NCBI GenBank assembly: GCA_013152435.1
Contig: JAADGJ010000024.1
Span: 1 to 44,194, forward strand
Direction of reading: 5' to 3'
DNA: 44,194 bases
Origin: Chloroflexota bacterium
GTDB taxonomy: Bacteria > Chloroflexota > Anaerolineae > DUEN01
Part shown: piece by piece, positions 1-44,194 of the stretch
How the letters are laid out: each line of letters starts with the position of its first letter
Numbering within the stretch: the first letter of the stretch is position 1
Position numbers and translations under genes: made by a program
Notes under the pieces: generated by a model
The model's input: the letters and a program-made list of their open reading frames with translations, nothing else
The model's database searches: none
What the model was told of the DNA's origin: nothing

Positions 1-2755
1 GGTAAGCCTGGCGCAGCCAGTTCTCGATATACGGGTAGTGATAACTGTCCGTGGTGTGCAGGTGGCCGTTATCGTCCCGATATGCCACGCGATACAGGCG
101 CACCTTGAGCGGCGGCGTGTCCTCGAAGTGGAGCACACCCGTTCGGGCCACGTTGTTGCCGTCGTTTGATTCGGCCAGAGCATCATCGTAGTTGACCTCG
201 GCCTCGAGGACCTGGGTTCCGGCGATCAGATCCTCGTCGACCCAGCTATCGGGCAACTCGAAGTAGAAGCTATCGTTGAGATCGGCCCGATCCGGGTTGG
301 GAACGATCGTGATCGTGCCGCCCGAGTTGCTGGGAGCCAGTCCGGGCTCCAGACGTCGGCCGTCGGCCCATCGCCACAGCCGGGCGGTGACGCCGGAGAT
401 ATTGCCATGATCGCTGTGGACATGGAACCGCACGTAGGTGCGCTTACCCTTGATGAGCACGACGGAGTTGTTCAGGTCCTGGACGCCCTGGGTGACCTCC
501 AACGCATCGGCGATCAGGTCCGGCGGATTCCACACGTTCCCAGAAGATGTCGCCTGAGCCCGGCCGGCGTTGTCCGCGTCGGCGTAGGCTTTGTTCGTGA
601 CGATGCTGTTATGCGCGATGTCATCCGGGAAGTGCACCGTCAGATGATAGGTCCGCGACTCGCCGGGGTTCAGGGTTGGGATCGTCGGCCACGTTACCTT
701 GTGGGTAGATGAGTCGTAACTCCCGTTGTGGTCGGCCGAGACGAAGGGGGCTGGCAGGTCCTCGTCCCACACGACGACGTTGTACGCCGGCCCCTCGCCT
801 TCATTGCTGACGGTGATCTCGTAGGTGAAATCCTCGCCGCCGCGAGGGGGTAGGCTCATCGTGCGCTTGCTCACGTGAAGCTGAGGAGGCCGGCCGCTGA
901 TGGTCACGCTCGCGTCGTCCTGAGTCTGGTAGGCGTTCTCTGCCCGCACCTCGGCCCAGTTGCTCAGCACGTAACCGTCAGGCGTGTCGGAGGTAACGTG
1001 CAGGGTCAGCCGATACGTGACCTGAGCGCCCGGGTTGAGCCGATCTTGGGTCGGCCAGGTGACCGTACGGTCCCCATCGTACGTGGCCTCCGGCGAGGCG
1101 GAGACGAAGGTCGCGTGACGCGGCAGGATATCCCAAACGATCACCTGGCGGGCGGGTGTATCGCTCGAGTTGCGGACGGTGATGCGATATTCCACGTCCT
1201 GATTGGGCGTGATCGGCCCGCTGGTGATCAGCGTCTTCTCGATGTCCAGGTTGATCCTGACGGGGGTCGTCGGTGTGGGTGTACGGGTTGGTGTGGTGGT
1301 TCGCGTCGGCGTGGGAGTGAGCGTGGGTACCGGTGTGGACGCCCGGGTCCAGATCATCAGGGAGTAGGGTTGCTGTGAGAAGGCGCCGTCAGGACTCCAC
1401 ACGCGCGCTCGCCACCAGCCATCCCGCCCGGGTTCCACACGCCAGGAGAACGGCACATCGGCCAGGCCATCGGATGTAAAGGTCGCCACGCGGGAGCCGT
1501 CCACCCACCAGAGCTCGACCTGGTAATTCGCCGGGAGGTTATACAATCGGCCCATGATGAGGTCACCCTCGTGGGCCAGGAACTTGAACCAGTCCTCATC
1601 GCCGGAGGGACAGATCGAGGCCCGAACGCCCCTGACCCCGGAGGGAAACTCGGTGGCATTCACGATGTCATCGCCTGCCTCGTCGGGCAGGCAGGACACA
1701 GGAGTGGACGTTGAGGTCGGTAGCATCTGAGCCTGATCGCTCACCAACGTTGTCTCCGATGTCTCTTGTGAGCAGACGTCATTCTCTAAACTGCCGGCCT
1801 CTGCAGAGCAACGGTAGGTAACCGACGCCGTGTCGGTCAGCTCGACGCCGGAGGGGGCGTTCGGCCAAACCCTTAACGTGAGCCGGACCGATCGAGTGCC
1901 ACCCGCCGGCAGGTTCTGAATCAGCCAGGCCACGGTGCGATCTCCATTGAACACACCACCGTCCGTTGCCTCGACGAAAGTCGTGCTCGCCGGGATGGTA
2001 TCGCGCACGAGCAGCCGAGAAATGACCTCCCCGGTCGGATTACGCAGGGTGATCGTGTAATGCACCTCGCCGCCGGGAGCGACGGGGTCGGGGTCGTCGG
2101 ACTTGGTGATCTCCACCAGGGGGGCAGGGGTGGTTGTGGGTGTGGAGACCTCGTAGCGGACGACCAGGGATAGCTTGTGGAAAAGTCGGGCGTGTTCCTG
2201 GGGATCGGTTTCGTCGTTCATGCGCACAAGGTAGAAGCCATCGTTGGGCACAAGGCCGCCGTGTATTTCCTGCACGGCGGTGGTCACGTCCCAGGCGATC
2301 TGTCCGGCCGTCGCGCTGAGGTCGATGCAGGGGGAGCCACCCAACATCCCCGGCTTGCTATTCCAGGTTACGGTAGTCTCATCCCATGCCACACTGGGAC
2401 GCCCCGGGCAGTACAGGAAGTGATCTGGCGGTCCCTGGGCATCGATGATGGTGGCGTAAAGCCGGGCCTCGGTGACGACGGCGTCCGAGGGGACGCCGCT
2501 CAGGTCGAATTTCACCAGGCCGCGCAGGGCGCTGAGGGTATCCCCGGTCCCGTGACCGTAGCCCACCCAGACATATCCCCGGCCGCCGAAGTTGACATCC
2601 GGCTCCGCGCTGGAGACCCAGGCCATGGTCACGGGCTCCAGAACCACCTGCGCCCGCGGCGAGGCTTGGCTCGCGGGCGCGACACGTGGCGCGGCGAAGG
2701 CAGCCAGCAGCAGCCCCATCGCGATCGCCATGAGGGAAAGCTTTCGACGGTTCAT
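1..2755 (-). CDS. Secreted DNRLRE / DUF11-repeat protein (3' end beyond window)
   Basis: This open frame runs without a stop from an ATG at 2755 to the window edge, giving at least 918 residues. The ATG is preceded by AGGAGGAG. Residues 1-28 form a signal peptide (basic MNRRK, then a hydrophobic stretch ending near APAS). A DNRLRE domain follows at about residues 38-200. Next come a DUF11 repeat (PLVEITKSDDPDPVAPGG onward), a pre-peptidase-like beta domain (GDEDWFKF motif), a Thr/Pro linker of TPTPTRT type, and two more DUF11 repeats. The last visible part starts LEVTQGVQDLNNSVVLIKG and includes CARDB-like sequence (NYDDALAESNDGNNVA). In related large surface proteins such a segment can precede a catalytic domain, but none is visible here. 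Role inferred: an exported surface or adhesive protein. It lies 286 bp downstream of the FHA regulator and shares its DNRLRE domain type with the adjacent kinase. Confidence 0.88.
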   Translation of the reverse strand, partial: MNRRKLSLMAIAMGLLLAAFAAPRVAPASQASPRAQVVLEPVTMAWVSSAEPDVNFGGRGYVWVGYGHGTGDTLSALRGLVKFDLSGVPSDAVVTEARLYATIIDAQGPPDHFLYCPGRPSVAWDETTVTWNSKPGMLGGSPCIDLSATAGQIAWDVTTAVQEIHGGLVPNDGFYLVRMNDETDPQEHARLFHKLSLVVRYEVSTPTTTPAPLVEITKSDDPDPVAPGGEVHYTITLRNPTGEVISRLLVRDTIPASTTFVEATDGGVFNGDRTVAWLIQNLPAGGTRSVRLTLRVWPNAPSGVELTDTASVTYRCSAEAGSLENDVCSQETSETTLVSDQAQMLPTSTSTPVSCLPDEAGDDIVNATEFPSGVRGVRASICPSGDEDWFKFLAHEGDLIMGRLYNLPANYQVELWWVDGSRVATFTSDGLADVPFSWRVEPGRDGWWRARVWSPDGAFSQQPYSLMIWTRASTPVPTLTPTPTRTTTPTRTPTPTTPVRINLDIEKTLITSGPITPNQDVEYRITVRNSSDTPARQVIVWDILPRHATFVSASPEATYDGDRTVTWPTQDRLNPGAQVTYRLTLHVTSDTPDGYVLSNWAEVRAENAYQTQDDASVTISGRPPQLHVSKRTMSLPPRGGEDFTYEITVSNEGEGPAYNVVVWDEDLPAPFVSADHNGSYDSSTHKVTWPTIPTLNPGESRTYHLTVHFPDDIAHNSIVTNKAYADADNAGRAQATSSGNVWNPPDLIADALEVTQGVQDLNNSVVLIKGKRTYVRFHVHSDHGNISGVTARLWRWADGRRLEPGLAPSNSGGTITIVPNPDRADLNDSFYFELPDSWVDEDLIAGTQVLEAEVNYDDALAESNDGNNVARTGVLHFEDTPPLKVRLYRVAYRDDNGHLHTTDSYHYPYIENWLRQAY

Positions 2756-3041
2756 AGGTTTCTCCTCCTCTGCTCCTGACGATAGATAGCCGGACATGGC
2801 AAAGCAGATTCCCTCTTCTTACAACTTCACGAGAAAGCGCCAAGGCTGCCTATCAGCCAGCCAGCAATCCGCCAACAATTTGCGAACAGACGATCCTCAT
2901 CCCCCAGACCCCCTTCTCCCGAGCCCGGGAGAAGGGAACTCAATCGTGGGCGGTTGCGATGGCAACGTTGTGTGTGGTATTGCCTTCGGCATGGGAGGGA
3001 TCAACAAAGGGGAAAAGGCCCTATGGCGAGGCGAGAAGAGC
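2756..3041. other. Intergenic gap with a CCCCTTCTCCC-type palindrome
   Basis: This gap lies between the FHA regulator and the secreted DNRLRE protein. I see no gene. It contains a short inverted repeat near 2915-2938 (CTTCTCCCGAGCCCGGGAGAAG). A related arrangement (CCTTCTCCCGGGTTCAGGAGAAGG) occurs near 8930-8950, so this is probably a small dispersed palindrome. On the minus strand it could fold in the transcript between the two genes. No convincing promoter for the downstream gene was found. Confidence 0.45.
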
Positions 3042-3656
3042 TCAAGGCAGGTTCAGTCGGTAGCCGCGCCCGCGGTCGGTGAGGAGCAGGGAAGGGTTGC
3101 GGGGATCACGCTCGATCTTCTCTCGCAGCCGCTTCACCAGGCTTTCCACCTGATAGTCAAACACCGCCGCCCGGTACTCGGGCCAGACGGCCGCAGCGAT
3201 CGCGTCTTTGCTCTGCGGAACGCCGGCATGCCGATACAGGAAATCGAACAGCAGGCGCTCCTTTGGCGAGAGGGAGATCGGCCGGCGATCCACCCACAGA
3301 TCGCCGGTGGAACGGTCATACACCACCCGAGGGATCGAGCCAGTATGCAGAGTGGCCTCGGGATCGACGAACGTAAGCGTGGTCCGGCCGACGCGAATCT
3401 CATCGCCGTCGCACAGAAACTCCGGCCGGATCACGCGCCTGCCGTTCAGATACGTGCCATTGGTGCTGCCCCGGTCGTACAGCAGCCACCCTTCATCCCG
3501 GCGACGCAACTCAGCGTGCGCACGCGAGGCCAACGGATCGTGCAACACCACGTCGTTATCCGCGGCGCGTCCGATCGTACAAACATCAGACGATAGCTCG
3601 TACCGCCCCGCCTCCCAGCACAGGGAAGGGAGACGGGGACCATCACGGTCCTTCAT
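3042..3656 (-). CDS. FHA-winged-helix transcriptional regulator
   Basis: The 204-aa protein has an N-terminal FHA domain (about residues 24-96). The phosphothreonine-binding signatures are present: GR at 29-30, SRAH at 44-47 and STNGTYLNG at 64-72. The C-terminal OmpR/PhoB-type winged-helix DNA-binding domain spans about 115-203 (LSPKERLLFDFL, VESLVKRLREKIE, DRGRGYRL). I chose ATG 3656; a TTG two codons upstream is an alternative. The start overlaps the end of the kinase gene by 14 nt, so the two are translationally linked. Known parallel: mycobacterial EmbR, an FHA/winged-helix regulator controlled by kinase PknH. Here the order is FHA then winged helix, with no BTAD domain between. Inferred role: DNA-binding effector that reads phosphorylation by the neighbouring kinase. 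Confidence 0.9.
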   Translation of the reverse strand: MKDRDGPRLPSLCWEAGRYELSSDVCTIGRAADNDVVLHDPLASRAHAELRRRDEGWLLYDRGSTNGTYLNGRRVIRPEFLCDGDEIRVGRTTLTFVDPEATLHTGSIPRVVYDRSTGDLWVDRRPISLSPKERLLFDFLYRHAGVPQSKDAIAAAVWPEYRAAVFDYQVESLVKRLREKIERDPRNPSLLLTDRGRGYRLNLP

Positions 3657-5367
3657 ACGCAATGGTCAATCGAGGTCGCAAGGCGGGATCCTGGTACTCC
3701 GATGTATAGACCCAGAAATGGGACATCCCGAAGCTATCATCGGTCAGCCGCAACATCACGCCGTGATTGGGCCCCTCGCGATGAGCCGGAGCGAGGGAGG
3801 TAATATCCAGCAGAAGCCATCCTTCCTCGGCCAGCCAGGGTGTCAGATCGACCTCAACCAGCGGATCGGCGGTGTAATCGACGCCCGGCTTCATGCCGGC
3901 AGCGCTCCAGGGCGTCCGATAGGTGACGGTAGTTGCATCCCAGGGCGTCAGGATAGCATGAGCCGATAGGGACGCGAAGCGATTCTCCTCACCCCAGGGG
4001 ACCAGATACACCTCCAGCGTGGCGGTGACCGCCCGCGCCCCCTCGGGAACGAGCGCGTCCCAATCGATGCCGAACAGGACCCGATCCGGGGTGGACGGCC
4101 CCTGCAAATGCACCTTGCCCGCGTCGAAGAAGTTCTCGTCGGGAAGGTCGGGATCGATCCAGGCATCCACCAGGGCGGGCGAGCTCTGCACCCGGGTGAT
4201 CACCCGAGCGGTCTCAAGCGGGGCCTGGGTGGGCTGGGGAGAGGTAAACGAGAGCGGGGATGTGAACGACTTGGCGGGCAAGGCGGTCGCCGTCGCCTCC
4301 GACGACACGGCGGGCTGCCTCACCACAGGAGCGAGCGGCGGCCCTTTGCCCACACCCAAGCCCCACCATACGACAGCCCCCGCCACGCCGAACAAGAGGA
4401 CGACAGCAGCCACAATCCCCCAACGCCACCCGAGACCGGACGGCCTCGAAACCTGCGGAGAAGGCGACTCGACGACGGTCGCCCGCTCCGCCTCCGTCGC
4501 CTGATCGGTGGCCCGGCGCAGCGCGTCGGCGAACTCGGTCGCCGTCTGGAATCGATCGTCCGGCGATTTGGCCAGCGCCTTGAGGATAACCCGCTCCAGG
4601 GCCGGATGCAGATCCGGGCGCACCTTTCGCGGGGCCGGCAGGGGCGCGCTGATATGCTTGAGGATCACCGCGTAGGGGGTGTCAGCGTCGAAGGGGAGCC
4701 GCCCCGTGAGCACCCGATAGAGAAGCACGCCCAAGGAATAGATGTCGCTGCGGGCATCGCCGGGCTCCCCCTGTCCTTGCTCCGGCGACATGTAAGCGGG
4801 CGTCCCCAGCGTGGCACCGCTGGTCGTGCTCCAGGTCGCCTCCATGACCCGGGCGATGCCGAAGTCGGTCAGCACAGGCGACCAACCCGGGCCGCCCTCG
4901 CCTTCCTCCTGCGCCCGCTCCCGCCGCAAAATGATGTTGGACGGCTTGATGTCTCGATGAACCATGCCGTGGCTGTGGGCGTGGGCCAGGGCGCCGCACA
5001 GTCCATCGAACAGGTGCGCCACCTCGGACAGGGGCATGAGCCGCTGCTCACGGTCCAACTGCTGAAGGTACCGCTTCAGGCTGATACCCTCGATCAGCTC
5101 CATAACGATGTAGCAGAGATCGTCCTCCACATCCAGGTCGTACACCTGCACGATGTGAGGATGGCGCAGGGCCGCGATGGCGCGACCCTCCCGCCGAAAG
5201 CGTTGAAGGAAGCCTTCCTCGGTTGTCAGATGGGGGTGGAGGATCTTGACGGCGACGTAACGATCAAGCTGGGGATGATAGGCCTTGTAAACCTGAGCCA
5301 TACCGCCAGAGCCCAGGCGCTCAAGGAGGCGGTACTTGCCGAGCGTCTTGCCGCTCAGATCGACCAT
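3643..5367 (-). CDS. Membrane Ser/Thr kinase with extracytoplasmic DNRLRE domain
   Basis: The 574-aa protein begins with a complete Hanks-type kinase domain (about residues 12-285). It has a glycine loop (GSGGMAQVYKA), catalytic lysine K41 in VAVKIL, HRDIKPSN at 137-144, DFG at 168-170 and GTPAYMSPEQ at 188-197. A Ser/Thr/Pro juxtamembrane stretch precedes one transmembrane helix (about 315-337). Outside lies a Pro/Ser/Thr linker and a DNRLRE-type beta domain (about 395-572) with motifs such as WDATTVTYRTPW and VDLTPWL. That domain type is usually found in secreted proteins and replaces the PASTA repeats seen in many bacterial kinases. The gene has its own promoter and a GAGAGG ribosome site. 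It overlaps the FHA regulator gene downstream. Inferred role: senses something at the cell surface and phosphorylates cytoplasmic targets. Confidence 0.95.
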   Translation of the reverse strand: MVDLSGKTLGKYRLLERLGSGGMAQVYKAYHPQLDRYVAVKILHPHLTTEEGFLQRFRREGRAIAALRHPHIVQVYDLDVEDDLCYIVMELIEGISLKRYLQQLDREQRLMPLSEVAHLFDGLCGALAHAHSHGMVHRDIKPSNIILRRERAQEEGEGGPGWSPVLTDFGIARVMEATWSTTSGATLGTPAYMSPEQGQGEPGDARSDIYSLGVLLYRVLTGRLPFDADTPYAVILKHISAPLPAPRKVRPDLHPALERVILKALAKSPDDRFQTATEFADALRRATDQATEAERATVVESPSPQVSRPSGLGWRWGIVAAVVLLFGVAGAVVWWGLGVGKGPPLAPVVRQPAVSSEATATALPAKSFTSPLSFTSPQPTQAPLETARVITRVQSSPALVDAWIDPDLPDENFFDAGKVHLQGPSTPDRVLFGIDWDALVPEGARAVTATLEVYLVPWGEENRFASLSAHAILTPWDATTVTYRTPWSAAGMKPGVDYTADPLVEVDLTPWLAEEGWLLLDITSLAPAHREGPNHGVMLRLTDDSFGMSHFWVYTSEYQDPALRPRLTIAYEGP

Positions 5368-5466
5368 GGGGGATCTTTCCTCTCTTTGTGGAAACGAGGA
5401 GGGGAACAGGAGATATCCCGCACCCAGAACGAGGCCGAGAAGCGAAAAGTGTTGGTTGCACTTTCG

Positions 5467-5495
5467 ATTTTATCATGCCGCCGCCCGGCTGACAA
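5467..5495 (-). promoter_or_regulatory. Sigma70-type promoter of the kinase-FHA unit
   Basis: On the minus strand TTGTCA (5490-5495) is followed by exactly 17 bp and then TAAAAT (5467-5472). This is close to consensus. It lies about 100 bp upstream of the kinase ATG at 5367 and implies a leader of roughly 90 nt. Confidence 0.7.
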
Positions 5496-5589
5496 GGGCA
5501 TGACGGCCAGGATCGGTATACCCTTCCCGGTAGGCATTGCCGCGGGGAGGCTTCAAGGGATACAGCAGGGGCGCCCCGCAAGTCGCCCG

Positions 5590-6282
5590 CTAGCCAAGGG
5601 CCTGATGCTCCCGGTAGATGGGCCAGGCATGGGCCAGCCCAGGGGCACACGCCCCCGTCTCCACCAGCCGCTCGACCTCGCGCTCATCGCACAGATACAG
5701 CGCGCACACCTCGCCATCCCGAAAGCGCACGTCCGCCAGGCCCTCAGCGGTCAGCCGGGCCACGTAGAGCTGGTTGAACTGCCGGTTCCACATCTCCGGC
5801 CGGCGGGGATCGACATCCTGTCCCGGCTGCGGTCCCCCCACCGGCACCAGCCCCGGCGGCATCAGCATCTCGGGGATCACACCCAGCTCCTCCTCCATCT
5901 CCCGCCAGGCGGCCTCCGCGTACCCCTGGCCCGCCCGCAGATGCCCGCCCACGGAGACGTCCACCAGCCCCGGCCACTCCGCCTTCTCATGGCTGCGCAC
6001 CTGCAGGACGAACAGCCCGTTGGGCGCCAGGAGGAGCACGTGGGCCGCCCGATGGCGCAATCCCAGCAGATGACAGAGCCAGCGCGGCGCCGTGACTCCT
6101 GTGGGCCGTCCGGCCTCATCGCACACATCGAAACGCTCATCGGTCGGATCCCGGCCCAGCCGCGCCGCCCACACGGCGGTCCAATCGTCCACCGCGGCCT
6201 GAGAGAGCACTTCCGCGCGGATCGCCCGCGCCCGATCGGCGTCCAGCCTCTCCCTCCAACGAAACGGCAATTCTCTGCTCAT
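5590..6282 (-). CDS. Nudix hydrolase (IDI/YfcD-like)
   Basis: The protein has 230 aa. A helical N-terminal extension (about residues 1-50) precedes a Nudix fold starting near FDVCDEAGRPTG, which resembles the isopentenyl-diphosphate-isomerase/YfcD branch. The Nudix box reads GHLRAGQGYAEAAWREMEEE followed by LGV. The REUxEExGU core is intact, but the glutamate expected in the Gx5E part is glutamine. Nudix enzymes hydrolyse nucleoside diphosphates linked to another moiety; the substrate here is unknown. Its ATG overlaps the tex stop codon (ATGA), so it is co-transcribed and coupled to tex. Confidence 0.88.
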   Translation of the reverse strand: MSRELPFRWRERLDADRARAIRAEVLSQAAVDDWTAVWAARLGRDPTDERFDVCDEAGRPTGVTAPRWLCHLLGLRHRAAHVLLLAPNGLFVLQVRSHEKAEWPGLVDVSVGGHLRAGQGYAEAAWREMEEELGVIPEMLMPPGLVPVGGPQPGQDVDPRRPEMWNRQFNQLYVARLTAEGLADVRFRDGEVCALYLCDEREVERLVETGACAPGLAHAWPIYREHQALG

Positions 6283-8450
6283 ATCCGCATGCTCAGACTG
6301 ATCCGGCCCCGCTCCCGATCCACCTTGATGACCTTCACATCGATCACATCCCCCACCCTCACCACCTCGTATGGATCACGCACATACCGTTCCGCCATCT
6401 CCGACACATGCACCAGCCCATCCCGCTTCACGCCGATATCCACGAACGCGCCGAAGTCCACCACGTTGCGCACCGTCCCCCGCAACACCATCCCCTCCCT
6501 GAGATCGTCGATGGAGAGCACGTCCCGGCGCAGGATGGGCGCCGGCAGATCGTCCCGGGGATCACGTCCCGGCTTGCTCAACGCCTCGTAGATGTCCTGC
6601 AGCGTGGGCACGCCGACGCCGATCCGGACGGCGACATCCTCATCCGGATGTTCGGCCCGAAAGGCGGCGATGCGTTCGGCCATGTCCCGCTCGCGGCCGT
6701 GAACGCCCATCCACCGGAACAGCCGGCGCACGGCCTCGTACGATTCGGGATGGATGGGCGTCGCGTCCAGCGGGTTCTCCGCGTCGGGGATACGAAGGAA
6801 GCCGGCGGCCTGTTGGAACGCCTTATCCCCCAACCCTCGCACCCGCTTCAGCTCATCCCGGGAGCGGAACGGTCCATGCTCATCCCGGTAGGCGACGATG
6901 GCCTCCGCGACGCGGCGATGGATCCCGGCCACATAGCCCAGCAGCGCGGGGGAAGCCGTGTTCACGTTCACGCCCACGTAGTTCACCACGGACTCGACCA
7001 CGGCGTCCAGCGCCTCAGCCAGCCGCTTCTGATCCACGTCGTGCTGGTACAGCCCCACGCCGATACTGCGTGGATCGATCTTGACCAACTCCGCCAGGGG
7101 GTCCTGCAGCCGGCGGGCGATGGACACCGCGCCGCGCATGGCCACATCTAGATCCGGAAGCTCCCGCCGAGCCAGCGGAGAGGCCGAGTAGACCGAAGCC
7201 CCGGCCTCGTTCACGATCACGTAGCCGACGTCCGACTTCTCCACGCCGTGCTCCTCCAGCTCGCCCAGCAACTCCACGACCAACTGCTCCGTCTCCCGGC
7301 TGGCCGTGCCGTTTCCGATGGCGATGGCGTCCACGCCGTGCCGGGCGATCAGCGTGGCGAGCTGCCGCTTGGCCGCGTCCCACTGCCGCTGAGGCTCGTG
7401 GGGATAGATGGTATCCCCCTCCAGGAAACGGCCCGTGGGGTCCACGATTGCCACCTTGCAGCCGGTCCGATACCCGGGATCGATCCCCATGACGACCTTG
7501 TCCCGGATCGGCGGCTGCAGGAGCAGGTTGCGCAGGTTCGTGGCGAAGACCTGGATGCCGTGCTCATCCGCGGCCTCGGTCAGCGCCCTGCGCACCTCCC
7601 GGGTGATGGCGGGCGCAATCAGACGCTTGTACGCGTCCTCGATGGCCGCACGCACCTCTCGCGCCGCCGGCGAACGCGGCCGGGTGAGATAGCGAGCCTC
7701 GATGCGCCCCAGGATCAGGTCATCCGGGGCCTCCACGCGCACCTTGAGCACGCCCTCCGCCTCCCCCCGATTGATGGCCAGGACCTGATGCGGCTTCAGA
7801 TCCCCCAACGGCGCCCGGAACTCGTGATAGACCTCATACTGGCCCGCGGGATCCGCCCCGGGCTTGGCCAGCCGGCTGACGAGCATCCCCTCCCTCCGGG
7901 TGCTCGCACGCGCCATCGAGCGCACGTCCGCGTCCTCGCTCACCTGCTCGGCGATGATGTCGCGGGCGCCCGCCAGCGCGTCCTCCACGGTGGGAACCTC
8001 GTCGGACAGGAACTCGGCGGCGAGCGCGGCCGGATCGGGAGCATCCGCCTCCTGGGCCAGCAGGCGCCGAGCCAGCGGCTCCAGGCCGCGCTCCCGGGCG
8101 ACCTGGGCGCGGGTGCGCCGCCGTGGCCGGTAGGGCAGATACAGGTCCTCCACCTCTTGCAGCGTCTCGGCGGCCCGGATCCTCTCCTCCAGATCCGGCG
8201 TCAGCCTGTCCTGCTCGGCGATGGAGGCCAGGACGGTCTGCTTGCGAGCCTCCAGATTGCGCAGATAGGCCAGACGCGCCTGGATCGTCCGTAGCTGCTC
8301 CTCGTCCAGTGTGCCCGTGGCCTCCTTACGATACCGGGCGATGAAGGGGATCGTGTTCCCCTCGTCCAACAGCTCGATGGCCCGGGCAACCTGGGCCGGC
8401 CGCACGCCCAACTCATGGGCGATCCTCTCCGCGATCTGCGATGTGTCCAT
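6279..8450 (-). CDS. tex: Tex-family RNA-binding transcription accessory protein
   Basis: At 723 aa this is slightly shorter than typical Tex (about 770 aa) but contains all its parts. There is an N-terminal helical/HTH-like region (IAHELGVRPAQVARAIELL; FIARYRKEATG). A YqgF/RuvC-like nuclease-fold domain starts near VVMGIDPGYRTGCKVAIVD. Tandem helix-hairpin-helix motifs follow (NTASPALLGYVAGI; LKRVRGLGDKAFQQAAGFL). A C-terminal S1 RNA-binding domain (about residues 645-720) contains VVDFGAFVDIGVKRDGLVH. Tex binds nucleic acid and affects transcription, with roles in stress tolerance in several bacteria. Start ATG 8450 is preceded by AAAGGA. A repeat element begins 33 bp upstream of the start, so the promoter may be inside or beyond it. 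Confidence 0.97.
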   Translation of the reverse strand: MDTSQIAERIAHELGVRPAQVARAIELLDEGNTIPFIARYRKEATGTLDEEQLRTIQARLAYLRNLEARKQTVLASIAEQDRLTPDLEERIRAAETLQEVEDLYLPYRPRRRTRAQVARERGLEPLARRLLAQEADAPDPAALAAEFLSDEVPTVEDALAGARDIIAEQVSEDADVRSMARASTRREGMLVSRLAKPGADPAGQYEVYHEFRAPLGDLKPHQVLAINRGEAEGVLKVRVEAPDDLILGRIEARYLTRPRSPAAREVRAAIEDAYKRLIAPAITREVRRALTEAADEHGIQVFATNLRNLLLQPPIRDKVVMGIDPGYRTGCKVAIVDPTGRFLEGDTIYPHEPQRQWDAAKRQLATLIARHGVDAIAIGNGTASRETEQLVVELLGELEEHGVEKSDVGYVIVNEAGASVYSASPLARRELPDLDVAMRGAVSIARRLQDPLAELVKIDPRSIGVGLYQHDVDQKRLAEALDAVVESVVNYVGVNVNTASPALLGYVAGIHRRVAEAIVAYRDEHGPFRSRDELKRVRGLGDKAFQQAAGFLRIPDAENPLDATPIHPESYEAVRRLFRWMGVHGRERDMAERIAAFRAEHPDEDVAVRIGVGVPTLQDIYEALSKPGRDPRDDLPAPILRRDVLSIDDLREGMVLRGTVRNVVDFGAFVDIGVKRDGLVHVSEMAERYVRDPYEVVRVGDVIDVKVIKVDRERGRISLSMRI

Positions 8451-8483
8451 GCGCCCGTAGATCCTTTCCCATCATCGGTCTGA

Positions 8484-8680
8484 AAGCGTGTCTGAAAATT
8501 TACCGACAAGATGTTTTGAGGGGTCTCCCTCAACGACCAGCTCCACAGGGGGAGGTGTGGAGGGATCCTCCCTTCCACGGAAATCCCACTTTTCCGGCCT
8601 GTACCTGCCTCTCTCGGCCCTTCCCGAAGAGCCTAGGCCGAGGCCAGGCAGGTCGAGGGCAAAAGAAGGGCTTTGCCGGG
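8484..8680 (+). repeat. MITE-like element, copy A (right end lost)
   Basis: Copy A begins with the terminal sequence AAGCGTGTCTGAAAATT and matches the other long copies up to about 8680 (GGGCTTTGCCGGGA). It then diverges, so the right terminal repeat is missing. Its left end is 33 bp upstream of the tex start codon. Confidence 0.8.
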
Positions 8681-8989
8681 ACCGGTCCGGTATCCCCCGA
8701 GCGGCCCCCTCCGCTCGAGTATAGCGCCAGAGCGCGGGAGGTGCAAAGCGCGCGATGCCAGGCCCATCTACGGAATGGGCGCCAGCGGAAGGGACTCGGC
8801 ATGTGTCATGCGACGTAAAGTTGGCCCCATGAGGTACGACAAGATGTTGTGCCTGCGTGCACCCTCCTGGCTTCCCTTCGGCACACGGCGTTGCCCACCG
8901 CGCCTCACCACCCACCGTTGAGCTCCCCTTCTCCCGGGTTCAGGAGAAGGAAGTTCACAGGAAAACCCGTTTCTTTCCACTTTTGGTAG
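8681..8989. other. Intergenic stretch without recognised gene
   Basis: No coding frame with a ribosome site or recognisable product was found here. The only structure noticed is a short inverted repeat, CTTCTCCCGGGTTCAGGAGAAG, near 8930-8950. It resembles the palindrome at 2915-2938. Confidence 0.4.
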
Positions 8990-9018
8990 TTGCCACTCCC
9001 GCCATTGGCTGATATACT
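8990..9018 (+). promoter_or_regulatory. Sigma70-type promoter of the Met-rich secreted protein
   Basis: TTGCCA (8990-8995), a 17-bp spacer and TATACT (9013-9018) form a good promoter reading right. The coding start at 9273 implies an untranslated leader of about 245 nt. No known riboswitch fold was recognised in the leader. Confidence 0.65.
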
Positions 9019-9272
9019 AAGGTTAAGGGAAAAGGCATCTGCCTCGCAGGCCATAGTCCTTCCCGACACGCCGGGCCTTCCCCGCCGGAAAGGCTTGCGC
9101 CTCCATTCCCAACGGGATCCTGGTATCTCAGTGACTGGTTGACGGACATCGGCAGCGGACGAATCCGAACGGGCTTTCCCTGGGCCAGTCTCCAGGTCAT
9201 CTGAGGAACTATCGGAGCAAGTGGGTAGTGGACTGGCACCCCACGTCAGACTATCTACCAGGAGGGCAGGTG

Positions 9273-10379
9273 ATGATGAGAACCCGTCTGTTTCCCGTGC
9301 TACTCTTCCTTGCTGTAGCCCTGGCTTTGGCGCCCTTCGTCCAGGCGGAAGACGCCGCTCCCCCCCAGTGCTTCAATCTCTCGCCGGATGATTGCGCCTT
9401 CCTGACGGAAGCCCTGACCAAGACCGGTGTGCATGTCAGCTCCTTCCACCAGACGTCTCAGCTGGAGATCACCTTGAGTGGATGGATGGGGCAATCAGGC
9501 CAGCCCGACTTCGTCCTGAAGGCGGAGGGCGACGGCCCCGTCTCCAGCGATCTGGCCGCGGCGCTGCAAGACCCCTTCGCCGCCGCCTCCCTGATGCTGA
9601 ACATGACGATCACCTCCTCCAACGGGGCACAAGAGGTCACCACGCCGATCAGCATCCGATACGTGGACGGCACAAGCTACTGGACCGACCCCGTCACCGG
9701 CCAGTGGGTGGGCATGAAGGCGGCGGATGTCGTCTCACTGGGCATGATGGCGATGAACATGATGGAGGAGATGGAGCAGGCGTCTGAGGGCGCTCCCGCT
9801 ATGAAGGGCATGATGGGCATGGCCGGGATGGGCCCCATGGCGGCCATGGGGCTGCTGGGTATGAGCGCCGGCATGATCACCATGGACATGACGTCTATCC
9901 TGCCCACACCCTCCTTCGTCGTGGATTACGTGCGCCAACCCGACGTCGAGATGATGGGCGAGACGATGTCCCCCTTCCAACTCACCGTGGACCTCAACCC
10001 GCTGCTGTCCTCCGAGGAGTTCCAAAACCTGCTCGCTCAGACGCTGGAGGCGGCCGGGGCAGCCGGCCAGGACGCCAGCCTGCTCATGGCCGGGCAGATG
10101 GTGCCGGCGGTGCTCGAGCACACCCAGGTCACCATGAACGTGACCCAATGGATCGGGACGGCTGACCAGCTCCTGCGCAAGGTGGCCGTTGACCTCAACG
10201 TGGCGGTCGACCTGAACGCCCTCATGGGGATGGCCTCGGGTGAGGCCTCCGAGCCGGCCACGGCGAAGCTGCACTTCGAGATCACGCTGGATCAGATCAA
10301 CCAGAACTTCTCCTTCAGCGCTCCCGAGAACGCCACGTTCATCACGGCCGACGCTCTCGGCGCCATGTTGGCGCAGTAA
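9273..10379 (+). CDS. Secreted methionine-rich protein of unknown function
   Basis: The protein has 368 aa. I chose ATG 9273 because AGGAGG (9260-9265) lies 7 nt upstream and the signal peptide (MMRTRLFPVLLFLAVALALA, cleavage near FVQA/ED) then starts at residue 1. A frame extends upstream to 9228 without a ribosome site. The mature protein is acidic. From about residue 148 to 206 it has about 18 methionines, with runs such as MMAMNMMEEM and MKGMMGMAGMGPMAAMG. The flanking regions (DGTSYWTDPVTGQWVGM; KLHFEITLDQINQNFSFSAP) loosely recall LolA/LppX-like lipid-carrier folds. That is only a suspicion. The gene stands alone between its own promoter and terminator. Met-rich exported segments can bind Cu(I), but no other copper gene is nearby. 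Confidence 0.85.
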   Translation: MMRTRLFPVLLFLAVALALAPFVQAEDAAPPQCFNLSPDDCAFLTEALTKTGVHVSSFHQTSQLEITLSGWMGQSGQPDFVLKAEGDGPVSSDLAAALQDPFAAASLMLNMTITSSNGAQEVTTPISIRYVDGTSYWTDPVTGQWVGMKAADVVSLGMMAMNMMEEMEQASEGAPAMKGMMGMAGMGPMAAMGLLGMSAGMITMDMTSILPTPSFVVDYVRQPDVEMMGETMSPFQLTVDLNPLLSSEEFQNLLAQTLEAAGAAGQDASLLMAGQMVPAVLEHTQVTMNVTQWIGTADQLLRKVAVDLNVAVDLNALMGMASGEASEPATAKLHFEITLDQINQNFSFSAPENATFITADALGAMLAQ

Positions 10380-10415
10380 ACCATCAGACGATCGCAGCCC
10401 TTATTGATATCGTAG

Positions 10416-10453
10416 CCGACGAGTCGCCCAACACGGGCGGCTCGTCGGATTTT
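10416..10453 (+). terminator. Rho-independent terminator after the Met-rich protein
   Basis: A 14-bp stem (10416-10429 pairing with 10435-10448, one G-T pair) with loop AACAC is followed by ATTTTA. It lies 37 bp after the stop codon. Confidence 0.85.
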
Positions 10454-10497
10454 ACGGGTTCGAAGCGCGTCCGAACACTCCCGCTGCCCCCGCCACG

Positions 10498-10518
10498 GGG
10501 AGACCCGGAGGGTCTCCC
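10498..10518. repeat. Perfect 9-bp hairpin GGGAGACCC-GGA-GGGTCTCCC
   Basis: A perfect inverted repeat with a 3-nt loop sits in the gap between the Met-rich protein terminator and the ABC operon promoter. Its role is unknown. It may be part of a degraded repeat, as the neighbouring sequence is unusually palindromic. Confidence 0.5.
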
Positions 10519-10677
10519 TCCCACAGGCATCGGTTTAAGCGATACGAAGGCGTGGCCCTGCCTCCCCGGGATGGCGAAGCTCACCCTCAGCCCTTTACCG
10601 GCCCCGTGGAGCCGGATGCCGGCCGGAGCCCCCACCAGACGGGCAAAGGCGAGAGGCAGCTTTCCTTTGCAGAGAAG

Positions 10678-10774
10678 CTTCCCTCCGCACCTCCCCTTTC
10701 AGGTGCGACCGCCCGTAGAGGGGAAAAGGTGGCAGGCGGGGGCCTCGCCCATGCTGTTCAGTTGATGCGAATAG
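10678..10774 (-). repeat. Dispersed repeat family 2, copy 1 (minus orientation)
   Basis: Read on the minus strand, this segment matches 19333-19434 over about 100 bp. Shared blocks include CATCAACTGAACAGCATGGG, GCGAGGCCCCCGCCTG and CGCACCTGAAAGGGGAGGTG. The last block forms a hairpin (CGCACCT...AGGTGCG). It has no coding function that I can see. Confidence 0.75.
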
Positions 10775-10819
10775 ACGCAACGGCATTGTGCCCCTACCCA
10801 ATACGCCTCAGATCTTGTA

Positions 10820-10862
10820 GAGGCAGCCCTTGTGGCTGCCTCAGGCGCCCACAAGGGGCGCC
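10820..10862. repeat. Tandem pair of GTAGGGGC-type hairpins
   Basis: Two adjacent perfect hairpins occur here. GAGGCAGCC (10820-10828) pairs with GGCTGCCTC (10834-10842). GGCGCCC (10844-10850) pairs with GGGCGCC (10856-10862). The right flank reads CCCCTAC. Similar GTAGGGGC palindromes are at 28283-28309 and 42900-43108. Confidence 0.6.
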
Positions 10863-10928
10863 CCTACGGTGGGATTTCAGGGGCAGGTGTCTGAGTTTTG
10901 AAAAGCCCTGATCCTCCCAGAAAAATCA

Positions 10929-10957
10929 TTGACACCCGCGCGGCCGGATGCTATAAT
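10929..10957 (+). promoter_or_regulatory. Near-perfect sigma70 promoter of sugar ABC operon 1
   Basis: TTGACA (10929-10934), a 17-bp spacer and TATAAT (10952-10957) match both consensus hexamers exactly. The first gene starts at 11296, leaving a leader of about 330 nt. A strong constitutive core promoter in a sugar operon suggests control by a repressor or by the leader. No operator was identified. Confidence 0.85.
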
Positions 10958-11219
10958 GACCGAGGCGACCGGGTAAGATTGTCGAAAAGCCTCATCCGCT
11001 CATGTATCGTTTCCATCGAGTCCCCTTGCCGGGTCATGGCGATGCCTCTCTCCCCCGGCACAGCGGGATGCCTTCCGAGTGGAATGCTCGATGAGCGAAT
11101 CTTCGCATCACACACGCGCATCCGTGCGATCTGTGCCTTCGTGACCCGTTCGAAAGCGCGCTCGCCATCGCGCCGACCACCCTCCTACCCTCGCGAGCGC
11201 GACCAACCACGATCGGAAA

Positions 11220-11291
11220 GGAGGTGAGAGCGAATCCCTTTTGATCCCTTCGTCGATTTCATCTCACGACTCCTATCTCTACAGGAGGTGA
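11220..11291 (+). promoter_or_regulatory. Duplicated Shine-Dalgarno GGAGGTGA in the leader
   Basis: GGAGGTGA occurs at 11220-11227 with no usable start codon behind it. It occurs again at 11284-11291, 4 nt before the ATG of the binding-protein gene. The second is the working ribosome site. The upstream one may be a ribosome standby site or a relic. Confidence 0.5.
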
Positions 11292-11295
11292 CTCG

Positions 11296-12651
11296 ATGGA
11301 CGCGCTTTCCAACAAACGTATCAGCCGCCGCAAGATGTTGAAGCTGTTGGGTGCCGGCGCCACCGCCGCTTATGTGGCTGCCTGTGCACCGCCCGCAGCC
11401 CCCGCACCGGCCGAGGCCCCTAAAGCACCGGCGGTCTCCAAGGGAAAGCCTTTCGAGGGGATCACGTTGAACACCCTGGGCGGCCCTGATCCCACGGGGT
11501 GGGAAGCCAAGGAGAACGCCCTGTTCGAGGAGAAGTACGGCGCCAAGGTGAACGTCACCACGGTCCCGTATGGCGAGCAGCGACAGAAGCTCACCACGGC
11601 CTTCATGACGGGCGGCTCCGCGTACGATTTCTTCGTCATCGACTGCATCGAGGTCCCCGAGTACGTGGAGGCCGGCTGGGTGCTGGATATCACGGACTGG
11701 GTCACCGACGAGATGAAGCAGGACCTGCTCCCCTTCGCGGCCGACGGGATGATGTACAAGGGCCGATGGTATGGGCTGCCGTGGATCTCCGAGTGGAAAT
11801 CCTTCGTCTACAACGAGGCGCACCTGGAGAAGGCGGGGATCAGCGAGCTCGCCACGACCTGGGATCAGTTCGTCAAGGACTGCCAGACGCTTCAGGAGAA
11901 AGGCGTGGTCCCCAAGTATGCCACGGCCTGGTCCTGGCTGCAGGGTGAGGCGATCATCTGCGATTTCGTCGCCCTGGCCGTCAGCTTCGGCGGGCAGTTC
12001 TTCGACGAGGACCAGAACCCGTTGTTCAACGGCGAGGGCGCTGTGAACGCGCTCCAGTTTATGCGAGACACCATTTACGAGTACAAGATCACCAACCCCG
12101 CCTCGCTCACCTGGTCCGAACGCGAGGTGGACGACGCCGCCTACGCAGGTGATATCTCCTACTTCCTCAAGTGGGGGCTGCCCCTGATCCCGCTCAACAA
12201 CCCGGAGATCTCCAAGGTCGTGGGGCAGTGCCAGATCGGCCTGCTGCCCTCCTATGACGGACAGCACACGGCCACGTGCTCCGGCCCCATGGGGTTGGCC
12301 ATCTCCTCCGGCTCCAAGCATAAGGAGGCCGCCTGGGCCTATCTGCAGTTCCGGGCCGGGCGTGAGGGGGCCAAGCGCAACGCGATCGGCGCGGGCATCG
12401 TCCCCGGGTGGGCCTCGCTGTTCAAGGATCCGGAGGTGTTGGAGGCCATCCCCGGCCTCGACCTCATGCTGGAGCAGGCCAAGCATGTGGTCAACCGGCC
12501 GCGCGTCCCCTGGTACTACGAGTTCTCCACCACCCTCCAGGTGGAGCTCCAGAACGCGCTGACCGACAAGAAGTCTCCACAGGAGGCCCTGGACGACGCC
12601 GTCGCCAAGACGCTGGAGATCAAGGAGAAGTTCGAGTCCAAGAAGGGCTAG
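11296..12651 (+). CDS. Sugar ABC transporter substrate-binding lipoprotein (CUT1)
   Basis: The 451-aa protein belongs to extracellular solute-binding family 1. The N-terminus carries a twin-arginine signal (ISRRKMLKLLG, RR at 11-12) and a lipobox with C30 (YVAAC). An Ala/Pro-rich tether to about residue 48 follows. The rest is a typical bilobal sugar-binding fold (YGLPWISEWKSFVYNEAHLE; ATCSGPMGLAISSGSKHKEA). It would capture an oligosaccharide or glycoside outside the membrane and deliver it to the two permeases encoded next. It is the first gene after a strong promoter and is followed by a stable hairpin, which fits high expression relative to the permeases. The ligand is unknown; the linked GH4 enzyme suggests an alpha-linked or phosphorylated glycoside. 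Confidence 0.95.
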   Translation: MDALSNKRISRRKMLKLLGAGATAAYVAACAPPAAPAPAEAPKAPAVSKGKPFEGITLNTLGGPDPTGWEAKENALFEEKYGAKVNVTTVPYGEQRQKLTTAFMTGGSAYDFFVIDCIEVPEYVEAGWVLDITDWVTDEMKQDLLPFAADGMMYKGRWYGLPWISEWKSFVYNEAHLEKAGISELATTWDQFVKDCQTLQEKGVVPKYATAWSWLQGEAIICDFVALAVSFGGQFFDEDQNPLFNGEGAVNALQFMRDTIYEYKITNPASLTWSEREVDDAAYAGDISYFLKWGLPLIPLNNPEISKVVGQCQIGLLPSYDGQHTATCSGPMGLAISSGSKHKEAAWAYLQFRAGREGAKRNAIGAGIVPGWASLFKDPEVLEAIPGLDLMLEQAKHVVNRPRVPWYYEFSTTLQVELQNALTDKKSPQEALDDAVAKTLEIKEKFESKKG

Positions 12652-12678
12652 CGCCCCTCTGAAGCCAGAAATGCCGGC

Positions 12679-12715
12679 GAGGGCCTGAGAACGCGAGACC
12701 GCCTCTCAGGCCCTC
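12679..12715 (+). promoter_or_regulatory. Intercistronic hairpin between binding protein and permease genes
   Basis: A perfect 12-bp stem, GAGGGCCTGAGA (12679-12690) with TCTCAGGCCCTC (12704-12715), has no T-run after it. It probably stabilises the 3' end of the binding-protein message or attenuates read-through. A hairpin sits at the same place in the second ABC operon. Confidence 0.7.
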
Positions 12716-12776
12716 ATGTCCGTCACGCTCCTGCGCGGCGACGCGCGAGAATGGACCATCACCCGCCGATCACCTC

Positions 12777-13727
12777 ATGTCGAGGATGGCCATGCGATCA
12801 GAGACCAAAAGGGACCCCAGACCACGCCTTCCTGCCCATCGTGGGTTGCGCCTGAGCAAGCGGCAATTCGGGATCCTGCTTGTATTGCCCAGCTTCCTCA
12901 TCGTCTTCGTCACACTGGTTTACCCACTGGTCTACTCCATCTACATCACCTTCCACGACATGAACGTCACCCGGCCGGCCATCGGGCCGCAGTTCGTGGG
13001 ATTTGACAATTATGTCGAGGTTCTACAGAACAAAGAGTTCTGGCAGGCGCTGCTACGCACTGCCTACTTCGTCCTGTACGACATCTTCGTGGGCATGCCG
13101 CTGGGGCTGGCCATCGCCCTGCTGCTCAACCAGCGCTTCGCCGGGCGCGGCATCGTACGGGCATTGATCCTGATCCCCTACGTGTTGCCGGGCACGGTGA
13201 ACGGCCTCCTCTGGAAGTGGATCTACAACTCCGATTACGGCTCGCTGAATGCGCTTCTCCAACAACTGGGGCTCATTCAGGAGTATATCCCGTGGCTGTC
13301 CCGCCCCACGCTGGCGCTGCACATGCTGATCCTGGCCAACCTATGGCAGGGGACCCCCTTCGCCATCCTGCTATACCTGGCCGGCCTGCAGACGATCCCG
13401 CGAGATCTGTATGAGGCCGCCACCGTTGACGGCGCCAGCGCGTGGCAGTCGTTCCGCAACATCACCCTGCCGCTGCTAACGCCGATCACGCTGGTCATGG
13501 CCGTGCTGAAGACCATCGCTACCTTCAAGATCTTCGACATCGTCTACGTGCTCACGGGCGGCGGCCCGGCCAACTCGACACAGGTGGTGAGCTATTACAT
13601 CTTCATCAACTCATTCAAGTTCCTGAACATCGGACTGGGCGCGGCCATGTCCTACGTTCTGACGCTGATCATCTTGGGCTTGGTGATCATCTACTATCGC
13701 CTGTTGAGCACGGAAGTGTCCTATTAG
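12777..13727 (+). CDS. CUT1 sugar ABC permease (MalF/UgpA-like)
   Basis: The protein has 316 aa if started at 12777. In-frame ATGs at 12786 and 12792 are equally possible, and GAGG at 12782-12785 favours 12792. Six transmembrane helices are expected: LLVLPSFLIVFVTLVYPLVY is the first. The EAA-type loop that contacts the ATPase is present (LYEAATVDGASAWQSFRNIT). It forms the membrane channel with the next gene product. No ATPase is encoded in the operon, so a shared MsiK/UgpC-type ATPase from elsewhere is presumably used. Confidence 0.95.
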   Translation: MSRMAMRSETKRDPRPRLPAHRGLRLSKRQFGILLVLPSFLIVFVTLVYPLVYSIYITFHDMNVTRPAIGPQFVGFDNYVEVLQNKEFWQALLRTAYFVLYDIFVGMPLGLAIALLLNQRFAGRGIVRALILIPYVLPGTVNGLLWKWIYNSDYGSLNALLQQLGLIQEYIPWLSRPTLALHMLILANLWQGTPFAILLYLAGLQTIPRDLYEAATVDGASAWQSFRNITLPLLTPITLVMAVLKTIATFKIFDIVYVLTGGGPANSTQVVSYYIFINSFKFLNIGLGAAMSYVLTLIILGLVIIYYRLLSTEVSY

Positions 13728-13761
13728 GCCGCCGATCCACACCAAGGGGGCACAGATCACG

Positions 13762-14655
13762 ATGAGCACGACAGCGATCTCCCGACCACGGCTCTCCAGA
13801 CGCCAACGCAAGCTGCTGCGAGGGATTATCCTGTATTTCCTGGTCCTGCTGGTTGTGCTGTATACCCTCGCCCCGGTCGTCTGGCTGGTGATCTCCAGCA
13901 TCACCCCGCTGACCGACCTGCTCACGATCCCGCTGCGCTGGATCCCGCGCCATCCTACCTTTAAGAACTATCAGGCCATCATCGCCGCCACGCCTCAGAC
14001 GGCCGGCGTGAACTATCAATTCAAGGTCGCCTTATGGAACAGCCTGGTCGTCAGCCTGGGCGTCACCCTGCTGTGCCTGGTCACCGGGTCCATGGCCGCC
14101 TACGCCTTCGCCCGGCTGGACATGCCATTCAAGGACCGGCTGGTCTTCATCCTGCTCTTCACTCAGATGCTGCCAGGCATCGCCATCCTGATCCCGCTCT
14201 TCCTGATCGGCAGCCGTCTGCACATGCTGGATCGTCGCATCACGCTGATCATCGTCTACTGCTCCTTTACCCTGCCGTTCATCGTGTGGATGATGCGAGG
14301 CTATTTTGAGACGATCCCCAAGGATCTGGAGGATGCGGCCATGATCGATGGCTGCTCCCAGATCGGCACGCTATTCCGGGTGGTCATCCCGCTCTCCACG
14401 CCCGGCCTGTTCGCCACTGGCGTGTTCGCCTTCCTGGGCGCCTGGAACGAGTTCATGATCGCGCTGGCGCTGACCAACACCCTGGCCTCGAAGACGATGC
14501 CGGTGGCGCTGGCGGAGTTCATCGGCCGATTCACCGTGGACTACGGGCTCATGAGCACTGTGGGCGTGATCGCCTCCCTGCCGCCTATCCTGCTGGCCCT
14601 GGCCTTCCAGCGCTACCTGTTGGAGGGGCTGACCAGCGGCGCCGTGAAGGGCTGA
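13762..14655 (+). CDS. CUT1 sugar ABC permease (MalG/UgpE-like)
   Basis: The 297-aa protein is the second channel subunit. The first helix is IILYFLVLLVVLYTLAPVVW. The EAA loop reads PKDLEDAAMIDGCSQIGTLF, followed by the conserved LGAWNEFMIAL segment. The start at 13762 follows an AAGGGGG site and lies 34 bp after the upstream permease gene. Confidence 0.95.
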   Translation: MSTTAISRPRLSRRQRKLLRGIILYFLVLLVVLYTLAPVVWLVISSITPLTDLLTIPLRWIPRHPTFKNYQAIIAATPQTAGVNYQFKVALWNSLVVSLGVTLLCLVTGSMAAYAFARLDMPFKDRLVFILLFTQMLPGIAILIPLFLIGSRLHMLDRRITLIIVYCSFTLPFIVWMMRGYFETIPKDLEDAAMIDGCSQIGTLFRVVIPLSTPGLFATGVFAFLGAWNEFMIALALTNTLASKTMPVALAEFIGRFTVDYGLMSTVGVIASLPPILLALAFQRYLLEGLTSGAVKG

Positions 14656-14706
14656 TCCAGCCGCCCACAGTTCCAATATCCTGCCTTTCGATAGGAGATG
14701 GTTCAC

Positions 14707-16095
14707 ATGCTACCGACCAAGATCACTGTCATCGGCGCAGGCAGCGCCGCCTTCGGGCTCAACACGCTGGCCGCCCTCATGCGCAGCGAACGGCTGCACG
14801 GCAGCCAGCTCGCGCTGGTAGATCGCAATGCGGAGACGCTCGATCTGGTGGCCCGGCTGGCCCAACGCCTGAACCGGGAGTGGGACGCCCAGATGACGAT
14901 CACCACGCACACGCACCACGCGGAGGCCCTGGAAGGAACCGAGTTCGTCGTCTCCGCCATCGAGGTCCCTCCCCGAGAGGAGTTATGGCGATCGGACTAC
15001 GAGATCCCTCTCAAGTACGGCGTGCGCCAGCCTTACGGGGAGAACGGCGGCCCGGGCGGCTTCGCACACGCCGCCCGGAACATCGGCCCGGTGATGGAGA
15101 TCGTGCGTGACATGGAGCTGGCGTGTCCCGACGCCTGGTACATCAACTTTACCAACCCGATGATCCGCATCTGCGACGCCATCGCCCGATATAGCAAGAT
15201 CAAGGTGGTGGGGCTATGCCACCAGATCCACGCCGGATACGGCATGGTCGGGTACGCCCTGGCCGAGGATCTGGGGATCGAGGTCCCCGAGGGGGTCGTC
15301 TCCACCCACGCGGACCCGAGGACCTGGCCGCCGTTGATCGAGGTGGCGCGGCAGGCCATGAAGCGGATCGATATCAAGGCCGCCGGCCTCAATCACTTCA
15401 CCTGGATGCTGGACGTGCGAGACAAGCGCACCGGCGAGGACCTCTATCCCCTCTTCGCCGAGCGCTGGGCCGCGCTGGACCCGTCGTTCGAGCCGCTCAC
15501 CCGGCGCGTGTACGAGGCCATGAGGCTGTTCCCCATCCCCGGGGACGAGCACCTCTGTGAGTACCTGCCCTGGGTGAGCGACCCCATCACCAAGCCGTGG
15601 GAGAAATACGACATCAGCCTGTATGATTGGGACCTGTGGGACGAGCGGCGCGAGAACCTCCATGAGGTCATCGCCCGCATGGCGGACGGGGAGACGAGCC
15701 TCGATCGGCTGCACGATGCCGATAGCGAGGGGGCGCTGGAGATCATCGAGAGCATCGCCGGGGCCGGGAACCACTACCACCTGGCCGTCAACGTCCCGAA
15801 TCAGGGGCTCATCAGCAACCTGCCGGAGGGCGCCATCGTCGAGGTGCCGGGGCTGGTCAGCGGCCTGGGCGTGCGAGGGATCAGCGTGGGCGCGCTACCG
15901 GAGCCTGTGGCCGAGCTATGCCGTCGTGAGATCACCGTCGCCCGGCTGTGTGTGGACGCGGCCGTGAACGGCGATCGCCAGGCCGCCCTGCAGTGCCTGC
16001 TGCTGGATCCCGTCATCACCGACCTGGACGTGGCCCGACAGGTCCTGGATGATTACCTGCAGACATATCGCGAGTATCTGCCACAATTCTGGTAG
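14707..16095 (+). CDS. Glycoside hydrolase family 4 (NAD- and metal-dependent)
   Basis: The protein has 462 aa. ATG 14707 lies 9 nt after AGGAG (14693-14697); the ATG at 14698 is too close to it. The Rossmann motif is at the N-terminus ([10 protein letters not shown]). GH4 enzymes cleave glycosides by an oxidation-elimination mechanism using NAD and Mn. The metal ligands are visible as C171-H172 in GLCHQIH and H230 in GLNHFTW. The family tetrapeptide after the cysteine is normally used to sort specificities (CHS alpha-galactosidase, CHE alpha-glucosidase, CHG glucuronidase, CN/CD phospho-sugars). Here it is CHQI, which fits none of these. As the last gene of the transporter operon it probably acts on the imported glycoside in the cytoplasm. 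Confidence 0.93.
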
Positions 16096-16129
16096 ATCGC
16101 TCCGTTTCCCATCCCAAATCAGCGGATCA

Positions 16130-16160
16130 CACAGGCCCCAGAGATGATCTGGGGCCTGTG
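16130..16160 (+). terminator. Strong hairpin after the GH4 gene (likely operon terminator)
   Basis: A perfect 13-bp stem (16130-16142 pairing with 16148-16160, CACAGGCCCCAGA) has a 5-nt loop and lies 35 bp after the stop codon. The following bases (CAAATCTTGA) have no T-run, so termination may be Rho-assisted or the hairpin may protect the 3' end. Confidence 0.65.
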
Positions 16161-16303
16161 CAAATCTTGAGCCGTCCCGCCGGGCGGGGCAGCCTCCACA
16201 GGCCTCCATGCAAGCGATCCCCCTCCCCGCCTCGTGGGGCCAAAAGCCATCGATCGAATGAAGGAATATCTCTGGGAAGGGGAGCAGCCCGCCATACCCT
16301 CTC

Positions 16304-16390
16304 CAAGCAGGTGGAGCTCCCATGCTCCACCTGCAGGAGCTCCCACGCTCCACCTGCAGGAGATCCCATGCTCCACCAGCAGGAGCTCCC
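16304..16390. repeat. 23-bp tandem repeat (3 units plus partial) with hairpin
   Basis: Three consecutive 23-bp units from 16322 to 16390 (ATGCTCCACCTGCAGGAGCT type) differ at only a few positions. They are preceded by a partial unit ending GGTGGAGCTCCC. The partial and first units form the hairpin GGTGGAGC-TCCCAT-GCTCCACC. There is no frame with a likely start, and the units have no unique spacers, so this is not a CRISPR array. Confidence 0.75.
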
Positions 16391-16529
16391 ACAACGCCAC
16401 TTCGAGCAACTGCGCCTAAAGGGAACCAATGGCCAGCGAGGGTCCTACCCGTGCTGTTAGGCAGCTCCATCGATGCGCATGGAGCGACCCGGCGGATCGC
16501 CCCCGCCGCCTCCCGAAGCCGCCGCTCCT

Positions 16530-16558
16530 TTGCCCGCGAGGCCTAACTGAGATACAAT
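16530..16558 (+). promoter_or_regulatory. Sigma70-type promoter of the small basic protein
   Basis: TTGCCC (16530-16535), a 17-bp spacer and TACAAT (16553-16558) form the promoter. The -10 hexamer overlaps the upstream in-frame ATG at 16557, which therefore cannot be the translation start. Confidence 0.6.
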
Positions 16559-16589
16559 GTGTCAAGAAATGCAGACGAGGACATCTCTC

Positions 16590-17078
16590 ATGACGACCCG
16601 GTGGAGGAGACGACGCTGGCCCCGCACGAAACGCCCGCCCTGGGAGCCCTTTGAGGGCCGTGTGCCCTATGGCAGCCGCCTGGCCGAGGCCCTACGCCTG
16701 AGCCCGATGGTCGTGGAGGCGCTGATCGCCTTCGGGGAGGAGCGCTGGCCCCGCCGGATCTGGGCTCCCTGGCGCCGTCGCTTCGAGATCTACTTCGAGG
16801 GCAAGGATGAAGGGCCCACGGGCCAGTTCACCTGGTATGTGGTCTCCCGGGTGGGATGGCAAGACCGGCTCGGCAAGCCGCTGCAGAGGGACTACTATCC
16901 GGTCAACCTGCGCTTCTCCTTGCGACAGGACCAGCCGGCCGTGTTCGAGGTGATGGGCCGCACCGCGTACCTCAATCGGCTCTCCCTGGACCGCGTGCTG
17001 CAAGAGGTCCTGGAGGACGAGGTACAACCTCACCGCATGGACGATGATCGCTTCCGGGAGATGGAACGACTGCTATAG
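16590..17078 (+). CDS. Small basic hypothetical protein
   Basis: The 162-aa protein was not recognised. Start ATG 16590 has GAGGA 8 nt upstream; earlier in-frame ATGs at 16557 and 16569 lie within or too near the promoter. The N-terminus is strongly basic and Trp-rich (RWRRRRWPRTKRPPWEPF). The remainder looks like a compact alpha/beta domain (FEIYFEGKDEGPTGQFTWYV) ending in an acidic helix. There is no signal peptide or membrane segment. The gene stands alone and is convergent with the metallophosphoesterase gene. A nucleic-acid-binding role is conceivable from the basic N-terminus but is not supported otherwise. Confidence 0.7.
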   Translation: MTTRWRRRRWPRTKRPPWEPFEGRVPYGSRLAEALRLSPMVVEALIAFGEERWPRRIWAPWRRRFEIYFEGKDEGPTGQFTWYVVSRVGWQDRLGKPLQRDYYPVNLRFSLRQDQPAVFEVMGRTAYLNRLSLDRVLQEVLEDEVQPHRMDDDRFREMERLL

Positions 17079-17125
17079 CTTCGATCCGCCGACGGATGGT
17101 CACGCCCTGCCGGGCAGAGCGCACC

Positions 17126-17219
17126 AAGTGTGTCTGAAAATTCAAAGGGCTTTTTTGGAGGGGCTTCGCCCCTCCGGGCCTCCTCATGGCAGGAGCAACG
17201 GGACTTCTCAGACACGCTC
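17126..17219 (+). repeat. MITE-like element, copy F (internally deleted, 94 bp)
   Basis: This short version keeps both terminal inverted repeats (AAGTGTGTCTGAAAA left; GAGCGTGTCTGAGAA when the right end is read in reverse). It also keeps the hairpin GGAGGGGC-TTC-GCCCCTCC, but lacks the 5' two thirds of the long copies. It lies between two convergent genes and could act as a bidirectional terminator. Confidence 0.8.
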
Positions 17220-17244
17220 CCAGAGATGCCCGAGGCTTCACCAT

Positions 17245-17982
17245 TTATCCCCTATCCCAACCCTCCATCCACCACTCCACGTGTGGCATGCCGCTGTCCA
17301 GCGCCGCCCGGCGGATCGCCTCAACGTCAACCGGCACGCGTCGTAACTCCACGCCAAGGGCCTCCCCCTCTCGAGTGACAACGGCGTACTCGGCCCACGG
17401 AGGATTGCGCACCCGGCCCGTCGCCAGGTCCCGCTCAATGGGGAAGCCTACGCTGCCCGGATTCATCAAGATCGCATCCCCATAACGGCGGAACATCTGT
17501 GTATGCGTATGCCCGCCGATCATCACCGTCGCCTGGAAGCCGCGCAGCATGCGCTCTAAGTCCTCCTCAGGCGTCGCAGGGGCGATCACATCCCGATCCG
17601 ACCGCGGAGAGCCGTGAAAACAGAGAAGCTTCGCTTCGTCGCCGAGGGATATCTCAATCATCGGCTGAAACGTGCGCACGTAATCCAGGTCGGCCGGTGA
17701 GAGCTGCTCCGCACCCCACAACTCGATCTCCGTGACCTTGTGAGAATCCTCGTCCCTCACCGGATGCGGGCGTGGGTTCAAAAGCCAGGCATCGGTATTC
17801 CCCATGACGACGGAGCCGTTCAACTCCCTCAGCCGTGCAATCACCTCGCGCGGCTGGGGGCCGAACGCGGCCACATCGCCCAGGCACACGACCTCACCTA
17901 CCTGCCGGGCTTCGAGGTCGGCCAGGACGGCCTCCAAAGCGACCAAATTGCCGTGGATATCGGAGATGATCGCGATGCGCAT
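17245..17982 (-). CDS. Calcineurin-like metallophosphoesterase
   Basis: The 245-aa protein carries the full set of metallophosphoesterase motifs in order: SDIHGN at 8-13, CLGDVAAFGPQP at 33-44, GNTD near 61, CFHGSPRS near 120, GGHTHTQ near 157 and NPGSVG near 174. This is the YfcE/MJ0936-like branch, cytoplasmic and dimetal-dependent. The substrate is unknown. The start follows GGAGGACAGGCGT. It lies 25 bp downstream of the URO-D-family gene on the same strand, so both are probably one transcript. Confidence 0.95.
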   Translation of the reverse strand: MRIAIISDIHGNLVALEAVLADLEARQVGEVVCLGDVAAFGPQPREVIARLRELNGSVVMGNTDAWLLNPRPHPVRDEDSHKVTEIELWGAEQLSPADLDYVRTFQPMIEISLGDEAKLLCFHGSPRSDRDVIAPATPEEDLERMLRGFQATVMIGGHTHTQMFRRYGDAILMNPGSVGFPIERDLATGRVRNPPWAEYAVVTREGEALGVELRRVPVDVEAIRRAALDSGMPHVEWWMEGWDRG

Positions 17983-18007
17983 ACGCCTGTCCTCCCCTCC
18001 CCGATCG

Positions 18008-19165
18008 TCACAGCCACCCCGTCAGCTCGGCCAGGAGGCGTGTATACTCCACGAAGTTCGGCCAGGAGATATCCGGGGGCACGCCGTGGTCGCAGCCGGG
18101 GATGAAACCGCCATCCTCCAGAAGCGGCGGCACCACCCGCATCACCTCTGCCCGCATCCTCTCGCCGCCAGCGGCCAGGGCCCGCTTGTCGATCCCGCCG
18201 ATATAGGCCATCTGCCTGCCAAACCGACGCCGATACTCGACGATATCGTTCCCGGCCGCCACTTCGACCGGATTGCAGCAGTTGATCCCCGCCTCGATCC
18301 AGATGGGGATCAGCTCCGCGATGTAGCCATCCGAGTCCATGTTGACGATGGGACATCCGCTGGACCGGATGGCCTGAACCCACCTCTTGTACGTCGGCAG
18401 CAGGAACCGGCGGACCATGGCCGGGGAGATCATGCTGTGCGCCTTATAGGCCATGTCCTCGGAGATCATGATGCTGTCCGGCTCCGCCCCCTCCAGGATC
18501 GGCTCCAACGTCTGCAGGACGAAATCGGTCCAGAAGTCGATCATCTCCTGCACGAAGTCAGGGTCGTCGATCAGGAGCACACACAGGTTCTCAAAGCCCA
18601 GCCACTCCCGCAGCTGCCAGAAGGGGCCGTTGACCGTGATCTGGAGGGGGTAATCCCGCTCCCGCAACGCCCGACACCGCTCCTCGAAGTCAGGGGGGAA
18701 CCGCTCCGGGTGCCGCGGATCATAACGCCACCGCATCCGCTCCTCCCAGTCCTGACGGCTCTGCACGGGGAACCGGTGCCACTTGCGAGTGACGAAGTCC
18801 TTGGGCGAGCGGATATAGGTGTAGTCGTACCTGTCGGAGATCTCCGTAATGGCCCCCATCCAGTCCTGGACGATGTAGTGACCGTCACGGTGCTCCAGCA
18901 CCTTCTCCTCAAAGGCGGGGATCATCTTAAAGGAGACGCCCGGATCGATCCGTGGCTTGGTGGGCTCGCGCTCGATCCCCAGGAGCTCCATGAGGTGATC
19001 ATACCAGTCCACCCCTTCCGGCAGCCCCTGCTGATGCCAGGTCGCCAGGGTGGATTCCCGAGGGCTACCCGGCTGCAAGGGGACCTTATCCGGCTTGCCG
19101 AAGAGCAATGCCTCCCGAAATCGCTCCCGTTCCGTCATCACAGAAGTCCGGCCTCGGATCGGCAT
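18008..19165 (-). CDS. Uroporphyrinogen decarboxylase-family protein
   Basis: The protein has 385 aa. I chose ATG 19165 because GAGGAGGG lies 8 nt upstream. The frame extends further to 19294, but there it reads through a dispersed repeat. The URO-D/methyltransferase barrel is seen from MTERERFREALLFGKPDKVPL to the end, with SEDMAYKAHSMISPAMVRRF, NMDSDGYIAELIPIWIEAG and GGIDKRALAAG. This branch is not the haem enzyme. Relatives include corrinoid methyltransferases (MtaA/CmuA type) and many uncharacterised proteins in sugar-catabolic clusters. The reaction is unknown. Confidence 0.9.
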   Translation of the reverse strand: MPIRGRTSVMTERERFREALLFGKPDKVPLQPGSPRESTLATWHQQGLPEGVDWYDHLMELLGIEREPTKPRIDPGVSFKMIPAFEEKVLEHRDGHYIVQDWMGAITEISDRYDYTYIRSPKDFVTRKWHRFPVQSRQDWEERMRWRYDPRHPERFPPDFEERCRALRERDYPLQITVNGPFWQLREWLGFENLCVLLIDDPDFVQEMIDFWTDFVLQTLEPILEGAEPDSIMISEDMAYKAHSMISPAMVRRFLLPTYKRWVQAIRSSGCPIVNMDSDGYIAELIPIWIEAGINCCNPVEVAAGNDIVEYRRRFGRQMAYIGGIDKRALAAGGERMRAEVMRVVPPLLEDGGFIPGCDHGVPPDISWPNFVEYTRLLAELTGWL

Positions 19166-19196
19166 ATCCCCAACCCTCCTCGATCCCTCGTGTCCT

Positions 19197-19322
19197 AAAG
19201 TTTGGTCTCTCGGGTAACGGAGGGCATTGCCCTCCGCTATCCGCACAAGACACAGAGCAGTGCTGCAAAGAAAGCCGTGTATCTGGGCCATCAAAGGAAA
19301 AGGCCAAAGTCCGGGGGCACGG
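19197..19322 (+). repeat. Dispersed repeat family 3, copy 1
   Basis: About 125 bp match the reverse complement of 32066-32181. Shared blocks include CGGAGGGCATTGCCCTC and AAAGGAAAAGGCCAAAGTCC, plus AAGTTTGG at the start. It contains the palindrome GAGGGCATTGCCCTC. It lies directly upstream of the URO-D-family gene and directly next to a family 2 repeat. Confidence 0.8.
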
Positions 19323-19332
19323 CGGCGCCGGC

Positions 19333-19434
19333 CCTATTCGCATCAACTGAACAGCATGGGCGAGGCCCCCGCCTGTCGCTTTCCCCCTCCACGGGCGGCC
19401 GCACCTGAAAGGGGAGGTGCGGAAGGAAAGCCCC
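19333..19434 (+). repeat. Dispersed repeat family 2, copy 2
   Basis: This copy matches 10678-10774 in reverse complement over about 100 bp, including the hairpin CGCACCTGAAAGGGGAGGTGCG. Together with the family 3 copy and MITE copy B it fills the whole gap 19166-19795. Confidence 0.75.
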
Positions 19435-19538
19435 TCCGAGCCACTCCAGAGATGCGGGACCACGCTCCCGTATCGCTCAACTTGATACCCATGGGACACG
19501 GCGGCACCGTGCGCATCTTTGAGGGCTAACAACGCTTA

Positions 19539-19793
19539 GAGCGTGTCTGAAAATTTACCGGCAAGGTGTCTGGGGGGCTCCCTCAGCTACCAGATCCACA
19601 GGGGAAGGTGTGGAGGGATCCTCCCCTCCACGGAAAACCCCTCTTTTCCGGCCTGCACCTGCCTTTCTCGGCCCTTTCCGAAGGACTCGGGTCGAGGCCG
19701 GGCAGGTCGAAGGCAGAAGAAAGGCTTTTTCCGGAGGGGCTTCGCCCCTCTGGGCCTCCCCACAGCAGAAGCAACGGCATTCCTCAGATGCTC
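19539..19793 (+). repeat. MITE-like element, copy B
   Basis: This full-length copy (about 255 bp) has left end GAGCGTGTCTGAAAATT. The right end, read in reverse, is GAGCATCTGAGGA, two bases short of the consensus. Internal hairpins include GGAGGGGC-TTC-GCCCCTC. Its right end stops 2 bp before the creatininase-family stop codon. Confidence 0.85.
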
Positions 19794-19795
19794 AG

Positions 19796-20584
19796 TTAAC
19801 GGCGGTAGATACGCTCGTTGAAAGCGGCATAGACCTCCGGCGCCGACCGATCCTCCTTCACGGCCCTCAGGATCTCCGCCAACTCGGCCACCAACGCCTC
19901 AAATAGCGCCTTCCCCTTCTCGGCCGTGGCCGGCCGAGGATCGCCCGCGCAATGTTCTGGGAAGCGGCTGAACCAATCGGCCGGCGTGTATAGCCGCTCG
20001 CCGAGCTCGCCAAGCCGATTCTGCGGCGTCCACTGAGACTCTGGGTCCAACGCCTCCATTTTCACGAATTGCGGGTAAAGATGGAGCGCCATGCTGGTCT
20101 CGCACTCGCAGGCGTGGCCATGCACCTCCGTTTCCATCACCTGACGATGCACCTCGGGCGCGCTGACACCGCGCACGAAGTAAAGCGTGTAATCCTTCCC
20201 CTTATCGAGCATGAGCTGAACGAACAGCGGCAGGAAGAAGCGGTTACCGCCGTGCCCGCTGAGCAGGACGATCTTCTTCAGCCCATTGCGGCTGATCTCA
20301 TCGCATACGTTCTCCAGGAGCTCGAACAGCAGGTGATCCTTGACGACGATCCCGCCGGGGAAGTGCTTCGTCTCCGTGTTCACACCGAAGTGATAGGACG
20401 GGAACACGATGACCGGCTCCCGACGCGCCGCCTCACAGGCCAGGGCGTGAACGGTGAAGGAGTCCGTACCCAGCGGGAGATGAGGCCCGTGATATTCGAT
20501 CACGCCGATGGGAATCACACACACGCCGGCCGCCTTCTCCACGGCCGCCTCGAACTCGCCGCCCGTCAGTTGTTCCCACTGCAT
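19796..20584 (-). CDS. Creatininase-family amidohydrolase
   Basis: The protein has 262 aa. Family metal-binding motifs are present: EYHGPHLPLGTD at about 30-41, SGHGGN at about 109-114, and HACECETS at about 155-162. The last stands where the family usually has HAGxxETS. Members hydrolyse cyclic or linear amides (creatinine, FAPy-type intermediates, mycofactocin peptide MftE). The substrate is not identifiable here. The start follows GGAGG at 7 nt. It lies alone between two MITE copies, which separate it from both neighbours. Confidence 0.92.
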   Translation of the reverse strand: MQWEQLTGGEFEAAVEKAAGVCVIPIGVIEYHGPHLPLGTDSFTVHALACEAARREPVIVFPSYHFGVNTETKHFPGGIVVKDHLLFELLENVCDEISRNGLKKIVLLSGHGGNRFFLPLFVQLMLDKGKDYTLYFVRGVSAPEVHRQVMETEVHGHACECETSMALHLYPQFVKMEALDPESQWTPQNRLGELGERLYTPADWFSRFPEHCAGDPRPATAEKGKALFEALVAELAEILRAVKEDRSAPEVYAAFNERIYRR

Positions 20585-20645
20585 GATGAATCCTCCAACG
20601 CGCTAAGGAAGGTATGTTAAGGAAATAACCCGTGGTCTTCGCTCA

Positions 20646-20898
20646 AGGCGTGTCTGAAAATTCGCCGGTAAGGTGTCTGAGGGCTCCCTCAGACACCAGC
20701 TCCACAGGGGAAGATGTGGAAGAGACTTCCCCTCCACGGAAAACTCACTTTTCCGGACTGCACCTGCCTTTCTCAGCCTTTTCCGGAGGCCCAAGCCGAG
20801 AGGGGCAGGTCAAAGACGGAAGAAGGGCTTTTCCCGGAGGGACTTCGCTTCCCCGGGCCTCCCCATAGCAGAAGCAACGGCTTTTCTCAGACACACCA
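20646..20898 (+). repeat. MITE-like element, copy C
   Basis: This full-length copy (253 bp) has termini AGGCGTGTCTGAAAA and, read in reverse on the right, TGGTGTGTCTGAGAA. Near the left it has a perfect 11-bp stem, GGTGTCTGAGG with CCTCAGACACC. Its left end lies 61 bp upstream of the creatininase-family start codon. Confidence 0.85.
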
Positions 20899-20926
20899 AG
20901 GACACAAATCCGCGTCCCTGCCGCTT

Positions 20927-21889
20927 TCAACCATCGACATCGATGGCGGAGAGGTCCACGCCCGCGGCGCGCAGCGCGGACAGCGCCTCCTCCAACGTGG
21001 GTTGCCCGGCCGTGCCGCCCGCCTTCGTCGTGGACAGCGATCCGCACGCCGTACCCAAGCGCAGGGCCAGCTCCAACGGCCACCCATGCAGGAAGCCGTA
21101 GATGAACCCGGCGTTGAAGGAATCGCCCGCGCCGGTGGTGTCCACCACTTCCACCGGCAGCACCGGCGCTCGCGCCACCTCACCGCCGCGGCGGGCGATG
21201 GCGCCCTGCGCCCCCAGCTTCACGGCCACGATATCCGCACGCCCCGCCAGGCGCTCCAACGCCGCCTCTACGTCGTCGAGTCCCGTGATATGCGCGGCCT
21301 CGACCTCATTGGGCAGGAACACGTCGGTATGCGCCAGCGTATCCCATAACCCGCCATCCCATCGCTCGTGCACATCCCATCCCACGTCCAACGACGTGGT
21401 AGCACCGCGCGCGTGCGCCTGAGCGAAGAGGCCCGCCAGCCCGGGCTGAAGCCGCGATTGCAGGAAGAAGCTGCCCACATGGATGTGTCTCGTCTGCCCC
21501 AATAGATCCAGGGGGACGTCGCCCGCCTCCAGCCCATCAATGGATCCGCCCAGATGGGTCAACATGGCGCGATCCCGAGGCGTCGACAGGCTCACCGTGA
21601 TGCCCGTCTTCACGCCATCGTCTACGATCACCGGCGACACGTCGATGCCGCGCGCGGCCATCTCCCGCAGCATGAAGCGGCCGAACTCGTCGTCGCCCAC
21701 CCGGCCAAAGAAGCCCGTGCGCAGCCCCAGTCGAGCCATGCCGCAGGCCGCGATCACCGACGAACTCCCCATGGTCAGCTCGCAATCGTCCACCAACTTC
21801 TCCTGTCCGAAGACCGGCGTGATCTCGTCGGCCCGCAGGATCAGATCCACGTTGATCTCGCCGATCACGAGGACATCGTAGCGCCGCAT
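20927..21889 (-). CDS. PfkB-family carbohydrate kinase
   Basis: The 320-aa ribokinase-fold protein has the N-terminal signature GEINVDLIL, a GRVGDDEFG motif near 62-70 and the anion-hole/catalytic motif DTTGAGDSFNAGF with catalytic D256. It transfers phosphate from ATP to a sugar hydroxyl. It follows the zinc dehydrogenase gene by 9 bp and the LacD-type aldolase gene lies upstream. A ketose-phosphate kinase or ketose kinase in an oxidise-phosphorylate-cleave route is therefore the natural guess. Substrate specificity is not readable. Confidence 0.93.
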   Translation of the reverse strand: MRRYDVLVIGEINVDLILRADEITPVFGQEKLVDDCELTMGSSSVIAACGMARLGLRTGFFGRVGDDEFGRFMLREMAARGIDVSPVIVDDGVKTGITVSLSTPRDRAMLTHLGGSIDGLEAGDVPLDLLGQTRHIHVGSFFLQSRLQPGLAGLFAQAHARGATTSLDVGWDVHERWDGGLWDTLAHTDVFLPNEVEAAHITGLDDVEAALERLAGRADIVAVKLGAQGAIARRGGEVARAPVLPVEVVDTTGAGDSFNAGFIYGFLHGWPLELALRLGTACGSLSTTKAGGTAGQPTLEEALSALRAAGVDLSAIDVDG

Positions 21890-21898
21890 GACCGCCTC

Positions 21899-22915
21899 CT
21901 ATGGGATGAGAGCCACCTTGATGAGCCGGCCGGGCCGATCGGCCAGCGTCTCGAAGACCTGCTGCCCATCAGCTAGAGGAGCCTCCTCCAGCCACGCCGA
22001 GACCTCCACCCGGCCGCTGGCCAGCAGGTCCAGCGCCGTCAGGAAGTCGTGGGGCGAGTAGGCGTAGGAGCCATGCACGGTGAGCTCCTGGGCGACGATG
22101 GCCTGGCAATCCAGCTCCGACATCACCTCGTGCAGCCCCAGGAAGACGATGCGACCGCCCGGGGCGGCCATGGCGATGGCCTGCCCCCGCGTTGCGTTGT
22201 GTCCCACCGCCTCGATCACCAGATCGACGCCGCGCCCCCGGGTGGCCTGGCGCACGGCCTCCACCGGGTTCTGCTCACGGGCGTTCACAACGACCTCCGC
22301 CCCCAGGCGCTGGGCCACCTCCAGCCGATACGGCTCCACATCGGTGATGATGCGCGGCGAGATGCCCACCAGCCGGGTCATCTCCAGCGCCAGCAGCCCC
22401 TGCGTCCCCGCCCCTACAATGGCCACGCCCTGCACCAGGCCCGATACGTTATGTCGAATGATATGCACGGGATTCGCCAACGCCTCGGCCATGGTGCCCA
22501 GGACTGGGCTCATCCCTTCGGGCAGGGGGAACACGGACTGACGGGGAGCGGTCACATACTCGGCGAAGGCGCCGGGCCGATCCATGCCGATGAGCTTGCG
22601 ATTCGGGCAGATGTGGCCACGACCGGAGAGGCACAGCTCGCACGTGCCGCATGGCAGCAGCGGGTTGACGACCACCCGCTGTCCCACGGGGGGATCGTCT
22701 ACGCCGGGGCCCAGCGCGGCCACCCGGCCGGTGAACTCATGCCCCATGACCAGCGGGGGTTTGCGGCGGGCGCTTAGGCCGCGAAAGCCATGCACGTCCG
22801 AACCGCAGATCCCCGCGGCCTCCACCTGAATCAGGACCTCGCCCGGGCCCGGCTCCGGCCGCGGCAGGTCCTGCAACTCCATCCGGCGGGGAGCCGTATA
22901 AACCAACGCTTTCAT
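21899..22915 (-). CDS. Zinc-dependent medium-chain alcohol/polyol dehydrogenase
   Basis: The 338-aa MDR enzyme has a catalytic zinc site with C37 (GICGSDVHG) and GHEFTG. The structural zinc cysteines are in CGTCELCLSGRGHIC, and the cofactor region includes AIVGAGTQGLLALEM. It probably oxidises a sugar alcohol or sugar with NAD(P) (sorbitol/threonine dehydrogenase-like). Start ATG 22915 follows GGGAG. It forms a tight pair with the PfkB gene downstream. Confidence 0.93.
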   Translation of the reverse strand: MKALVYTAPRRMELQDLPRPEPGPGEVLIQVEAAGICGSDVHGFRGLSARRKPPLVMGHEFTGRVAALGPGVDDPPVGQRVVVNPLLPCGTCELCLSGRGHICPNRKLIGMDRPGAFAEYVTAPRQSVFPLPEGMSPVLGTMAEALANPVHIIRHNVSGLVQGVAIVGAGTQGLLALEMTRLVGISPRIITDVEPYRLEVAQRLGAEVVVNAREQNPVEAVRQATRGRGVDLVIEAVGHNATRGQAIAMAAPGGRIVFLGLHEVMSELDCQAIVAQELTVHGSYAYSPHDFLTALDLLASGRVEVSAWLEEAPLADGQQVFETLADRPGRLIKVALIP

Positions 22916-23038
22916 AGGATCTCCCTCAATCGAAAATGGAAAGCAACGGTACGCCGATTACGCCCAAACCTCTATCCGAAACCATGAATCCCCGATCTGC
23001 TCTCGGGACTGCAGGGCACAGCGGGGCGCAACACGTAT

Positions 23039-23078
23039 GGGGTGGATCGGAGGGGCGGCCACCCCTTCGATCCACCCC
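23039..23078. terminator. Long hairpin between aldolase and dehydrogenase genes
   Basis: A 17-bp stem (23039-23055 pairing with 23062-23078, one G-T pair) with loop CGGCCA occurs here. It is followed by TTTCGG on the plus strand. On the minus strand, the direction of the genes, no T-run follows. It may therefore attenuate or stabilise message between LacD and the dehydrogenase-PfkB pair rather than fully terminate. Confidence 0.6.
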
Positions 23079-23128
23079 TTTCGGCATGTAGTTTCTTACC
23101 CGCTATATTATGGCTGGCCACCAAGCCA

Positions 23129-24127
23129 TCACATCTCTCCATAGGCCGCGTGCCAGCCTACCTGCACCTGATCCGCGATGGTCTGCCCCAGTGGGTGTCG
23201 CTCATACCAGGGTGTGCCCTTCTCATCGGCCAGAGCGCTCAGGCGCGTCAGCCGATCGGCCGCCTCGCCCAGCACGCGGTCCACATCCGACTCCGGAACG
23301 CGCAGCGCGTCGATCCAGATGGCCCGCCCGGCGATGAAACCGGAGGCCCCAGCCTCGCATGCCACCGCCACCATGCGCTCGAACAGATCGAAGGGAACGG
23401 CCGCGCTGAGCAGCGCCCACGGCACCGCAGAGGCCGCCGTCAGCTCTTCGCACGCCTCTCGCCAGACCCGCTCGTCCTGCTCCCGCAGCGGATCCACCGG
23501 AAACTCCGCCTTGAGCACGTCGATGCCCATGCCCGAGAGCCGACGGGCCGTCTCCACCACCACGCGCCGCCGCTCGCGGGCGAACTCGTCCGAGTCCTTG
23601 CTCACCCCCGGCTGGATGCTGAAGGACACCGGCTCCAGGAAGAGCGGGATATCATAGCGACGGCAGGCCTCCGCCACCTTCTCGACCATGGCTCGCTGCC
23701 GGGCCTCGGTGCTCGCATCCGGGTGATAATGCACCAGCAGCTTGCAGGCCGACGCGCCCATGCGCTTGACCTTGGCCACGGACCACCCCTCGATCAGGCG
23801 TGATTCCCGCGCCAGGGGATCGCCCTCGTAGCCGGTCTCCTCCAACGAGACCAGCAGTCCAACATGCCCCGGCAAGTCCCCCGAGGCGATGCACTGCGCG
23901 GCGCCGTACTCCGGGTCGAGCAGCACCGCGCTGGCGCGGCCCCCCAGCGCTCCCACGATGCGACGCTTCCAGGCCACCAAGCGTTCATCCGACACCGATG
24001 TCGGGTCGGATGGGCCGATGAGCCGACGCAACGAGCCGCGATGATCCTGCGCCAGGATGGTGAACACCCCCCTGGGCGAAGATGTGACCTGCAGCCCGCG
24101 CACCTTGCCAATCATCAAGTCCCTCAC
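23129..24127 (-). CDS. lacD: LacD-type class I aldolase (tagatose-bisphosphate aldolase family)
   Basis: The 332-aa DeoC/LacD-family barrel has the Schiff-base lysine K206 in GIDVLKAEFP, where LacD enzymes carry it. Other family segments are ILAQDHRGSLRRL and PLFLEPVSF. LacD cleaves tagatose-1,6-bisphosphate to dihydroxyacetone phosphate and glyceraldehyde-3-phosphate; relatives accept other ketose phosphates, including sulfo-sugars. The start is GTG 24127, 5 nt after AGGAGGAG; ATG 24115 is possible. Genomic linkage to a dehydrogenase and a PfkB kinase supports a role in ketose-phosphate cleavage. The exact substrate is inferred only at family level. Confidence 0.9.
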   Translation of the reverse strand: MRDLMIGKVRGLQVTSSPRGVFTILAQDHRGSLRRLIGPSDPTSVSDERLVAWKRRIVGALGGRASAVLLDPEYGAAQCIASGDLPGHVGLLVSLEETGYEGDPLARESRLIEGWSVAKVKRMGASACKLLVHYHPDASTEARQRAMVEKVAEACRRYDIPLFLEPVSFSIQPGVSKDSDEFARERRRVVVETARRLSGMGIDVLKAEFPVDPLREQDERVWREACEELTAASAVPWALLSAAVPFDLFERMVAVACEAGASGFIAGRAIWIDALRVPESDVDRVLGEAADRLTRLSALADEKGTPWYERHPLGQTIADQVQVGWHAAYGEM

Positions 24128-24150
24128 AGTCTCCTCCTAACGTAAGAAAT

Positions 24151-24176
24151 GGGCCTGCACCTGTGATGGCAGGCCC
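24151..24176 (-). terminator. Terminator hairpin on the minus strand upstream of the aldolase
   Basis: GGGCCTGC (24151-24158) pairs with GCAGGCCC (24169-24176). Read on the minus strand it is followed by ATTTCTTA, so it would stop transcripts arriving from the right before the aldolase gene. The aldolase would then need its own start point in the short space 24128-24150, or the signal is leaky. Confidence 0.5.
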
Positions 24177-24205
24177 TTGCCTTCATGACGATCCTCCGTC
24201 CCGGA

Positions 24206-24415
24206 CTATTCCACAACGACGTGATCCCGGACATCCGGAGCCCGCCGCCCCGCTTGTGCCAGGGCCCGCTCCCGCTCCCCCAGCACCGCGTCGATCCGCA
24301 CGAGCTCCCATCGAGAGCCCCTGGCCAGCAGCAGCCGTCGTCTCCTCGATCTGCGAAGGCCGCCGAACACCCACGATGGATGAACACATAAGGAGAGGTC
24401 CTTATTTCCCCTCAT
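24206..24415 (-). CDS. Possible small protein or gene remnant
   Basis: This 69-codon frame ends just before the terminator hairpin at 24151-24176. The second half (ELVRIDAVLGERERALAQAG) reads like a helical, protein-like sequence. No ribosome site precedes ATG 24415. It could be the surviving C-terminus of a decayed gene. The gap 24128-24553 holds nothing else that I can support. Confidence 0.25.
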   Translation of the reverse strand: MRGNKDLSLCVHPSWVFGGLRRSRRRRLLLARGSRWELVRIDAVLGERERALAQAGRRAPDVRDHVVVE

Positions 24416-24515
24416 CTGGCGTCATCATGATAGCACGCGGGCCCAGCAAGCACAAACGAGGGATCACGATCCAACGTTGCAGATGGAACTGTCGAACTCC
24501 GCCGCACGCTCGTGC

Positions 24516-24521
24516 TATAAT
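24516..24521 (+). promoter_or_regulatory. -10 element TATAAT upstream of the M28 peptidase
   Basis: A perfect TATAAT lies 32 bp before the chosen start. No good -35 hexamer is seen at the correct distance (CGAACT at 24493-24498), so only the -10 is supported. Confidence 0.45.
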
Positions 24522-24553
24522 AAACCACCTTTCGGACTCCAGTGGAGGTTGAG

Positions 24554-25741
24554 ATGACCCAGCCCCAGACCTATGTTCCCATCGCGCTCAAGCACATCCG
24601 GCACCTGTCCGAGGTCATCGGCCCTCGAGGTTCCACCACGCCCCAGGAGCGTCAGGCAGCAGAGTACGCCCGCGACGTGCTTCGGGATCTGGGGGTCGAC
24701 GCCCGGCTGGAACCCTTTCGCTCTGCTCGCTCCTCGTACCGGCCCTTCGCTCTGGCCTTTGGCGTGGCCCTGTTGGGAGGCCTCCTTTACGCGGTCACCC
24801 GCCATCCAGCGGCCGCGCTCCTGGCCGCCCTCCTGAACGCCCTGGGGGCCTGGGGCATGTTCGCGGAGCTGGACTTCACCGACAACTGGATGCGCCGGCT
24901 GCTGCCCATGGGGCTGAGCCAAAACGTTGTGGGGGTGGTGTCCGCCAGGGAGGAGCCCCGCCGCCGGGTTGTACTCCTGGGCCATCTGGATACCCATCGC
25001 ACCCCTATCTTCTACAGCTCGACCCTCTGGCATAAGCTGTTCACCACCACAGTGGGCGGAACCTTCATCAGTCTCATCGTCGGAGCCGTGACGTACGCGC
25101 TGCTGGCTGTGACCGGCTGGACGTGGTTGCATTGGATAGCCGGGCTGGCCGCTGCTATGCCACTTTTCGCCTTCGTGATGTGCCTCCACGCGGATAGGAC
25201 GCCCTTCAGTCCCGGCGCCAACGACAACGCCTCCGGCGCCGCCACCGTCCTGGCGCTGGGGGAGCGACTGATCCATGAGCCGCTGCGACACACCGAGGTC
25301 TGGCTGGTGCCCAACGGCTGCGAGGAATTGGGGTGCTACGGCGCAGCGGCCCTGGTCGAGGCTCATCCGGAGGAGCTACGCCAGGCCTATTTCATCACCC
25401 TGGATCAGGTGGGAGCCGGCGATCCCGGCTTCCTGCCCAGCGATGGGCTTCTGCGGAAGCACCCGGTGGACCCGGATCTGCTGACCATCGCCCGGCAGAT
25501 CGCCGCCGATCGACCCGAGCTCCGCGCCTTCGAACACCCGGGCGTCGCCTACACGGATGCCGCCCTCTTGCTCAAGCGAGGCTTTCGCGCCTTTACCATA
25601 GACGCCCTGCCGCGCGAGGCCATCGGCGCCGTCCACTGGCACCAGATGTCTGACACCGTGGATAAGATCGAGCCGGACTGCTTGAGCCGCGTCCACGAGT
25701 TCGCCTGGGAAATGCTCCAGCGACTCGATCGGACGGCGTGA
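24554..25741 (+). CDS. M28-family zinc aminopeptidase with membrane segments
   Basis: The protein has 395 aa. I chose ATG 24554 (GGAGG 5 nt upstream); the in-frame GTG at 24542 overlaps the ribosome site. Zinc ligands typical of M28 are visible: GHLDTHR near 140, ANDNASGAA near 223, the CEELG glutamates near 258 and HQMSDT near 365. Unusually, the N-terminal half contains hydrophobic stretches (about residues 55-95 and 165-210) able to form three or four membrane helices. The latter lie between the first His motif and the Asp motif. It probably acts as a membrane-bound peptidase. It is the only plus-strand gene in this region and converges on the M55 gene. Confidence 0.88.
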   Translation: MTQPQTYVPIALKHIRHLSEVIGPRGSTTPQERQAAEYARDVLRDLGVDARLEPFRSARSSYRPFALAFGVALLGGLLYAVTRHPAAALLAALLNALGAWGMFAELDFTDNWMRRLLPMGLSQNVVGVVSAREEPRRRVVLLGHLDTHRTPIFYSSTLWHKLFTTTVGGTFISLIVGAVTYALLAVTGWTWLHWIAGLAAAMPLFAFVMCLHADRTPFSPGANDNASGAATVLALGERLIHEPLRHTEVWLVPNGCEELGCYGAAALVEAHPEELRQAYFITLDQVGAGDPGFLPSDGLLRKHPVDPDLLTIARQIAADRPELRAFEHPGVAYTDAALLLKRGFRAFTIDALPREAIGAVHWHQMSDTVDKIEPDCLSRVHEFAWEMLQRLDRTA

Positions 25742-25759
25742 CGAGCGCCGCCCGATTGC

Positions 25760-25789
25760 GGTCATCCTGGCGACGATCCGGGGATGACC
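25760..25789. terminator. Inverted repeat between convergent peptidase genes
   Basis: GGTCATCC (25760-25767) pairs with GGATGACC (25782-25789), with a 14-nt loop. It occupies the 49-bp gap between the stops of the M28 and M55 genes and may serve both. No T-run is present. Confidence 0.4.
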
Positions 25790-25790
25790 T

Positions 25791-26648
25791 TCACGGATTC
25801 AGCCGGGACGTGGCGATCCAGAACATGGCCATCAGCGCCCGGTAGACGGTCAGGAAGTCGTCGCCCGTGTAGGCGACGGTGCGATCGCCGTTGTACTGCA
25901 CCCCCGGCATCCAGGAGATGTACCAAGCCACCTGCCGATCGTTCAGGTCCACCTCCAACGTGATGGGCGGGGTATAGCAAAGCGGCTCTATCTCGCCGAC
26001 GCGCTTCACCGCGCGAGAGGCAGCCTCGCGAATGCGCTGGCGGGCGGCGGAGAGCGGCAAACAACGCGCCGCGTAGCGCGAGAGGGAGTGCTTCACCACC
26101 ACCGTCTCGATCTGCCCGCCGGTCGAGGCTCTCATCTCCTCGCATACCACATCATCGCCGGTGATGAGGACCGTGGGGATGCCGAAGTGCCCGGCCAGCG
26201 CCGCGGTGATCTGGCTCTCGCCCACGGGCTCGCCGTTGACGCGCACCTCGCGCAGCAGCGGCCAGCTGAGCACATGGCTGAGCAAAGCCCGCCGCCCGGC
26301 GCGAGCATGCATCGCGATCAGGAAGGCGGCGTCGTATGAGTCGTCAAGATCCCCCAACTCGAAGAAGATGATGGGCGCGCCGCGCACCACCTCGACGGCC
26401 GGGTGCAACTCGTCGAGGACGACATTGCGATAGTCGAGCCCGTGCGAATCGTGCAGCACGAAAGACGTCGCGCCCGCGTCGAGAGCACCCTCCACGGCCG
26501 CGTTCACGTCGCCCGTCAGCCACCGGCGCCCGATGAGATAGTCCGGATTGGCCTCCGGATCCCCCACGGGATTCCTCGGATATCCACATTCCCGGGCGGT
26601 GGCGATCCCGGATGCCCCCTCCATATCCACGGAGATCAGGACCCTCAT
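25791..26648 (-). CDS. M55-family D-aminopeptidase (DppA-like)
   Basis: The 285-aa protein opens with the family motif SVDMEGASG (zinc ligands D8 and E10). HDSHG near 67-71 and MHARAG near 112 are the further histidine sites. DppA-type enzymes release D-amino acids from short peptides and form self-compartmentalising rings. The start follows AAGGAGG at 8 nt. It lies 93 bp downstream of the isomerase gene, so it may belong to the sugar operon despite its peptidase annotation. A link to recycling of cell-wall peptides is possible but not shown. Confidence 0.92.
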   Translation of the reverse strand: MRVLISVDMEGASGIATARECGYPRNPVGDPEANPDYLIGRRWLTGDVNAAVEGALDAGATSFVLHDSHGLDYRNVVLDELHPAVEVVRGAPIIFFELGDLDDSYDAAFLIAMHARAGRRALLSHVLSWPLLREVRVNGEPVGESQITAALAGHFGIPTVLITGDDVVCEEMRASTGGQIETVVVKHSLSRYAARCLPLSAARQRIREAASRAVKRVGEIEPLCYTPPITLEVDLNDRQVAWYISWMPGVQYNGDRTVAYTGDDFLTVYRALMAMFWIATSRLNP

Positions 26649-26741
26649 CGAAGTTCCTCCTTGGTCAGGCCGGATGCTCGCCCATGTTGCATCTGGCGCG
26701 GGGGAATATAGCTCAGAATGTTCGAGATCACCCCGCCGCCC

Positions 26742-28157
26742 TTATCCCTCGTGGTAATACACGTCCCACCCGAAATACGTCTCGAACGCCTCGGCCAGGA
26801 TGGCCGCCGAGCGCGATGGGTTCATGGCGACATGGTGTTCGAAGCCGTTCTTGCAGACATGCCGCAGGAGCTTTTGTAGGCCCGGCACCTCCACCACGGC
26901 ACGGCTGCCGAAGGTATCCAGCGGATCGTCGGTGAACGTGCCATCGCCCACATAGGTGCGGATCACACCGTTCCGATCGTCCGTGGTGATCCGAGCGAAA
27001 CTCACGGGGCCGGCAGGCACGCGGCCGGCGATGGCCCCGTACGTGTTCTCCCTCCCCAGCATCGTGGCCAGCACATCGGCGTAGGCCATCCTCGCCTCCG
27101 GGAAGAAGCTCCGGGCCCAGTTGCCGCAGTGGAACAGGACGCACTTGTTCGGGTCGCCGCCGTAGTTGTTGTTCCAGTCCACCAGCGCGCTGGGCTTGCC
27201 GGAGGCCAGCTGCAGCGCATACATGGAGGCCACGCCGGTGATATCCACCTCGCAGGCGCTGGGCATCAGCTTCTCGCTCATCATGCTCATGAGCGTGCAT
27301 ACGTTGACCCCGTAATTCTGCTGCACCGAGGTCCAGCACTGGATGGCGGTCGCGTCGAGGTCGTTGGCAGCCATCCAGTCATCGATGACGATGCCCAGCT
27401 TGGCCATCTTGACCAGCGCGGGCGAGGGCACACCCTCGGCCGGGAGATACGCCTGGATCTCCTCCAGACGCTGTTTCACCTTCGGGTCGTCGTCGGCCAG
27501 CTTATCGGCCGCGCCGAACACCTCGGAGAGATCGATGGTGCTGACGGTGATGCCATAGGCCTGGAGCAGTTTCTCGCTGAAGCGCACAGTGTTGAAGGCG
27601 TTGGGACGCGCGCCCACGGCGCCCAGCCGGGCGTTTCGCAGCCCCTTCATCACGCGACAGACGCCCACGAACTTCTGCAGATCGGCCTTGAACTCGTCAC
27701 TGGTCGGGTGTACCGTGTGCAGCTCGGTCAGCGTGAACGGGAAGCCGTATTGGCGCAGGTTGTTGCATACGGAGATCTTGCCGCAGAAGGCATCTCGGCG
27801 CCGCTCCACATGGAACCCGTCCAGATCATCGGGATAGGCCTGGACCAGGATGGGCACGTCGAGGCCGGACAGCTTGATCGTGTCCGCCACGCCCTTCTCG
27901 TCGCCGAAGTTGGGCAGCACGACCAGGATACCGTCGATCCTATCCTGATTCGCCTTGAACAGCGCGGCGCACTTCTTGGCATCCTCCCAGGTCTCCACAC
28001 CACCCAGCTTGGTGTCCGTCTCGCCCAGGATCACCGCGTCGATGTTCATCTCGTCCAGGACCTTCAAAATGTCCTGCCTCGCCTCGGTGACCAGCACGTC
28101 GGGGAAGAAATCCCGGTTACCGATGATGACGCCCAGCGTGACCTTTCCCTGCTCCAT
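26742..28157 (-). CDS. L-fucose/L-arabinose isomerase-family protein
   Basis: The 471-aa protein has the FucI/AraA-type architecture. The N-terminal Rossmann-like domains include [14 protein letters not shown] and [13 protein letters not shown]. The C-terminal catalytic region includes [28 protein letters not shown] and [10 protein letters not shown]. These enzymes interconvert an aldose and a ketose with Mn. In this branch the sugar is not predictable. The FGGY kinase and the second ABC transporter in the same direction would complete import, isomerisation and phosphorylation. The start follows AAAGGAG. Confidence 0.9.
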
Positions 28158-28282
28158 CTTCTCCGCTCCTTTCCTGGACTTGAGAGGGGCATAGGAACCG
28201 CAAAGGGCGCAAAGAGCGCCAAGTTCCCTTGTTATTCAAAACCCGCACGTTCATAAAGTGGAATAGGCAACACAATCCTTTC

Positions 28283-28309
28283 GTAGGGGCGCACGGCCGT
28301 GCGCCCTAC
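28283..28309. repeat. GTAGGGGC palindrome
   Basis: GTAGGGGCGCACGG (28283-28296) is followed at once by CCGTGCGCCCTAC (28297-28309), giving a near-perfect palindrome with one bulged base. It abuts the stop codon of the glycoside hydrolase gene and could terminate or stabilise its message. A nearby CGCAAAGGGCGCAAAGAGCG stretch (28199-28218) is another low-complexity intergenic motif. Confidence 0.6.
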
Positions 28310-29899
28310 TCAATTGGATACCACAAGTACCCAATCCCAAGGATGCCCCTGTTCGTCCTGGCCCGGCGGGGCGACGAAACGCCATCGGCCGTCGGCCTCA
28401 GACAGATCCGCCGTCCGCAGATCGCCCGTCCTGGGATCGAACCATCGCGCCTGGTATGGCTTACTCGCGGGCAATACAAGCTCGACCGCGCCGCCCACGG
28501 GCAGATAGGCCGCCACCACCTCCCGATCCTCCGTTGCCAGCGCCAACGGGCGCCGACCGGGCGCATACGCGCCCTGCGCGATCAGCTCCGGCGCGGGACG
28601 CATTCGATGGAAGGGCACGAGCTCGGTGAAGAAGCGGCGCAGGTGGAGCAGGGAGGCCAGTCCCGGCTGGTCCCGATCCAGGACGGCGAACGGTCCCCAC
28701 GTATTCTCGAAGCCATGGATGATCCCCAACGCGCAGAAGGCGCCGCGCCAGGCGCCCCGCCGCGTGTGCTCCGGGTCGCAGAACTCATGGGCGGGGAATC
28801 CGAGCGGCAGCTCCGGGTTCCGCTCGTAGCCGTACTCGGCGAACACGGCTGAGCACCACCAACCCGCCAGGCTGCGCTCGATCTGCTCCTCGATCCCCAT
28901 CGCCAGCCAGCCGTTCTCCCTGTCCCGCGTCCCCCACTCCTGGAACATGATGGCGTCGATCGCACCGGGGTCGGCGGCGAAGCGACGGGCAAAGGCCGGC
29001 TCCCGCGGGCCGTTATGGACCGACACGATATGCCCGTGCTGCGCCACCTGCTTCACCCAGCGCCCCATGCGCATGGCCCAACGGTCGGCCACCGGCTTGT
29101 AGTGCCAGTCACCATTGGGGTAATACTCATACTCGTTCATCAACGTCCAGAAGTAGACGCAGTTGAAGGCGTCGTAGCGGGCGATGAGATAGCGCATCCA
29201 TAGCTCCTCCCACTCGGGGACGAAGATGTTTCGGCTATTGAAGGGGAACTCGAACCCCCAAGCTTCCATGATCATCTCGAAGCCCAGGCCCAGCTCCTCC
29301 GCCTGACGCACCACCTGATCCACCGTGTGGAAGTAGTCCAGGTTGAAGCGATCGAAGCGCGGCGATTGCTCGCTGCCTCCCCACGGCCAGGTGCGGCGGG
29401 TCTGCCAGTCGCTGTAGCCCTCGGGCGGGTGGAAGGGGCTCACGGGCACGCGCACCCGGAGCAGATTGAAGCCTTGCCCGGCCCGGCGGCGCAGAAACGA
29501 CGGCACATCCAGGCCGCAGTGGGCCATGCCGAACAGGTTGTACGTGGTGTCCCCCAGGATGAAAGTCGCCTCGCCCGATTCGTAGTGGAAGCCCCAGGCA
29601 CGCCCGGGGGTGGCCTTGAGGAACCCCCGTGTCTCCCGCGGCGTCACCTCGAATTCGCCCTCCTGATGGAGATCGGGATCCTCCGGGTACGCGGCGATGC
29701 GATACGTCCACCGCCCGACTTCGCCCGGGTTGAATCGCATCCGCCAGGTGCGATCCCCATCGTAGAAGCCAGGGATCGTGAACGCCCGGCCGGATGGCGC
29801 GGTAAAGGTGGCGTCCAACCTCACATCGGTGAACGGGTTCTCATACGCGCGCTCGCTTTGCACTGTCCATTCGTGCACAGTGCGATAGGGGATCTTCAT
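28310..29899 (-). CDS. DUF5060/DUF4038 glycoside hydrolase-like protein
   Basis: The protein has 529 aa from ATG 29899, which follows GAGGAGG. The frame continues to 29983 without a better site. The N-terminal beta domain (DUF5060, about residues 1-95) contains FYDGDRTWRMRFNPGEVGRW. A (beta/alpha)8 barrel of DUF4038 type follows, with acid/base candidate in LMNEYEYYPNG and nucleophile candidate in FAEYGYE. A short C-terminal beta domain ends the protein. DUF4038 barrels include the GH140 apiosidases, but other specificities exist. There is no signal peptide, so it probably acts on imported oligosaccharides in the cytoplasm. It is in line with the isomerase, VOC and dehydrogenase genes. Confidence 0.88.
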   Translation of the reverse strand: MKIPYRTVHEWTVQSERAYENPFTDVRLDATFTAPSGRAFTIPGFYDGDRTWRMRFNPGEVGRWTYRIAAYPEDPDLHQEGEFEVTPRETRGFLKATPGRAWGFHYESGEATFILGDTTYNLFGMAHCGLDVPSFLRRRAGQGFNLLRVRVPVSPFHPPEGYSDWQTRRTWPWGGSEQSPRFDRFNLDYFHTVDQVVRQAEELGLGFEMIMEAWGFEFPFNSRNIFVPEWEELWMRYLIARYDAFNCVYFWTLMNEYEYYPNGDWHYKPVADRWAMRMGRWVKQVAQHGHIVSVHNGPREPAFARRFAADPGAIDAIMFQEWGTRDRENGWLAMGIEEQIERSLAGWWCSAVFAEYGYERNPELPLGFPAHEFCDPEHTRRGAWRGAFCALGIIHGFENTWGPFAVLDRDQPGLASLLHLRRFFTELVPFHRMRPAPELIAQGAYAPGRRPLALATEDREVVAAYLPVGGAVELVLPASKPYQARWFDPRTGDLRTADLSEADGRWRFVAPPGQDEQGHPWDWVLVVSN

Positions 29900-30001
29900 C
29901 TCGCTCATCTCCTCCTCGCAAGACATCTCCGCGGCCTGAAAGGGCGCTTGACACGGCTCCCTCACGGCGGGCACGAAGACCACATTCTTGAAGAGGGTCC
30001 G

Positions 30002-30526
30002 TTATTCCTCCGGAGGGTATATCCGCTCCGGCGGCACGCGGCGTTTGGGGCGTTGGATGAGCTCGATGGTGATGCCGATCTCCTCCTCCGTGTCCAGATA
30101 GGCGTAGTGCCCATCTCCATCCAGCCCGAAGCCCGCGCCGTCCTGCGTCATGGCCAGCCCGGCCTCCTCCGCCCACGCCAGGGCCTCTTCCATGTCCTCT
30201 ACCAACACGCCAAAGTGATGCACCCCATAGCCGTGCTCTTGGACGAACTCGGCGTATACCGTGTCCCCCTCCAACATCTCGATGAGCTCGATACGCAAAG
30301 GCCCGATCCAGGAGAGCGCGATGCGCATCCTGTACTCGGAAGGACGACCGCGGTACGTCATCCGCTTCACCAGCGGCTTGCCGTATGTGTAAACATGCCA
30401 GGGGCCAATGCCAAACCGTTCCCAGTAAGCCTTCATGGCTGCGTCCAGGTCCGGCACGATGATCCCCACCTGGGCGATCCCGTTCTTGAGAAACGGGAGT
30501 TGATCTTCCCTATCCGTATTTGGCAT
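30002..30526 (-). CDS. VOC-superfamily (glyoxalase-like) protein
   Basis: The 174-aa protein has two beta-alpha-beta-beta-beta modules. The methylmalonyl-CoA-epimerase/glyoxalase pattern is seen in IVPDLDAAMKAYWERFG, IELIE, GVHHFGVLVEDME and ITIELIQ. Of the usual metal ligands, the first (normally His in HVGI) is glutamine in AQVGII, while H in VHHFG and both E are present. It may bind metal differently or serve as an isomerase or epimerase. ATG 30526 has GGAG 7 nt upstream. It sits between the dehydrogenase and glycoside hydrolase genes, which suggests a sugar or ketoacid intermediate as substrate. Confidence 0.88.
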   Translation of the reverse strand: MPNTDREDQLPFLKNGIAQVGIIVPDLDAAMKAYWERFGIGPWHVYTYGKPLVKRMTYRGRPSEYRMRIALSWIGPLRIELIEMLEGDTVYAEFVQEHGYGVHHFGVLVEDMEEALAWAEEAGLAMTQDGAGFGLDGDGHYAYLDTEEEIGITIELIQRPKRRVPPERIYPPEE

Positions 30527-30701
30527 CACACATCTCCGTGTAGTCTGGAAATACGACGACGGACGAATGACGAAAGAAAGACCGCGTTCCTGGCATATCC
30601 TGGCGCTATGGCCGATCTCCTAACCGTGCCACCCGCGGGCCAACAGACGGAAGAACCGCCTTCTCCGCGAGCCCGCGCCTCGGCGATGATCGACAGGAAA
30701 C

Positions 30702-31757
30702 TTACAGCAGGAACACGACCTTGATCGCCTTCCCTTCCATCGCCAATTGAACTCCCTCGGCGAATTGTGCGAGTGGGAAGCGATGGGTGACGAGTTTGTC
30801 GCCGGGGATCCGGCCCGAGGCCAACAACTGCAGAGCGAAGCGCTGGTGTCGTGGGGCAAAGGTGGTCGCGCCGATGAGGTGCAGGGCGTTGTAGTGCACG
30901 ACGTTGATATCCACGGGCGGCTTGCTGTCATCCTTCGGAAGGCCGCCGAAGATGAGGATGCGGCCGCCCTTCTTGGCCATCTCCACCGCCTGGACCACAG
31001 AGACGGGCGCGGGCGTGGCTGTGATCACCACGTCTGCCCCCTTGCCATCGGTCAGTCGTCGCACCTCGGCAACCGGGTCCATCTTCGAGGAAACGACGAC
31101 CTCGTCGGGCTCGAAAGCCTGGGCCAGGCGGATCCGCGCCTCGCCACGATTCACCAGGATGACGCGGTCGGCGCCACGCGCTCGCGCCAGGGAGATGTGA
31201 ATGCAGCCGATGGGGCCAGCGCCGATGACCACCACAGTATCGCCCAGCCCCACCCGACCCCGCTCCTGGGCGTTGACGCACGAGGAGATGGGTTCCGAGA
31301 TGGCGGCGTAGACCGGGTCCAGGCCGTCGGGCACCGGCCAGATGGAGCCCCACCGGATGGCCTCCTCTGGGATAGCGACATACTCCGCGAAGCCGCCAGG
31401 CCAATCCTGCGCGATCTCCCGATGGTTCTCGCACAGATCGAACTGCCCATTGATGCAGAAGTCGCACCGGTCGCAGTGGACCGGCGGCCCCACGGCCAAC
31501 AGATCCCCCGGCCGCCATCTGCCCTGATACGTTGGCCCCACCTCAACCACCGTACCACAGATCTCGTGCCCGATGATCCACGGAAAGGCCACCCGCCGAT
31601 GTCCACTTCGCAACGTTCGCAGATCGCTGCCGCATAGCCCGCAGGCGATCACCTTCAGGAGCATGCCGCCTTTGGGCACCTCGGGCATCGGCACGTCTTC
31701 CAGGGCGAACTTCATCGGTGCCCGCACGACGATCGCCTTCATCGTATCCGCCATCAT
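30702..31757 (-). CDS. Zinc-dependent medium-chain dehydrogenase (second)
   Basis: The 351-aa MDR enzyme has the catalytic zinc motif [15 protein letters not shown] and structural cysteines in [15 protein letters not shown]. Its nucleotide fold is [17 protein letters not shown]. It resembles sorbitol/idonate-type dehydrogenases. ATG 31757 follows GAGGGG. A MITE copy begins 18 bp upstream and sits between this gene and the COG4091-type gene, so it may have its own start point within or past the element. It is not a duplicate of the 21899-22915 enzyme; the two sequences differ widely. Confidence 0.92.
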
Positions 31758-31775
31758 GCTTTCCCCTCTTCCTAA

Positions 31776-32028
31776 GAGCGTGTCTGAAGATTTACCGATC
31801 AGGTGTTTGAGGGTCTCCCTCAGCTATCAGCTCCACAGGGGAAGGTGTGGAGGGGTCCTCCCCTCCACGGAAATTCCACTTTTCCGGCCCGCACCTGCCT
31901 TTCTCGGCCCTTTCCGAAGGACCCAGGCCGAGGCCGGGCAGGTCGAAGGCGGAAGAAGGGCTTTTTCCGGAGGGGCTCCGCCCCTCCGGGCCTCCCCGCA
32001 GAAGCAATGGCATTCCTCAGACGCGCTC
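31776..32028 (+). repeat. MITE-like element, copy D (intact, with TAA target duplication)
   Basis: This is the best-preserved copy, 253 bp. The 15-bp terminal inverted repeats are GAGCGTGTCTGAAGA and, from the right in reverse, GAGCGCGTCTGAGGA (two mismatches). TAA flanks both ends directly (31773-31775 and 32029-32031). Internal hairpins include CCGGAGGGGC-TCC-GCCCCTCCGG. There is no coding capacity for a transposase. Confidence 0.9.
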
Positions 32029-32065
32029 TAAGCCCACCCTCGCCGCCTTCGGCGGACCTCCTTCC

Positions 32066-32181
32066 CTGGACTTTGGCCTTTTCCTTTGAGCCCCCATACA
32101 CACGACTTTCTTCGCAGCACTACCCCATATCTCATTCGGGTGAGGGCAATGCCCTCCGCTACCCGAAAGGCCAAACTTGAG
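32066..32181 (-). repeat. Dispersed repeat family 3, copy 2 (minus orientation)
   Basis: This is the reverse-complement match of 19197-19322 over about 120 bp, at roughly 75-80 % identity by eye. Conserved cores are CGGAGGGCATTGCCCTC and AAAGGAAAAGGCCAAAGTCC. As at copy 1, a MITE lies close by (D here, B there). Confidence 0.78.
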
Positions 32182-32201
32182 GGAAGGAGGCTGGGGTGAG
32201 G

Positions 32202-33503
32202 TCACCCTTCGCTTTCCATGGACAGCATAGCGTCCTGGAGTTGGCGCAGTTTGTACACGAACTTCGTCGGATCGGGCGCGAAGTTCTCCTCGGTCAGCAT
32301 CGCCCCTTTCGGCACGTCCTGGAGGACCTTGCCGCCCGGAGCGATGCCAACCGGGATCCCCTTCACTGCTCTGGCCTCCTCGCAGGTGTAAATCCGTCCC
32401 AGGATGTCCGCGCTGCCGATGTCCCCCACCACCTCGCCGGCCTTCAGATCCCGCTTGGCGATGGCGACGACCTCGGAGACCAGCCGCCTGGAGGCCAGGG
32501 TCCTCTCCCCGTAGATGACCGCCTCCGCGATGGAAAGCGGGGTCTCCGCGCTACACAGGTGATAGGGACGATACAGCGTGTAGTAAGGGCCAGGGCCCAT
32601 GGAGTAAAAGGCCATGTCTTCCCGGATGCGAGGGTCGTCCGTGGTAATGACGGCGAAGACGCCGGGGGCGACCTTACCCGTGGAGAAGTCGACACAGCCG
32701 CGATGGCCGAGGATGCCACCGTCCTCCCTGGGCACGTAAACCCGGCTCAGGTCCGGGATATCCACCTTCGCCCCGTGCATACCTGGAACATCCGGCACCA
32801 GGCCGGTGGCGTTGGACACGGCCGCCATCTCCACCATCGTCTTGGTGCCATCCTTGAAGGCGGCCAGCATCTTTGGGTTCATACCTTTGCGCTCAGCCTC
32901 CTCGCGGCAGGAATCCGGCGTGGCCCCGAAGTCAATGGGATTGTTCTTGCCCTTGCCCAAACACACGACCTCGAAACCCAGCGAGCGAGCCTGTTGATAC
33001 AACATCATGCACACGCCCGGCTCGTCGCCAAAGGCCACGGTGTACACCGCCCCCTCCCGCTCCGCCAGGCGATTCAACAACACGCCCACGGTGACGTCCG
33101 CTTCCACGTTCAGCATCACCACCGTCTTGCGGCTCATGATGCCGTTCCAGGCCACCTGGGCGCCGACCTCGGCAAGCCCCGTGGCCTCCACGACGGCATG
33201 CAGACCCTCCAGCCGGGTCAGGAGCAGCGCGTCCTCCGTAACCAGGTACTTGCCCTCGCGCAGGGCGTCCTCAGCCCCGCCCAACCTGTTGGTCACACAG
33301 ACCTGCGACTCAGAGAGCCCCATCGATCGAAGGGTCTGCAGCGGACGATCGATGTCGATATCCGCGAAGGCAACGGTCTCCATACCCGCCATCTGGTGGG
33401 TCACGTGAGCCATGCCCGAGCCCATCTGCCCACAACCCACCAGGCCGACACGGATCGGATCGCCTCGCGCCTCACGTTCCTGCAGATGTTCTAAGAGCTC
33501 CAT
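32202..33503 (-). CDS. COG4091-type NAD(P) dehydrogenase with C-terminal SAF domain
   Basis: The 433-aa protein has an N-terminal Rossmann fold ([16 protein letters not shown]) like homoserine dehydrogenase, then [22 protein letters not shown]-terminal SAF-type segment (about residues 345-420) contains [13 protein letters not shown]. The middle holds a [17 protein letters not shown] motif. Members of this group are predicted oxidoreductases found beside sugar-acid and polyol genes. The reaction is not established to my knowledge. It follows the frameshifted amidohydrolase gene by 78 bp in the same direction. Confidence 0.88.
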
Positions 33504-33581
33504 GATGACACACCTTGCCGTGATGGCGTTGTCGACTCTTGGTGCCCTGGTGTCTTTGTGGTGGCATGGCCAGAGACGCCC

Positions 33582-34323
33582 TCAGACATGACCAAGAAGC
33601 TGCGCGATCGAGCCGCCCAGGATCGCGGCCTCGTCCTCTGGGCTCAACTTCAGCATCCGGATCTTCTCCAACTCCAGACGGGCGTAGGTGACCACATCCG
33701 GCTTCCCATGCGGGCCGTCCGTCCCGAAGATGACCCGGTCGGCGCCGAGCCTCTGCGCCGCCTCCTGGATCTTCCAGGGCATGACGACGCCACTGACGTC
33801 GAGAAAGAGATTGCGATGTGCCTGAGCCAGGGCAATAAAGCGGTCGATAAGGGACTCATCGGTGCAGAGGTATTTCCCCATGTGCGCGACGATGATCTTC
33901 GTCTCAGGGAAGGCCTTCGCCATGCGCTCGATGGCATCGTATCGGCCCATGCAGTCGATGAGACAGGGAACCCCCAGCCTGCCGGCGAGATCGATGACGG
34001 GATCGATCACGTATTCCGCCAGGCTGCACTCCCCGGCGTGGATCTTGATCCCCTTGAACCCCAACGGAGATCGCCCACTCGATCTGCTCGAGGACCGGGC
34101 GCTCATAGCTGGGTAGAGCGTACACATAGGGGATCAACCGATCCGGGAACCGCTCGACGGCCGCCTGGGCCATCTTGATGGAATGCTGGGTGGTGGTGGA
34201 CATGGCGAACACGACGGACCTGTCGATCCCCACCTCATCCATGACCCGCACGATGGTCTCCGCATCGTACTCCGTCCGCAGCGCATCTCCGTGCTTCAGG
34301 TGGACGTGCGAATCTATGATCAT
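33582..34323 (-). pseudogene. Amidohydrolase (amidohydrolase_2 family) with single-base frameshift
   Basis: Translation from ATG 34323 (GGGAG upstream) gives MIIDSHVHLKHGDALR and continues to about QIEWAISVG. The frame then shifts, and the rest (GFKGIKIHAGECSLAEY, HMGKYL, FGTDGPHGKPD) continues in another frame to the stop at 33582. Removing one G from the GGGG run (complement of 34059-34062) restores one 246-aa protein with all metal motifs of a TIM-barrel amidohydrolase. It is either a sequencing or assembly error or a very recent mutation, because both halves are otherwise well preserved. It lies between the FGGY kinase and COG4091-type genes and may act on a lactone or carboxylic intermediate. 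Confidence 0.88.
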
Positions 34324-34421
34324 AGGGTCTCCCATCTCGTCTGAACATACGACGATGGACGAAAGACGAAGGGCAAAGGGCAGATGGAACGGTCCGTCGC
34401 CCATCGTCCGCCGTCATCTCT

Positions 34422-35969
34422 TCAAACCAGCTGGGCGAGCTCCCTGAAGTCCTCTTTCACGTGCTCGTAAAGCCGCTTGTACAGCGCGAAGTATCGCATG
34501 TACAGCTCGTGGTTTTCCCCGTTCGGCTCCATGCGATCGATGTACTCCGCCCATTCCTTGGCCACGGAGAAGTCCTTGAAGACCCCCGTGGCCACGCCGG
34601 CCAGGATGGCATCGCCGAACGGGGCGCCGGTTCGGCGCTTCACCAGCACCGTCGGCACGTTGAAGACGTCGGTGATGATCTGCCGCCACAACTTGCTGAC
34701 CGCTCCACCCTCATTCAGCACCAGCGGGAGATTGAGCTTCAGGCCAGCCTCCCGGATCAGCCGGAAGTTGTCATACAGCGCGTAGGCGACCGCCTCCATC
34801 ATGGCCCGGACGATGTGCCCCTTCGTGTGATTGAGGGACAGGCCGAAGATCACGCCGCGAGCTAGCGGGTCCCAGATCGGGGTCCGCTCCCCCATCAGGA
34901 ACGGCAGGATGATCAGCCCCTCGCTGCCCGGGGGGACCCTCTGCGCCTGCAGGTTCAGGAGATCGTAGGAGGAGACCCCCAGTACCCGCTCCACCTCGAC
35001 CTCATACTGGGAGAAGACATCGCGCAGGTATCGGATCGACTGGCCGCCGGTCATGGTGGAGGGCACGGTGACGTAGGTATTCGCGGAGTCCACGGTGTAG
35101 GGGAAGTTGATCATCAGCCGGCCCACAGGCGAGAAGATGAAATCCAAGTCTCTGTGAACGACGCCGAAGTTGCCCACGCTGCCGAGGTTGCTCTGGATAT
35201 CCCCTTCCTCGACGGCGCCGGCCCCCACCCAGCCGGCGTTGCAATCCACCTGCCCGGCCGCCACCGGAATGCCCGGCACCAGCCCCGTCTGCTCCGCGGC
35301 CCGTGGCGTCACCTCGCCCACGACATCCGTGCACTCGAAGAGATCGGGCATCAGGCCCGGGTCGATCCCGATCTCCCGCATCAGACCCTCTTCAAACCGG
35401 CGCTCGCGCAGGTTGTAGGCTACGCCATAGAACGCCGCGGCGGAGTAGTTCAGCGTCGCCTTGCCCGTGAGTCGAAGCGTGATGAACCCATCGATGGTCA
35501 AGGCTTTCCATATCTGCTTGAACGAGTCGGGCCGGTTGTTCTTCTCCCACAGCAGGTTGACGAGGGTAGGGTGATCCTCCAGCCGATTGCCGGTGATCTG
35601 GAAGATCCGATCCTCTCCGATGCGCTCCTTGAGCCATTCGACCTCTTTCGTCGCCCGGCGGTCCATCAGGTTGTACGCGCGGTGGATGGGGTTGTGATCC
35701 TTATCCACCATCACCATAGAGGGCAACGCGGAGGAGACCGCGATCCCCCGTATCTCCCTCGGGTCCACGCCGGATTGCTCGCGCACGCCCCCGATGAGGC
35801 GACACGCGATCTCCCAATAGAGATGTGGGTCGTGTTCTGACCAGCCGGGATGTTCGTGGATGAAGGGATATTCCTCAAAGGCGAAGCCCAGGACATCGCC
35901 CTGGGCGTTGATGATGCACGCCTTGGCACCCCCCGTGCCGTAATCGACGCCGATCAGGTAATCCGCCAC
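34422..35969 (-). CDS. FGGY-family carbohydrate kinase
   Basis: The 515-aa two-domain sugar kinase has an N-terminal ATP-binding loop ([11 protein letters not shown]). The catalytic aspartate is in [13 protein letters not shown], followed by the second-domain signature [32 protein letters not shown] forms the adenosine site. Family members phosphorylate ribulose, xylulose, fuculose, glycerol and related compounds. With the FucI/AraA-type isomerase on the same strand a ketose is the likeliest substrate. GGGAGGGG precedes ATG 35969. The permease gene ends 59 bp upstream, so it is part of transporter operon 2. Confidence 0.94.
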
Positions 35970-36028
35970 GGTGGCCCCTCCCTGTCCTGTTCATGGGGGT
36001 CGCTTTCCATGCCTTTGGCTGACGCGAA

Positions 36029-36919
36029 TCACTTAAACCCTGTCAATGCGATCCCGCGCACGATCCAACGCTGGAACAGGAAATACACGATGGTGATAGG
36101 CAGGATCACCAGCACGGAGGCGGCCATGGAGAGGTCCTGGCGCGAGCCGTGCTGGGAGTTATACCAGGTGAGCATGATGGGCAACGTGCGCCGCTCCGTC
36201 GTGGTGATGACGATCAACGGCCACAGATAGTCATTCCAGGTCCCCATGAACTGAAAGATGCCCAGAGTGGCCAGAGCCGGTCCCATCTGCGGCAAGATGA
36301 TCCGCCAGTAGATGCTGAACTCGGACGCGCCGTCGATCCGGGCCGCGTCGATCAGCTCGCTGGGAATGCTCTCGATGAACTGCTTCATGAGGAAGATGCC
36401 AAAGGCGTTCACCGCCGAGGGGACGATCAGCCCCCACAGGGAGTCCGTCAGGTGCAGGCGGACCAGGATCAGATAGGCCGGGATCATGGTGACCTGGAAG
36501 GGGATCATCATGGTCGCCAGGATCAGCGTGAACAGGAGGTTCTTCCCAAAGAACTGGTATTTGGCGAAGATAAAGCCCGCCAGCGAGCTGGTGAACAGGA
36601 TCATGGCCACCACGCTGACGCTGACGAAGAGGCTGTTGAAGTAAAAGCGGGCCAATGGCACCCGGGGATCCGTGAAGATCGTCCGGTAGCTCTGCAACGT
36701 GGGATGCTCCGGGATCAGGGTCGGGGGCAGCTTGATGATCTCCGTAGAGGACTTGAAGGAGGTACCCAGCATCCACAGGAACGGCACCAGGGTCACCAGG
36801 CAGCCCGCCGTCAACACCCCGTAGATCAGGAGACGTCCCAAGGAGACGCCTATCCTATGCCTCGCCCTCGACCGAACGCCGGACTTCGTCATTGCACCCG
36901 CGCTTTGTACAGTAGCCAT
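36029..36919 (-). CDS. CUT1 sugar ABC permease (MalG-like), operon 2
   Basis: The 296-aa protein has a first membrane helix in [20 protein letters not shown]. The EAA loop ([20 protein letters not shown]) and [12 protein letters not shown] follow. Its ATG is 3 bp after the stop of the other permease gene, and its ribosome site (GGGAG) lies inside that gene's last codons, so translation is coupled. Confidence 0.95.
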
Positions 36920-36922
36920 GGA

Positions 36923-37882
36923 TCAATACTCCCACTCTTGCCGCAAGACGCGTAACTGAATCAGGGTGGTGATCAGGATGATCGCAAAGAGCGCGATCGC
37001 CATCGTGGCCGCCAGTCCCATCTCCTGGTGGCGGAAGGCCGTCTCATAGATGTGCAAAACGAGCGTGCGGGTGGCGTTACCCGGCCCCCCACGCGTCATC
37101 ACGTAGAAGATGACGAACACCTGCCAGGAGGAGAGCATCGTCATCACGATCACGAAGGTCAACGTGGGGCGCAGAAGGGGCAGCGTGATGCGCCAGAACC
37201 GCTGCCAGGCGTTGGCCCCATCCACCCGGGCCGCCTCGTGAAACACCTCCGGGATGCCCTGAATCCCGGCGATGAAGATGACCAGGTTATAGCCCATGTC
37301 CTGCCAGACATAGGTCACGATCAGACAGATCATGGGAAGGGGAACGCCGAGAACGGTGGTCTGCGGATCGCTCAGCCAGGACATCCCTTTCAGGCCCACC
37401 GACCGCAAGAGCAGGTTGAGGAGCCCAAACGTCGGATTGTAGATGACCCCCCAGACCAGGGATACGGCGACCAGGGAGGTGACGGTGGGCAAGAAATAGA
37501 TCGTGCGAAAGATCGTCTTGAACCGCTCACGCACCGACTCGATCAGCACAGCCAGCGGGAGGGTGATCGCCAGATTCAATGGGAGCACCAACAGGGCGAA
37601 GATGAAGGTGTTCTTGACGGCGACGCGAAAGAGCCGCCCGGAGGGGGAATCGGAGAACAGATCCAGATAATTCCCTAAGCCCAGAAAACGATTCTCCCCT
37701 CCCAAGCCCAGAAATCCCCCCTGTCGGGTCGGGCTGTACCGGAAGAAGGTGATCAGCACGGCCCAGATCATGGGCAGTAATGTGAAGGCCATCATGTAGA
37801 TCATGATCGGAGTGAGCGACGTGGTGACGAAGAATCGCTGGCTCCGAGACAGCCCACCTTGCCTGCGTCCTAGGATCGTCAT
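36923..37882 (-). CDS. CUT1 sugar ABC permease (MalF-like), operon 2
   Basis: The protein has 319 aa from ATG 37882 with GAGGG upstream. The open frame reaches 37942, but those extra residues are translation of a MITE end and are rejected. The first helix is TPIMIYMMAFTLLPMIWAV and the EAA loop is EVFHEAARVDGANAWQRFWR. It pairs with the MalG-like subunit. MITE copy E starts 19 bp upstream, in the gap between the binding-protein gene and this gene. Confidence 0.95.
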   Translation of the reverse strand: MTILGRRQGGLSRSQRFFVTTSLTPIMIYMMAFTLLPMIWAVLITFFRYSPTRQGGFLGLGGENRFLGLGNYLDLFSDSPSGRLFRVAVKNTFIFALLVLPLNLAITLPLAVLIESVRERFKTIFRTIYFLPTVTSLVAVSLVWGVIYNPTFGLLNLLLRSVGLKGMSWLSDPQTTVLGVPLPMICLIVTYVWQDMGYNLVIFIAGIQGIPEVFHEAARVDGANAWQRFWRITLPLLRPTLTFVIVMTMLSSWQVFVIFYVMTRGGPGNATRTLVLHIYETAFRHQEMGLAATMAIALFAIILITTLIQLRVLRQEWEY

Positions 37883-37901
37883 GGGACCCTCGCTCTCTAA
37901 A

Positions 37902-38050
37902 GAGTGTGTCTGAAAACTCACCGCCAAGGTGCCTGGGAACATCCCCCAGCCGCGTGCTCTCCACGAAACCCCGCTCTTCCAGCCCGCACCTATCCCCTTC
38001 GGCCCTTTTCGCGGGGATCCGGGCCGAGGCCGGGCAGGTCAGGGACAAGC
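37902..38050 (+). repeat. MITE-like element, copy E (divergent, partial)
   Basis: The left end is GAGTGTGTCTGAAAACTCACC. Blocks matching the other copies continue (CCAAGGTGCCTGGG, TCTCCACGAAA, GGGCCGAGGCCGGGCAGGTC) with internal deletions. No right terminal repeat is found, so the right border at about 38050 is approximate. Confidence 0.65.
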
Positions 38051-38156
38051 GATGTGAAGGGTTTCCCCTCCACAAGCAGGGGCCGGATGACCCGTCCTAC
38101 TCTCCAATCCTGCCCGCAGCGACCCTCACCGAAAGGGATACACCACCTAAGCGGCG

Positions 38157-38193
38157 GGGCCTGGGCAACGCCCCGATGGGGTCACCCAGGCCC
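38157..38193 (-). promoter_or_regulatory. Intercistronic hairpin after binding-protein gene, operon 2
   Basis: A 9-bp stem, GGGCCTGGG (38157-38165) with CCCAGGCCC (38185-38193), encloses a second small hairpin (CCCC-GAT-GGGG). It lies 10 bp beyond the stop of the binding-protein gene, between it and the permease genes, as in operon 1. Confidence 0.65.
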
Positions 38194-38202
38194 TGATTCC
38201 AC

Positions 38203-39579
38203 TCACGACTTGATCTTGCTGTCGATCATGGCGTTCGCCTCTTCATGCATGATGGCCAACGCCTCTTCCACCGTATGCTGTCCCTGCATCGTCTCGACCA
38301 GGCGGGTCGCCACGACGTTGTACCAGATGAAGTCACGATCCTGGAGGTCTCCCACATAGCGGCCATAAGGCAGCACCTTCAGGCTGGGACCCAGCCAGTC
38401 GAGGTCGTTGAGGAGGGTGGGATCCTCGGCGACGGCCTTGAGGGCCGGCACCGTGCCCGTGGTCACGTTCCACTCTCGGGCGTTGGTCTGATCGATGGTG
38501 CAGAACTTGCTGAACTCCCAGGCCGACTGCAGGTTCTCGCTGTTGGGCGACACCACCTTGCCCCAGCCGGAGTCGGCGGCAAAGGCCATCTGGTCTCCGT
38601 AGTATGGGCAGGAGACATAGTTCCACTCGTCCGGGAAGTCCGGGTGGTTGATGCGGGCCACCGGCACGATCCAGGGGCCGATGTAGCCGATCGCCACCAG
38701 GCCCTGGAAGAAGGCGTCGCCGACCCAGTTGGAGTCCAGATTGAAGGTGAAGGGATCGACGACCTTGTCCTTGACCGCCATGTCCACCAGCCACTGCACG
38801 GTCTCCTGAGCCTGGGGCGTCAGGAAGTTCAGATGGACCTTGTCGTCTGCGAAGTAGTCGCCGCCACGCTCCAGGATGCCCTCCCACAGCAGGAAGCCCA
38901 AACCATCGCCGGTGACATAGTGGAAACCGGCCACGGTCATGACATCCCCTTCCCACTTGGTCAGCTTCTTGGCATCCTGGACCAGCTCATCCCATGACCC
39001 CCACTCCGGCGGGTACGGCAGTTCGGCCTCCCCGTACATCCGCTTATTGACCAGGACACCGCCGTTCTCCAGGTTGTACTCGTTGGGAAGCCCGTACAGC
39101 GTGCCCTCCCAGACGTAGCCATCCAGCGGCGCGGCGTAGAACAGATCGCGCGCCTCGGACAGGGTGATCACGTCCTCCGGCGCCGGCGACAGGGTTCCCC
39201 CCTTGGCGTAGGACTGGACCCAGCTCCCGAACATCTCCATGATATCGGCCTCATTCTTGGCCGCCATCGAGGTCTGGATCGTCTGGATGAACTCGTCGTA
39301 GGGGAAGTACTCGTACTTGATCTCCACATCCGGGTGGCTCTCCTGCCACTTCTCGATGAGGGCCTCATTCGCTTGCACGAAGGCAGGGTTGCTATGGGAC
39401 CACAGGCGGAGAGTCACTTTACTGGGGGCAGGCGTCGGCTTCTCCGACTCGGCGGCGGGCGCTGCTGAGGGCGCGGCGCAGGCGGCCGCCAATGAGGCTG
39501 CGGCCAAACCGGCTGTGCCCGTTCCCACCAGCCGAAGGAAATCCCGCCGTGACATCCCGTGAGATCGCTTTGCGCTCAT
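38203..39579 (-). CDS. Sugar ABC transporter substrate-binding lipoprotein, operon 2
   Basis: The 458-aa family 1 solute-binding protein has a twin-arginine signal (MSRRDFLRLVG, RR at 11-12) and lipobox C34 (LAAAC), then an Ala/Pro/Ser tether. The mature fold begins KVTLRLWSHSNPAFVQ. The start follows GGAGGAAAG. It is distinct in sequence from the operon 1 binding protein. It would feed the two permeases downstream; no ATPase gene accompanies them. The AAC(3)-like gene ends 43 bp upstream, so the operon may extend back through the SIS protein to 42803. Confidence 0.95.
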   Translation of the reverse strand: MSAKRSHGMSRRDFLRLVGTGTAGLAAASLAAACAAPSAAPAAESEKPTPAPSKVTLRLWSHSNPAFVQANEALIEKWQESHPDVEIKYEYFPYDEFIQTIQTSMAAKNEADIMEMFGSWVQSYAKGGTLSPAPEDVITLSEARDLFYAAPLDGYVWEGTLYGLPNEYNLENGGVLVNKRMYGEAELPYPPEWGSWDELVQDAKKLTKWEGDVMTVAGFHYVTGDGLGFLLWEGILERGGDYFADDKVHLNFLTPQAQETVQWLVDMAVKDKVVDPFTFNLDSNWVGDAFFQGLVAIGYIGPWIVPVARINHPDFPDEWNYVSCPYYGDQMAFAADSGWGKVVSPNSENLQSAWEFSKFCTIDQTNAREWNVTTGTVPALKAVAEDPTLLNDLDWLGPSLKVLPYGRYVGDLQDRDFIWYNVVATRLVETMQGQHTVEEALAIMHEEANAMIDSKIKS

Positions 39580-39622
39580 TTCTTTCCTCCCTAACGGATG
39601 ATTGTTGGAAACTGCCGACCTA

Positions 39623-40567
39623 TCAGCTACCTGCCATCGATTGAGAGCGCCGTCTCATCGCACCAGTGGCACCACCTCCTTCCCTCACTCCATAGGCATG
39701 GTCCCGGTCACGGGCATCCCCTCCGTTGGATGTGATGCCCGTCTTCGTCAGGATCTCGCGCGCTCGATTGCACGAGGCACAGGCGGGATTGGCGCACAAC
39801 AGCGCGGCCGGATCCCCCCGAAGCAGGTCAACCACCGCGTCGATCAGATCCTGCCCACGCATGAGCTGGACGGGAGCCGCCCCCACGACTCCCTTGCGCA
39901 CGACCCCTCGCGCCTCCAGGACCGGGCCGATGGCCTCGAACCCGGCCGAGCAGCCGGGCGGCCGCAGCAAAGGGACGTACACTGTCTGCCCATCGGGCAG
40001 CACCACCGGCACCGGCTCGTCCGGCTTCGGCCAGGTATACCCCCAATACGGCACGTCCGCACACGCCTCGCCCACGTGGATCGTGGAATTGCGATTGTGA
40101 CCCACACCCAACAGCAGCACATATCCGCCCAGGCGCGCCAGGCGGGCCGGCGGGCTGTCCGGCCCCAACCCCGGCATCAGATGGTGTCCCTCGATCAGCG
40201 CGGCCGCATCCGCCCCCCAGACCGCCACCGAGTGAGTGGGATGCCAGCTCCGCCGCACGCCCGGCTGCTGCCGGAACACCTCGGTGATGCGCCCCACCCG
40301 GGAAGGCGTGCGCCGCACATCAAACCCTCGCCTCTCCCAGGCGAAGGTGGGCACCATCAGCGTGCCCGTGGGCCCTACCACCTCTTGAAAGGCCCGGATC
40401 ACCGCCTCCGCCCCGCCGTCCACATACCCCATGCTGCGCAGGGAACTGTGAAAGAACACCCGATCCCCCGCGCCAAGCCCCAACGTGCGCAGGTCGGCCG
40501 CGATCCGCTCCTGCGTGACGACGGGACGCCCTCGCAGATGCTCGGCTTCGGCCATCCGCCGCCTCAC
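39623..40567 (-). CDS. AAC(3)-like N-acetyltransferase
   Basis: The 314-aa protein belongs to the Antibiotic_NAT/YokD fold. It has FHSSLRSMGYVDGGAE near residue 38, PTFAW near 73 and the catalytic-type HPTHSVAVWG near 108-117. The C-terminus carries an unusual cysteine cluster, CANPACASC, near 276. The first codon is GTG 40567, overlapping the SIS gene stop by 4 nt (GTGA); ATG 40555 is possible. The family acetylates amino groups with acetyl-CoA. Here the neighbour is a sugar-phosphate SIS protein within a sugar operon. Acetylation of an amino sugar is therefore likelier than antibiotic resistance, though unproven. Confidence 0.87.
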   Translation of the reverse strand: MRRRMAEAEHLRGRPVVTQERIAADLRTLGLGAGDRVFFHSSLRSMGYVDGGAEAVIRAFQEVVGPTGTLMVPTFAWERRGFDVRRTPSRVGRITEVFRQQPGVRRSWHPTHSVAVWGADAAALIEGHHLMPGLGPDSPPARLARLGGYVLLLGVGHNRNSTIHVGEACADVPYWGYTWPKPDEPVPVVLPDGQTVYVPLLRPPGCSAGFEAIGPVLEARGVVRKGVVGAAPVQLMRGQDLIDAVVDLLRGDPAALLCANPACASCNRAREILTKTGITSNGGDARDRDHAYGVREGGGATGAMRRRSQSMAGS

Positions 40568-41637
40568 AGATAGACGACCGCGTCCAGATTCTGCGGCCGA
40601 TCGGGATCCAGCCTCTTCGCCATGGAGCGATGGTAGGCCATCAACTGGAGCAACGGCAGATACAACACGCCACGCGCTGTCTCCGGCAGGCCGCTCTTCA
40701 ACGTGACGACGAATTCGGCGCCGCCGAGATCGTCCGACGCGCCATCCTCGGCGATGGCCAACACCCGGGCTCCCAGCCCGCGCATCTCCCGCAACACGGC
40801 CACCTCATGCTCACGCACCGAATCGGACACCATCCCGATCACCAGGGTGCGCTCGTTCACCATCGACTTGGGGCCGTGGCGAAACTCCATGAAGTGAAAG
40901 GCCTCGGCATAGGTGAGGGACATCTCCTTCATCTTCAGCATGGTCTCACAGGCCAGGCCATAGTAGATGCCGGAGCCCAGGAAGAACACCCGATCGATCG
41001 CCAGATCGCCCCCCAACCGCTCGGCCAGGTCGGCGTGATCATCCAGCAGGGTCCGCCCCACCTCGGGCAGCCGCTCCAACGAGGCCAGATACGCGTCGTC
41101 GCCGGCAGCCCAGCCCGCCAGCACCTGCGTCAGGACATACATGCTGGCAAAGGATCGGGTCTGGGCGATGCTCCTCTCCTGCGCGGCGGGAGCCCCCAGC
41201 ACCGCCTGCCCGGCCTGGGCCATCGGAGTATCCGGATAGCAGGTGACCACCATCACATCAGAGCCACCGTGGGCCTGGAAAGTCTCTATGGCCCGCAACG
41301 TCTCCGTGGTCGTGCCAGAGCGGGAGACGGCCACCAGCAGCGGACGCCGGGCCGATCCCAACACCGCATCCGGATAAAACCACAGCTCGGAGGACGGCAG
41401 GCCACGCGCCCGTCGGCCGGCGAGCCGTTGCAACAGGGCCGCCGCGGCCAGGGAGAGATAGTAGGTCGAGCCGCAGCCGATGAACAGGACCTCATCCGGG
41501 TCCCGCCTCAGGAGGGCGTGCACCTCATCGGCGCTCTGGCGGGCGCCGGCCAGCGTCTGGCCCCACACCTCCGGCTGCGATGTGATCTCCTCATAGGTGT
41601 ATCGACCGCGTTCTGTGGTTGGTGTGTCGTTCCCCAT
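40564..41637 (-). CDS. Double-SIS sugar isomerase/deglycase (GlmS-isomerase/FrlB/AgaS-like)
   Basis: The protein has 357 aa from ATG 41637 (AAGGAG 5 nt upstream). The frame extends to 41724 through a GACGAA-type repeat and is rejected there. Two SIS domains are present. The first has FIGCGSTYYLS and the phosphate-binding SRSGTTTET. The second has FLGSGIYYGLA and AFHFMEFRHGPKSMV. No glutaminase domain is present. Such proteins isomerise, deaminate or deglycate amino-sugar phosphates. Overlap with the acetyltransferase gene points to a joint role in amino-sugar metabolism. Confidence 0.92.
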   Translation of the reverse strand: MGNDTPTTERGRYTYEEITSQPEVWGQTLAGARQSADEVHALLRRDPDEVLFIGCGSTYYLSLAAAALLQRLAGRRARGLPSSELWFYPDAVLGSARRPLLVAVSRSGTTTETLRAIETFQAHGGSDVMVVTCYPDTPMAQAGQAVLGAPAAQERSIAQTRSFASMYVLTQVLAGWAAGDDAYLASLERLPEVGRTLLDDHADLAERLGGDLAIDRVFFLGSGIYYGLACETMLKMKEMSLTYAEAFHFMEFRHGPKSMVNERTLVIGMVSDSVREHEVAVLREMRGLGARVLAIAEDGASDDLGGAEFVVTLKSGLPETARGVLYLPLLQLMAYHRSMAKRLDPDRPQNLDAVVYL

Positions 41638-41744
41638 GGCATCTCCTTGTCCAGATATGATGTCATGTCGTGAGCTTGCGACAAGAGACGAAAGACGAAG
41701 GACGAAAGGTCTGCTCGTGATCACAATGGATCACAGGACGATCT

Positions 41745-42803
41745 TCATCCAGGTAGGCCCAACAGACGGTAGGCGTTAGCATGGTAGATCTTGCGCAACA
41801 CCTCATCCGGGAGATACACGCCATAGATGCGCCACCGGCCCTGGCGAGGGACCCCCTCGATCCCATAGGCGAAGTACTCGTCGTCCGTCTCCAGGAAGCG
41901 ATAGTAGATGCGATACAGCGCCGGGTTCACCGGCTGGTCGATCCCGAACAGCACCCGATCCTGATACTCGATCAGGAAGCGACGGGCGGTGTACGGCTGG
42001 CGGCCCAGCTCGGCGATCCGCTCCGCGATGTCCACGTAGAAGTTGGGGCACTCTTCCATCAGGTTCGCCACCCAGGTGAGATTCTCGGCATAAGCCCCCA
42101 CGTGAGCGCCGATGAAGATCGTCTCCGGATGGCGGCGCACCAGATTGGCGAATTGGCCGATGACCGCCTCAAACGAGGGGAACCCCGGACCGTAGAAGTG
42201 CCAGTCGGGATGGGCATAGAGCTCCTCCCAACGCTCGTTGAAGCGATCCAACGGGTCGAAGAAGGCGACGGGATCGGCGATGTGGATGAGAACGGGGAGC
42301 CCCAGCTCGCCCGCCGCCTCCCATAACGGATCCAGCCGCTCGTCGTCCACGGGGACCATGCACCCCTCGCTATCCCGGATGCCCAGCCCCAGGTCCTTCC
42401 ACACCTTCAGGCCGCGAGCGCCCATGGCCGCGCTGCGGCGCAGGCTCTCCACGGCGTATCGCGGGAAATCCGGATCCTCGGCCCAGCGCTCCCAGTTCAG
42501 CCGGGCGAAGACGACGAAGCGGTCGGGATAAGGCCGCTGGAAGTGCTCGATGTGCTCGGCCAGGATGTCATCCCAGCCGCCGTCCAGGTCCACGATCATT
42601 TGCACGCCCGCCTCGTCCATCAGCGCCAGCAGCTCCTCCACCGGCCGCTTTACCCAGTTGCCGAAGACCGGCCCCAGATGGTTGTGGACGTCCACGACGG
42701 GGAAGCGCGGCCGCTCGATCCGCGTCTCCTTGACGACCAGGCGCGGCCGCGGCATGTACTCTCGCAACAACAGCTCATCAGCCGGGATCTGTCTCGTCTT
42801 CAT
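41745..42803 (-). CDS. Amidohydrolase_2-family TIM-barrel hydrolase/decarboxylase
   Basis: The 352-aa protein has metal-site motifs DVHNHLG near residue 38-44, LIHIADP near 170, IGAHVGAY near 228 and LFGIDQPV near 287. It is unrelated in detail to the frameshifted amidohydrolase at 33582-34323 but has the same fold. Members hydrolyse lactones or decarboxylate aromatic and related acids. The ribosome site AGGAGG is 16 nt upstream of ATG 42803, longer than usual, and no better start is in frame. It is the first gene of a possible long transcript through the SIS, AAC(3) and ABC genes. Confidence 0.9.
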   Translation of the reverse strand: MKTRQIPADELLLREYMPRPRLVVKETRIERPRFPVVDVHNHLGPVFGNWVKRPVEELLALMDEAGVQMIVDLDGGWDDILAEHIEHFQRPYPDRFVVFARLNWERWAEDPDFPRYAVESLRRSAAMGARGLKVWKDLGLGIRDSEGCMVPVDDERLDPLWEAAGELGLPVLIHIADPVAFFDPLDRFNERWEELYAHPDWHFYGPGFPSFEAVIGQFANLVRRHPETIFIGAHVGAYAENLTWVANLMEECPNFYVDIAERIAELGRQPYTARRFLIEYQDRVLFGIDQPVNPALYRIYYRFLETDDEYFAYGIEGVPRQGRWRIYGVYLPDEVLRKIYHANAYRLLGLPG

Positions 42804-42899
42804 CGTGGCGGAATGTCAACCTCCTCACCTTGGATCTTCTCAACCGCCCTTTTGTAGGGACAGGTCTGAGACTCGCCCCATTGGTATCAATTTAAGCTC

Positions 42900-43108
42900 G
42901 TAGGGGCGAGGCATCCTACGGCGTTGATGCCGCGATGCATGACCTCTACATCAGATGTGCCAGCGTTCATGCTGACGGTGCTTCCGAGGATGCCTCGCCC
43001 TTACACTCTTTCAGGCGTGCCGGCCCCTACATGGTGAAGAGCGGCAAGTGAAGGTCCTTACCTACGTCGTTAAGTTGATGCGCATGGGGCAGGTCTGAGA
43101 CCTGCCCC
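42900..43108. repeat. Cluster of GTAGGGGC-type inverted repeats
   Basis: The gap 42804-43152 has no gene. It contains an 18-bp inverted repeat with one mismatch (GTAGGGGCGAGGCATCCT at 42900-42917 and its partner at 42987-43004). A second hairpin GGGGCAGGT-CTGAG-ACCTGCCCC lies at 43086-43108, with further GTAGGGAC/CCCCTAC pieces around them. It is probably nested copies of one palindromic repeat family. Confidence 0.7.
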
Positions 43109-43152
43109 TACCACTCGATGTGATAGGGACGCAGGGCCATGCGCCATTGCAT

Positions 43153-44151
43153 CTATGACCCTGTTACCGAGGACAGCCTCACCGTGTACTTCAGCGCCGT
43201 CGCCAGGCTGCCCGGGTCCGCGATCCCCCGGCCGGCGATATCGAAGGCGGTGCCGTGCGCGGTGGTCCCGCAGACGACCGGCAGCCCCATGAACAGCGTG
43301 GCGCCCGAGCGGCGCGCCAGCAACTTGCGCGCGATGTTGGCCTGGTCGTGATACATGCAGACCACGCCGGCGTATCCTTGATCCATGGCCGTCAGGAACA
43401 ATGTGTCGGCCGGGAAGGGGCCCTGGGCGTCGATCCCTCGCCGTTGCGCCTCCTCGATGGCCGGGCCGATCTCGTCGATCTCCTCCCGTCCGAAGAGGCC
43501 CCTCTCGCCGGCATGGACGTTCAGCGCCGCCACCGCGATCCTGGGATGCTCGATCCCGGCCCGCACCAGGGCCTCGTGCATCCGCTCGATGTACCGGAGC
43601 ACCCGATCCTTCGTAATCAGGCCCGCGATCTGACGGAAGGGGACGTGCTCCGTCACGGCGACGGTCCACAGGGAGTCCACCACGCCCAGGATGAACGCGT
43701 CGGTGCTCCCGGTGAAGTCGGCCAGGTACGCAAGCTCATCCATGTAGTCGTACCCGGCCAAGTGGAACGACTCCTTGTTCATGGGCGCCGAGACCACGCC
43801 ATGCACCTCCCCGGCCATGGCCAGCTCGAAGGCTTTGCGCAGGCACAGGGCGGCGGCCCGCCCCATGGCCGGGTCCACCTGGCCCCGGGGGATGCGATCG
43901 ATGCGCACCCCCTCCGGGCGGAGGACGTCCACGCGCGGCGGGGCGAACTTGGCCTCGGCCGGCGACGAGATCGGCTCGAACGCCAGATCCGCGCCGACGA
44001 TCCCGGCGGCCTCCCGCATGACCGACAGGTCACCCACGACGAAGGGGCGACAGCTCGCATACGTCTCATCCTGGGAGAGGACCTTGACGACGAGCTCCGG
44101 CCCTATCCCCGCCGGATCTCCCATCGTGATGGCGATGATCGGCTTTTCCAT
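43153..44151 (-). CDS. pdxA: PdxA-family 4-phospho-acid dehydrogenase
   Basis: The 332-aa protein has the PdxA layout: N-terminal TMGDPAGIGPE, VSAPMNKESFHLAG, metal-ligand histidines in TEHVPFRQI, LNVHAGERGLFG and CMYHDQANIA, and HGTAFDIAGRG. PdxA oxidises 4-phosphohydroxy-L-threonine in vitamin B6 synthesis. PdxA2 paralogues oxidise D-threonate/D-erythronate 4-phosphate. The sequence after the third ligand (YHDQANIARKL) departs from the usual YHDQG form. With a catabolic neighbourhood, a PdxA2-type sugar-acid role is favoured over B6 synthesis. It lies 19 bp after the preceding gene. Confidence 0.92.
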   Translation of the reverse strand: MEKPIIAITMGDPAGIGPELVVKVLSQDETYASCRPFVVGDLSVMREAAGIVGADLAFEPISSPAEAKFAPPRVDVLRPEGVRIDRIPRGQVDPAMGRAAALCLRKAFELAMAGEVHGVVSAPMNKESFHLAGYDYMDELAYLADFTGSTDAFILGVVDSLWTVAVTEHVPFRQIAGLITKDRVLRYIERMHEALVRAGIEHPRIAVAALNVHAGERGLFGREEIDEIGPAIEEAQRRGIDAQGPFPADTLFLTAMDQGYAGVVCMYHDQANIARKLLARRSGATLFMGLPVVCGTTAHGTAFDIAGRGIADPGSLATALKYTVRLSSVTGS

Positions 44152-44170
44152 GATCCGTCGTCCGTCCTTC

Positions 44171-44194
44171 TCAATCGATGATCGCGTCCACGAT
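44171..44194 (-). CDS. C-terminal end of an upstream gene (partial)
   Basis: The last bases of the window read, on the minus strand, as IVDAIID followed by TGA. The stop is 19 bp before the PdxA-family start and an AAGGACGG ribosome-like site lies between. This fits the 3' end of a co-transcribed gene. The product cannot be identified from seven residues. Confidence 0.4.
   Translation of the reverse strand: MVDAIID

Follow-up and report, generated by a model that had tools for sequence, protein, structure and literature searches.

A CHQ-marked branch of GH4 in Anaerolineae and a candidate GH4 sulfoquinovosidase in its sister branch

The specificity of GH4 enzymes is often guessed from the tetrapeptide at the metal-binding cysteine, in a scheme that assigns substrates to the motifs CDMP, CNVP, CHS and CHG. 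We analyzed a 44,194-nucleotide stretch of DNA from an uncultured Chloroflexota bacterium of the Anaerolineae (hereafter the window; its genome is a 4.97 Mb draft), in which a GH4 gene carries CHQI at this site. The first-pass annotation had called this motif atypical and outside the known tetrapeptide groups, and had considered a different glycoside specificity plausible. The questions raised by this locus are whether CHQ is peculiar to one gene or marks a group, and on what kind of glycoside such an enzyme would act.

The CHQI gene and its neighbours in the window

The GH4 gene is the last of four co-oriented genes, behind those for a solute-binding protein and two ABC permeases. The features are as follows.

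10929 to 10957, + strand: sigma-70-type promoter match, 12/12 with TG extension, a consensus match only (the scan found 2 matches against 1.2 expected at its threshold)
11296 to 12651, + strand: extracellular solute-binding protein (PF01547, 133 bits)
12777 to 13727, + strand: ABC permease 1, carbohydrate type (PF00528)
13762 to 14655, + strand: ABC permease 2, carbohydrate type (PF00528)
14693 to 14697, + strand: AGGAG, ribosome-binding-like site for ATG 14707
14707 to 16095, + strand: GH4 gene, 462 aa, CHQI type (ORF, PF02056 and PF11975, structure model)
15217 to 15228, + strand: C171-H172-Q173-I174 tetrapeptide, codons TGC CAC CAG ATC
15385 to 15405, + strand: GGCCTCAATCACTTCACCTGG (GLNHFTW), codons read in frame

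The GH4 frame is intact, and both GH4 Pfam domains of its protein exceed their curated cut-offs (PF02056, 153.6 bits against 23.2; PF11975, 144.6 bits against 24.1). The mechanical ORF begins at ATG 14698, which the AGGAG directly abuts; since this site is well spaced for ATG 14707, the latter is the likely start, and residue numbers such as C171 count from it. Both the CHQI codons and the GLNHFTW region agree with the first-pass annotation, the latter reaching slightly beyond the end given there (15400). By GH4 family knowledge, C171 would be one metal ligand and H230 in GLNHFTW the second, in the manner of Cys162 and His192, the metal ligands of BglT (passages of PMC10755693). The NAD-binding Gly motif, the metal Cys and His and the NP Asn are all present, and G10, S13, N150, C171, N229 and H230 are invariant in a 76-row alignment.

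A second sugar-catabolism region lies on the minus strand at 19796 to 44151, with creatininase-like, PfkB kinase, Zn-dehydrogenase, M55 peptidase, apiosidase-like, DRL oxidoreductase, FGGY kinase, ABC importer, SIS and PdxA-like genes, and a fucose-isomerase-like gene (26742 to 28157, minus strand) whose score with the sulfoquinovose isomerase (SftI) model is 99 bits, against a cut-off of 700. Rfam gave no match at gathering score within the window. The genome as a whole has eight GH4 genes. Besides the CHQI gene of the window, these are three of the CHSV type, one each with CHEM and CNLP, and two in which the metal motif is altered (LCTCAS and LCIGV; L098:4722-6050 and L100:3642-4958).

By analogy with its family, the most likely activity of the window enzyme is cleavage, by redox-elimination, of a glycoside that is imported and unphosphorylated. 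The co-oriented ABC importer would bring a small glycoside into the cell, where the GH4 enzyme, probably cytoplasmic, would oxidize the substrate at C3 with bound NAD+. The metal on Cys171 and His230 would then help to remove the proton from C2 and to eliminate the aglycone, and hydration followed by reduction would free the sugar, as in the redox-elimination mechanism of GH4 (passages of PMC10628242).

CHQ and the residues that accompany it

Motif counts were drawn from 179 distinct aligned GH4 proteins. At an identity of at least 62% to the window protein (n = 93, itself included), 91 proteins carry CHQI and two CHQV; at an identity of at least 38% (n = 140), CHQ is found in 135, CHG in three, and CLG and SRS in one each. 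The motifs of the reference proteins are CHSV (E. coli MelA), CNIP (ChbF), CHEV (LplD), CHGH (T. maritima AglA) and CDMP (6dux). The CHQ of the window, which recurs in close relatives, is neither chance nor a read error, and, rather than being atypical as had been supposed, it is the usual motif in a large branch of Anaerolineae. A class-wide search matched the window protein in 230 of 298 genomes at E 0.001, and a phylum search at E 1e-60 matched 28 of 301 genomes, four of them outside the class. Among relatives in named genomes, all 80 kept of 270 bear Chloroflexota titles, and two named strains, Anaerolinea thermolimosa IMO-1 and Levilinea saccharolytica KIBI-1, have window-branch members with intact CHQI. 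The former also has a 157-residue GH4-like fragment directly 5' of its intact CHQI gene (L132:7899-8369), and an orthologue elsewhere (G561:C10:189078-190454, L209) has one in-frame TAA. Metal-site residues are lost in four GH4 paralogues, which are possible pseudo-enzymes: L094 (GLSRS with LNRF), L096 (GLSHH), L216 (GLCPR with NLADP) and L235 (GVPAQ with GLHGL).

Trees were computed without the tetrapeptide columns and with MelA, LplD, AglA, ChbF and 6dux as placed references, TM0752 not being among the rows. In a quick tree, the window protein falls within an all-CHQ clade of 44 rows (support 100), itself inside a larger clade of 61 rows (support 99). This larger clade has 59 rows and support of 100/100 in a careful tree, in which one row labelled 'phospho' (L145_4985) is a window-branch CHQI protein, so that the 'core' and 'phospho' counts are shifted and the outgroup is not clean. 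MelA, LplD, ChbF and 6dux lie outside the larger clade in both trees and AglA in the quick tree. In the careful tree, the MelA clade is separate from that of the window (100/100), and LplD with its CHE relatives forms another clade (99/93). The window protein thus groups with none of the five references and, within the references placed, sits in no characterized clade; its assignment outside the known tetrapeptide groups stood, and the placement that was to count against it was not found. The larger clade also holds CHG and CLG members, including a protein from an Azospirillum plasmid, and Q173 therefore marks a branch within it. Because the third motif position varies in this wider clade, Q173, as read from the alignments, is first of all a clade marker; a different glycoside specificity stays plausible but is not proven by the motif.

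Four further sites accompany CHQ.

14974 to 14976, + strand: Arg90, kept in the window branch, the CHQL branch (below) and the Azospirillum protein, absent in the five references
15040 to 15051, + strand: ENGG (E112-G115) with Asn113, which is Thr in the five references
15067 to 15069, + strand: His121, at least 95% in both branches, Arg, Lys or Tyr in references
15166 to 15168, + strand: Arg154, right behind the NPM motif, absent in the five references

Arg90, Asn113 and Arg154 are common to the window clade and the Azospirillum protein, while His121 has exceptions (Arg in L063, Phe in Azospirillum). Of the positions that are 90% conserved within both the window and the CHQL branch, only 14 differ between the two, among them E86Q, L93V, A122T, I155L, C156T and Y306Q. 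On sequence grounds, the window GH4 is assigned to an uncharacterized GH4 subfamily marked by CHQ, Arg90, Asn113 and Arg154, in which we infer from their conservation that Arg90 and Arg154 would read a C6 anion of the substrate. The substrate of the window enzyme is probably not a 6-phosphosugar, and we propose tentatively that it may well carry another C6 anion, a sulfonate or a carboxylate.

The neighbourhoods of the window branch gave no common pathway across 85 loci, and none of the 85 had a gene of the SftI, SftT (sulfofructose transaldolase) or SuyAB (sulfolactate lyase) families within 8 kb, in a scan with earlier query sequences of these families that covered loci of at least 5 kb (15 shorter ones were set aside) and neighbours in frames clear of the GH4 frame. 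Importer genes were found near 12 of the 85, many loci being cut by contig ends. In addition, five loci (L050, L053, L146, L155 and L179) have a CN-type GH4 gene near the window-branch gene on the same strand, with a Gfo/Idh/MocA gene between the two in L053 and L146, and thus hold two different GH4 enzymes in one operon; in L141, the neighbouring second GH4 is of the CHG type.

CHQL relatives and sulfoquinovose catabolism

Sulfoquinovose is a plant sulfosugar and a very abundant organosulfur sugar. Homologues of genes for its catabolism stand beside GH4 in the CHQL sub-branch and not beside the window gene. This sub-branch comprises 15 GH4 proteins with at least 55% identity to that of L077, which form one clade in the careful tree (100/100), and 13 of the 15 loci have at least one SftI-, SftT- or SuyAB-family gene on the contig (exceptions, L078 and L255). 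The set is not blind: five genomes (G162, G261, G271, G220 and G104), already on the class-wide GH4 match list, were fetched after their SftI/SuyB matches had been shown, and two others on that list (G253, 53%; G289, 49%) were left unfetched and unclassified.

The fucose-isomerase-type proteins of L075, L077 and L081 match the sulfoquinovose isomerase model of NCBIfam at 322, 301 and 283 bits (cut-off 700) and no other NCBIfam model in that search; a transaldolase-like neighbour scores 183 bits with the fructose-6-phosphate aldolase/TalC model, short of the cut-off, and a TauE-family exporter adjoins in L075. The lyase-like protein of L068 is accompanied by a separate small subunit, presumably of SAF nature. 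Of 314 records, 13 plasmid ones (Paracoccus, Cupriavidus pinatubonensis, Sinorhizobium mexicanum and others) are 60-64% identical to the lyase-like protein; the remaining 301 do not reach 60%, and the first two listed among them have 36% and 38%. C. pinatubonensis JMP134 is the named source of SuyAB (passages of PMC12890257), and homologues of SuyA and SuyB are listed for S. mexicanum (passages of PMC12421959). The GH188-type protein of L068 scores 216 bits to PDB 8qc2, a GH188 structure (passages of PMC11465081), and 211 bits to 8qc3. Four loci (L074, L077, L248 and L249) have a remoter lyase homologue, at about 240 bits, whose function may not be the same. A uronate pathway, first suggested for these clusters by a galactarate/altronate-dehydratase family match, was rejected because of the small subunit, the identity to the plasmid records, the GH188-type neighbour and the SftI-like isomerases in related loci.

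Other genes at these loci were also observed. LarA-type nickel racemases (L069:1270-2571 and L072:11695-12969; 526 and 542 bits to the LarAH5 malate racemase model, cut-off 462; homologues also in L068, L077, L252, L258 and L259) stand beside SuyAB homologues and are candidate sulfolactate racemases. Homologues of aldehyde ferredoxin oxidoreductase (L068:391-2568, L069:6366-8258, L072:5981-7873 and L251:7734-9494) replace the aldehyde dehydrogenase of L077 and L249 and are candidates for a sulfolactaldehyde-oxidizing step. At the transaldolase place of other CHQL operons, L248:9475-11906 and L074:4456-6808 have a phosphofructokinase-family gene and one like Cgl0159, which we take to be an aldolase, perhaps a kinase/aldolase variant of sulfosugar cleavage.

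Co-occurrence over the 298 class genomes, with SftI counted at E 1e-100 or better and SuyB at E 1e-90, gave SftI in 34 and SuyB in 22 genomes. Among CHQL genomes, 11 of 15 have SftI, against 23 of the 283 others (p 8e-9); the counts are 6/15 vs 16/283 for SuyB (p 3e-4) and 14/15 vs 33/283 for either of them, p-values here and below being only indicative because the genomes are related and mostly drafts and the CHQL set was partly picked after SftI/SuyB matches. For the window branch, neither SftI (5/33 genomes vs 29/265, p 0.32) nor SuyB (4/33 vs 18/265, p 0.22) was associated, and co-occurrence does not support a sulfosugar role for this branch.

These data lead us to favour, somewhat above even, the CHQL sub-branch as a GH4 sulfoquinovosidase in sulfo-transaldolase/SuyAB operons. 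Alternatively, the CHQL GH4 may trim another glycoside, sulfoquinovose being freed in those operons by GH31, GH188 or an unseen enzyme. We regard this as the less likely reading. A GH188 gene does lie beside the CHQL GH4 in L068 and L252 and a GH31 gene in L069 and L073, and an E. coli YihQ query (YihQ is presumably PRK10426) matched 13 of 30 genomes at E 1e-40. Above 400 bits, our own choice of line for YihQ-grade GH31, there are only G163, inside its SftI cluster, and the CHQL genome G271, elsewhere (427 bits), the next match being at 262 bits. GH188 at E 1e-30 was found in 2/15 CHQL genomes, against 12 of the 23 genomes that have SftI but no CHQL GH4 (p 0.017), and in 0/9 further window-branch genomes searched. 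Against the alternative, 12 of the 15 CHQL genomes, mostly drafts, show no GH188 at E 1e-30 and no YihQ match that reaches 400 bits, with weaker YihQ-query matches (183-262 bits) in five of the 12 (G261, G126, G136, G107 and G245). The CHQL clusters are thus mostly without known sulfoquinovosidases, and the branch is a testable candidate for sulfoquinovose release by anaerobic Chloroflexota.

The window enzyme could itself be a sulfoquinovosidase if reading of a C6 sulfonate is common to the whole CHQ clade and the species uses the sugar by another route. Its close kinship with the CHQL branch and the near identity of the two in the pocket region agree with this; we nevertheless consider it unlikely, given the lack of association with SftI or SuyB, the presence of both paralogues in three genomes (G250, G098 and G271) and an own genome in which SftI matches reach only 109 bits and SftT matches 34 bits, and in which searches for SuyB (E 1e-90) and GH188 (E 1e-30) gave nothing, a result that concerns these genes and not other sulfoglycolytic routes. 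The window branch most likely serves a glycoside different from that of the CHQL branch. Glucuronides are not singled out; the strongest lead, from the sister branch only, is sulfoquinovosides.

Among sources from our search, passages of PMC10755693 describe GH188 besides GH31 as a sulfoquinovosidase, with GH4 as a comparison only, passages of PMC13372026 give the sulfoquinovosidase families as 31 and 188, and passages of PMC9594981 report SuyAB in sulfo-transaldolase clusters of Thermotogae and Chloroflexi, in a text that nowhere has the term 'GH4'. Neither a CHQ-type GH4 nor a GH4 sulfoquinovosidase was found in the literature searched. Liu 2020 and Frommeyer 2020, which reportedly describe related clusters, were outside that search. 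With a slight leaning in its favour, we propose that the CHQ-type GH4 clade contains a third sulfoquinovosidase family, in which the CHQL enzymes would free sulfoquinovose by NAD+/metal redox-elimination and supply it to sulfo-transaldolase and SuyAB operons for use of the entire sugar. In GH4, a C6 anion would then be read by CHQ together with Arg90/Arg154, and the window gene would be a paralogue. Taken as a whole, the window GH4 as a glycosidase for an imported, unphosphorylated glycoside and the CHQL branch as a sulfoquinovosidase form the best explanation, which we hold with moderate confidence.

Comparison with known GH4 enzymes and sulfoquinovosidases

The structure model of the window GH4 has a mean pLDDT of 95.6, and the 17 best solved structures by fold are all GH4, the next entry dropping to Z 25.6. 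LplD is first (Z 43.6), also by Foldseek, with phospho-beta-glucosidases at 41.1, AglA at 34.9 and TM0752, of the alpha-glucuronidase type, at 34.8. Such matches to a model support the GH4 fold and not a substrate.

LplD, the alpha-galacturonidase of B. subtilis (PDB 3fef), shares this fold over 415 residues, together with the GD-H-E stretch and the loop length of the unphosphorylated type, and the order SBP-permease-permease-GH4 resembles what we take to be that of lplABCD. An alpha-galacturonidase-like (uronide) enzyme in the manner of LplD would fit these likenesses. This is rather unlikely, however, since LplD has CHEV instead of CHQI and lies in the separate CHE clade, and since its Z score is little above those of other GH4 structures (41.1). 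LplD also lacks Arg90, Asn113 and Arg154 and is 28% identical over the aligned part. The window protein has neither CHEV nor a place in the LplD clade; CHEV is taken here as the mark of the LplD type on the basis of the title of Thompson 2013, which reportedly concerns this motif.

The curated model nearest to the CHQ branch is an alpha-galactosidase. Indeed, the MelA-type model PRK15076 is the best NCBIfam match of the window protein, and automatic annotation as an ordinary alpha-galactosidase, with CHQ as a neutral change, would follow it. We regard this reading as improbable. The match (305.6 bits) is under the cut-off of 486, and E. coli MelA, an alpha-galactosidase and likewise a GH4 with the metal and NAD residues, differs in CHSV, in ESS-H where the window has GDEH, in lacking Arg90 and Arg154, and in its separate clade, with about 28% identity; the window protein has neither CHSV nor a place in the MelA clade. 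Moreover, three other GH4 genes of the own genome, all CHSV, already fall in the MelA clade or close to it.

The 6-phospho-glycosidases (Gan4C 5c3m, 1s6y, GlvA 1u8x and BglT 1up6) have the common fold (Z 38-41) and, like the window GH4, a Glu at the QET/ENGG position, but CN/CD motifs and a loop two residues shorter; phospho-type enzymes (ChbF, 6dux, CN-type) have neither Arg90/Arg154 nor the longer loop. The Azospirillum plasmid GH4 (L243), annotated as alpha-glucosidase/alpha-galactosidase, shares Arg90, Asn113, Arg154 and the wider clade, but has CHGI and Phe at 121 and is 37% identical; we know of no activity for it. A coherent and large Chloroflexota branch falls outside the scheme by which GH4 specificity is often guessed.

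Finally, the two sulfoquinovosidase families, whose reaction is that predicted for the CHQL branch, are unrelated to GH4. GH188 (SqgA) is NAD+-dependent and oxidizes C3, but it is Gfo/Idh-like and metal-independent (passages of PMC10755693). The GH31 sulfoquinovosidase YihQ, unlike GH4, is a classical hydrolase.
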